42,522 nucleotides of DNA, from the NCBI GenBank assembly GCA_024400995.1, contig JAKSLU010000007.1, forward strand, positions 1 to 42,522, given 5' to 3'. This DNA is from Bacteroidaceae bacterium. GTDB lineage: Bacteria; Bacteroidota; Bacteroidia; Bacteroidales; Bacteroidaceae. A program made the translations under genes and the position numbers. The notes beneath the pieces are model-generated. The model did not search any database. It was not told the DNA's origin and saw nothing but the letters and a program-made list of their open reading frames with translations. Shown here piece by piece: positions 1 through 42,522 of the stretch; positions within the stretch are counted from its first letter, which is position 1; each line of letters starts with the position of its first letter.

Positions 1-45
1 CCTCTGTATTGGGGAGACTTGCGTCGTCGTTATCGGCGGGAAGAC

Positions 46-1101
46 TTAGCGCAGAACCTTGACGCCGTTGTGGATGTAGAGACCACGAACAGCCTTGGCC
101 TGACGACCCTGGAGGTCGTAGGTACGGCCCTGAGTGGCAGTGGTAGTGGCAGTGTGGATGCCTACGGTGGCACCATCGAGGCTATAGGAGGAAGTCTCCT
201 TGACGCCAGGCTTGCCAAAGTAGGTCTGTATCTTACCGTATACCCACACATCCTTGCCGAGAAGCTCGGGGTGGCTAACGAGGTTGAGAGCAGCACGCAC
301 ATCGCTTTCGGCAGGAAGAGCGACACCCATCCAGGCCTCGGCGGTGCCAAGGGCAATGTTGCTTACCTCGGGAGTCTCAGCGATGGCATTGTTCTTGAGA
401 GAACCGCACACGGTACCCTTCACCCAAACAGCTTCAGTAGGCACCTTGCTTACACTGCTGAGGCCACGTACATCGTCGAGAGTGTAGGGATTAGCGAGAC
501 TTCCATCACCAGTAGGAGTATAGTCTTTGGGGGTGGAGTCGTCCTTAGAGGTGTCGATACCGCCGTCCTCTGAGGTGAGTACTACATCGTCGATGAGCAC
601 ATCGCCCCACTTTATGTTCTTCTTGCTATCACTCTTCGTATTATAGATGAGTATGCAGACACGGGTAGTCTCCTCAAGAGTGAACTCGTGAGTCACCTCA
701 GCCCAGTCCTCGATGTTGTCTGCAAAGTCGCCATAGTTATAACCGTTGCTATCGATGGTGTTGTCCTCAGCCACAATAGCATAGCCTGGGCGCACGGAGG
801 CCTTCACTTCGCTAGCAGCCTTTGCCCAGAAGGTGAGAGTGTACTTACCAGGAAGGAGGTACATCTCCTTGTAGGCCAAACGCTTGTTCGAGGTTGTGTT
901 CTTTATCATCACGCTATATTTGCCACCATGAGCCACGTCGCTCTGGCTCAGTGTTGCGCTACTAGCGGTGGAGGCACTCTTCCAGTAGGTCGGAAGGTTA
1001 TTCTCCCATGCCTCAAAGTCACCATTTTCGAGGATGTTAGCCTGGGCACTCAGGCCGATGGCGGCTACGAAGGAGAGAAGAAGGAGTAGAGTTTTCTTCA
1101 T
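46..1101 (-). CDS. Secreted DUF6359-type protein with short C-terminal tail
   Basis: This 351-residue protein starts with a clear signal peptide (MKKTLLLLLSFVAAIGLSAQA), so it is exported. Residues about 22-175 begin NILENGDFEAW and resemble a jelly-roll carbohydrate-binding module, with IKWGDVLIDDVVL near its end. Residues about 195-310 (GDGSLANPYTLDDV... to DVWVYGKIQTYF) look like a DUF6359 OB-fold domain. The last ~30 residues (YDLQGRQAKAVRGLYIHNGV, then KVLR) match the tail found on eight other proteins in this window. A good promoter lies 46-77 bases upstream. No catalytic residues are visible; binding of a surface ligand or polysaccharide is inference. It is convergent with nothing visible on the left, because the window ends there. 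Confidence 0.8.
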   Translation of the reverse strand: MKKTLLLLLSFVAAIGLSAQANILENGDFEAWENNLPTYWKSASTASSATLSQSDVAHGGKYSVMIKNTTSNKRLAYKEMYLLPGKYTLTFWAKAASEVKASVRPGYAIVAEDNTIDSNGYNYGDFADNIEDWAEVTHEFTLEETTRVCILIYNTKSDSKKNIKWGDVLIDDVVLTSEDGGIDTSKDDSTPKDYTPTGDGSLANPYTLDDVRGLSSVSKVPTEAVWVKGTVCGSLKNNAIAETPEVSNIALGTAEAWMGVALPAESDVRAALNLVSHPELLGKDVWVYGKIQTYFGKPGVKETSSYSLDGATVGIHTATTTATQGRTYDLQGRQAKAVRGLYIHNGVKVLR

Positions 1102-1146
1102 AATACGTGTTGTTTAATAGTTAATTGTGAATTATTTTTGACGCTG

Positions 1147-1178
1147 CAAAGTTACTAATTAGCAAGCAGACTACCAAA
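1147..1178 (-). promoter_or_regulatory. Bacteroidetes-type promoter for the 46-1101 gene
   Basis: On the minus strand TTTG (1178-1175) is followed after exactly 20 bases by TAACTTTG (1154-1147). This matches the -33/-7 consensus of Bacteroidetes housekeeping promoters. It predicts a transcript start near 1141 and a leader of about 40 bases. Confidence 0.7.
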
Positions 1179-1187
1179 GGCTTAGTG

Positions 1188-2012
1188 TTATTTTTTAGTG
1201 AAATGTGCTATTTGCTCTTCGATATAGTGCTCCAGTTCGGGCGAATCGAGCACTTGTATGTCGGCGGGCAGACCCATCACGAAGCGGCCTATGCCGAAGG
1301 GATGGCAGTAGCTCGTGTGCAGGAGATAGGCTCGGGCGGGACCTCCGGGTATGTCGCGCAGAGTCTCCACACTACCCTCCTCCACGTGGTACTCCTCCGT
1401 GAGGAGCTGGTAGGCCAGTGGCGTGAGACGTAGGGTGACGGGACGGGGCTCCGCACTGGTATAGCCCCACAGATCGGTGTGGGGCAGGGTGTGCTCCTCG
1501 GGGTGCTCCCACGTCTGCGGGAGTATCTCCACGACACTGGCACGACTGAGGCGGAAGGTCTTGCACATCCCGCTCTCGGGCTCATAGCAGCGCACGGCGT
1601 CGTTGTCCTCAAAGAGGTAGTAGGGTTCCACCCGTCGGTCGCGCACGGTCTGGGAGTTCTGGCTATGATAGCCCTGGAGGATGACCTGGTGGTGCTGCTC
1701 TATGGCCTCGCACATGTGCTGGAGGTTGTGCTCGTAGCGGGCATCGTAGGCATCGGCGTGGAGTATGTCGCCGCTGGCAGGACGCGACATGCGCTGCCGT
1801 AGTTCACGATAGAAGGGTGAGGAGGGCTTGAGCCTATACACGCCACCGTTGTTCTCAAACTCAAAGCCAGCGGCCACGAGGAGCTCCAGATAGCGGTATA
1901 TCTGGCGGCGCCCCATCTGCATGTGGGCAGCCACCTGGCGTACGTCCATGGTGCGGTTGCCGGCCAGCAGGGTCAGCAGGCGGAGTTGGCGGTTGAAGGT
2001 TTTCAGGGGCAT
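1188..2012 (-). CDS. WYL-domain transcriptional regulator with N-terminal HTH
   Basis: This is a 274-residue cytoplasmic regulator. Residues about 5-60 form a DeoR/HTH_11-like winged helix (LRLLTLLAGNRTMDVRQVAA, then RRQIYRYLELLVAAGFEF). Residues about 125-190 form a WYL-type ligand-sensing domain (RRVEPYYLFEDNDAVRCYEP, then FRLSRASVVEIL). A WCX-like C-terminal region follows. WYL proteins bind nucleic acid or nucleotides and often control stress, DNA-repair or defence genes. The target here is unknown. It lies between the frameshifted CotH gene upstream and the DUF6359 gene downstream, and the latter has its own promoter starting 10 bases past this stop. The family call is firm; the role is not. 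Confidence 0.85.
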   Translation of the reverse strand: MPLKTFNRQLRLLTLLAGNRTMDVRQVAAHMQMGRRQIYRYLELLVAAGFEFENNGGVYRLKPSSPFYRELRQRMSRPASGDILHADAYDARYEHNLQHMCEAIEQHHQVILQGYHSQNSQTVRDRRVEPYYLFEDNDAVRCYEPESGMCKTFRLSRASVVEILPQTWEHPEEHTLPHTDLWGYTSAEPRPVTLRLTPLAYQLLTEEYHVEEGSVETLRDIPGGPARAYLLHTSYCHPFGIGRFVMGLPADIQVLDSPELEHYIEEQIAHFTKK

Positions 2013-2054
2013 ATATACTTGAGGTAGGGAGATAGAGGTATTCCTTAGCCTGCA

Positions 2055-4487
2055 TTATTCACAGACAATAGAGTGTTTATGATTAAAACGTAAATTACCG
2101 CGAATTGAACGTAAATTATCGTAAATAAACTTATGGGGTGCGGAAAATTCTCTTTCGTCGCTTTTCGAGCTGGAGTCCTTTTGACGTGGTTCTTGCCTTG
2201 CGTCCCAGGAGATCGTAGGCGGAGATGGATGCCTCGGGGTGCTCAGCACGCTGAATGGGGGGGTAAAAGTAAGTGTACCACTTTCTTCCAGAATGGCATC
2301 CACGTGTACCTCTTCGCCCTGCGGCACAACGAGGGGCACACCTGCCTCGGCCACAAACTGCTCAGTTAGGCTCCCATGAGTGAAGGATTTTACACTCCAT
2401 CCCGCAAGGGTGCTTCCACTCTCTGTCTGTGCGTCCAGACTGAGCGTACGGTTCTGGAAGAAGGTGCCGCTCCACTGGGACGAGGTCACCGACACGGCAT
2501 TGACGGCCAGTGCGCCGATGCGTGCTAGGTCCTCCTCCGAAAGGCCAGCATTGATGCTCAGGCGGCAGGTATCGCCTAGGCTGTATTGCTCCTGAAGGTG
2601 GGCGGCAAAATGGCGACCACGATGGGTCAGCCACTCGCGGGCATCAGCCATTGCCACGTCGTATTCCTTCCACCACCAGCGGGAGAACCTGCGGTGGCGC
2701 GGTATTTCATACTGAATAGCCTCATACATGGGATCCCACACCCGTATCGTGCCCTGCTTGTTCATGAAGTCGCCCATGTAGATGAGGCAGCGGTCAATGA
2801 ACGCAGCGCGAAACTGCTCATCATCCATCAGCTGGCGGAAAAGCAAAGTATGCTGCGGGTTGGTGGTCTCAGGATTGTAGAGGCGGGCTATGGTATTGAT
2901 ATCGGCAGGCGTGTTGTTGAGCCCCAGGCCAAAGTCAGCGTCCTTGGCAATCCAGCGCCAGCGGCCTCCCTCGGCGCGAGGGCGCCACAGCACGTAGTTG
3001 TTGTCGGGGAAGTCAATATTGGCATAGAAGAGGTGCATGGCCATCAGGTTCATGTATTCCTCGCAGTCCATCCACTCTGCGTATTCCGCCATAGTGTGCC
3101 CGTCCTCGCTGTAGAAGTTGCAGAAGGCCTCATAGTTGTCCCAACTGCCCTCCTTCAGTAGGCGCCCAGCCTCTATCATGTCGATATCCTCCAAGCCGTC
3201 ATAGTTGGTGAAGATGTTGTCGGCACTGGAGCGCTCGCGGATATTGAGCATACCATTGTAGGCGCCATTGAGATACACTATGGCAGGGCGCCATGCCTGC
3301 CAGTCAAGGTCTGCGCCATGGGCGGTCATGCTGCGCTGGATGAGGGCATCGCGCAGATAGAGTTCCGTGAAGTCGTTGCCGGCATTGCGCAGGATGAGCG
3401 ACTTGAAGGCAACTTGCTCCGGGCGCTGATCGGGGAAGAACTCATACTTCAGATGCTTCTTGCCGAAACGCTTGTTGGCATACACCACCAGCGACTTCAC
3501 CGGCATGGAACGTGAGGAAAAGCCTTGCACGCGGGTCTCGCACAGCTGATTGAGCTGGCTCTCGCTACCCTCTCCCTCAAAGAACTCAAAGTTGACAGGG
3601 CGACGCCAATTGAAGCGGTAGTTGCGCTTGCCCGCCTCATAAGTGCCCTCAGCCAGTATGCCCAGCTTGTCGTCGTAGAGATAGGCACTATCGGTCACGA
3701 GGCTTATCACGGGCAGCGTGACGTCGGCACCGTGGAAGATGTAGGAATGAGTGGTGGAACGCTGGGAGAGCCAGCCCTCGCAGAAAAGTTTGGCACGCAC
3801 CACGGTGTTCTGACTTATTCTAATCGGAGCGGCTGCCTGCGGGCTGTCCTCGGTGGGTTCACTCCCGTTGGTAGTATAGCGTACCATAGTGCCCTCGGGG
3901 CAGCCTTCGGGCACTGAGATCTGCAACTCCAGCGGCTGACGCACTGCAAACACGCCGCCAGCACGGCTGAACACGGGGTGACCCAACACGCCCTGACACT
4001 GCCTAGTGTCATTGGCCGCACCCGGCGTAGGAACACGCTGATAGCCCCATGCGGCAGAGCCATCGCCCTGGCGGCCAAAGGCCACATTGGGGGAAGGCTG
4101 TTTGGCCATGTCGTCAGGCAATTGGTCCATCACCTCGCCCTGGCAGAAGAGATAGAGCGTACATCCCTTGCCAGAGTCCAGGCGGAAATCAGTGTGCCAG
4201 CCAGTGCCTTCCTTGTCGGCATACACCAGGGCATGTCCGCCTGGCGCCAGCACATAACTGGGCAGAGGGAAGGCTGCGGAGGCATCGGCTGACAGGCCTA
4301 GCGCATACTGTTCTAGGTTGACGGGAGCCTCGCCTACATTACAGAGCTCTACCCAACTATCGGGAAACTCGTTCATATCGTCCATCAGGCAGTCGATATT
4401 GGACTGCATGACTTCATTGATAACCACTTGCCCCTGCAGGCGGCTGAGGCTGAAAAGAAGGAATAGAAGGAAGTTGCTGAGTCGCAT
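2055..4487 (-). CDS. CotH-kinase/lamin-tail exported protein, 3' end frameshifted
   Basis: The start is set at 4487 (MRLSNFLLFLLFSLSRLQGQ), which gives a signal peptide; an in-frame start at 4523 would overlap uvrA. Domains in order: lamin-tail-like region (about 21-150, VVINEVMQSNIDCLMDDMNE), chitobiase/hexosaminidase C-terminal-like region (about 175-250, VRYTTNGSEPTEDSP), and a CotH kinase-like domain (about 255-600) with GMLNIRERSSADNIF and KDADFGLGLNN. CotH proteins are atypical secreted protein kinases in spore formers; the substrate here is unknown. The open frame ends at 2055 in sequence unlike any tail. A one-base shift at the C7/G7 run (2257-2263) instead yields AYDLLGRKARTTSKGLQLEK and a stop at 2131, the tail expected for this genome. 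The gene is therefore either frameshifted, slippage-variable or affected by a sequencing error. Confidence 0.8.
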   Translation of the reverse strand: MRLSNFLLFLLFSLSRLQGQVVINEVMQSNIDCLMDDMNEFPDSWVELCNVGEAPVNLEQYALGLSADASAAFPLPSYVLAPGGHALVYADKEGTGWHTDFRLDSGKGCTLYLFCQGEVMDQLPDDMAKQPSPNVAFGRQGDGSAAWGYQRVPTPGAANDTRQCQGVLGHPVFSRAGGVFAVRQPLELQISVPEGCPEGTMVRYTTNGSEPTEDSPQAAAPIRISQNTVVRAKLFCEGWLSQRSTTHSYIFHGADVTLPVISLVTDSAYLYDDKLGILAEGTYEAGKRNYRFNWRRPVNFEFFEGEGSESQLNQLCETRVQGFSSRSMPVKSLVVYANKRFGKKHLKYEFFPDQRPEQVAFKSLILRNAGNDFTELYLRDALIQRSMTAHGADLDWQAWRPAIVYLNGAYNGMLNIRERSSADNIFTNYDGLEDIDMIEAGRLLKEGSWDNYEAFCNFYSEDGHTMAEYAEWMDCEEYMNLMAMHLFYANIDFPDNNYVLWRPRAEGGRWRWIAKDADFGLGLNNTPADINTIARLYNPETTNPQHTLLFRQLMDDEQFRAAFIDRCLIYMGDFMNKQGTIRVWDPMYEAIQYEIPRHRRFSRWWWKEYDVAMADAREWLTHRGRHFAAHLQEQYSLGDTCRLSINAGLSEEDLARIGALAVNAVSVTSSQWSGTFFQNRTLSLDAQTESGSTLAGWSVKSFTHGSLTEQFVAEAGVPLVVPQGEEVHVDAILEESGTLTFTPPFSVLSTPRHPSPPTISWDARQEPRQKDSSSKSDEREFSAPHKFIYDNLRSIRGNLRFNHKHSIVCE
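2084..2130. repeat. AT-rich CGTAAATTA-type array
   Basis: CGTAAATTAC and related units recur at 10-12 base spacing (CGTAAATTACCGCGAATTGA, then CGTAAATTATCG). The same units occur at 14214-14278. Here they lie just past the restored CotH stop codon and are probably noncoding, although the shifted frame reads through them. Confidence 0.5.
2257..2263 (-). other. Homopolymer (G7 on +) at the CotH frameshift
   Basis: Seven Gs on the plus strand read as C7 in the gene. The reading frame before the run matches the family. After it, only the alternative frame gives the conserved C-terminal tail, ending at 2131. A run of eight would restore the tail. Confidence 0.7.
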
Positions 4488-4513
4488 GAGGGTAAGATTT
4501 GTAGTAGGGGAGG

Positions 4514-7270
4514 TCAGCTGCATATATAGCGTGATGTGTAGCCGCAGCCTGAGGAGGCCAGATCGGCGGGTGTGCCTGCGGCTACGAGCTGTCCGCCCTG
4601 GTCGCCGCCTTCGGGGCCGAGGTCGATGATCCAGTCGGCCTGGCGGATGACGTCGAGGTTGTGCTCAATGCAGAGCACACTGTGGCCGCGCTCTATCAGA
4701 CCGCTGAAGGCATCGAGCAGCTTGCGGATGTCGTCAAAGTGCAAGCCCGTCGTGGGCTCATCGAACACAAAGAGGGTCCGACCGCCCTTGCTCTGCGGGG
4801 CCTCCTGGGAGAGGTAGTAGGCGAGCTTGACGCGCTGGCTCTCACCGCCCGAGAGGGTACTGCTGCTCTGGCCGAGGCGAATGTAGCCCAGACCGACCTG
4901 CTGGAGGGGAAGGAGGCGGCGCACTATCTTACGCTCGCCATGCTGCTGGAAGAAGTCTATGGCCTCATCCACGGTCATCTGCAGTATGTCATAGACGTTC
5001 TTGCCCTCATAGCGCACCTCGAGCACGTCGTGCTTGAAGCGTTGCCCATGGCAGGCCTCGCACTCCAGCACAAGGTCGGCCATGAACTGCATCTCTACCC
5101 TCACGGTGCCCTCGCCCTTGCACTCCTCGCAGCGGCCACCCTCTGCATTGAAGCTAAAGTGGGCGGGCGTCAGGTCGAGCTGCTCGGACAGAGGCTGACG
5201 AGCCATGAGCTGACGGATTTCGTCCCAAGCCTTGAGGTAGGTCACGGGGTTGGAGCGGGAGGAGCGGCCTATGGGGTTCTGATCCACAAACTCTACTCCT
5301 GCCAGCGCGTCGAGGTCTCCCTCCAGAGTGAGGTACTCACCCGGGCGGTCACTGGGCTCATCAAAGTGGCGCTTCAGGGCCCTATAGAGTATGTCGCGGA
5401 TGAGGGTACTCTTGCCGGAGCCACTCACGCCGGTGACGCAGGTCATGACGTTGAGGGGGAACTCTACGTCGATGCCCTTGAGGTTGTTGGCACGGGCACC
5501 GCGCAGCAGGAGACTGCGGTTCCAGGGTCGGGGCTGGCGGTTGAGCGGCAACTCGGGCAGGGGCTCGGTGCGCACGCCGCTATAGGTCACCGTTCCTCCA
5601 TGCTGGCCGGCTCCCGGACCTATCTCCACGATCCAGTCGGCCTGGGAGATGATCTGCGAGTCGTGCTCCACGACGATGACGGTGTTGCCCAGGTCGCGCA
5701 GTTCCTTGAGCACGTCGATGAGCTGCTGGGTGTCGCGTGGATGGAGACCTATGGAGGGCTCATCCAGTATGTAGAGCGACCCCACTAGGCTGGAGCCGAG
5801 GGAGGTGGCGAGGTTGATGCGCTGACTCTCGCCGCCGGAGAGGGAGTTGCTGAGGCGCGAGAGGGTGAGATAGCCCAGACCCACCTGCTGCAGAAAACGC
5901 AGTCGGCTCCTGATCTCCTTGAGCAGACGCTCGCTGGCCTTGTGTTCCTGCTCGCTAAAGTCGGCATCCACACTGCCAAACCACTCTGCCAGCTCATCGA
6001 CGCTCTTGTCGCAGAGTTGGGCGATGTTCTGGCCGTTAATCCTGACGTAGAGGGCCTCTGGCCTGAGTCGTGCGCCACCACAGCGTGGACAGGTGGTGCG
6101 GCCACGGTAGCGGGCGAGCATGACGCGGTTCTGTATCTTGTACTGGTGGTCCTGCAGATCGCGGAAGAAGGCATCGATACACACCTCCATAGGCCGCCAG
6201 TCGGGATAGTCCACCTCGTTCCCTATGCCGTGCCACAGCCAGTCCTTCTGCTCCCGGGTGAGTTCACAGTAGGGGGTGAAGATGGGGAAGCCCTTGTCGG
6301 CCGTGCAGCGGATGAACTCGTCCTTCCACCACTGCATCTTCTCGCCGCGCCAGCACTGCACGCAACCGTCATACACGGAGAGCGTACTGTTGGGCACCAC
6401 GAGCTGCTCGTCTATGCCCATCACGCGCCCAAAGCCCTCACACTCCGGACAGGCACCAGCTGGCGAGTTGAACGAAAAGAGCTGGTCGGTGGGTTCCTGA
6501 AAGGTGATGCCATCCAGCTCAAAGCGGGTGTTGTAGCATCGCTCCTCGCCATCTCTCATGTAGTGCACCATGCACTCTCCACGTCCCTCAAACAGGGCCG
6601 TCTCCACGCTGTCGGTGAGCATCTGGCGTCCTTCCTTGGAGGCATCCACCACGCAGCGCGCCACGAGGAGCTGGCAGGGCTGGCTCACATCGGCATCCGC
6701 CATGCCCACCACGCTATCATTCTGGAACACACGCGAGAAGCCCTGCTGCTGATACAAGTTCAGCTGCTCCTCCATCGTGCGCCCCTCGGGCAGAGTGATC
6801 GATGAGAGCACCACAAAGCGCTCCCCCGCCGCATGGTTTTCGTCGCCCAGGATATCCTCCACGATGCTATCGATCGTATGGCGCTGCACTTCCTCACCAC
6901 TCACGGGGGAGTAGGTCCGTCCCACGCGAGCAAAGAGCATGCGCAGATAGTCGTATATCTCGGTGCTCGTGCCCACGGTGGAGCGGGGATTGCGCGTGCT
7001 CACCTTCTGCTCGATGGCGATGGCGGGCGGCAGTCCCTTGATGTAGTCGCACTCGGGCTTGTGCATACGCCCCAAGAACTGACGCGCATAGGCCGACAGA
7101 CTCTCCACATAGCGGCGCTGACCCTCCGCATAGAGGGTGTCGAAGGCCAGTGACGACTTGCCCGAACCACTCACTCCCGTCACCACCACAAGCTGGTCGC
7201 GCGGGATGTCCAGGCTCACATCACGCAGGTTGTTCACGCGAGCGCGCTTTATGCTTATACTATTGTCCAT
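4514..7270 (-). CDS. uvrA: Excinuclease ABC subunit A (UvrA)
   Basis: UvrA is the DNA-damage recognition ATPase of nucleotide excision repair and works as a dimer with UvrB. The start at 7270 ([20 protein letters not shown]) is chosen because it opens at the conserved N-terminus and gives 918 residues, near the usual 930-950; the frame extends upstream to 7411 without similarity. Both ATPase halves are complete: Walker [21 protein letters not shown] and [17 protein letters not shown], signatures [12 protein letters not shown] and [12 protein letters not shown], and LDEPSIGLH and FDEPTTGLH. Cysteine pairs of the zinc modules are present ([34 protein letters not shown]). The stop lies 26 bases before the CotH start, so the two may be co-transcribed. 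Its partner uvrC lies at 11315. Confidence 0.97.
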
Positions 7271-7309
7271 AAGGTATGGTGCTGTTACTCCCAAAAGGAT
7301 ATTTCTGGG

Positions 7310-7317
7310 CAAAGTTA
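7310..7317 (-). promoter_or_regulatory. -7 element (TAACTTTG) upstream of uvrA
   Basis: TAACTTTG reads on the minus strand 40 bases before the uvrA start. No clear TTTG is found at the expected -33 spacing, so the promoter call is moderate. It also supports the start at 7270 over the upstream one at 7411. Confidence 0.5.
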
Positions 7318-7382
7318 CAACTTTTTTTGCTCCCTCCATGCACTTTTCCGACAAAAAATGATGGGCACTCCCATTTTCTTCG

Positions 7383-7390
7383 TAATTTTG
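7383..7390 (+). promoter_or_regulatory. -7 element (TAATTTTG) upstream of the DUF975 gene
   Basis: TAATTTTG lies 62 bases before the ATG at 7452 in the intergenic region divergent from uvrA. No strong -33 element is visible. Confidence 0.45.
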
Positions 7391-7451
7391 CGCCACATTT
7401 TCAACATTCATGCCCTACCCCACGTGGTGGGCCTAACACCAAACAACAACT

Positions 7452-8306
7452 ATGCTAAACAACTCCCAACTCCGCCGCCAGGCCCGCTTTGCCCTCGAAG
7501 GGCGCTGGGGCACCTTTGTTCTCGTCACGCTGCTCAGCAGCCTCATCCCCCTGCTGCTCATGGCTCCTGGCTATGGTCTGCAGATCGGCATGCCCCAGCT
7601 CGGTGACAGCGTCAGCAGCGGCTGGCAGCTCCTCGTCACCCTCGTTCTCCTGCCCATGACCTGGTCCATCAGCGTCATGTATCTCCGCTCACGTCGCGGC
7701 GAGCAGATGGAGATCAGCAACATGTTCGACGGATTCCGCCGCACCAACAGCATCATGATGACCGGCATCCTCTACTTTATCTACCTCGTCGTGTACCTCA
7801 TCCCCGTCATCGTCGCCATAACGGGCACCATAGCCTTTGTCACACACGCTGAGACCAACCTCGGCACCGCCGCCATGATAGCCGGCGGCGTAGTGGGTGG
7901 TGCACTTACCCTGGCCGCCTTTGTGCTCTATGTTGTCAAGATGCTCGCTCTGGACATGTGGTACTACATCCTGCTCGACACCCCTCTCACTGGTCGTCAG
8001 GCCCTGCGTGAGAGCATGCGCATGATGCAGGGCCACAAGATGCGCCTCTTCATGCTCTATCTCTCCTTCCTGCCCTACCTCCTGCTCGTCATCCTCACCC
8101 TGGGCCTCGCCTCCCTCTTTGTGAGCCCCTACATGGAGGCCTCCAAGGCTGAGTTCTACGAGGATCTCCTCGCTCAGGCCACCGAGCCCGAACAGGAACA
8201 GAACGCCGCCCCCGAACAGGATCAGGCCCAGCCCAACACCACCAGCGAGCAGTCTGCTATCACCTCAGAGCAGACCGATGCCCCCTCGGACGCACCTACC
8301 TGCTAA
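7452..8306 (+). CDS. DUF975 family integral membrane protein
   Basis: This is a 284-residue polytopic inner-membrane protein. It opens with MLNNSQLRRQARFALEGRWG, the typical DUF975 start (helix with LR..AR..L.G.W), followed by about five hydrophobic segments at roughly residues 25-45, 55-75, 105-130, 138-165 and 195-225. The motif LDMWYYILLDTPLTGRQALR precedes ESMRMMQGHKMRLF, which fits the family's conserved ..S...M.G.K..LF block. The last ~45 residues are a Glu/Gln/Thr-rich hydrophilic tail (EPEQEQNAAPEQDQAQ), probably disordered. The family's function is unknown. The gene is divergent from uvrA and followed by a strong hairpin terminator, so it is probably monocistronic. Confidence 0.8.
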   Translation: MLNNSQLRRQARFALEGRWGTFVLVTLLSSLIPLLLMAPGYGLQIGMPQLGDSVSSGWQLLVTLVLLPMTWSISVMYLRSRRGEQMEISNMFDGFRRTNSIMMTGILYFIYLVVYLIPVIVAITGTIAFVTHAETNLGTAAMIAGGVVGGALTLAAFVLYVVKMLALDMWYYILLDTPLTGRQALRESMRMMQGHKMRLFMLYLSFLPYLLLVILTLGLASLFVSPYMEASKAEFYEDLLAQATEPEQEQNAAPEQDQAQPNTTSEQSAITSEQTDAPSDAPTC

Positions 8307-8338
8307 TCTGCTGACTACCACATACTTCCACCACATTT

Positions 8339-8367
8339 CCCCGCCGTTAACGGCGGGGATTTTTTAT
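8339..8367 (+). terminator. Rho-independent terminator after the DUF975 gene
   Basis: A perfect 20-base palindrome, CCCCGCCGTTAACGGCGGGG (8339-8358), is followed by ATTTTTTAT. It lies 33 bases after the stop at 8306. Its GTTAAC core recurs at three other intergenic sites in the window. Confidence 0.85.
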
Positions 8368-8395
8368 CTCCCTCTCCCTCAGCCCGTTACTATCC

Positions 8396-8500
8396 TATAG
8401 ACTAGTGTGCACTACATTATAGACTAGTGTGCACTACCCCCTACTCTACGCACTACTACTCCCACCACACTCCCACCACGCTCCCACCACACTCCCACCC
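8396..8500. repeat. Short direct repeats in the 349-base DUF975-mnmG gap
   Basis: A 20-base unit TATAGACTAGTGTGCACTAC occurs at 8396-8415 and 8418-8437. It is followed by an 11-base tandem unit CTCCCACCACA at 8459, 8470 and 8481, with a partial fourth copy at 8492. No ORF is seen in this stretch. The GTGCACTAC core resembles the units at 30942 and 30986. Confidence 0.7.
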
Positions 8501-8572
8501 TTCAGGGGTATCACCCCCTCCCTAATAGGGGAGGGGTGGCGGAGTGCCGCAGGCAGCTCCGACGGGGAGAGG
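8493..8572 (+). repeat. Dispersed palindromic element, copy A
   Basis: This 80-base element contains two potential hairpins: CCCCCTCCC...GGGGAGGGG and GGAGTGCCGCAGGCAGCTCC. A nearly identical copy lies at 38946-39026. Related copies lie at 23125, 23400, 38804, 40103 and 40380. Confidence 0.8.
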
Positions 8573-8605
8573 CTTTAGGATAGGCCCTAAATTTCTCCCA
8601 TTTTA

Positions 8606-8637
8606 TTTTCCAATGTCCCACTTTTTGGCTAACTTTG
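8606..8637 (+). promoter_or_regulatory. Promoter of mnmG
   Basis: TAACTTTG at 8630-8637 has TTTT (one mismatch to TTTG) at 8606-8609, exactly 20 bases upstream. The predicted transcript start is near 8643, which favours the ATG at 8656 as the mnmG start and excludes the TTG at 8635. Confidence 0.6.
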
Positions 8638-8655
8638 TCGCCAAATTTTCATAAG

Positions 8656-10695
8656 ATGTTGACCAAAAAGGAAAACTCAGGTGCCGCTACCCCCATCAAC
8701 GGCACCTACGATGTCATAGTCATCGGAGCCGGCCACGCCGGTTGCGAGGCAGCCCACGCGAGTGCCACCATGGGTGCCCGCACGCTCCTCATCACGATGG
8801 ACATGAACAAGATCGCGCAGATGTCCTGCAACCCCGCCGTGGGTGGCATTGCCAAGGGCCAGATCGTGCGCGAAATCGATGCCCTGGGCGGCATGATGGC
8901 ACAGGTAACGGACGCATCCACCCTACAATTTAGGATGCTCAATCGTTCCAAAGGCCCCGCCATGTGGTCGCCCCGTGCCCAGTGTGACAACCACCGCTAC
9001 TCCCGCACCTGGCGCCATATCCTGGAGAACACCGACAACCTCCAGATCTGGCAGGATGAGGTGGTGGGGATCGAAAGACCCACCCCCGACCCCTCCCAGC
9101 CAGGGGTGGGTCTTTTGGTCCACACCCTTTGGGGCGCCACCTTTGAGGCAACCTCGGTTGTAGTCACGGCAGGCACCTTCCTCAACGGTCTGATGCATGT
9201 CGGTCGCACCATGGTGCCGGGCGGTCGTGTCGCCGAACCCGCTGCCACCAAACTCACCGATTCCATCGCGAGATTTGGCATCTCCTACGACCGTATGAAG
9301 ACCGGCACGCCCGTCCGCATTGATGCCCGTTCCGTCCACTTTGAGGATATGGAGGAACAAAGGGGAGAGGTGGGGAGGTTTGCATACACAGGACCCACCC
9401 CCGACCCCTCCCATAGAGGGAGGGGAGTAGATACTCTGGTAGGGTCAGACAATGGTTGCATACAGAAGGAGGCCATGCTTATCAGACAAGAGTGCGACCC
9501 ACGTAAAGCGTCCACTCCCCTCCCTTTATGGGAGGGGTCGGGGGAGGGTCTTTGCTGGCTCTGCTCCACCAACGCCTCTACTCACGCCATCCTCCGCTCA
9601 GGCCTGGACGACTCGCCGCTCTACAACGGCCAGATACAGTCCATCGGACCACGCTACTGCCCCAGTATCGAGACAAAGCTACACACCTTCCCCGACAAGG
9701 ACACGCACCCGCTCTTCCTCGAGCCAGAGGGTGCGGACACAACGGAGATGTACCTGAACGGCTTTAGCAGCTCCCTACCCCTCGACGTACAACTCCAAGC
9801 GCTCAGGACCATTCCCTGCTTTCGCGACGTGCACTGTCTGCGCCCGGGCTATGCGATAGAGTATGACTTCTTCCCGCCCACACAGCTCCGCCACTCGCTG
9901 GAGTCAAAACTGGTGGAGGGACTCTACTTTGCCGGCCAGGTCAACGGTACGACGGGCTATGAGGAGGCCGCTGGTCAGGGCCTCATGGCGGGCATCAATG
10001 CCGCTCGCCGCTGCCAAGGCAAGGAACCCATCGTTCTACGCCGCGACGAGGCCTATATCGGCGTGCTCATCGACGATCTGGTGACCAAGGGCGTAGATGA
10101 GCCCTACCGCATGTTCACCTCCAGAGCCGAATACCGCATTCTGCTACGCCAGGACAACGCCGATGCACGCCTTACACCTATCGGCCATTCCATCGGACTA
10201 ATCTCGGAGGACACGTACCGTCTTTTCTGCGACATGCAGGAGCACATCACTCAGCTCGTCGCACAGTGTCAAAAACAGCTGGTGAAGCCGGCCGAAATCA
10301 ACGACCTACTCGAACGTCTAGGCAGCAAGCCGCTCGACCGCAGCCAGACCATCTTCACACTAACCGCACGACCCGAGCTCCATCTCATCGACATTCTCAA
10401 CGCTATTGGTGATGATACGAACACGTATTCACCCGAGGAAATCGAAGAGGCAGAGATACTAATCAAGTACGATGGCTACATCGCTCGTGAGCGCACACAA
10501 GCCGAAAAGATGCATACCCTGGAGACAGTGAAAATCCGCGGTCGCTTCGACTACCCCACCCTACTCTCCCTTTCCACAGAGGCACGACAGAAGCTCGTTG
10601 CCATCGACCCCGAAACCCTCGGACAGGCCTCCCGCATTCCGGGTGTATCCCAGAGCGACGTGGCTGTCCTCATGGTGCTGGCGGCGCAGTCGTAG
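8656..10695 (+). CDS. mnmG: tRNA uridine-5-carboxymethylaminomethyl modification enzyme MnmG, with in-frame repeat insertions
   Basis: MnmG (GidA) works with MnmE to modify the wobble uridine of several tRNAs, using FAD. The FAD-binding motif [14 protein letters not shown] is near residue 20, and [61 protein letters not shown] and [20 protein letters not shown] are all present. The ATG at 8656 gives 679 residues, about 50 more than the usual ~625. The excess lies in two places: residues about 140-154 ([13 protein letters not shown]) and about 246-299 ([11 protein letters not shown] ... [13 protein letters not shown]). Both are encoded by GC-rich palindromic repeats of the kind otherwise found between genes. 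The frame stays open and the catalytic regions are intact, so the gene is probably functional. It is followed by parS and apt. Confidence 0.95.
9074..9115 (+). repeat. In-frame palindromic insert 1 in mnmG
   Basis: Arms AAAGACCCACCCC (9074-9086) and GGGGTGGGTCTTT (9103-9115) are perfect inverted repeats around a 16-base loop. The insert encodes [11 protein letters not shown] without breaking the frame. Confidence 0.8.
9392..9552 (+). repeat. In-frame paired inverted element in mnmG
   Basis: The left arm (9392-9433) and right arm (9509-9552) are about 40-base inverted copies with only a few mismatches. Both contain the core GACCCCTCCCAT/ATGGGAGGGGTC. They enclose about 75 bases that continue the reading frame. 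The pair arrangement matches the intergenic cassettes at 23125-23465 and 40103-40445. Confidence 0.8.
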
Positions 10696-10711
10696 CGTTT
10701 CACGTGAAACA
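10696..10711. other. parS: parS-type centromere site
   Basis: CGTTTCACGTGAAACA matches the widely conserved ParB-binding site TGTTTCACGTGAAACA at 15 of 16 positions, with a perfect 14-base palindrome at 10697-10710. It starts at the very end of mnmG and lies before apt. ParB binds such sites near the origin to segregate chromosomes. parA and parB are not in the window. Confidence 0.8.
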
Positions 10712-10745
10712 ATCTAATCGAAACTATACTCTAAATCATACACTT

Positions 10746-11282
10746 ATGAACACTAACTTACTACTCGCTAATCTGCGAAACGTACCCGATTTTCCCATTC
10801 CTAGTATTCAGTTTAAGGATGTAAGCACGCTCTACAAAAATGCTAACTGCATGCAAGAGATGTTGACCGAAATGGAGAACCTCTACCGCGACAAGGGTAT
10901 CACAAAGGTTGTCGGCATTGAGAGCCGCGGCTTTGTGCTGGGTGCTGCGCTGGCCGCCCGTCTGGGTGCAGGCTTCGTGATGTGCCGCAAGCCTGGCAAG
11001 CTCCCTGCCGATACCATCAAGCAGTCGTACGGAAAGGAGTATGGCACGGACACCATCGAGATACATACCGATGCCATCACACCCGACGACGTTGTTCTCA
11101 TCCACGATGACCTCCTCGCCACTGGCGGCAGCATGAAGGCTGCCTACGATCTCGTACAGCAGTTCTACCCCAAGGAGACCTACATCAACTTCATCATCGA
11201 ACTCCGTATGGAGGGTCTCAAAGGCCGCGAGTTCCTGAACGACTGCTGCCCTATCAGTACACTGCTGACAATTAAGGAATAA
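10746..11282 (+). CDS. apt: Adenine phosphoribosyltransferase
   Basis: Apt converts adenine and PRPP to AMP in purine salvage. The ATG at 10746 (MNTNLLLANLRNVPDFPIPS) gives 178 residues, the usual family length; an earlier in-frame ATG at 10704 would lie inside the parS palindrome. Conserved features include IQFKDVSTLYKN near the N-terminus, VGIESRGFVLGAALAARLGA, and the PRPP loop VVLIHDDLLATGGSMKAAYD at about residue 117. It ends 32 bases before uvrC and likely shares a transcript with mnmG and uvrC. The mnmG-apt-uvrC order is common in Bacteroidales. Confidence 0.96.
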   Translation: MNTNLLLANLRNVPDFPIPSIQFKDVSTLYKNANCMQEMLTEMENLYRDKGITKVVGIESRGFVLGAALAARLGAGFVMCRKPGKLPADTIKQSYGKEYGTDTIEIHTDAITPDDVVLIHDDLLATGGSMKAAYDLVQQFYPKETYINFIIELRMEGLKGREFLNDCCPISTLLTIKE

Positions 11283-11314
11283 AAGACCCCCTCTAAGCCG
11301 AAGAAAACCCCTCT

Positions 11315-13120
11315 ATGTATCCATCCGAACACATAGAAAATATTGTGCGATGTTTACCGGATTCGCCAGGATGCTACCAGTATCTTGATGAGGAAGGGAC
11401 TATTATATATGTAGGCAAGGCCAAGAACCTAAAGCGTCGCGTCAGTTCCTATTTCAGGCCGGATCAGCAGTCGGCTAAGACGCGCGTGCTCGTGAGTAAA
11501 ATAAGGGATATAAAGTACGTTGTGGTGAACTCCGAGGAGGACGCTCTACTGCTCGAAAATAACCTCATCAAGCGCTACAAACCGCGCTACAACGTACTGC
11601 TCAAAGACGACAAGACCTACCCCTCCATAGCCATAACCAAGGAGTATCTGCCGCGTATCTTTTCGACACGCAACCGTACCAGCCGTGGGGCTACATACTA
11701 TGGCCCGTACAGCCATGTACCGACCATGTATGCGCTGCTCGATCTCTGCAAGCGACTGTACCAGCCTCGCCCCTGCCGCACCGCCATGTCGGAGGAGGGC
11801 GTGAAGGGGGGCAAATACGACGTCTGCCTGAACTACCACATGCACCTCTGCAAGGCCCCCTGTTGCGGTCGGCAGACGCAGGAGGATTACCTCCGACAGA
11901 TAGATCAGTGTCGCGAGATTCTGCGCGGAAATACCTCGGAGGTGGCCCGCCAACTGCGGGAGGAAATGCTCCAACTCTCTCAGGAGATGCGCTATGAGGA
12001 GGCACAGGACAGGAAGCTAAAACTGGACTTTATCCGCAACTTTCAGGCCAAGAGTGAGGTGGTGAGCGGGGTGCAGTACAACGTGGATGTCTTCAGCATT
12101 GAGAGTGAGGAGAAACTGGCGTATATCAACTACCTACACATAGTCAATGGATGTGTCAATCAGGCCTTTACCTTTGATTATCGCAAGCGCCTGGACGAGT
12201 CGGACGACGAGCTCCTGGCCCTGGGCATAGTAGAGATGCGCGAGAGGTATCAGAGTCGTAGCAGGGAGCTCGTTCTGCCCTTCCGCGTAGAGCTACCAGA
12301 GGGTTATGCTGAGCAGACTATTCCGGAGCGTGGCGACAAGCGCAAACTGCTCGAACTCTCTCTGCAGAACGTGCGCCAGTACCGCGTGGATCGACTCAAA
12401 CAGGCCGAAAAACTCAACCCCGAACAGAAGCAGGTACGCCTCATGAAGGAGCTCCAGGAACTGCTCGGAATGGAGCATCTACCCATGCGTATTGAGCTCT
12501 TTGACAACTCCAATCTGCAGGGTTCCGACGCTGTGGCAGGCTGCGTGGTCTATGAGAAGATGAAGCCCGCCAAAAAGCTCTATCGCACCTATAACATAAA
12601 GACCGTCGTAGGCCCTGACGACTATGCCTCGATGAAGGAGGTAGTGCACCGCCGCTATGCCCGTATGCAAGCCGAGGAGACTCCCCTCCCCGACCTTATC
12701 ATTGCTGATGGCGGAGTAGGCCAGATGGAGGTAATCCGGCAGGTTGTGGAGGACGAACTAGGCCTCCAGATACCCATTGCGGGCCTAGCTAAGGACGGCA
12801 GACACAGGACCCACGAACTGCTGTATGGGTTCCCCCCTCAGAGGGTAGCCATCAAGACGGACAGTGCCCTGTTCAAGGTACTCACACAGATGCAGGACGA
12901 GGTACACAGATTTGCCATCACCTTTCATCGCAAGAAGCGCTCCAAGCGACAGGTGGCCTCTGCCCTGGATGGCATAACGGGCGTTGGAGACAAGACTAAA
13001 GCGTTATTACTCAAACAGTTCAGCTCTGTCAAGCGTATCAAAGAAGCAAGTCAGGAAGATCTGCAGCAACTCCTAGGGCCGATTAAAGGCGAAAAAATAT
13101 ACCATGCGCTGCACCAATAA
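11315..13120 (+). CDS. uvrC: Excinuclease ABC subunit C (UvrC)
   Basis: UvrC makes both incisions around a lesion after UvrA and UvrB have marked it. The 601-residue protein has the expected layout. A GIY-YIG-type nuclease is at about 14-95 (GCYQYLDEEGTIIYVGKAKN). A UVR motif follows at about 210-245 (SQEMRYEEAQDRKLKLDFIR). The RNase H-like C-terminal nuclease has IELFDNSNLQGSDAVAGCVV and LIIADGGVGQMEV. Tandem helix-hairpin-helix motifs are near the end (LDGITGVGDKTKALLLKQF). Length and motifs are normal. It is downstream of apt, and no terminator hairpin is seen after it. Confidence 0.96.
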   Translation: MYPSEHIENIVRCLPDSPGCYQYLDEEGTIIYVGKAKNLKRRVSSYFRPDQQSAKTRVLVSKIRDIKYVVVNSEEDALLLENNLIKRYKPRYNVLLKDDKTYPSIAITKEYLPRIFSTRNRTSRGATYYGPYSHVPTMYALLDLCKRLYQPRPCRTAMSEEGVKGGKYDVCLNYHMHLCKAPCCGRQTQEDYLRQIDQCREILRGNTSEVARQLREEMLQLSQEMRYEEAQDRKLKLDFIRNFQAKSEVVSGVQYNVDVFSIESEEKLAYINYLHIVNGCVNQAFTFDYRKRLDESDDELLALGIVEMRERYQSRSRELVLPFRVELPEGYAEQTIPERGDKRKLLELSLQNVRQYRVDRLKQAEKLNPEQKQVRLMKELQELLGMEHLPMRIELFDNSNLQGSDAVAGCVVYEKMKPAKKLYRTYNIKTVVGPDDYASMKEVVHRRYARMQAEETPLPDLIIADGGVGQMEVIRQVVEDELGLQIPIAGLAKDGRHRTHELLYGFPPQRVAIKTDSALFKVLTQMQDEVHRFAITFHRKKRSKRQVASALDGITGVGDKTKALLLKQFSSVKRIKEASQEDLQQLLGPIKGEKIYHALHQ

Positions 13121-13134
13121 TCAGAAATTATTCG

Positions 13135-13169
13135 TAACTTTGCACCCGCATGTGGTATATTCATACCAC
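13135..13169 (+). promoter_or_regulatory. deoC promoter -7 element and leader hairpin
   Basis: TAACTTTG (13135-13142) just after uvrC predicts a start near 13149. The first bases of the leader form GTGGTAT (13152-13158) paired with ATACCAC (13163-13169). A second imperfect stem, TTCCAT...ATGGAA, lies at 13225-13247. The leader is about 140 bases. No known riboswitch was recognised. Confidence 0.45.
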
Positions 13170-13288
13170 CTAGGCTCTGGAGAGTCCCACTCCCTAGCAT
13201 GAGCACAGTGTCTCTCCCCCACCCTTCCATACCGTCAACGGCATGGAACGCACGTATGCAATAACCTATAGACCAACCATATAGCATC

Positions 13289-14176
13289 ATGAACAATAAG
13301 TACGAACAGGCCTTTGCCAAGTTTGACTGCCAGCTTGATGACGCCAAGGTACAGAAAGCCGTGGCTGCCCTCATCAGCGACAACCGTGCCAAGTACGACA
13401 CCCCCGAGACCCTCCGCTATCTCCTCACCACTGTGGAGCTCACTACCCTACTCTGCACTGACTCAGACCAGTCAGTCATGCAGATGACAGAGAGGGTCAA
13501 CGACTTCTTTGACGAGCACGAGGACCTCAAGCCCATCGCCACCATCTGCGTTTATCCCCGCTTTGCCGCTGCCGTCAAGGCTACTCTGCAGACCGAGGGT
13601 GTACGCATTGCTTGCGTGAGTGGTGGATTCCCCGCCAGCCAGACCTTCCCCGAGGTCAAGACGATCGAGACCGCACTGGCCATCAAGGATGGTGCCGAGG
13701 AGATCGACATGGTACTGAGCGTAGGTGCCTTCCAGCAGGGCGACTACGAGACCTGTGCTGACGAGATCAGCGAGATCAAGGACACCTGCGGCGAGGCCCC
13801 CCTCAAGGTTATCCTGGAGACAGGCGAACTGCAGCACGCCAGCGACATAATGAAGGCCTCCGTACTGGCCATGTACAGTGGTGCAGACTACATCAAGACC
13901 TCTACTGGCAAGGTGGCTGTGGCCGCCACACCTGAGGCTGCCTACGTCATGTGTCAGGCCATCAAGCAGTATCACAAGGAGACGGGTCGCTGGGTAGGCT
14001 TCAAGGCCGCCGGTGGCATCAAGACTCCCGCCGAGGCTGTGGATTTCTACACCATTGTGCGCGAGGTACTCGGTCAGGAGTTCATCGACCTCGGTCTCTT
14101 CCGTATAGGCACCTCCTCACTGGCCAACAAGCTGGCTGGAGCCATCCTCCAGGAGGAGGGTAAGAAGTACTTCTAA
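13289..14176 (+). CDS. deoC: Deoxyribose-phosphate aldolase
   Basis: DeoC cleaves 2-deoxyribose-5-phosphate to glyceraldehyde-3-phosphate and acetaldehyde in deoxynucleoside catabolism. The 295-residue protein is a TIM barrel with ATICVYPRFAAAVKATL, ACVSGGFPASQTFPEVKTIE, EEIDMVLSVGAF, and the Schiff-base lysine in DYIKTSTGK at about residue 202, followed by GRWVGFKAAGGIKTPAEA. Length is at the long end of the family because of a ~50-residue N-terminal helical extension, which is usual for Bacteroidetes DeoC. It has its own promoter after uvrC. Confidence 0.96.
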   Translation: MNNKYEQAFAKFDCQLDDAKVQKAVAALISDNRAKYDTPETLRYLLTTVELTTLLCTDSDQSVMQMTERVNDFFDEHEDLKPIATICVYPRFAAAVKATLQTEGVRIACVSGGFPASQTFPEVKTIETALAIKDGAEEIDMVLSVGAFQQGDYETCADEISEIKDTCGEAPLKVILETGELQHASDIMKASVLAMYSGADYIKTSTGKVAVAATPEAAYVMCQAIKQYHKETGRWVGFKAAGGIKTPAEAVDFYTIVREVLGQEFIDLGLFRIGTSSLANKLAGAILQEEGKKYF

Positions 14177-14212
14177 GCCACAATATTCTCGTTCTAAAGC
14201 TTCTTCTTCTTA

Positions 14213-14278
14213 AACGTAAATTACCGCAAATGTGACGTCAATTTACGAAAATTCGCGTTTAATTAACGGTAATTCGTG
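14213..14278. repeat. AT-rich AACGTAAATTACCGC-type array
   Basis: Units such as AACGTAAATTACCGCAAAT, ACGTCAATTTACG, AAATTCGCG and ACGGTAATTCGTG recur at about 10-11 base spacing in the deoC-prenyl synthase gap. The first unit is shared almost exactly with 2086-2104. Confidence 0.55.
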
Positions 14279-14310
14279 TTTGAGATAAATGCATGTATAA
14301 TGCCAGCTAA

Positions 14311-15324
14311 ATGACTCAACTCACTGACATACGCAAGCCCGTGGAGGCTGAACTGGAGGCGTATCAAGCACTGTTTGATCGCTCGCTGAGCCACTCCGAC
14401 GGCTTTCTCGATACTGCCTTGAGCTACATCCGTGGCCGCAAGGGCAAGATGATGCGCCCCATCCTCGTGCTCCTCGTGGCCAAGGAACAGGCCAGTCGTC
14501 AGGGCAAAGAGGTCGGGCAGTCCACACTCATGAGTGCCGTGACCCTCGAACTGCTCCACACCGCCTCACTCGTACACGACGACGTGGTGGATGAGAGCAA
14601 TCAACGCCGTGGACAGGAGAGCGTCAATGCCGTATATGACAACAAGATTGCCGTCCTGCTGGGCGACTTTCTTCTGGCCCACTCTCTGCGCGCAGCAGCC
14701 CTCACAGGCCATCTCAGCATAGTGGAGACTATCGCCTCGCTGGGAGGAACGCTCTCCGAGGGCGAGATCTATCAGCTGGCCAATACACATAAGGACGAAA
14801 TCACCGAAGATAGCTACTACAAGGTGATACGCCACAAGACAGCAGCCCTCTTCCCTGACTGTGCCCGACTAGGTGCTCTGAGCAGCGTCCCTCCCGACGA
14901 AAAGGACAAAGATGCTGCTGAGCGCTTCACTCAGAACTCCACCCGACTAGGCGCGATTAGTGTTATCATCCTCCAGATTAGGGATGAGATCTTTGACTAC
15001 TTTGACGATGCCGATATCGGCAAGCCCCGCGGCAACGATATGGCGGAGGGCAAACTCACTCTGCCCGTCATCCATGCGCTCCTCTCCACTCAGGACGAGG
15101 AGATGCGACAAGTGGCCCTGAAGGTGCGAAATCTCGCGGCTTCATCGGACGAAATCCACTCTCTCATACAGTTCACCAAGCAACATGGCGGCATTGAGTA
15201 CGCCGAGACTGAAATGCAGCGACTACGCTGCGAAGCCCTCCAGTTACTCTCGGAGTTCCACAATGAGGACATCCGCACTGCCCTGACCCAATACATCGAC
15301 TTTGTTATTGCACGCTCAATATGA
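14311..15324 (+). CDS. Polyprenyl diphosphate synthase (trans-type)
   Basis: The protein chains isopentenyl units onto an allylic diphosphate to make a long prenyl chain, probably for menaquinone side chains. The 337-residue sequence has the first Asp-rich motif in LVHDDVVDESNQRRG at about residue 88, the chain-length region just before it, GGTLSEGEIYQL, and YYKVIRHKTAALFPDCARLG. The second Asp-rich motif reads RDEIFDYF (about 226) rather than DDxxD, with Glu at the second position. GKPRGNDMAEGKLTLPVIHA follows. Its TGA overlaps the polA ATG (15321-15324), so the two genes are translationally coupled. The exact chain length cannot be set from sequence. Confidence 0.92.
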   Translation: MTQLTDIRKPVEAELEAYQALFDRSLSHSDGFLDTALSYIRGRKGKMMRPILVLLVAKEQASRQGKEVGQSTLMSAVTLELLHTASLVHDDVVDESNQRRGQESVNAVYDNKIAVLLGDFLLAHSLRAAALTGHLSIVETIASLGGTLSEGEIYQLANTHKDEITEDSYYKVIRHKTAALFPDCARLGALSSVPPDEKDKDAAERFTQNSTRLGAISVIILQIRDEIFDYFDDADIGKPRGNDMAEGKLTLPVIHALLSTQDEEMRQVALKVRNLAASSDEIHSLIQFTKQHGGIEYAETEMQRLRCEALQLLSEFHNEDIRTALTQYIDFVIARSI

Positions 15325-17996
15325 CCCTCTACCTACTCGACGCCTACGCACTCATCTATAGAGCCTATTACGGCCTGATTAGTAGTCCCCTGATCAACAC
15401 CAAGGGACAAAACGTGAGTGCTGCACACGGATTTGTGAGTACCCTGTGGGATATTATCCAGAAGGAACAGCCCGACTATCTCGGCGTAGCCTTCGATCCG
15501 CATGGTCCTACATTTCGCCACGAGGCCTATGCACCCTACAAGGCACAGCGCGAGGAGACACCCGAGGACATCCGCTGGGCAGTGCCCGTGGTCAAGGAAA
15601 TCCTCCAGGCCATGAACATACCCGTGCTCGAAGTCCCGGGCTATGAGGCAGATGACGTGATTGGCACGCTGGCCCAGCAGGGTGCAGAGCAGGGCATGGA
15701 GGTCTATATGGTCACACCCGACAAGGACTATGGTCAGCTCGTCTCAGACCATATCACGATGTTGCGCCCAGGGTTCCGAGGTGGATTTGATCGTCTGGGG
15801 CCGACGGAGGTGTGCGACAAGTACGGCATCCCCCACCCCACTCAGGTGCTCGACCTCCTGGCACTGATGGGCGACTCGGCTGACAACTTCCCCGGCTGCC
15901 CAGGTGTGGGAGAGAAGACTGCCGTCAAACTCATCCAGCAGTTCGGTAGCATTGAGAATATGCTCGCGCACACGGAAGACATAAAAGGTGCCCTCCGCCG
16001 AAAAGTGGAGGAGCATGTCGAGGACATAGAGATGAGTCGCTTCCTCGCGACCATCAAGACCGACGTGCCCATCACTCTCGACCTCGATCTACTCCGACGC
16101 AAGGAGCCGGACACCCCTACCCTACTCCAGATTTTCGCCGAACACGAATTTGCTAAGTTGAGTCGCCGAATTTGCGGCATTGACACCAAAGCAGAGCCGC
16201 ACAATCTGCCAGAAGCGGAAAATCAAACGATTCTCAGCGACGTTGCAGTACCGTCAGTTGATATTATCTATATTGATAATGTGAATGATACGGACGCATT
16301 AGTAGCAAATATCTTGACAATGGACAAGGTTGGTTTTGCCCTCAAAATAGACAAAACCGACCTACAAGAGGCAAAAATCACCTCTATCGGCCTCTCCGAT
16401 GGCACCAAGGCCTGGGAACTCCGCCCTGCCGACTCCGAAGAGAGCGAAAGCGGGTTTGGTGGACTTTTTGCCCAGATTGAGGAAGAAGAGGACGGTATGT
16501 TAAACATAGTTAACCACCTCAAGCCCCTCTTCAACTCCCCTACCCTCACTCTCGTGGGCTACGATATGAAGCCCGCCATCGAGGTGCTGATGCGCATGGG
16601 CATCGATGTGCAGTGTCAGCTATGGGACACCCAACTAGCCTACTATGTGATTGACCCCGAGGCCAAGTATGGTCTGCGCGATCAGTCTGTTCAGTTCACA
16701 TCGGCACAGATGGCCGCTGCCGCTCTGTCCCTCATGCCTGAACTTGAGGCTAAGATGGAGGAAACGGGCGTCGCCAGTGTGTTCCACGAAATCGAAATGC
16801 CCCTCCTACCCGTTCTGGCCCGCATGGAGAACAACGGCGTAAGGCTCGACTCACGAGCATTAGCCGAGACGGGACGCGCCTTTCAGGAGCGACTCAGCGA
16901 ACTCGAAGGCGACATCTATGCACTGGCGGGCCACGAGTTCCTGCTCACGTCGCCCCGACAGGTGGGCGAGGTTCTCTTTGACGAACTCCACATCAGCGAC
17001 AAGGCCAAAAAGACCAAGAGCGGCCAGTACTCTACCTCCGAGGAGATACTGGAGGCGCTCCGTCCACAACACGAAATTGTCGGCAAGATACTCCAGCACC
17101 GCGCACTGAAGAAGCTCCAGAGCACCTACGTCGATGCACTACCCAAGCTCATCAGCCCGCGCACTGGACGAATACATACATCGTTCAATCAGGCAGTTAC
17201 AGCCACAGGTCGCCTGTCATCGAGCAACCCCAACCTGCAGAACATACCCGTCCGCCGTGAGGATGGCAAGGAGATACGCAAGTGTTTCGTCCCAGAGCCC
17301 GGTGAGGTATTTTTCAGTGCCGACTACTCCCAGATTGAGCTCCGTATCATGGCACATCTCAGCCAGGATGAGGGCATGATAGCCGACTTCAAGGCTGGTC
17401 ACGACGTGCACCAAGCCACGGCGGCCCGCGTGTTTCATGTGGAACAAACGGAGGTTACCGCCGACATGCGTCGCAAGGCCAAGACGGCCAACTTTGGTAT
17501 CATCTACGGCATCTCCGCCTTCGGTCTAGCCGAACGTATGGAGGTGAGTCGTGGAGAGGCCAAGGAGCTCATAGACAGCTACTTTGAGACCTACCCTGGC
17601 GTTCGTGGCTACATCGACAAGGCCGTGGCCGAGGCCCGCGACAAGGGTTATGCCCTCACCGCCTTTGGACGCCGCCGCTACCTGCGCGATATCAGTAGCA
17701 GGAACGGCACGGTGCGCGCCTTTGCCGAGCGCAATGCCGTCAATGCACCCATCCAGGGTACAGCTGCCGATATCATCAAGGTGGCCATGATACGCATTGA
17801 CCGCCGCCTCCGTGAGGAGCACTTCAGGGCCAAGATGATCCTGCAGGTGCATGACGAACTCAACTTTAGTTGTCCCCAGGATGAGCTGCCCCGCCTGCAG
17901 GAGATGGTACTCCAGGAGATGGCCCTCTCCTACCCCATGAGCGTGCCCCTCATAGCCGACAGCGGAGTTGGTCAGAACTGGCTGGAGGCGCACTGA
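15321..17996 (+). CDS. polA: DNA polymerase I, proofreading domain degenerate
   Basis: PolA removes RNA primers and fills gaps. The 5'-3' nuclease domain spans about 1-290 (DAYALIYRAYYG, YEADDVIGTLA, TPDKDYGQLV, GDSADNFPGCPGVGEKTA). The polymerase domain spans about 510-891 with motif A DYSQIELRIMAH (~668), motif B RRKAKTANFGIIYG (~715) and motif C LQVHDELNFS (~841). Between them, where the 3'-5' exonuclease should be, the usual DxE motif (FDTET in E. coli) reads VGFALKIDKTD, and the YxxxD motif region reads FTSAQMAAAALSLMPELEAK. This domain is therefore probably inactive. At 891 residues the protein is a little short. It overlaps the prenyl synthase gene by four bases, and a parS-like 16-mer lies at 17431. 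Confidence 0.95.
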   Translation: MTLYLLDAYALIYRAYYGLISSPLINTKGQNVSAAHGFVSTLWDIIQKEQPDYLGVAFDPHGPTFRHEAYAPYKAQREETPEDIRWAVPVVKEILQAMNIPVLEVPGYEADDVIGTLAQQGAEQGMEVYMVTPDKDYGQLVSDHITMLRPGFRGGFDRLGPTEVCDKYGIPHPTQVLDLLALMGDSADNFPGCPGVGEKTAVKLIQQFGSIENMLAHTEDIKGALRRKVEEHVEDIEMSRFLATIKTDVPITLDLDLLRRKEPDTPTLLQIFAEHEFAKLSRRICGIDTKAEPHNLPEAENQTILSDVAVPSVDIIYIDNVNDTDALVANILTMDKVGFALKIDKTDLQEAKITSIGLSDGTKAWELRPADSEESESGFGGLFAQIEEEEDGMLNIVNHLKPLFNSPTLTLVGYDMKPAIEVLMRMGIDVQCQLWDTQLAYYVIDPEAKYGLRDQSVQFTSAQMAAAALSLMPELEAKMEETGVASVFHEIEMPLLPVLARMENNGVRLDSRALAETGRAFQERLSELEGDIYALAGHEFLLTSPRQVGEVLFDELHISDKAKKTKSGQYSTSEEILEALRPQHEIVGKILQHRALKKLQSTYVDALPKLISPRTGRIHTSFNQAVTATGRLSSSNPNLQNIPVRREDGKEIRKCFVPEPGEVFFSADYSQIELRIMAHLSQDEGMIADFKAGHDVHQATAARVFHVEQTEVTADMRRKAKTANFGIIYGISAFGLAERMEVSRGEAKELIDSYFETYPGVRGYIDKAVAEARDKGYALTAFGRRRYLRDISSRNGTVRAFAERNAVNAPIQGTAADIIKVAMIRIDRRLREEHFRAKMILQVHDELNFSCPQDELPRLQEMVLQEMALSYPMSVPLIADSGVGQNWLEAH
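17431..17446. other. parS-like 16-mer inside polA
   Basis: TGTTTCATGTGGAACA differs from TGTTTCACGTGAAACA at two positions. It encodes part of VFHVEQTEV and is 6.7 kb from the stronger site at 10696. It could be a secondary ParB site or chance. Confidence 0.35.
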
Positions 17997-18008
17997 TGAA
18001 TTATGAGA

Positions 18009-18050
18009 TAAGAATTAAGAAATAAGAAATAAGAAATAAAAAGTAAAAGA
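18009..18050 (+). repeat. Six-copy TAAGAAA-type heptamer array before rpoN
   Basis: Six 7-base units (TAAGAAT, TAAGAAA three times, TAAAAAG, TAAAAGA) end four bases before the rpoN ATG. The unit length is not a multiple of three and each unit carries TAA, so every frame is closed. The same array, also six units, precedes purE. Confidence 0.8.
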
Positions 18051-18054
18051 GATA

Positions 18055-19530
18055 ATGGCTATCGGGCAGTCTCTTACACAGCAACAACAGCAGCGGCAGA
18101 TACAGACTGCCACCATGCAACAGATGCAACTCTCGCACCTGCTGGAGTTGCCCGCTGATGCTGTGGAGGAGGAACTCCAAAAGGCTATGGACGACAATCC
18201 TGCCCTGGAGCGCGAGGCTGAACTCACCGATACCGACCTGTCGGATGCAGGCTACAGCAGTCTCTCGGACAGATACGATACTGGCCTTTCCAGCACCTAC
18301 GATGAACGTCCTGGCGACCGCCGCGTGCGCCGCTCCGACGAGGAGAGCAACGAGGGCATGGAGACCTGGATGGCTGATACTGAGAGCGATGGCGATGTGC
18401 TGATGCGCCAAATCAGCGAACTCGACCTCACTGACACAGAGAGGCAGGTGATGGAGTATCTGGCCGGTAGTCTCAACGACGACGGCTATCTCGAAAAGGA
18501 CGACTACACCCTGGCCGATGAGCTAGCCTTTGGTCTCTATCTAGACATCGAACCAGGAGAAATCCATCGCCTCGTAGAGCTCTTTCAGACGCTCGAACCC
18601 ACCGGCATCGGTGCTCACTCACTGCAGGAGTGCCTACTGCTGCAACTGAGAAACAAGAGGGCCAATCTCAACCCTAACACTCCCGAGACAGTGAGTCTCC
18701 ACAACGCCGAACGCATTGTGCATGAGTGCTTTGATGACTACGCTGCCCGCCTATGGACACGCATCGGTGAGACACTCTCCATCACGCCCGAGGCCCTACA
18801 GGCCGCCGACGCCGAGATACGCCGATGCAACCCCCGACCCGGCATGGCTCTCACCATAGCCACACAGGCCTCTGCACGCAGCATTACGCCCGACTTCAGG
18901 CTCAGCGTCGATGAAAACGGTCATATAGACATCGAACTCTCCTGGCAGCACGACATGCGACTCAAGGTCAGCCAGACCTTTGTCGATATCCTCAACGACT
19001 ATGCCAGCCTCAAGGAGCCCACGCGCTCCCAGCAGGATAGCTATATCTACGCCAAGGACAGGGTGGATCGCGCCCGCTTCTACATAGACAACCTGCGCCG
19101 CCGCCGCGACACACTGCTCGGCACCATGCGCGAGATTGCCCGTCGGCAGCACGACTTCTTTGCCAACGAGGACGACGAGACACTCCTCCAACCCATGCGT
19201 CTGCAGGACGTGGCCGATAGGGTAGGGGTGGACATAAGCACCGTGTCGCGCGCCGCCAACAGCAAGTACGTTGAGACGCGCTATGGCATCTACCCCCTGC
19301 GCCAGTTCTTCAACGCCCAGACCATGGAGAAGGACGGCCAGCAGGTCAGCAGCACACAACTCAAGGTGGTACTGCGCGAGATCATAGAGGCTGAGGACAC
19401 CACCGCACCCCTCTCCGACAGCCAACTCACACAGCTCATGGGCGAGCATGGCTACAAGATAGCGCGCCGCACCGTGGCCAAATACAGAGAGCAGATGGGC
19501 ATACTGCCCCAACAACTCCGACGCAAATAG
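18055..19530 (+). CDS. rpoN: RNA polymerase sigma-54 factor
   Basis: RpoN directs RNA polymerase to -24/-12 promoters and needs an enhancer-binding ATPase for open-complex formation. The 491-residue protein has the Gln-rich region I (GQSLTQQQQQRQIQTATMQQ, then MQLSHLLELPADAVEEEL), an acidic region II, the core-binding domain (LEPTGIGAHSLQECLLLQL), the HTH (MRLQDVADRVGVDISTVSRA) and the diagnostic RpoN box ARRTVAKYRE at about residue 469. No activator gene is in the window. It starts 58 bases after polA behind a heptamer array, and the PAP2 gene begins 32 bases after it. Confidence 0.97.
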   Translation: MAIGQSLTQQQQQRQIQTATMQQMQLSHLLELPADAVEEELQKAMDDNPALEREAELTDTDLSDAGYSSLSDRYDTGLSSTYDERPGDRRVRRSDEESNEGMETWMADTESDGDVLMRQISELDLTDTERQVMEYLAGSLNDDGYLEKDDYTLADELAFGLYLDIEPGEIHRLVELFQTLEPTGIGAHSLQECLLLQLRNKRANLNPNTPETVSLHNAERIVHECFDDYAARLWTRIGETLSITPEALQAADAEIRRCNPRPGMALTIATQASARSITPDFRLSVDENGHIDIELSWQHDMRLKVSQTFVDILNDYASLKEPTRSQQDSYIYAKDRVDRARFYIDNLRRRRDTLLGTMREIARRQHDFFANEDDETLLQPMRLQDVADRVGVDISTVSRAANSKYVETRYGIYPLRQFFNAQTMEKDGQQVSSTQLKVVLREIIEAEDTTAPLSDSQLTQLMGEHGYKIARRTVAKYREQMGILPQQLRRK

Positions 19531-19562
19531 TCCCGACAGACGAACTCCTAGAACGCTCCTAA

Positions 19563-20186
19563 ATGGACAAACTCAACAAATATCTCATACTGGCTGCACA
19601 GATCGTCAGCATTATCTTCACGCCGTGGTATCTGCCACTGCTGGGCTTTGTGCTGCTGCTCACGTTCAGCTACCTCAACGTGCTCCCATGGCAGTTCAAG
19701 CTGATGATGATCGGCCTGGTGTATCTCTTCACGGTACTCATGCCCTATTGGAGTGTATATGTCTATCGCCGCGTCAACGGCTGGACGCGCCATGAGATGA
19801 GCCAAAAGGAGCGCCGCATCGTGCCCTACGTGCTCAGCATCATGTGCTATGCGGCTCTGCTCTATATCATGCAGACGTTCCACATGCCCTCCTTCACCAT
19901 TGCGGTGATAGCCGGTGCACTGGCCGTGCAGATAGCCTGTGCCCTGGTCAATCTGTGGATCAAGGTGAGCACCCACGCAGCAGCCATCGGCGGCATACTG
20001 GGTTCGCTCATGGCCTTCTCGCTGGTATTTGCCTTTGACCCCACCCGCTGGCTCTGCCTCACCATACTAGTGGCTGGTGTGGTGTGCACCTCCCGCATGA
20101 TTCTGCGCCAGCACACCCTGACGGAACTCGGTCTCGGACTGCTCATCGGCGTGATGTGCGGATGGGGAGCAGTGGGATTCCTATAA
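19563..20186 (+). CDS. PAP2-like integral membrane phosphatase
   Basis: This 207-residue protein has about five or six hydrophobic segments. Two PAP2 signature blocks can be seen: KVSTHAAAIGG (SxH block, about residue 134) and SRMILRQHTLTELGLGLLIG (SRxxxxxH block, about residue 177). The first block (KxxxxxxRP) is not clear; RRVNGWTRHEMSQKERR could stand in its place. PAP2 proteins dephosphorylate lipid phosphates such as undecaprenyl diphosphate, and that is a possible role here. The order rpoN, PAP2, purE, ispG recurs in Bacteroidales. Its TAA stop is the first unit of the heptamer array before purE. Confidence 0.75.
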   Translation: MDKLNKYLILAAQIVSIIFTPWYLPLLGFVLLLTFSYLNVLPWQFKLMMIGLVYLFTVLMPYWSVYVYRRVNGWTRHEMSQKERRIVPYVLSIMCYAALLYIMQTFHMPSFTIAVIAGALAVQIACALVNLWIKVSTHAAAIGGILGSLMAFSLVFAFDPTRWLCLTILVAGVVCTSRMILRQHTLTELGLGLLIGVMCGWGAVGFL

Positions 20187-20225
20187 GAAATAAGAAATAA
20201 GAAATAAGAAATAAGAAATAAGAAA
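20184..20225 (+). repeat. Six perfect TAAGAAA heptamers before purE
   Basis: Six exact copies of TAAGAAA run from the stop codon of the PAP2 gene to five bases before the purE ATG at 20231, followed by GAGAT. The array replaces a conventional Shine-Dalgarno region. Confidence 0.9.
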
Positions 20226-20230
20226 GAGAT

Positions 20231-20737
20231 ATGAAAGCATTAGTAAGCATCATCATGGGTTCGACCTCAGATCTGCCCGTGATGGAGAAAGCCTGCAAGC
20301 AGTTGGACGAGATGCAGATACCCTTTGAGGTACTCGCACTGAGCGCCCACCGCACGCCGCAGGAGGTAGAACAGTTTGCCCGCGAGGCAGAGGGTAGGGG
20401 AGTGCGCGTCATCATCGCCGCCGCTGGTATGGCCGCTGCCCTGCCTGGCGTCATAGCCGCCCAGACCACCCTGCCCGTAATCGGTGTACCCATCAAGGGT
20501 ATGCTCGACGGCCTGGATGCCCTGCTCTCCATCGTGCAGATGCCTCCTGGCATTCCCGTAGCCACTGTGGGCGTCAATGGTGCCCAGAACGCCGCCTTGC
20601 TCGCCATCCAGATGCTGGCCCTCAGCGACAGCGACATTGCCGCCCGCCTCAAGGCCCAGAAGGAAGGCCTGAAGCAAAAGATCGTGAAGGCCAACGCCGA
20701 CCTGAGCGAGGTGAAGTATAGCTACAAGACCAACTAA
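20231..20737 (+). CDS. purE: N5-carboxyaminoimidazole ribonucleotide mutase
   Basis: PurE moves the carboxyl group of N5-CAIR to make CAIR in de novo purine synthesis. The 168-residue length is normal for the class I enzyme. The signature is [20 protein letters not shown], with LSAHRTPQE (catalytic His), [20 protein letters not shown] and [20 protein letters not shown], then [21 protein letters not shown] class I PurE usually needs PurK, which is not in the window. The ispG gene follows after 10 bases, so the two are co-transcribed. Confidence 0.97.
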
Positions 20738-20747
20738 GATAACCAGT

Positions 20748-21916
<1,169 letters not shown>

Positions 21917-21920
<4 letters not shown>

Positions 21921-23146
21921 GAAAGTATATCCTCCTTCTGCTCACTCTGCTGAGCATCCAACTGTATGGTGAAGTGCTTTTCAGCACCGCCCAGGCTGAG
22001 TTCCCCTATCGTATTCCCGCCATTGCCACGACCCGCACGGGCCGTCTGGTGGCCATCAGCGACTACCGTTACTGCGGTGGCGACATAGGCTTTGGCCGTG
22101 TCGATCTGCACGTGCGCACCTCCGACGACAACGGCGCTACCTGGAGCATAGAGAAGACCCTCGTCCAGGGCGACGGCATACAGGGCTCTACCAAGTGTGG
22201 CTATGGCGATGCTGCCCTCGTGGCCGACTGCAAGAGCGACACGCTCGTCCTCATGTGCGTCACTGGCAACACCGTCTATGGTTGGGCCTCCACGACCCGC
22301 CAGAACCCCAACCGCGTGGCCCGCATCTACAGTCCCGATGGCGGTCTGACGTGGAGTGAGCCCGAGGAGGTGACGGAGCAGGTGTACAGCCTCTTTGACG
22401 AGTCGGAGCTGGGTCCGGTGCAGAGCCTCTTCTTTGGTAGTGGTCGTATCTGCCAGAGCCAAAAGGTGAAGGTGGGCAAGCACTACCGCCTCTACGCTGC
22501 CCTCTGCGCCCGTCCTGGTGGCAACCGCGTGGTGTACTCGGACGACCTGGGTCGCACCTGGCACTCTCTGGGTACCATCCACGAGAGCCCTGCTCCCAAG
22601 GGCGATGAGCCCAAGTGCGAGGAACTCCCCGACGGTAGCGTCATCCTCAGCAGTCGCTCATGGGGTGGCCGCCAGTTCAACGTGTTCCGCTACGACAGCA
22701 AGCCCTCCCGCAAGTGTCCCGCCTCTGGCACCTGGACTGGTGTGGTCAACACGCAGGACTACGACGCCAGCATCGTGGCCAAGGACAACGCCTGCAACGG
22801 CGAGATACTCCTCCTGCCTGCCCGCCGCGCCCAGGATGGCCGCAAGGTCACCCTGGCCCTGCACAGTGTGCCTCTGGGTCCTGGTCGCACCAACGTGGGC
22901 ATATACTATCGTGAGCTCCCCAAGCAGCTCTCCGATGCCAAGTCTCTGGCCCAGAACTGGACCCTCGGTCTGCAGGTCTCCCACAAGCAGAGTGCCTATA
23001 GCACCATGATCCAGCAGAAGGATGGCCGCATCGCCTTCTTCTGGGAGGAGGAGAGCACCAAGGGCGGAGGCTACGAGATGGAGTATAAGCCGCTCAGCCT
23101 ATCTGAAATCACGAATAATCAATACAGCCCCACCCTCCGAAGATAA
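21917..23146 (+). CDS. Exo-alpha-sialidase (GH33-like), secreted
   Basis: Sialidases release terminal sialic acid from host glycans. The ATG at 21917 (MRKYILLLLTLLSIQLYGEV) gives a signal peptide and 409 residues. The YRIP motif with the first catalytic arginine is at about residue 30, followed by SDYRYCGGDIGFGRVDLHVR. Three Asp-boxes are visible: SDDNGATW (~69), SPDGGLTW (~139) and SDDLGRTW (~208). DEPKCEELPDGSVILSSRSW and IAFFWEEES fit the rest of the six-bladed propeller. It lacks the short C-terminal tail of other exported proteins here. Its last codons (SPTLRR) are encoded by dispersed palindromic element C, so the native 3' end may have been replaced. Confidence 0.88.
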
Positions 23147-23192
23147 CTCCGTTACTTCGGTATCCCTCCCCGAAAGGGAGGGGAGTAGATAC
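23125..23192 (+). repeat. Dispersed palindromic element, copy C (left arm of a pair)
   Basis: It begins CAGCCCCACCCTCCGAAG and contains the stem CCCTCCCC...GGGAGGGG. It forms an inverted pair with 23400-23465 and overlaps the last 22 bases of the sialidase gene. Confidence 0.85.
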
Positions 23193-23200
23193 CACTACTG

Positions 23201-23329
23201 ATGGAAAATCCAGCTGAATATACACTCGAACAGGTCAGACAACTGATTCCCCAACGCGTGGCTGAAATAGAAAGCGGTAACTACTGCACTATGTCTGAAC
23301 TTGAAGAAGCTACAAAACGATGGGCCTGA
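23201..23329 (+). CDS. Small 42-residue ORF between paired repeats
   Basis: The ORF opens ATGGAAAATCCAGCTGAATA and encodes MENPAEYTLEQVRQLIPQRV, then AEIESGNYCTMSELEEATKR and WA before TGA. The pattern (R..EIE.GNY.TM.ELEE) is reminiscent of the C-terminal half of small antitoxin-like proteins, where a stretch with ..I..G...S.EE... is common. No toxin partner or upstream domain is present. It sits exactly between inverted element copies, so it is either a short gene carried within the cassette or the remnant of one. Function is unknown. Confidence 0.4.
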   Translation: MENPAEYTLEQVRQLIPQRVAEIESGNYCTMSELEEATKRWA

Positions 23330-23399
23330 CACAACTCATCTCCACAAGACATAACTAACCTCCAAAATACTCTCCCACTCTACCCCCAACCCGCATAAA

Positions 23400-23465
23400 G
23401 TATCTGACCCTCCCTTTCGGGGAGGGATACCGAAGTGCCGAAGGCAGCTTCGGAGGGTGGGGCTG
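23400..23465 (-). repeat. Dispersed palindromic element, copy C' (right arm of the pair)
   Basis: This is the inverted copy of 23125-23192. It ends CTTCGGAGGGTGGGGCTG just before cysS. About 45 bases match the left arm once the variable loop is set aside. Confidence 0.85.
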
Positions 23466-23478
23466 ATGGGTCTTTGCT

Positions 23479-24978
23479 ATGCTAATCTATAACACCCTTA
23501 CCCGCCAGAAGGAGCTCTTCAAGCCCCTGCACCCTGGCCGCGTGGGCATGTACGTCTGCGGTCCCACCGTCTATGGCGACGCCCACCTGGGACATGCCCG
23601 TCCCGCCATTACCTTCGACCTCCTCTTTCGCTACCTCCAGCACCAGGGCTACAAGGTGCGCTACGTCCGCAACATCACCGACGTAGGCCACCTGGAGCAC
23701 GATGCCGATGAGGGCGAGGACAAGATTGCCAAGAAGGCCCGCCTCGAACAGCTCGAACCCATGGAGGTGGCGCAGTACTACACCCGCCGCTTCAACCAGG
23801 CCATGGATCAGCTCGGCGTGCTGCCTCCCTCTATTGAGCCCCACGCCACGGGCCACATCATCGAGCAGATAGAGCTCGTCAAGGAGATCATCGACAACGG
23901 CTATGGCTATGAGTCGAACGGCTCCGTCTATTTCGATGTAGAGAAGTACGACCAGGACCTCCGCCAGAAGGGAGGCCGCGGCTACGGCATCCTGTCCGGT
24001 CGCACGCTAGAGAACATCAAGGACGCCTCACGCGAACTCGATGGAGTAGGGGAGAAGCGCCGCCAGGCCGACTTTGCCCTCTGGAAGCACGCCCAGCCCG
24101 AGCACATCATGCGCTGGCCCTCACCCTGGGGTGACGGATTCCCCGGCTGGCACTGCGAGTGCACCGCCATGGGCCGCAAGTATCTGGGCGAGGAGTTCGA
24201 CATACACGGCGGCGGCATGGACCTCATGTTCCCCCACCACGAGTGCGAGATTGCCCAGGCAGTAGCCGCACAGGGTCACCCCATGGTGCACTACTGGATG
24301 CACAACAACATGATCACCATCGAGGGCAAGAAGATGGGCAAGTCCTACAACAACTTCATCACGCTCTCCCAGTTCTTTGACGGTAGCCACGACAAGCTGG
24401 AGCGCCCGTACGCCCCCATGGTCATCCGCTTCTTCATCCTGCAGGCCCACTATCGCAGCACCGTTGACTTCAGCAACGAGGCTCTCCAGGCCTCCGAGAA
24501 GGGTCTGGAGCGTCTGCGCGAGGCCTGGAAGGCACTCTCCCGCCTCCAGGATGGTCAGAAGGTGAAGGGTCAGCCCCAAGTGGAGCAGGCATGGGTCGAT
24601 GAACTCCAGCAGAAGTGCCAGGAAGCTATGGACGACGACCTCAACTCACCCATCGTCATCTCCCATCTCTTTGAGGCATGCAAGACTATTAACACCCTCC
24701 AGGATCGCAAGGCAAGCATCACTCCCGAAGTGGCTGACAGCCTCCTGCAGGTCTTCCGCACCTGGGCTGTCGATATTCTCGGCCTCCAGCTCGAGGCAGC
24801 CGCCGGCTCTCAGGAGCGCGAGCAGGCCTTTGGCGGTGCCGTTGATCTCCTGCTCCAGATGCGCGCCAAAGCCAAGGAAGCCAAGGACTGGGCTACCTCC
24901 GACCAGATCCGCGACCAGCTCGCCCAGCTCGGCTTTGAGGTCAAGGACACCAAGGACGGAGCTACCTGGAAGCTGTAA
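23479..24978 (+). CDS. cysS: Cysteinyl-tRNA synthetase
   Basis: CysRS charges tRNA-Cys. The 499-residue class I enzyme has the zinc-ligand and HIGH region [20 protein letters not shown] at about residue 27-46, [20 protein letters not shown], the zinc-binding block [20 protein letters not shown] with HHECEIAQ, and the KMSKS-type loop KKMGKSYNN at about residue 284. A helical anticodon-binding C-terminus follows. Length is normal. It begins 13 bases after a palindromic element and ends before a GTTAAC palindrome at 25002. Confidence 0.97.
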
Positions 24979-25001
24979 CTCTCCCCCCACCTCAACACTT
25001 C

Positions 25002-25017
25002 CCACCGTTAACGGTGG
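25002..25017 (+). terminator. GTTAAC-core palindrome after cysS
   Basis: CCACCGTTAACGGTGG is a perfect 16-base palindrome 24 bases past the cysS stop. There is no T run after it on the plus strand, so termination is uncertain. It belongs to the same motif class as 8339-8358. Confidence 0.5.
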
Positions 25018-25053
25018 CCCCAAAACACATATCACCAATAGTAAGTTGAGTAA

Positions 25054-26505
25054 ATGAAAAACCTAATCTCCCTCCTCTTCTGCCTCCTGACCATGGTGGT
25101 CAGTGCGCAGGCAGAGATCCACACCGACTACAGCGAGCCCACGCTCGACGAGGTGCAGATCATCAACATGAAGCCCACACTCATGTTCAGCGCCCCCAAG
25201 TCGGGTGCCACCGTGTGGGACGCTAACATCTCCCATCCCGACGTGATGGCTCCCACCTCCACCGGCACACTCGAGCTGAGTGAGGGAGCCCCCACCTTCT
25301 ACAACGGTGGCATGAACGGCCGCGAGCTCAACGAGCAGCCCTCCACCCAGAGCTACACCCTCAGCTCCCCCGCCGTCAGCCTCAAGGCCGGCTACACCTA
25401 CAGCCTCCTCTACACCTGCGCTGGCTCCCGCAAGAACACCAACAAGCAGCTCAGCGTCGTCCTCTATCGTGGCCAGACCCCCGTGTGCACCATCGAGCAG
25501 CCCTACGAGCTCCAGCCCATGACCAGCGACTTCAGCTGGCACGACCACACCGTAGGCTTCAGCGTAGAGGAGACGGGCGATGACTACAAGCTCGTCTTCA
25601 ACGTAGAGCACCTCAACGCCCAGATTCCCGCAGGCCTCATGCTGCGCTGCGTGAGCCTCTGCGAGGCCGTGCCCGAGGGTCGTGGTGAGCTCACTGGCTA
25701 CAACCTCTACCTGAACAACGAGCTGGCCCACAGCTTCGACCTGAGCGCAGTGCAGCAGGGTCCCGCCCTCTGCACCTACGAGGCCGACGTCACGCTGGAC
25801 TATAGCACCGAGTACAGCTTTGCTCTGCAGGCCGTCTATGAGGGTGGCGAGAGCCCCCTCTCCAATGCGGTGACCAAGACCACTGGCGCTGACCCCAACG
25901 GCGGCAGCATCAAGTTCCCCGTGGAGGGTCAGGCCTACCAGCTGCAGAACTACCAGGCCAAGTTCTGGGACAACCTCACGCTCTATCTCAACCTCCTCCA
26001 GACCGAAGAGCACCAGCGCGACGCCGTGCTGGGCGAGGAGCCCCAGGCCTTCTTCTTCGTACCCACCGAGGGTGGCTACCACGTGCGCACCGCTGAGGGC
26101 TACTACCTCGGCTCCCAGCTCAACAAGGAGAACACCTGGAACATCTCCGCCCTCATCCCCGAGGTGTGGACCGTGGTGAACTACAACGAGACCGACGGCA
26201 CCCAGACCTACGTCCTCTCCTGCGCCAGCGGTGTGCTCGGCTGCCCCGAGGCCGCCGTCAAGGCCAGCTACACTGGCATGTACCTCACTCGCGACAACAA
26301 GGATCAGAGCTACAACGGCACCTGGGTCATCACCAAGACCGAGGGTACCTACGACCCCACCTACGAGTACACCGTGCCTGAGGCCGTTCAGAGCCTCAGC
26401 CTCTCTGGCACCACTGCCGCACCTGCCTACAACCTCCAGGGCCAGCGCATCCACTCCAACCAGCGCAGCATCATGATCCAGCAGGGCAAGAAGGTTATGC
26501 ACTAA
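25054..26505 (+). CDS. Secreted protein with fibronectin-III-like region and short C-terminal tail
   Basis: This is a 483-residue exported protein with signal peptide MKNLISLLFCLLTMVVSAQA. Residues about 50-200 are unassigned beta-rich sequence (SYTLSSPAVSLKAGYTYSLL). Residues about 205-285 resemble a fibronectin type III domain (LTGYNLYLNNELAHSFDLSA, then YSFALQAVYEGGESPLSNAV). Residues about 290-440 hold repeated aromatic-rich strands (AYQLQNYQAKFWDNL, YHVRTAEGYYLG, TYVLSCASGVLG), possibly a beta-trefoil-like binding region. The tail YNLQGQRIHSNQRSIMIQQG and KKVMH is conserved in this window. It is followed by a CTAGA array and a hairpin terminator. It is probably a surface or secreted binding protein; the ligand is unknown. 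Confidence 0.7.
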   Translation: MKNLISLLFCLLTMVVSAQAEIHTDYSEPTLDEVQIINMKPTLMFSAPKSGATVWDANISHPDVMAPTSTGTLELSEGAPTFYNGGMNGRELNEQPSTQSYTLSSPAVSLKAGYTYSLLYTCAGSRKNTNKQLSVVLYRGQTPVCTIEQPYELQPMTSDFSWHDHTVGFSVEETGDDYKLVFNVEHLNAQIPAGLMLRCVSLCEAVPEGRGELTGYNLYLNNELAHSFDLSAVQQGPALCTYEADVTLDYSTEYSFALQAVYEGGESPLSNAVTKTTGADPNGGSIKFPVEGQAYQLQNYQAKFWDNLTLYLNLLQTEEHQRDAVLGEEPQAFFFVPTEGGYHVRTAEGYYLGSQLNKENTWNISALIPEVWTVVNYNETDGTQTYVLSCASGVLGCPEAAVKASYTGMYLTRDNKDQSYNGTWVITKTEGTYDPTYEYTVPEAVQSLSLSGTTAAPAYNLQGQRIHSNQRSIMIQQGKKVMH

Positions 26506-26510
26506 GACTA

Positions 26511-26528
26511 TCTAGAACATCTAGACAC
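26511..26528 (+). repeat. Two-unit 9-base CTAG array
   Basis: TCTAGAACATCTAGACAC holds two units 9 bases apart, just upstream of the terminator at 26537. It is the shortest member of the array family seen best at 40264-40348. Confidence 0.6.
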
Positions 26529-26536
26529 CCAATAAA

Positions 26537-26575
26537 GGGCGGCATCCACACACACAGGGTGCCGCCCCCTTTTTT
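26537..26575 (+). terminator. GGCGGCATCC-type hairpin terminator
   Basis: GGGCGGCATCC pairs with GGGTGCCGCCC (G-U pair included) around a CA-rich loop and is followed by CCTTTTTT. It is one of five copies of this hairpin in the window and ends the 25054-26505 gene. Confidence 0.85.
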
Positions 26576-26735
26576 CGTTTGCACCCGCACTACTCTATAC
26601 GATAGAGGCGATTTATTAGTCCATTTTGCCCCTGAACCACCGAAAATATAAACAAAACCTATCAAATCGACTTTATAAGTGTTAAGCCACTTTAAAATAA
26701 GCACTTATTTTCCTATCGCACAGATGAGAAATGCG

Positions 26736-26743
26736 TACTTTTG
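26736..26743 (+). promoter_or_regulatory. -7 element (TACTTTTG) of the 26828 gene
   Basis: TACTTTTG lies 84 bases before the ATG in the 322-base gap after the terminator. The gap is AT-rich, has no ORF, and includes a GCACTACTCTATA unit near 26587. No clear -33 element is visible. Confidence 0.5.
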
Positions 26744-26827
26744 TAGCTTAACTCGATTGTATGTTGACCTATAAAACACATATTTAACCCTAAACCCTAT
26801 TTTATTAACCTTTACACAACACAATTA

Positions 26828-28498
26828 ATGAAGAAAGTACTTTACATCCTTTTTGCTTCCTTTGTTTGCACCCTCAGTACCGTAGCGACTGATGAGTTTA
26901 CTGGCTGCAAGTGGGCCAAGGGCACCGCTCCCTGGGCCGGCACCTACCTCCTCGTGGCCGAGGAGACCGAGTCTTGCCTCAACGGTTCACTCTCTGGCGA
27001 CCCCACCACTGGCGCACTCCAGACCAATGGCAACTACAAGGGCAGCTCCATCTTCGACGGTGAGATTGAGACCGACGACAAGGCCATGAGCTTCACCATC
27101 GAGGCCATGGATGGTGGCTATAGCATCAAGTCAGCCAGCGGCTGGTACATCGGCGGCGTTGCCGGCAAGAACGGCATCACCACCAGCCAGACTCCCCTCC
27201 TCAACACCATCGCCGACGACGGCACCATCACCTCCGAGGACCACATCCTCAGCCTCTCTCTGGGCAAGATCATGTATCGCGACGCTGCCACTGAGAAGGT
27301 AGTGCCCTACGTTCTCACTCTGGACACCACCACCGAGCCCGCAGACTACACCAAGGCTACCTACACCATCGCCATCGATCAGGCAGCCCAGACGGCTAGC
27401 GTAAGCTCCGACATGGAGGAGGCCCGCTTTGGCTACATCATCCTGACCGCCGAGGAGTACGACACCCACGTGACCAATGGTCGCACCACCGCCAACGAGA
27501 TCTTCGACACCGAGAGCGCTCTGCTCCGTGGCACCCAGGTCAAGACCGCTCCCTACACCATCAACCTCTCTGAGCTCACCGAGGGTAGCTACTACATCGT
27601 TGTAGCAGGCGTAGAGGCAGAGGACCAGATCTTCCGCACCGTATATCATCGCATCAGCCAGGCCATCGGAATGGAGTATAGCAACGAGACCAGCGAGAAT
27701 ACGATCTTCACCGTGGTTGACAACGGCAACAACACCGTGACCATTACTCCCGACAACAATACTGAGTACTGGTATGCCACCTTCGTACCCGCTGGCGAGG
27801 TAGGCGAGTTTGATGAGGAGAGCATGGAGGCTAATCTTGCCGGCAAGCTTGCAAATGCTGTCATTAACATCTTCGAAGAGTCTGACATCTATGTTGGTGA
27901 GAAGATTCTTTCTACCGCAGACCTCGCTGAGGGCGACTACAAGCTCGTAGTTGGCTACATATTGCACATAGGTGGCATGTTCTTCCCTAATGATGAAACC
28001 CTTGAGTACTACGACATCACTGTAGGTGAGCCCACAGATCCTAGCGAGGATACGCTCTTCACTGTGGTTGACAACGGCAACAACACCGTGACCGTAACTC
28101 CCGACAACAATACTGACTACTGGTATGCCACCTTCGTTCCCGCTGGCGAGGTAGGCGAGTTTGATGAGGAGAGCATGATTGCCAATCTTGGTGGCAAGTT
28201 AGCAAATGCTGTTTTTAACCTCTTCGAAGAGTCTGACGCCTATGTTGGTGAGAAGATTCTTTCTACCGCAGAACTCGCTGAGGGCGACTACAAGCTCGTA
28301 GTTGGCTACATAGAGTACGATTTTATGTTCTACCCTGGTGAAACCTTTGAGTACTACGACATCACTGTAGGTAACACCACTGGCATCAGCACCGCTACCA
28401 CTACCACCACCGACGCTATCTATAGCATCACCGGTCAGCGCATGAACAAGGCTCAGCGCGGCATCATGATCCAGAACGGCAAGAAGGTTCTGCGCTAA
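26828..28498 (+). CDS. Secreted protein with tandem 117-residue repeats and short C-terminal tail
   Basis: The 556-residue protein has signal peptide MKKVLYILFASFVCTLSTVA. Residues about 22-190 form an N-terminal region with YLLVAEETESCLNGSLSG and GGYSIKSASGWYIGG, of unknown type. Two near-identical tandem modules follow at 27701-28051 and 28052-28376 (FTVVDNGNNTVTVTPDNNTD, then YWYATFVPAGEVGEFDEESM). A weaker version of the module occurs in the two genes at 29995 and 32228. The C-terminal tail is IYSITGQRMNKAQRGIMIQN with GKKVLR. No enzymatic motif is seen. It is preceded by its own promoter and followed by a CTAGA array and terminator, so it is a single-gene unit. Confidence 0.7.
   Translation: MKKVLYILFASFVCTLSTVATDEFTGCKWAKGTAPWAGTYLLVAEETESCLNGSLSGDPTTGALQTNGNYKGSSIFDGEIETDDKAMSFTIEAMDGGYSIKSASGWYIGGVAGKNGITTSQTPLLNTIADDGTITSEDHILSLSLGKIMYRDAATEKVVPYVLTLDTTTEPADYTKATYTIAIDQAAQTASVSSDMEEARFGYIILTAEEYDTHVTNGRTTANEIFDTESALLRGTQVKTAPYTINLSELTEGSYYIVVAGVEAEDQIFRTVYHRISQAIGMEYSNETSENTIFTVVDNGNNTVTITPDNNTEYWYATFVPAGEVGEFDEESMEANLAGKLANAVINIFEESDIYVGEKILSTADLAEGDYKLVVGYILHIGGMFFPNDETLEYYDITVGEPTDPSEDTLFTVVDNGNNTVTVTPDNNTDYWYATFVPAGEVGEFDEESMIANLGGKLANAVFNLFEESDAYVGEKILSTAELAEGDYKLVVGYIEYDFMFYPGETFEYYDITVGNTTGISTATTTTTDAIYSITGQRMNKAQRGIMIQNGKKVLR
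27701..28376 (+). repeat. Tandem 351-base coding repeat
   Basis: Two units offset by exactly 351 bases (117 codons) are highly similar, including CTTCACTGTGGTTGACAACG-like starts and GCTGGCGAGGTAGGCGAGTT. The second unit differs most near TGGCTACATA and the MFYPG segment. Confidence 0.9.
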
Positions 28499-28504
28499 GA
28501 TTAC

Positions 28505-28531
28505 CTAGAGCATCTAGAACATCTAGACCCC
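28505..28531 (+). repeat. Three-unit 9-base CTAG array
   Basis: CTAGAGCAT, CTAGAACAT and CTAGACCCC follow one another exactly every 9 bases, directly before the terminator at 28540. Confidence 0.75.
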
Positions 28532-28539
28532 CCAATAGA

Positions 28540-28571
28540 GGGCGGCATCCACACAGGGTGCCGCCTTTGTT
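28540..28571 (+). terminator. GGCGGCATCC-type hairpin terminator
   Basis: GGGCGGCATCC and GGGTGCCGCC form a stem followed by TTTGTT. It ends the 26828-28498 gene. Confidence 0.8.
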
Positions 28572-28727
28572 ATGTAATGAGGCTAGACACACTGCTCCTG
28601 GCTATATCTACGACAAATGAGACAATTATGCAAACTCCCATTAGCATTATTCCACAAAAGGGGCAAAAAATATACTCCTAAATTGCACATAAACGCACAA
28701 AGTGGGCAAAATATTCTGAGTTCTTGC

Positions 28728-28735
28728 TACTTTTG
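28728..28735 (+). promoter_or_regulatory. -7 element (TACTTTTG) of the 28844 gene
   Basis: TACTTTTG lies 108 bases before the ATG. The 345-base gap otherwise holds the terminator and AT-rich sequence with no ORF. Confidence 0.5.
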
Positions 28736-28843
28736 CCTACCATATTGCATTACGCACTTATTGTAAATCAAATACATAACAGCTCTAGTATAACCCAGCT
28801 CATATAATTAACAACACAAACTAATAAACTCACCCACACACTT

Positions 28844-29914
28844 ATGAAGCACATCTACACTCTCCTCTGCACCGCTCTGGTCGCAGCAGGAACCAGTGCA
28901 CAGTCACTCATCGAGCCTCCCGCCGGCATTCAGCTCGTGGAGGCCACGGCCAATGTCACCAGCAAAGACTGGGGATGGACCGAAGAGTACACCGTCTATG
29001 TAGGCCAGGAAGGCGACAACATCTACATCGGTGGCCTGTTCCGCGATGAGGGCATCGGCGACTCCTGGATTCAGGGCGAGCTGCAGGGCGACCACGTCGT
29101 CTTCGGCTCCGGTCAGTACCTCGGCCAGTTCGGCAACGACGGCTATAGCTACGACATGTATGCCACAGGTGTTGATATGGCCACCAACGCCAGCTGCGAC
29201 TACGTCATGTACCGCGATGGCGATACGGGCAATCTCTACTCCACATCCGAGGTGCAGCTCGCCTCTACGATGGAGTTCGAGGGTTCATACTACAACCTCG
29301 ACCAGTACACCAAGATTACCATCACACTCACCGACAACGTCGTGCGCCAGGCCGTGGAGGTGCCCGCCTCTGCCACCCACTATGGCTACAAGGTGCAGGC
29401 CTTTGAGACTCTGAACAGCCAGCCAGTGGAGTATGAGGCCGAACTGGCCTTTGACGGCGAGGACGTATATCTGGGCTACTTCAGTATGATCTCCCAGACC
29501 TATCAGGCCTACATCAAGGGCCGCGTGGAGGGAGGCCGACTCATCTTCAGTCCTGACCAGTATCTGGGCACGGATCCCAGCGAGGAGGGTCCATTCCACT
29601 TCTATATGTACGGCTCCGACTACGATGGCAACATCAACCTGCACGACCTCGTCTTTGACTACAACGCCGAGGAGGACCGCTACACAGCCCAGTCCGACAT
29701 GCTCATCACCGTGGGTCAGGTTACCACCTCCACCATCTCATTTATCGAGAACCTGACCGACCTCGTCCTGCAGGGCGACTTCAGCTACAACCCCGCCGTG
29801 GGCGTACGCAACATCCGCACCGAGGCTCCCGCCAGCGTGGTCTATGACCTCCAGGGTCGCCGCGTGTACAACACCGCCAAGCGTCTGCACAAGTCTCCCT
29901 CTCTCGTGCTCTAA
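28844..29914 (+). CDS. Secreted protein with two similar beta-rich halves and a degenerate tail
   Basis: The 356-residue protein has signal peptide MKHIYTLLCTALVAAGTSAQ. Two halves share a pattern: YTVYVGQEGDNIYIGGLFRD with VFGSGQYLGQFG, and YEAELAFDGEDVYLGYFSMI with IFSPDQYLGTDPSEEG, suggesting an internal duplication of about 145 residues (roughly 35-165 and 185-320). The C-terminus starts like the common tail (VVYDLQGRRVYNTAKRLHKS) but ends PSLVL instead of GKKV.R, so it may have decayed or been altered. The ligand and role are unknown. The next gene starts 81 bases later, probably on the same transcript because no terminator is seen. Confidence 0.65.
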   Translation: MKHIYTLLCTALVAAGTSAQSLIEPPAGIQLVEATANVTSKDWGWTEEYTVYVGQEGDNIYIGGLFRDEGIGDSWIQGELQGDHVVFGSGQYLGQFGNDGYSYDMYATGVDMATNASCDYVMYRDGDTGNLYSTSEVQLASTMEFEGSYYNLDQYTKITITLTDNVVRQAVEVPASATHYGYKVQAFETLNSQPVEYEAELAFDGEDVYLGYFSMISQTYQAYIKGRVEGGRLIFSPDQYLGTDPSEEGPFHFYMYGSDYDGNINLHDLVFDYNAEEDRYTAQSDMLITVGQVTTSTISFIENLTDLVLQGDFSYNPAVGVRNIRTEAPASVVYDLQGRRVYNTAKRLHKSPSLVL

Positions 29915-29994
29915 CCTGCCCCCCAAAAAAAGCAAACTAAAACACAATTATCTATACTTATTCTAAACATTATTTACTCTTTACACCTAAATTA

Positions 29995-30930
29995 ATGAAG
30001 AAAATCTTATTCCTTCTCCTTGTCACCATCACCTGCTCACTCAGCATCAGTGCCCAGAACGACGCCACCGCCTTTGAGGCTCAGCTCCAGTACAACCAGG
30101 AGGACAACACCGTTACCATCACCGTGAACGATGAGAGTGTTAAGTACTTTGCCTTTGTTGACATGAAGTTCAACTACGACTGGAGCTACAAGACCGACCG
30201 CGAGGCTGTAGATGACTTCTGCCAGTTCACCTCCCGCATCATGACTGGTAGCCAGACCATCAGTGCCAACCGTATCTACAAAGACTCCTACTTACAGAGT
30301 ATGCAGGATGATCTGGACTACTACTTCGTCATGACACCCTGCACCGTGGATATGGACGGCTATCCCGTGCCCATGGCTGACGCTCCTATCTTCAAGATTG
30401 AATTCCACTATAACATGCCCGAGACTACACCCCTCACCTTCAGCTTTGAGCAGAACCAGGATGGTACTATCACCGTCACTCCCTCCAACAACGATGACTA
30501 CTACTTCCTGCATGTGACCAGCAACGAGATTCTCGCCTACGATAGCACCACCAGTGATATCGAAAACTTCAGCTTGAACCTTGCTTACGTCATACTCTAT
30601 AACGATGTGCACAAGGGTGAGACAATCTTCAGTCCCGCTGAGTGGCTTGACTACTGGTACTATGGCGACCTCAGCCTCACTGATGGCACCTACCATCTGC
30701 TGGCCTCCAAGGTTAGCATCGATGAGCCAAGATTTGAAGGTGCTCAGCTATCTGCTACAATGGATGGCGCTATTACCACCTACGAGTTCACCGTAGGCCA
30801 GACCACTGGCGTAGGCACCGTACTCAGTCCCGAGGCCACCAAGTCCATCTACAACCTCCAGGGTCAGCGCATCCAGCGTCAGCAGCGCGGCATCAACCTC
30901 GTTGGCGGACACAAAAAGCTCTCTCTCTAA
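29995..30930 (+). CDS. Secreted protein with one shared VTP module and short C-terminal tail
   Basis: The 311-residue protein has signal peptide MKKILFLLLVTITCSLSISA. Residues about 25-140 are beta-rich (FEAQLQYNQEDNTVTITVND). Residues about 145-255 are a diverged copy of the module repeated in the 26828 gene (FEQNQDGTITVTPSNNDDYY). The tail is IYNLQGQRIQRQQRGINLVG followed by GHKKLSL, and the last ~40 codons are close to those of the 32228 gene at DNA level. No enzyme motif is visible. Located in the run of exported proteins, it likely belongs to the same surface set. Confidence 0.65.
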   Translation: MKKILFLLLVTITCSLSISAQNDATAFEAQLQYNQEDNTVTITVNDESVKYFAFVDMKFNYDWSYKTDREAVDDFCQFTSRIMTGSQTISANRIYKDSYLQSMQDDLDYYFVMTPCTVDMDGYPVPMADAPIFKIEFHYNMPETTPLTFSFEQNQDGTITVTPSNNDDYYFLHVTSNEILAYDSTTSDIENFSLNLAYVILYNDVHKGETIFSPAEWLDYWYYGDLSLTDGTYHLLASKVSIDEPRFEGAQLSATMDGAITTYEFTVGQTTGVGTVLSPEATKSIYNLQGQRIQRQQRGINLVGGHKKLSL

Positions 30931-30941
30931 ACCCCAATATT

Positions 30942-31002
30942 GTGCGCACTACTCTATAGGATAGTACTAACTACTCCCTAGAATAGTGCGCACTACTCTA
31001 TA
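30942..31002. repeat. Pair of GTGCGCACTACTCTATA units
   Basis: The 17-base unit occurs at 30942-30958 and 30986-31002, exactly 44 bases apart. A related GTGCACTAC unit is duplicated at 8396-8437. Each unit contains a short palindrome (GTGCGCAC) and is followed by a TATAG motif. Confidence 0.65.
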
Positions 31003-31039
31003 CTATAGGAAATACTCCGCTATACTCCACCACTGCGCT

Positions 31040-32167
31040 ATGGCCAAACTCTACGCACTCATAGCCCTGCTGCTCCTCTCCCTGTCTGTCATGGCGCAGA
31101 CGGAGAGAGGTGCAGACGGAGGCATCATGAGCCAGAACGAGGACTACGTTCGCGCCTCGTTCGTGGTGGCCGAACCTGGGCAGAGCATCTACTCCGCCCT
31201 GGGCCACGCCTCTCTGCGACTAGAGTGCCCGGAGCATGGACTGGACTACATCTTTAGCTACGAGGGTGAGAACGTGGACGACAACGTGGCGCGCTTCTTC
31301 ATGGGACGTCTGCAGATGGCCGTCATGGCCATCCCCACGCAGGAGTTTCTGAGCCAGTACCACGAGGAGGGTAGGGGAGTGCGCCAGTATCCCCTGCAGC
31401 TCCCCCTGCACGTCAAGCAGCGCCTCTGGCAGCAGATGGACGAACGCGTGCAGCAGCAGCCCGTGCCCTACGACTACATGAACCGTGGCTGCGCCGTCAG
31501 CGTGCTCCAGTGGATCGAGGCAGCCTGCGATGCTGACTCGTTGCAGTACGCAGCGTGGCCCGACTTTGTCCAGGAGCAGTCGCGCAAGGAGATAGGCGGC
31601 GACAGTATCAGCAACCAGTGGCAGCACACCATACTCTACACCATCGCAGGCGGTGAGGCAGAGGACACCCAGATGGACCCCTCGCTCAAGGCCGTCGTGC
31701 CTAGCCTCCTCGTCCGTCTGCTGCACGATGCCCAGGCCTATGGTCGTCCGCTCCTGGCTCCTGGGGAGCAGATCCTGCCCTCCCGGCAACAGGTGGAGCA
31801 GTCCTGGTTCACGCCCACTATGCTCGGCCTCATCCTCCTCGCCATGTCTCTCCTCAACCTGCGTCTGCGCCAAGGCTGGCTCGCCATAGCCTGCATGGCA
31901 CTGCCCATGGCCCTAGGTCTGTTCGTGTGCTATCTCGTCCTGCTCTCCGAGCTACCCTGCACGCAGTGGAACTGGCTCCTCCTGCCCCTCAATCCCCTGC
32001 CCCTCCTCCTGTGGCGCTGGCGTCGGCAGTGGGCTCTGCCCTACGCTGCCCTATGCCTCGTGTGGATCGTTGCCATGCTGATAATCCCCCAGCAGCTAGT
32101 GGATCCCCTCCACCTCCTGCTCGCCGCCACCATGGCCGTCAGCGTGCTCACATTTTCCCGCCGTTAA
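31040..32167 (+). CDS. DUF4105 (Lnb N-terminal-like) membrane protein
   Basis: The ATG at 31040 (MAKLYALIALLLLSLSVMAQ) gives a signal peptide and 375 residues; an earlier start at 30986 would lie in the repeat. Residues about 25-230 are a DUF4105-type periplasmic domain: SFVVAEPGQSIYSALGHASL has the conserved G.xS....GHxxL histidine pattern, and YDYMNRGCAVSVLQWIE carries the conserved Asn/Cys block seen in papain-like/NlpC-type folds. C-terminal to this are about four hydrophobic segments (residues about 255-275, 280-305, 320-340, 345-375). Function of the family is not established; an amidase-like cell-envelope role is inference. The stop codon lies inside a GTTAAC palindrome. Confidence 0.75.
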   Translation: MAKLYALIALLLLSLSVMAQTERGADGGIMSQNEDYVRASFVVAEPGQSIYSALGHASLRLECPEHGLDYIFSYEGENVDDNVARFFMGRLQMAVMAIPTQEFLSQYHEEGRGVRQYPLQLPLHVKQRLWQQMDERVQQQPVPYDYMNRGCAVSVLQWIEAACDADSLQYAAWPDFVQEQSRKEIGGDSISNQWQHTILYTIAGGEAEDTQMDPSLKAVVPSLLVRLLHDAQAYGRPLLAPGEQILPSRQQVEQSWFTPTMLGLILLAMSLLNLRLRQGWLAIACMALPMALGLFVCYLVLLSELPCTQWNWLLLPLNPLPLLLWRWRRQWALPYAALCLVWIVAMLIIPQQLVDPLHLLLAATMAVSVLTFSRR

Positions 32168-32172
32168 CGGCG
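32159..32172 (+). terminator. GTTAAC palindrome overlapping the DUF4105 stop codon
   Basis: CGCCGTTAACGGCG is a perfect 14-base palindrome whose TAA is the stop codon at 32165-32167. No T run follows, so it may be a 3'-end stabilising hairpin rather than a terminator. Confidence 0.45.
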
Positions 32173-32227
32173 AGGTCAACCACTACTAGAACACATATAC
32201 ACATTATTAACACTAACTCACACAAAC

Positions 32228-34006
32228 ATGAAGAAAACAACCGCAATCATCAAATCCCTCTGCCTGATACTGGCTCTCGCAGCCCTCAGCAGCATGGAGA
32301 GCCTGGCAGCAAACTACTACTCTCAGGTTACTGCCTATGCATATATGCACGGCGAGGTGCTTGTAACATCTACCGCAGATGCCAAGGGCATCTACAATGA
32401 CAACAGCACCTGCAGCCAAGTGTCCACCAAGACGAAACATACCTACTACCTCAAGGCTCGTAAGTACGATGGTTATCTCTTTGATGGCTGGTACTCCGAC
32501 GAAGCCTGCACCCAGCTCATCGCCACTACCCCCAACTACACCTACACCGTGACCTCCAGCTCACAGGACGAGAGCAATCCCACCGAAGCTGAGGTGTATG
32601 CCCTCTTCTGTGAGGACAACGGATATCAGGTGCGCAACGGCGGTTTTGAGCGCTGGTTTGGCAACGAGCCTGCCCCCGGCTGGGACTCCTTCCCCCCTGC
32701 CGTAGGCACTGTGGCCGATTTAGGCAAGCGTATGTCTCCCAACCCCGAGAAGGTAGAAGGCCGCAATGGCGGCAGTGCCGTGCGCCTGTTCTCCAAGTTT
32801 GCAGGTATAGGCGGTGCCGGTGCCAATGCTAACGGCAACCTCACCACTGGTCGCGTGAACATGGGCTCCATGACTCCCACTGATAAGAGCAACCACAACT
32901 TCAGCGACCTCGCCAACGAGGGTTACTTCCTCACCATTGCCGGTCAGCCCGATGGCGTAGAGTTCTACTCCAAGTACAAGATGGGTGACGGCGAGGAGCA
33001 CCAGGGCCACGCCCAGTTCATCATCCACGATGCCGTGAACTACGTTGACCCCCAGCGCGAGGACCAGAAGGAGCACCGCATCGGTCAGGCCGAGACCTTC
33101 ATTGCTGAAAGCAAGGACTGGGAGCGTCAGACTGCTGAGTTCCACTATGACTGGGACAAGGACAAGGCCGCTGCTACCCTGAAGTATCTGCTCATCAACT
33201 TCACCACCAACAACACCCCCGGTGGCAGTAAGGGTGATGAGCTCATCCTGGACGACGTGCGTCTCATCTACAACTCTGAGCTCACCGGTGCCAAGTACAA
33301 CGGCCAGAACATCACCTTCATTGAGGGTCAGGCCACCGTCAACGCTAACTACGACGCCACCCTGCTCACCGATCTCACCAGCAATGGTCGCGGTGCCTCT
33401 ATCGAGACCAGCTACAACAACGAGACCAGCGTGCTCACCATCACCGTCATGGGTGAGGACTACAACTTTAACATCTACAACAAGCATGAGTACACCGTGC
33501 AGTTCGGCAGCGAAAATGAGAACGAGACTGAGCTCTTTGAGATAGTTGACAACGGCAACGGCACCGTGACCGTGACTCCCGCCGACCTTAACATGACCTA
33601 CTACTACACGGTGACCAGCGACGAACTCAATGCAGCCTTCGACAAGGACAACGACGATGAGTTCTTTGCCAACGCCATTGACAACATCCTGTTCCCCGAC
33701 CTTGAGGTACACACGGACGTTCAAACCGTTGTTCTGCAGGACCTCTGGAATGAGGTGACCTGGGGTGCGATTGATTATACTGCTGGCGAGTATCGCTTTA
33801 TCGTAGGTGAGGTGAAGGAGCAGGATGGACTCTACGTTCAGGTAGGTCAGCCCACCGTCTATACCTACAGCGTAGGACAGACCACCGGCATAGGCACCGT
33901 GCTCCGTCCTGAGGCCACCAAGGCCATCTACAACCTCCAGGGTCAGCGCCTCCAGCGTCAGCAGCGCGGCATTAACCTCGTAGGTAGCAAGAAGGTCGTG
34001 CGCTAA
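32228..34006 (+). CDS. Secreted PCMD-like protein with Listeria-Bacteroides repeat and short tail
   Basis: The 592-residue protein has a signal peptide (CLILALAALSSMESLAA end). Residues about 35-130 contain a Listeria-Bacteroides repeat (KYDGYLFDGWYSDEACTQLI). Residues about 135-360 are a PCMD-like (putative carbohydrate metabolism) region: VRNGGFERWFGNEPAPGWDS, GNLTTGRVNMGSMTPTDKSN, INFTTNNTPGGSKGDELILD. A diverged VTP module follows at about 435-555 (FEIVDNGNGTVTVTPADLNM), and the tail is IYNLQGQRLQRQQRGINLVG with SKKVVR. It is a likely surface glycan-binding or adhesive protein (inference). It is closely related to the next gene. Confidence 0.75.
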   Translation: MKKTTAIIKSLCLILALAALSSMESLAANYYSQVTAYAYMHGEVLVTSTADAKGIYNDNSTCSQVSTKTKHTYYLKARKYDGYLFDGWYSDEACTQLIATTPNYTYTVTSSSQDESNPTEAEVYALFCEDNGYQVRNGGFERWFGNEPAPGWDSFPPAVGTVADLGKRMSPNPEKVEGRNGGSAVRLFSKFAGIGGAGANANGNLTTGRVNMGSMTPTDKSNHNFSDLANEGYFLTIAGQPDGVEFYSKYKMGDGEEHQGHAQFIIHDAVNYVDPQREDQKEHRIGQAETFIAESKDWERQTAEFHYDWDKDKAAATLKYLLINFTTNNTPGGSKGDELILDDVRLIYNSELTGAKYNGQNITFIEGQATVNANYDATLLTDLTSNGRGASIETSYNNETSVLTITVMGEDYNFNIYNKHEYTVQFGSENENETELFEIVDNGNGTVTVTPADLNMTYYYTVTSDELNAAFDKDNDDEFFANAIDNILFPDLEVHTDVQTVVLQDLWNEVTWGAIDYTAGEYRFIVGEVKEQDGLYVQVGQPTVYTYSVGQTTGIGTVLRPEATKAIYNLQGQRLQRQQRGINLVGSKKVVR

Positions 34007-34048
34007 TACTAGGATTAGCAACTCCAATTGATAATTTCCGCATCGAGA

Positions 34049-34082
34049 GGGCGGCATCCACACCAGGGTGCCGCCCTTTTTT
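34049..34082 (+). terminator. GGCGGCATCC-type hairpin terminator
   Basis: GGGCGGCATCC and GGGTGCCGCCC are separated by a five-base ACACC-type loop and followed by TTTTTT. It ends the 32228-34006 gene. No clear CTAG array precedes this copy. Confidence 0.85.
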
Positions 34083-34091
34083 GGCCACTGG

Positions 34092-34123
34092 CTTGGTCAA
34101 TTGCCTGCTTTTGCATACCTTTG
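34092..34123 (+). promoter_or_regulatory. Promoter of the 34171 gene
   Basis: CTTG (one mismatch to TTTG) at 34092-34095 is followed after 20 bases by TACCTTTG at 34116-34123, 47 bases before the ATG. Confidence 0.65.
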
Positions 34124-34170
34124 CAGCGCACATAGTGTGCACCTATCTAATTAATTAACACAACTAATTA

Positions 34171-36519
34171 ATGAAAAACCTCTTTTCACTACTCTCGCTG
34201 ACGGCTCTCTTATGCCTGCTCAGCACCGCGCCATGTATGGCTGGCGGCAGCGGAAGTTGGACTCACTACTCCCGCATGACCACCATCGCCACAGGCAAGG
34301 GTCTCGTCTATTCCAGCACCGATCCTACACCCAACCCCGCGTACACGGAGTCACGCAGTGTGGCCAGTACAGGAACCGACAGTAGCGATGACTACGTCAC
34401 ACACATCTACCACATCTACGCCCAGCCAAAGGAGGGCTCCTACTTCAGAGGATGGTACAAGGATGCCAACTGCACCCAGTATCTGTCCGACGAACTGTAC
34501 TACAAGTTTATCGTCAACACTAGCAGCCGCGACAAGAACTCACCCTCAGAGGGTTTTGCCTTCGCCAAGTTTGAGGAGATCACCAATATTTACTACTCCC
34601 AGCTCCATGCCTCCTGTATAGGCGTCGGAAGCGTGGCCGTGAGTGCCACCAAGACCACCTCACCCGACTATAAGAGTGAGTCGCAGGCAGAGGCCCAGAG
34701 CGGCAAGCCCGACTACACCTACTATCTCCATGCCCGCCCTGGCTACAAGAACAAGTTCGACGGCTGGTACAGCGACGCTGAGTGCACCAAGCTCATCTCC
34801 AAAAACACTGTCTGCTCCTACTCCGTACTCTCCCTCTCCACCAATGAGAGCTATCCCATGAAGAGTAAGGTCTATGCCCGCTTCATCCCCCTGAGTCAGG
34901 AGGAACAGTTCTATGAGCTGGGCAACAGCGGATTTGAGCAGTGGGAGAGCGTCTCCGGCGGCCAGGAACCCAAGCAGTGGAGCTCCTTCCTCACCGCTAC
35001 CGGCTCCATGGCTGGTATGGTCAAGGCCGAGCAGCTCAAGCGCTCCACCGACGCTCACTCAGGTCAGTACAGCGCCCAGATCAACGCCCGCAGCGTCATG
35101 TTCGGCATCATCGCCCAGGGCAACCTCACCACGGGCTGCATCAACGGCGGTTCCACTAGCGCCACCGACGCCTCCGGCAACTACAACTACACTAATGAGG
35201 GAACAGGTCAGGCCATGCGCTTCACTGGTCGTCCCGATGCCATGAAGGTGTGGATCAAGAGCCAGTGCTCCGGCACCATCAAGATAGCCGCCATGCTCCA
35301 CGCCAAGGGCTACTACCAGGATCCCAACACCGCCAACACCGGCCAGCTGGTTCGCCTCGTAGGTCAGGCAGCCGCCTCGCCCGCGAGCAACGGTGGTCAA
35401 TGGAGGGAGTACACCGTACCCTTCAGCTACACGAGCAACGACACCAACGACCGCCCCTACTACGCTCTGGTGAGCTTTGCCACCAACTCTACTCCCGGCA
35501 AGGGCTCAGCCTCCGACGTCATGTACGTAGATGACATCAAGATGGTCTATAACTCCGAGCTCGCAAGCGTGAGCATGAATGGCAAGAACATCAAGATCAC
35601 CAACGGCAAGGGCAGTTACGCTGGCAAGTACGATGCCTCCAAGCTCGCCTGCACCCTCACCGGCGCTGGTGCCAGCTACACCGCAGAGTACAACGAGGAG
35701 AGCTCCACGCTGCTCATCACCGTCTATGGTGACAACTACATGGATGACCCCACCAACATGCACGAGTACAGCATCCACTTTGGAGGTGCTGAGGACACCA
35801 TGGAGGAGTATCCCATCAACTTTGATTCCGACGCGGAGAACACGAGGACCGATCGCACACTGGAGACCATCACTCTGCAGGAGGAGGGCGCTGAGGAGCT
35901 CACCCTGTCGATCAACCCCAGCCTCCACTACAACGACCTGACCGACGTCATCTACTCCGTGAGCGACGAGGGCAAGCCCCTCAAGGTGAACATTGCCTAC
36001 AAAGGCTCCTGGATGCACTCCTACGCCTACATCGATCTCGACAAGAATGGCTACTTTGACACTCAGGTCAACACTGCCAACCACACCGTAGAGGGCGAGC
36101 TGATGGCTTACTCCTTCTACTCCTTTGGTGATAACCCGAAGGAGGGCTACAACTCCCTGGGAGAGTATATCTCCGACGATGCACGCGACGTGATCGCCCT
36201 GCCTAGCTTCAATCTGCCCACCGATCCCGGCCAGTATCGTATGCGCCTCAAGGTGGACTGGAACAGCATTGACCCCGCTGGCAGCCTTGGCAACGAAAAC
36301 AGCGTTACGGGCAAAAACGGCATCCTGAAGAACGCCGGCTACATCGTGGACTTCATGCTCGAGGTAGTGAACTCCGATCCCACAGGAGTGCGTGTGAACC
36401 TTAACGAAAACGAAAACGATAACTGCATCTATGATCTGCAGGGACGCCGCATCAGCGCACACCAGCGCTCACTCCAGCGCGGCATGAACCTCCAGGCTGG
36501 CAAGAAGGTTATCAGATAA
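34171..36519 (+). CDS. Large secreted PCMD-like protein with two Listeria-Bacteroides repeats, GEVED-like region and tail
   Basis: The 782-residue protein has a signal peptide (MKNLFSLLSLTALLCLLSTA). Two Listeria-Bacteroides repeats at about 85-130 and 185-235 carry FRGWYKDANCTQYLSDELYY and KFDGWYSDAECTKLI. Residues about 250-460 are a PCMD-like region (LGNSGFEQWESVSGGQEPKQ, GNLTTGCINGGSTS, SFATNSTPGKGSASDVMYVD). Residues about 545-745 resemble a GEVED-type module (YAYIDLDKNGYFDTQVNTAN, YRMRLKVDWNSIDPAGSLGN). The tail is IYDLQGRRISAHQRSLQRGM, then NLQAGKKVIR. The relation to the previous gene suggests duplication with domain gain. The role is probably adhesion or glycan binding. Confidence 0.75.
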   Translation: MKNLFSLLSLTALLCLLSTAPCMAGGSGSWTHYSRMTTIATGKGLVYSSTDPTPNPAYTESRSVASTGTDSSDDYVTHIYHIYAQPKEGSYFRGWYKDANCTQYLSDELYYKFIVNTSSRDKNSPSEGFAFAKFEEITNIYYSQLHASCIGVGSVAVSATKTTSPDYKSESQAEAQSGKPDYTYYLHARPGYKNKFDGWYSDAECTKLISKNTVCSYSVLSLSTNESYPMKSKVYARFIPLSQEEQFYELGNSGFEQWESVSGGQEPKQWSSFLTATGSMAGMVKAEQLKRSTDAHSGQYSAQINARSVMFGIIAQGNLTTGCINGGSTSATDASGNYNYTNEGTGQAMRFTGRPDAMKVWIKSQCSGTIKIAAMLHAKGYYQDPNTANTGQLVRLVGQAAASPASNGGQWREYTVPFSYTSNDTNDRPYYALVSFATNSTPGKGSASDVMYVDDIKMVYNSELASVSMNGKNIKITNGKGSYAGKYDASKLACTLTGAGASYTAEYNEESSTLLITVYGDNYMDDPTNMHEYSIHFGGAEDTMEEYPINFDSDAENTRTDRTLETITLQEEGAEELTLSINPSLHYNDLTDVIYSVSDEGKPLKVNIAYKGSWMHSYAYIDLDKNGYFDTQVNTANHTVEGELMAYSFYSFGDNPKEGYNSLGEYISDDARDVIALPSFNLPTDPGQYRMRLKVDWNSIDPAGSLGNENSVTGKNGILKNAGYIVDFMLEVVNSDPTGVRVNLNENENDNCIYDLQGRRISAHQRSLQRGMNLQAGKKVIR

Positions 36520-36528
36520 GTAGATACG

Positions 36529-36572
36529 CTAGAACTGTCTAGGGTTCCTATATGACCTAGAACACTCTAACC
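36529..36572 (+). repeat. Degenerate CTAG array
   Basis: CTAG or near-CTAG units start at 36529, 36539, 36548, 36557 and 36567, spaced 9-10 bases, just before the terminator at 36582. Confidence 0.5.
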
Positions 36573-36581
36573 CCATAACCA

Positions 36582-36661
36582 GGGCGGCATCCATCACAAG
36601 TGGGTGCCGCCTTTGTTGTATGTGGGTGCCACCTTTGTTGTATGTGGGTGCCACCCTTTTT
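36582..36661 (+). terminator. GGCGGCATCC terminator with a triplicated downstream arm
   Basis: GGGCGGCATCC is followed by three 22-base units, each starting GTGGGTGCC (36600, 36622, 36644), the last ending CCCTTTTT. The upstream arm can pair best with the first unit (GTGCCGCC); the others read GTGCCACC. Confidence 0.7.
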
Positions 36662-36749
36662 GTCCCCTTAACTTCACATTCGCAAAGGCAAATATTGCAC
36701 AAAAGTGACTTTTCTGTGCTTTTTTGGAGTTCAGTAAGTACTTTTTTAC

Positions 36750-36757
36750 TAATTTTG
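36750..36757 (+). promoter_or_regulatory. -7 element (TAATTTTG) of the PCMD lipoprotein gene
   Basis: TAATTTTG lies 22 bases before the ATG at 36779. TTTG at 36723-36726 is 23 bases upstream, slightly longer than usual. This excludes the in-frame start at 36620. Confidence 0.6.
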
Positions 36758-36778
36758 CCGCGCAATTATAGCGAATAT

Positions 36779-38002
36779 ATGAAGCATTACAGCTTATTGT
36801 CTCTTGCAGCGCTTGCTGCTGTGAGTGGTGTGACGTCATGCATTAGTGACGAACCGCTCAATATGGAGTGTGACATCGAGCAGGCCGAGTTGCTGCTCGG
36901 CGATGCCTCCACACTATTTTATCACGACTATGATGCACACGTCAGTGTGCCCTCCACCTCCGACTCCATCTGCTTTGTGGCCAAGCCTCACGCCAGTGTA
37001 GGCCAGATTCCACTACAGCTCACTCTGACCCCCGGTGCACGCGCCTATAGAGTGGGTGAGAGCAGTCTCTGGGAGACCGGCACGGCGGTGGCCTCCAGCC
37101 ACGGCCAGGAGCAGCGCTTCCGTGTGGTGCGCGAGGACGGCGAGGGGGAACGCCAGTACCGCATCATGGTGCGCAACGAGAAGGCCACCACCACACAGAC
37201 CCTCCACTTCAGTTTTGACGACTACACCCTGAACTCTGCCGGCAAGTACTACGAGTGGCAGGCTGAGGGCGAGGCCGCCAACATCTGGCTGGACGGCAAG
37301 TGGAAGAACGGCAACCCCGGCTACAACCTCTCCCGCTCCTCGGCGCAACCTATGGAGTACCCCAGTGTACCCGTCCCCGGCGGCGGTCCCGATGGCAGCG
37401 ACTGTGTCAAGCTGGAGACCTGCGACACGGGCTCCTTTGGTGCGATGGTCAACATGCGCATAGCCAGCGGCTCGATGTTCAATGGCATCTTCGACCTCTC
37501 CTACGCTCTCAAGGACGCTCTCGTGGCCACCCGCTTTGGATCCCCCTTCAAGCACAGGCCTGTGCGTGTCAGCTGCTGGCTCAAGTTTGAGCCCGGTGCG
37601 CGCTTTCAGGACAAGAGGGCACAGACCGTGGAGGGTGTAGTAGATGAGCCCGACTTCTATGCCGGCATCTATCGCAACACCGACAGTGAGGGTAACGCCT
37701 ATATGCTCAACGGCTACGATGTGATTACCTCTCCGCAGATTGTGGGCTTTGCACGCATTCCGCACCACTACACCGCCGAGGGCGCCGACCAGCTCACCGA
37801 TGAGCCCATCCATGGCATTACGGGTGAGTGGCAGAAGGTGACACTCGAACTCCAGTACAACGAGGAGCTCGACCCCGTGCTCCTGGAGAACAACGGCTAC
37901 TCCCTCTACATCGGCTTCAGCTCCTCATGGCAGGGTGCCTACTTCCAGGGTGCCGTGGGCAGCAAGCTGTGGATAGACGAGATAGAGGTGGAGTGTGAGT
38001 AA
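36779..38002 (+). CDS. PCMD-domain surface lipoprotein
   Basis: The ATG at 36779 (MKHYSLLSLAALAAVSGVTS with Cys at 21) gives a lipoprotein signal and 407 residues. Residues about 25-140 look like a bacterial Ig-like N-terminal region (LQLTLTPGARAYRVGESSLW, then RQYRIMVRNEKATT). Residues about 145-407 form a PCMD (putative carbohydrate metabolism) domain with LHFSFDDYTL, YYEWQAEGEAANIW, KLETCDTGSFGAMVNMRIAS and a C-terminal GSKLWIDEIEVE strand. It is followed after 15 bases by an outer-membrane barrel gene, a pairing often seen in Bacteroidales. Unlike its neighbours it has no short tail. Attachment to the outer membrane is inferred. Confidence 0.8.
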   Translation: MKHYSLLSLAALAAVSGVTSCISDEPLNMECDIEQAELLLGDASTLFYHDYDAHVSVPSTSDSICFVAKPHASVGQIPLQLTLTPGARAYRVGESSLWETGTAVASSHGQEQRFRVVREDGEGERQYRIMVRNEKATTTQTLHFSFDDYTLNSAGKYYEWQAEGEAANIWLDGKWKNGNPGYNLSRSSAQPMEYPSVPVPGGGPDGSDCVKLETCDTGSFGAMVNMRIASGSMFNGIFDLSYALKDALVATRFGSPFKHRPVRVSCWLKFEPGARFQDKRAQTVEGVVDEPDFYAGIYRNTDSEGNAYMLNGYDVITSPQIVGFARIPHHYTAEGADQLTDEPIHGITGEWQKVTLELQYNEELDPVLLENNGYSLYIGFSSSWQGAYFQGAVGSKLWIDEIEVECE

Positions 38003-38017
38003 TTAATATAACATAGT

Positions 38018-38791
38018 ATGAAGAACATTATCACTATACTTTGCCTCGCCTGCCTGAGCCTCACTGCCCAGGCGGCTGACAACGACAAGTTCGCTCAGTG
38101 GGGCTCCAACCACCCCAACAACATACAGGTGCGCTTCAACATGGGCTATGCCATCGGTGGCACTACCCCGCTGCCTCTGCCAGCACAGATACGCCAGATC
38201 GACAAGTTTATGCCCTGGGGCGGTGGCAACGTGGGCGTGACGGCCACCAAGATGTTCTCCCATCGCTGGGGTATGGCGGGTGGCGTGCACGGCTTTATCC
38301 ACGGTATGAAGACGGGCGCCCACGTCAAGGGCTACCAGATGGGCATCCGTATGGGTGAGGACGAGATGTCGGGCTACTTCACTGGCACGGACGAGACCAA
38401 CGTCCGCATTTTGGGTGTCACCCTGCCCCTCTTGGGCGTGGTGCGCGTGAGCCCCCGCTGGACGGTAGAGGCTGGCCCATTCCTGCAGATCTTCAAGAGT
38501 GAGGAGTTCGAGGGCAGCGTCTATGATGGCTACCTGCGCGTGGATACTCCCACGGGCGAGAAGATAGATATCTCTGGCGATGCCTCGGCTACGTACGACT
38601 TCAGCAAGGACCTGCGTCCCACCAACTGGGGCCTGGCTGTCAACTTTGACTGGAAAGCCACGCGTCATCTCTCCCTCTATGGTGCCCTGGACTGGGGCAT
38701 GAGTGGCATCTTCCGCCACGACTTTGAGACGATCGACTTCAAGATGTACTCCATCTATGCCAACGTCGGCATAGCGTATAGTATATATTAA
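38018..38791 (+). CDS. Outer-membrane beta-barrel protein
   Basis: The 257-residue protein has signal peptide MKNIITILCLACLSLTAQAA. The rest alternates short amphipathic strands and turns typical of a small outer-membrane barrel (RFNMGYAIGGTTPLPLPAQI, MAGGVHGFIHGMKTG, WTVEAGPFLQIFKS, WGLAVNFDWKATRHLSLYGA) and ends in the aromatic SIYANVGIAYSIY. It lies 15 bases after the PCMD lipoprotein gene and is probably co-transcribed, so it may anchor or partner that lipoprotein. A palindromic element starts 12 bases after the stop. Substrate or partner is not known. Confidence 0.75.
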   Translation: MKNIITILCLACLSLTAQAADNDKFAQWGSNHPNNIQVRFNMGYAIGGTTPLPLPAQIRQIDKFMPWGGGNVGVTATKMFSHRWGMAGGVHGFIHGMKTGAHVKGYQMGIRMGEDEMSGYFTGTDETNVRILGVTLPLLGVVRVSPRWTVEAGPFLQIFKSEEFEGSVYDGYLRVDTPTGEKIDISGDASATYDFSKDLRPTNWGLAVNFDWKATRHLSLYGALDWGMSGIFRHDFETIDFKMYSIYANVGIAYSIY

Positions 38792-38803
38792 CAAACCGAC
38801 CAG

Positions 38804-38861
38804 CAGCCCCACCCTCCGAAGCTGGCTACGCCACTTCGGTGTCCCTCCCCGAGGGGGAGGG
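38804..38861 (+). repeat. Dispersed palindromic element, copy D
   Basis: It begins CAGCCCCACCCTCCGAAGCT and contains hairpins CCGAAG...CTTCGG and CCCTCCCC...GGGGGAGGG. It is nearly identical to 40103-40159. Confidence 0.85.
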
Positions 38862-38945
38862 CTATATACACTTACATTCGGTGCAACTTACTTAAGAACT
38901 TATATACTTAAACACTAAATAACTCTATTAAACTTAACAAAGACC

Positions 38946-39026
38946 TCCCACCCTTCAGAGGTATATCCCCCTCCCTAATAGGGGAGGGGTGGCAGAGTGC
39001 CGCAAGGCAGCTCTGACGGGGAGAGG
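38946..39026 (+). repeat. Dispersed palindromic element, copy B
   Basis: It is almost the same as 8493-8572, with the second hairpin AGAGTGCCGCAAGGCAGCTCT. It ends 18 bases before the calycin-like gene start. Confidence 0.85.
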
Positions 39027-39044
39027 CAACTAACTAACAAAACT

Positions 39045-40067
39045 ATGAAAAAAATCTACTCCTTCCTTGCCCTGGCTCTCGTGAGCGTGATGGCCATGGC
39101 ACAGACAATCCAGCTCCCCGGCAAGCTCTCCGTTAGCGTTAACGAAGTTGAGAGCAACATGCAGGCTAACGTCTTCCTGACCTTCAGCGAGGACGGCAGC
39201 GCTATCGACTTCAGCCTGCCCAACTTTGTTCTCGTTGACGAAGAGAACACCATGGGTGTAGGCAACATCCTCATCGAGAATATTGCACTCAAGCCCGTGG
39301 CTGACGATACGTTTGGCTTTGAGTACAACGGCAATATCAACATCACAGAGGGCACCCTTCCCGGCATTGATATGTGGATGGGCCCCATGCTCGGCGAGGT
39401 ACCTCTCGCGCTGAAGGGTACCTTTGACCTGGCTGTGGGTGCTCTCGTGGTGGATATCGACATCGATATGATGGAGAACCTGGGTCAGGTGATCAAGGTG
39501 AACTTCACTTCCGAGGCAGGTATTGTAGCCTTTACGGACCAGCTCAGTGTAACCGTCAATGGCGAGAGTAGCTCTCAGGAGGCTACCGTCTATTTCAAGG
39601 ATGATGAGGAGACGGAGACCAACACCTTCGTCCTGCCAAACTTCGTACTGTCTGATGGTACCAACACCATCCCCGTGGGCAATATCGTCATCCCCGGCAT
39701 TGAGGTTGAGGGGCTCGGTCTCGCAGAGATAGGTACATTCAGCTTTGAGGGTAACATCAACATTGCTGAGGGCGATGACAGCCAGACCTTTTGGATGGGT
39801 CCCATGCTCGGTGAGGTGCCTGTCAAGCTGCAGGGCTATATTGACTATGAGGCCATGAAGCTCTATGTCTATATCACCATCTCCATGCAGGTAGGTGAGG
39901 AGCATCAGGACATCATCGTTACCTTTGGCAACAGTGAGCTTATCTCTGGCGTACACAGCGCTACTCTCGCTCCCGCTAGCCAGCTCAGCTACGACCTCCA
40001 GGGCCGTGTCAACAAGGGCCTGAGCAAGGGCATCGTGATTGAGAACGGCAAGAAGGTTGTACGATAA
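39045..40067 (+). CDS. Secreted protein with two calycin-like domains and short C-terminal tail
   Basis: The ATG at 39045 (MKKIYSFLALALVSVMAMAQ) gives a signal peptide and 340 residues; the frame upstream runs into element B. Two calycin-like domains are tandem at about 22-160 and 165-305, each with a core such as FVLPNFVLSDGTNTIPVGNI and MWMGPMLGEVP or FWMGPMLGEVP. They are also found repeated in other Bacteroidales secreted proteins. The tail is SYDLQGRVNKGLSKGIVIEN then GKKVVR. A lipocalin-like fold suggests binding of a small hydrophobic ligand, but no ligand residue can be named. It is followed by element E and a terminator. Confidence 0.8.
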   Translation: MKKIYSFLALALVSVMAMAQTIQLPGKLSVSVNEVESNMQANVFLTFSEDGSAIDFSLPNFVLVDEENTMGVGNILIENIALKPVADDTFGFEYNGNINITEGTLPGIDMWMGPMLGEVPLALKGTFDLAVGALVVDIDIDMMENLGQVIKVNFTSEAGIVAFTDQLSVTVNGESSSQEATVYFKDDEETETNTFVLPNFVLSDGTNTIPVGNIVIPGIEVEGLGLAEIGTFSFEGNINIAEGDDSQTFWMGPMLGEVPVKLQGYIDYEAMKLYVYITISMQVGEEHQDIIVTFGNSELISGVHSATLAPASQLSYDLQGRVNKGLSKGIVIENGKKVVR

Positions 40068-40102
40068 AAACAAGCCACCTCAAACCCTACCAAGTCCCAC
40101 AA

Positions 40103-40170
40103 AGCCCCACCCTCCGAAGCTGGCTACGCCACTTCGGTGTCCCTCCCCGAGGGGGAGGGCGATATACCCT
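40103..40170 (+). repeat. Dispersed palindromic element, copy E (left arm of a pair)
   Basis: It begins AGCCCCACCCTCCGAAGCTG and is the inverted partner of 40380-40445. The pair encloses a terminator and a CTAG array. Confidence 0.85.
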
Positions 40171-40220
40171 TGAGGGATGGGAGAGGGTAGGGTGGCAATA
40201 AGATACATATTTATAATATA

Positions 40221-40252
40221 GGGCGGCATCCGATGTGGGTGCCGCCCTATTT
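40221..40252. terminator. GGCGGCATCC-type hairpin, possibly bidirectional
   Basis: GGGCGGCATC and GGTGCCGCCC form the stem. On the plus strand it can end the calycin-like gene (TATTTGT follows); on the minus strand it follows the 9-base array in the order seen elsewhere and can end the DUF4248 gene. Confidence 0.75.
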
Positions 40253-40263
40253 GTATAGGAGTC

Positions 40264-40348
40264 CTAGATAAACTAGATGTTCTAGATGTTCTAGATATTC
40301 TAGGTATTCTAGATAAACTAGATGTTCTAGATATTCTAGACAATCCTA
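40264..40348 (-). repeat. Ten-unit, exactly 9-base CTAG array
   Basis: CTAG starts at 40264, 40273, 40282, 40291, 40300, 40309, 40318, 40327, 40336 and 40345, every 9 bases without exception. Read on the minus strand the units are CTAGAACAT/CTAGAATAT-like and lead into the terminator at 40252-40221, the same order as at 26511 and 28505. Confidence 0.9.
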
Positions 40349-40379
40349 GTCATCCTCCACCCGCTCCCACCCACCAAGA

Positions 40380-40445
40380 GTATCTAACCCTCCCCCTCGG
40401 GGAGGGACACCGAAGTGCCGTAGGCAGCTTCGGAGGGTGGGGCTG
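40380..40445 (-). repeat. Dispersed palindromic element, copy E' (right arm of the pair)
   Basis: It reads GTATCTAACCCTCCCCCTCG through CTTCGGAGGGTGGGGCTG, inverted relative to 40103-40170. The 401-base gap 40068-40468 consists almost wholly of this cassette. Confidence 0.85.
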
Positions 40446-40468
40446 TAGGGTGGGGCTTGGTGGGGCCT

Positions 40469-40690
40469 TTACAAATGCTGCTTGATGACTCTCACCTGTC
40501 TCCTGGTAAGTCGTCTGGAGCGTGGTTTGTATCCATAGAGCTGGAGGAGGCAACTGAGCTCAGGATCGGTGGCAATCCATCGATTGAGGCGTTTGACGGC
40601 CATCTGGGGTGACAGGCCTGGAAAACACTCTTGTGCTATGTCGCGACGGAGGGGCTGACCCCATCCGCGCAGGGTTTCGATTCTTTGCAT
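40469..40690 (-). CDS. DUF4248 domain protein
   Basis: The 73-residue basic protein contains DIAQECFPGLSPQMAVKRLN, RWIATDPELSCLLQLYGYKP and RRLTRRQVRVIKQHL, which fits the short DUF4248 family of Bacteroidetes (pattern LA..Y.P.LS...A...L..WI...P.L...L...GY......T..QV..I). Family members often sit near HU-like proteins and cell-wall amidases in Bacteroidales. It precedes a CTAG array and terminator on the minus strand. Function is unknown; a small DNA-binding role is a guess. Confidence 0.8.
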   Translation of the reverse strand: MQRIETLRGWGQPLRRDIAQECFPGLSPQMAVKRLNRWIATDPELSCLLQLYGYKPRSRRLTRRQVRVIKQHL

Positions 40691-40710
40691 ATTATAATAT
40701 ATGAACCTAC

Positions 40711-40790
40711 GAACCCCCTCCGCCCCTACGGGGCACCTCCCCCTCTTAAGGGGAGGAATACCCTTGCTCGCTCAAATGGCGGAGGAGAGG
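40711..40790. repeat. GC-rich palindromic element, subtype F
   Basis: It contains CGCCCCTACGGGGC and CCTCCCCCTCTTAAGGGGAGG hairpins separated by a few bases, then TGGCGGAGGAGAGG. It is related in style to the main family but diverged. Confidence 0.6.
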
Positions 40791-40844
40791 TATTTATTAA
40801 GGTTTGTTTTTAGTTTACTTACTTACAATGTTTACGACCCTACC

Positions 40845-40960
40845 TGAGTATCCCTCCCCGCTCCATAGAGCGGACTCTCGCCCCTATCGGGGAGAGATGG
40901 CGAAGCCAGAGAGAGGCCGAGGGGGGAGGTGGCGCAAAGCGCCGGAGGGGGGTCTGTAGG
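40845..40960. repeat. GC-rich palindromic element, subtype G
   Basis: It contains several short stems (CCGCTCCATAGAGCGG, CTCGCCCCTATCGGGGAGAG, GGCGCAAAGCGCC). The 279-base gap 40691-40969 holds F and G and no ORF. Confidence 0.6.
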
Positions 40961-40969
40961 TCATCTCAT

Positions 40970-41395
40970 TCAAATCAGCCCAAACTTTCCGCACAGATCC
41001 ATCAAGTACGTCACATCAGGTCTGAGGCCGGTCTCTATGCGCGCCATGGCGACGATGAGCTCCAGCATCTCGATGGAGAGCTCCTCGATGATGTCGTTCT
41101 GGTCCAGTCCGGAGTAGGCACAGATGGCAGCGAGATAGAGGTGCGTCTTGTTCTCCGTAGGAGGCGCCCAGCGATAGATGATGGCAGCGGGCGTGAGGAG
41201 GTTGTAGTGGCGCATGTAGCGCAGCATGAGTACGAGGGCGGCACGGTAGCCGTGGTCGAGGTCCTGGAAGCGGCAGAAGCCCTTTTCCTGCGGTTTGCGG
41301 GGGCAGAGGCCGAGCCACTGGTTGCGTTCGCTGTAGCGAATGTTGAGGGGGTTGTTGAGCTTGACGCCCAGGGGTGTGCTGTTTCGTCTTGACAT
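40970..41395 (-). CDS. P5-like/peptidoglycan-associated small protein
   Basis: The 141-residue protein begins MSRRNSTPLGVKLNNPLNIR and has NPLNIRYSERNQWLGL, CRFQDLDHGYRAALVLMLRY and IYRWAPPTENKTHLYLAAIC. These match a Bacteroidetes family usually annotated structural protein P5, found in prophage-like and chromosomal contexts and resembling lysozyme-like glycan-cleaving proteins of viruses. No signal peptide is seen. It precedes the DUF4248 gene on the same strand, with repeat elements F and G between. A putative -7 element (TAATTTTG on minus) lies at 41496-41489. Enzymatic activity is inference. Confidence 0.7.
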   Translation of the reverse strand: MSRRNSTPLGVKLNNPLNIRYSERNQWLGLCPRKPQEKGFCRFQDLDHGYRAALVLMLRYMRHYNLLTPAAIIYRWAPPTENKTHLYLAAICAYSGLDQNDIIEELSIEMLELIVAMARIETGLRPDVTYLMDLCGKFGLI

Positions 41396-41488
41396 GGTGT
41401 AGATAAGGTGTTAGAAAGATTAGTACTCGGGGAGTTTCACAACTCCGGTTAAATGTTGCGCGGATAGGGATCGGTGTTTTTCTGGGTG

Positions 41489-41496
41489 CAAAATTA
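41489..41496 (-). promoter_or_regulatory. -7 element (TAATTTTG) of the P5-like gene
   Basis: TAATTTTG on the minus strand lies 94 bases before the P5-like start. No good -33 element is visible. Confidence 0.45.
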
Positions 41497-41559
41497 CAAC
41501 ATGAGAGTGTCAGAGTAGGACACTCGCCCATATATTTTCGAAAAAAGTGATGTAGCCTC

Positions 41560-41951
41560 CGCCACACATTATATATATAGGCGACTTTGCATCACATAAG
41601 GTTTTCCACAATCCACTGCCTGGAAAATATATATTATATCTCTCTTTTTAATAATAAAACTTATGACTAGTTTTATAATATAGATAATACTCAAGTAGTA
41701 TAATTATGTCGGTGGACAATGTGGATAACCTCCTCACAGCATCTCTATATCACTCACTATATGAGGTAGTTGCACGCACCATCTAACCCTATCGAAAGTG
41801 GTGGACGCAGTTGCGGATAACCTCCTCTCAGTCGTGCATAACCCTGGTGAAATGGTGGATAAAGGATTTCCTCTCCTATAGACTACGACGCCCTAGACTA
41901 GGGTGTAGTTATCCCTACTCTATACACTAGTTTTGCACGGAGTTATCCACA
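41560..41951. other. oriC: Candidate replication origin: AT-rich tract plus DnaA-box cluster
   Basis: The 632-base gap 41396-42027 has no ORF. An AT-rich stretch (about 41565-41710, with TATATATATA and TTTTTAATAATAAAAC) is followed by DnaA-box-like sequences. TGTGGATAA at 41720-41728 and TTATCCACA at 41943-41951 are perfect matches in opposite orientation. One-mismatch boxes are TTTTCCACA (41602), TGCGGATAA (41812) and GGTGGATAA (41854). Weaker ones are CGTGCATAA (41833) and TTATCCCTA (41909). GGATAACCTCCTC is repeated at 41723 and 41815. dnaA itself is not in view, and most genes to the left run toward this site. Confidence 0.6.
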
Positions 41952-41977
41952 GGTTTTTGGTGGGGTGGGGTGTTTTT

Positions 41978-41996
41978 CCCTGCCGTTAACGGCGGG
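41978..41996. repeat. GTTAAC palindrome between the origin candidate and xerD
   Basis: CCCTGCCGTTAACGGCGGG is palindromic except at one pair. It belongs to the same class as 8339-8358, 25002-25017 and 32159-32172, but here it lies upstream of a gene rather than after one. Confidence 0.6.
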
Positions 41997-42014
41997 TAGT
42001 TGGCGAAAAAGTAG

Positions 42015-42022
42015 TATCTTTG
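42015..42022 (+). promoter_or_regulatory. -7 element of xerD placed for a near-leaderless transcript
   Basis: TATCTTTG ends only five bases before the xerD ATG at 42028, so the transcript would start at or next to the start codon. No -33 element at normal spacing was found. Confidence 0.5.
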
Positions 42023-42027
42023 CAGCC

Positions 42028-42522
42028 ATGTTCCAGAAGTATCGGCTCTATCTGCAGTTGGAGAAGGGTCTCTCGGCCAATAGCCGCGAGGCCTACCTGC
42101 ACGATGTGGAGCGCTATCTGGACTGGTGCCGCGACAACGACATCGATGCGCAGAGCGTCACACTCCAGCAACTCAACGACTACACCTGGCAGCTCTACCA
42201 GCTCGACGTGACGGCCCGCACCATAGCGCGCAACCTGTCGAGCCTCCGTTCGTTCTATGGCTTTCTGGTTCTGGACGGCTATGTGCGCCAGGACCCCACC
42301 GAACTGCTGGAGAGCCCCAAGATTCCCAAGCATCTGCCCCCTGTCCTCACCCTGGAGGAGGTGGAGCGGCTGCTCTCCGTGATGGACCTCTCCCTGCCCC
42401 AGGAACGACGGGACCACTGCATGGTGGAGATGCTCTACTCCTGCGGCCTCAGGGTGAGCGAGCTGTGTGGCCTGCGGGTGAGTGACCTGTACCTGGAGGA
42501 GAACTTTCTGCGCGTAGAGGGC
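42028..42522 (+). CDS. xerD: Tyrosine recombinase XerD, 5' part only
   Basis: The frame is open to the window edge, giving 165 residues of a usual ~300. Residues about 5-85 form the SAM-like N-terminal domain (YRLYLQLEKGLSANSREAYL, then LNDYTWQL and ARNLSSLRSFYGFLVLDGYV). LLESPKIPKHLPPVLTLEEV links to the catalytic domain, where MVEMLYSCGLRVSELCGLRV holds the first catalytic arginine (GLRVSEL). XerC/XerD resolve chromosome dimers at dif. The C-terminal HxxR and Tyr residues lie outside the window. The sequence favours XerD over phage integrases, but the distinction from XerC cannot be final here. Confidence 0.85.
   Translation, partial: MFQKYRLYLQLEKGLSANSREAYLHDVERYLDWCRDNDIDAQSVTLQQLNDYTWQLYQLDVTARTIARNLSSLRSFYGFLVLDGYVRQDPTELLESPKIPKHLPPVLTLEEVERLLSVMDLSLPQERRDHCMVEMLYSCGLRVSELCGLRVSDLYLEENFLRVEG

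Follow-up and report, generated by a model that had tools for sequence, protein, structure and literature searches.

The gene for MnmG in a Bacteroidaceae genome contains two palindromic stretches that keep the reading frame open, which raises the question of where these stretches came from and how the gene accommodates them. The whole stretch of DNA that was analyzed (42,522 nt, contig C67 of genome G000) is referred to below as the window, and the genome that holds it comprises 1.53 Mb at 68% completeness. A preliminary description of this DNA had placed two palindromic extra segments within a single open frame of mnmG, and it had interpreted them as members of a spreading palindrome family that tolerates insertion into coding sequence.

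Two palindromic segments in the mnmG frame

The identity of the gene was established by a profile search (TIGR00136, 739.8 bits), and a single mnmG was detected in the 68%-complete genome. Both segments lie where they had been described and the mnmG frame is open throughout, the two segments included. The relevant features of the window are as follows:

8656..10695, + strand: mnmG (gidA), 679 aa from the ATG; the ORF opens at TTG 8635 (686 aa)
9074..9115, + strand: insert 1, collapsed palindrome AAAGACCCACCCC...GGGGTGGGTCTTT, peptide of 15 letters
9392..9430, + strand: insert 2, left REP GACCCACCCCCGACCCCTCCC-ATAG-AGGGAGGGGAGTAG, peptide of 14 letters
9431..9511, + strand: insert 2, inter-REP spacer, without stops in the mnmG frame
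9512..9550, - strand: insert 2, right REP, inverted, 13 letters in the mnmG frame
8515..8535, unstranded: sister-family palindrome ACCCCTCCCCTATTAGGGAGGGG, in the gap upstream of mnmG
23163-23183 and 23407-23427, unstranded: two related palindromes, in the gap from an ORF end at 23146 to an ORF start at 23479
38842-38862 and 38968-38988, unstranded: two related palindromes, between ORFs
40140-40160 and 40387-40407, unstranded: two related palindromes, between ORFs

Insert 2 is an inverted REP-like pair, GACCCACCCCCRRCCCCTCCC-loop-GGGAGGGG, which occupies 9392-9550 (159 bp, exactly 53 codons) and stops just before Leu299 and the invariant Cys300. Its arm begins GACCCACCCCCGACCCCTCCCATAGAGGGAGGGG... 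and is followed by its inverted copy, and inverted repeats I1 (9392-9446 / 9496-9550, 82% complementary) and I4 were detected mechanically. Site 2 is palindromic in that it consists of inverted repeats, but it is a REP doublet with a spacer and not one simple palindrome. The 159-nt RNA of this insert was predicted to fold at -101.1 kcal/mol versus -56.7 for shuffled sequences (z = -11.07), and none of 200 shuffles was as stable. Insert 1 is also palindromic and resembles the outer ends of a REP doublet that may have lost its middle. In the MnmG alignment the net gain at this site is approximately 6 aa because the palindrome partly replaces the normal loop, so that the segment is an extra one only in part. 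When compared with the dispersed repeat described below, inserts 1 and 2 scored 44 and 88, with shuffle means of 17.3 and 18.5, and neither score was reached by any of 500 shuffles. The REP heads in mnmG are also canonical G-quadruplex motifs (9079-9097, 9394-9412, and 9530-9548), and the REPs of this gene account for three of the five G3+N1-7 motifs detected in the window.

The search for MnmG covered 61 genomes, including 37 (G000 among them) from the genus of the window, and a match was obtained in 57 of the 61 and in 36 of the 37 genus members. Thirty loci were aligned, with L016 truncated and L029 uninformative at site 1. Close relatives without the segments had been named as support for insertion, and segments conserved throughout the clade with no link to intergenic repeats as evidence against it. 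The palindromic segments were present in the MnmG of the window and in none of the other 29 rows, and the repeat itself was found both between and inside other genes. The usual row has a short turn (LV-ENGK-ICG) at site 1 and an 11-residue loop (ISPLRPLPQLP) at site 2. The nearest relatives, G010 and G009, which share about 73-74% of MnmG residues with the window's protein, have long, non-palindromic, and unrelated loops at both sites. This suggests that the sites were permissive before the repeat arrived or independently of it, and it also means that insertion into an already long loop and replacement of such a loop would look the same. The idea that the sister-species loops are old, decayed REPs was unsupported, as local alignment of six such loops with the repeat gave no similarity beyond that of shuffles (65 to 456 of 500 shuffles scored equally). 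In a 25-row alignment, all columns that are invariant among 24 relatives were kept in the window's protein, including Cys58 and Cys300, which we take to be the conserved cysteines of MnmG. The flanking motifs are, as had been reported, intact.

The core CCCCTCCC-N4-AGGGAGGGG was found at 10 places in the window, with 20 matches over both strands compared with 0.28 expected from shuffles, which rules out a chance origin of the core palindrome. The seven places outside mnmG are all located between ORFs of at least 150 aa, and the palindromes at these places have the core in common with the mnmG copies but not the head. The claim that the mnmG segments are inverted repeats like the intergenic ones was upheld for this core within the window, whereas the head differs and nearer kin of the mnmG copies are found on other contigs of G000. 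Sister family ACCCCTCCCCTATTAGGGAGGGG accounted for 12 of 15 matched places, the other three being two in mnmG and one on C12, and it also sits in frame within an rsmF-like gene of G000. No Rfam match was obtained in the window at gathering scores. Another hairpin, GGGCGGCATCC...GGGTGCCGCCC, has five intergenic copies (26537-26567, 28541-28565, 34048-34077, 36583-36611, and 40218-40250) and is perhaps a further REP-like or terminator family; a fixed-spacing search of the window for further hairpins, which misses these copies as their loops vary, returned nothing. Upstream of mnmG (8400-8499), direct repeats GACTAGTGTGCACTAC and a 19-mer CTCCCACCACACTCCCACC were present in two and three copies, respectively.

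A patchy family of inverted doublets

Next to the window, the search was extended to the genus, the family, and the order. The 21-mer GACCCACCCCCRRCCCCTCCC, with at most one mismatch, was present in three of 58 genomes of the genus (7 copies in G000, 22 in G010, and 37 in G022) and in none of the other 55, and a reversed control pattern gave 0. The copies of G000 are distributed as three in mnmG, one in aroA, one in an ORF of 823 aa, and a pair between two C8 ORFs, where the final codons and stop of the neighboring ORF may come from one of the copies. Exact copies were identified in 46 of 399 genomes of the family and 11 of 30 genera, with up to 37 per genome (control 0), and in three of 295 genomes, G000 among them, from an even sample of the order. 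When named genomes were scanned, at least 120 loci with the repeat were obtained. Among the 80 matches listed, 40 were assigned to Prevotella, Prevotellaceae, Bacteroidaceae, or Bacteroidales, mostly ruminant-gut MAGs by title, and the 40 from Sphingomonadales and others were left out of further analysis. One Bacteroidales MAG has a tandem REP array plus one inverted copy (L130, 6065-6379). Such a patchy distribution is as expected of a spreading element and, together with the copy numbers, it suggests that the repeat moves within genomes.

The usual unit is an inverted REP doublet, GACCC...GGGTC, mostly of 100-170 bp. Doublets made up 38 of the 55 units in the three genus genomes, and a wider set comprised 48 distinct doublets (overlapping array members counted) of 99-292 bp, 36 of them shorter than 170 bp. 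The termini read (A)AGACCC...GGGTCT(T). A target-site duplication was sought at PriA, where the flanks of the nearest relatives are too diverged to define one.

Copies inside genes and the frames they keep

Units were scored as inside an ORF if at least 40 codons lay on each side, a loose criterion by which 19 of the 55 units were counted (4/5 in G000, 3/21 in G010, and 12/29 in G022). The other 36 were outside ORFs, and the repeat is thus also intergenic in the same genomes. One unit counted as inside, L343, lies upstream of queA, and three more (L080, L333, and L345) are without family support. Within the genus, the family profile continues on both sides of the insert in MnmG (two inserts), AroA, PriA, MiaB, PurL, a GlcNAc epimerase, and HsdR, the last with a second REP-like segment further along. 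Among the named MAGs, the profile continues across the insert in GltB (two MAGs), UvrA, PriA, a Cu/Zn efflux permease, MutS2, topoisomerase III, and a sulfatase maturase. The PriA insert of the named MAGs occupies a different site from that of G010, which separates two CxxC motifs and interrupts the Zn-ribbon profile. The inserts in AroA, PriA, and MiaB were each private to one of 30 aligned rows (L291 was uninformative for MiaB). Among the 40 Bacteroidota loci listed, 34 of 69 REP hits were inside ORFs of at least 180 aa, a count that takes both doublet halves and possibly includes antisense ORFs. The hosts include several genes of DNA metabolism, namely those of PriA (two sites), UvrA (twice), MutS2, topoisomerase III, and HsdR, in a sample that is not random; the start of uvrA in G010 has a variant doublet around it.

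Two of the host proteins have further unusual stretches. The PurL of G022 (L097, P0005) has, besides the REP, the peptide ATVPEASxSGS twice, possibly a second coding repeat. The AroA of G000 (L069, P0004) has two more Pro/Gly/Ser-rich stretches, SSPLPAPPLGESS and EGSPPKGERGGGF, at positions where orthologue lengths vary, and these may be eroded or other palindromes.

The phase of the first REP was analyzed in 14 ORF-interior doublets, including L186, which has unread bases in its middle. It reads as PTPDPSLRGRG in 10 doublets, as THPQPLP in three, and in the third phase in one. The common form of the repeat reads TAG in this third phase, and its other two phases are stop-free. The rare phase is therefore the one that gives TAG, a pattern predicted by selection against stops. 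A priA doublet common to two MAG species (L132 and L170) differs at its edge by exactly three codons. The open, frame-keeping nature of these inserts suggests that their codons are translated.

Doublets inside and outside ORFs also differed in length and spacer. In G022, those inside were shorter (115-141, n = 9) than those outside (128-192, n = 16; Mann-Whitney p = 0.0024), the nine including the unit upstream of queA, which is the longest of them. Many G022 doublets outside ORFs share an AT-rich, stop-bearing spacer that most of those inside are without, and three coding doublets share the central palindrome CTTCAGAAG exactly and in gene direction. When the spacers were compared, the observed value was reached by 7 of 5000 permutations, while coding spacers were little alike (mean score 17.1 among themselves versus 16.2 to others). 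Since the permutation result is driven by the homogeneity of the intergenic spacers, it supports two spacer populations and does not prove a coding lineage. The simplest reading of the shorter, stop-poor coding doublets is a survival filter. We consider it unlikely that the family includes a sublineage of shorter doublets with stop-free spacers that dwells in genes and passes from one coding sequence to another beyond what chance survival would leave.

Origin of the segments and known counterparts

In our view the mnmG segments are very probably copies of a dispersed REP-like element that has spread in some Bacteroidaceae and survives in genes when compatible with their frame. The notion of a spreading palindrome family that tolerates coding insertion is borne out by the many copies in some genomes and by in-frame copies in several genes, from which movement can be presumed. 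Specifically, an inverted-doublet element would spread within the genomes of some Bacteroidaceae, perhaps via a RAYT-type transposase, and gene-borne copies would survive only if they are open in the frame of the gene, keep the frame in their net length, and occupy a tolerant loop. With two of three phases stop-free, a copy could often be read as the Pro/Gly-rich peptide PTPDPSLRGRG...STPLPxREGxGxGL. The mnmG gene would retain a doublet as insert 2 and a collapsed copy as insert 1, both probably translated as flexible loops and presumably near-neutral for the protein.

Other explanations start from the same observations. The unrelated long loops at the MnmG sites of G009 and G010 and at the MiaB site of five other genomes, along with slightly long PriA loops in G000 and G009, would fit ordinary loop expansion, in which GC-rich, low-complexity loops grow by slippage or recombination and merely resemble the repeat. 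However, the MnmG inserts resemble the dispersed repeat far more closely than shuffled sequences do, and copies of one 21-mer are scattered over unrelated genes and intergenic gaps. This explanation, a very improbable one for the locus, is refuted for the palindromic segments and stands for the sister-species loops. The great stability of the hairpin, whose end adjoins an invariant cysteine, might instead mean that MnmG is made without it, the segment being bypassed in translation or excised from the RNA. Such a process needs no open frame, whereas the inserts are open and frame-keeping and 5 of the 16 G022 doublets outside ORFs have no open frame among the six; we regard it as extremely improbable. 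That two insertions occur within one gene could also mean that mnmG is a decaying pseudogene in which they are tolerated because the gene is dead. This is hardly credible for a gene that has an open frame, has kept the invariant columns, and was found in a single copy, and aroA, priA, and purL carry inserts of this kind as well.

The last step of the preferred explanation, the spread of a REP-like element, would be sharpened by a compatible account in which a RAYT transposase moves the family as a REPIN population, as is the case in Pseudomonas, with the L103/L108 subgroup as the candidate. We hold this account tentatively, as a serious possibility that falls short of probable. On the one hand, the units are inverted REP doublets, and the RAYT gene L108 of G009 (2370-2909) lies among four sister-repeat copies ending at 1623, 3030, 3574, and 4411, which raises the odds of the account. 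G009 has no exact repeat, and its sister repeat shares the head AGACCCTC and the stem CTCCCT/AGGG; the four copies around the RAYT gene (L108, 1560-4411) read AGACCCTCTAAATCTCCCT..AGGG. The sister motif of L108, AGACCCTCTAAATCTCCCTTAAAGGGCG, had 0 hits in 427,865 bp of other loci. In G010, RAYT L103 is located approximately 0.9 kb from a variant doublet, with another gene between. Its nearest RAYTs (50-53% identity) are those of G514, G428, G009, and G579, of which G514, G428, and G579 are repeat-rich, and the other RAYTs of G010 are 37-41% identical to it. Y1_Tnp was matched in 14 of 25 genus genomes searched and in 27 of 41 in all.

On the other hand, the sister motif was found in only 2 of 29 RAYT loci, and at none of the eight RAYT loci of G009, G010, and G022 is the exact repeat an immediate neighbor. 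No RAYT was found in the at least 120 repeat loci of the named-genome scan. Five of 12 repeat-rich genomes (85-99% complete) were without a Y1_Tnp match, three repeat-rich genomes (G682, G696, and the single-contig G567) had partial matches only, in frames of 281-452 aa, and the repeat was present in none of the 12 Y1_Tnp loci of repeat-rich genomes. The L103/L108 subgroup is thus an unproven candidate mover. A further RAYT of G010 (L101, 2341-2862) has unrelated repeats of its own on its flanks, CTGGCTGGAAGCCAG and TGAGTAACCCGGGACGAAGTCTCGGG, which points to a different REP system in the same genome.

No published account of this family, or of coding REPs in Prevotella/Bacteroidaceae, was found in a search that covered few subscription journals and no supplements. 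As far as we found, the novelty lies in the repeat family itself, its bacterial group, the high proportion of copies located in ORFs, and the core genes affected. Annotators of Bacteroidaceae proteins should note that a repeat may be the source of Pro/Gly-rich segments such as PTPDPSLRGRG or STPLPREGxGVGL. The translation and neutrality of the inserts, the occurrence of DNA-metabolism genes among the hosts, and the enzyme that moves the doublets can all be tested with this family.

The kind of insertion is already known, from in-frame palindromes in Rickettsia and, according to the available text of PMC3733652, from intragenic REP dimers elsewhere. In that text, GTAG and CGTC REPs and REP dimers are described inside ORFs of several phyla, many of them in DNA replication and repair genes; CGTC, a class named for Bacteroidetes, reportedly has no dedicated transposase, and priA does not occur. 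The Bacteroidaceae repeat is similar in having dimers inside ORFs, but neither GTAG nor CGTC is clearly present at the end of its stem. After the stem, many copies have GGGGAGTAGA and others GGGGAGAGGT or GGGGAGTATA, unlike the forms described in the available portion of PMC3733652. As in the REPINs associated with RAYTs, two inverted REPs fold into one hairpin (PMC3116915, as far as available). In contrast, the RAYT link is tentative in the Bacteroidaceae repeat, and only 14 of 1,067 of the most abundant 16-mers overlap genes in P. fluorescens SBW25, according to the same portion of that paper, compared with 19/55 units in ORFs by our loose criterion. The Rickettsia palindromic elements (RPEs; Ogata et al. 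2000/2002) are, in the available text of PMC10969869, palindromes of about 150 bp that lie in frame in unrelated genes and also outside genes and are read as an extra peptide. The comparison with them, made in the preliminary description, is apt as a way of working: both insert in frame in several unrelated genes and have intergenic copies in the same genome, a likeness of mode for which no homology is claimed, as the phylum is another and the Bacteroidaceae unit is a REP doublet with GC-rich heads. The frequency of in-frame RPE insertion was called unusually high in the same text, and the same was thought conceivable in other prokaryotes (PMC10969869). In-frame palindrome insertion of this kind occurs in Bacteroidaceae, in core genes and through a family that is present in many sequenced genomes.
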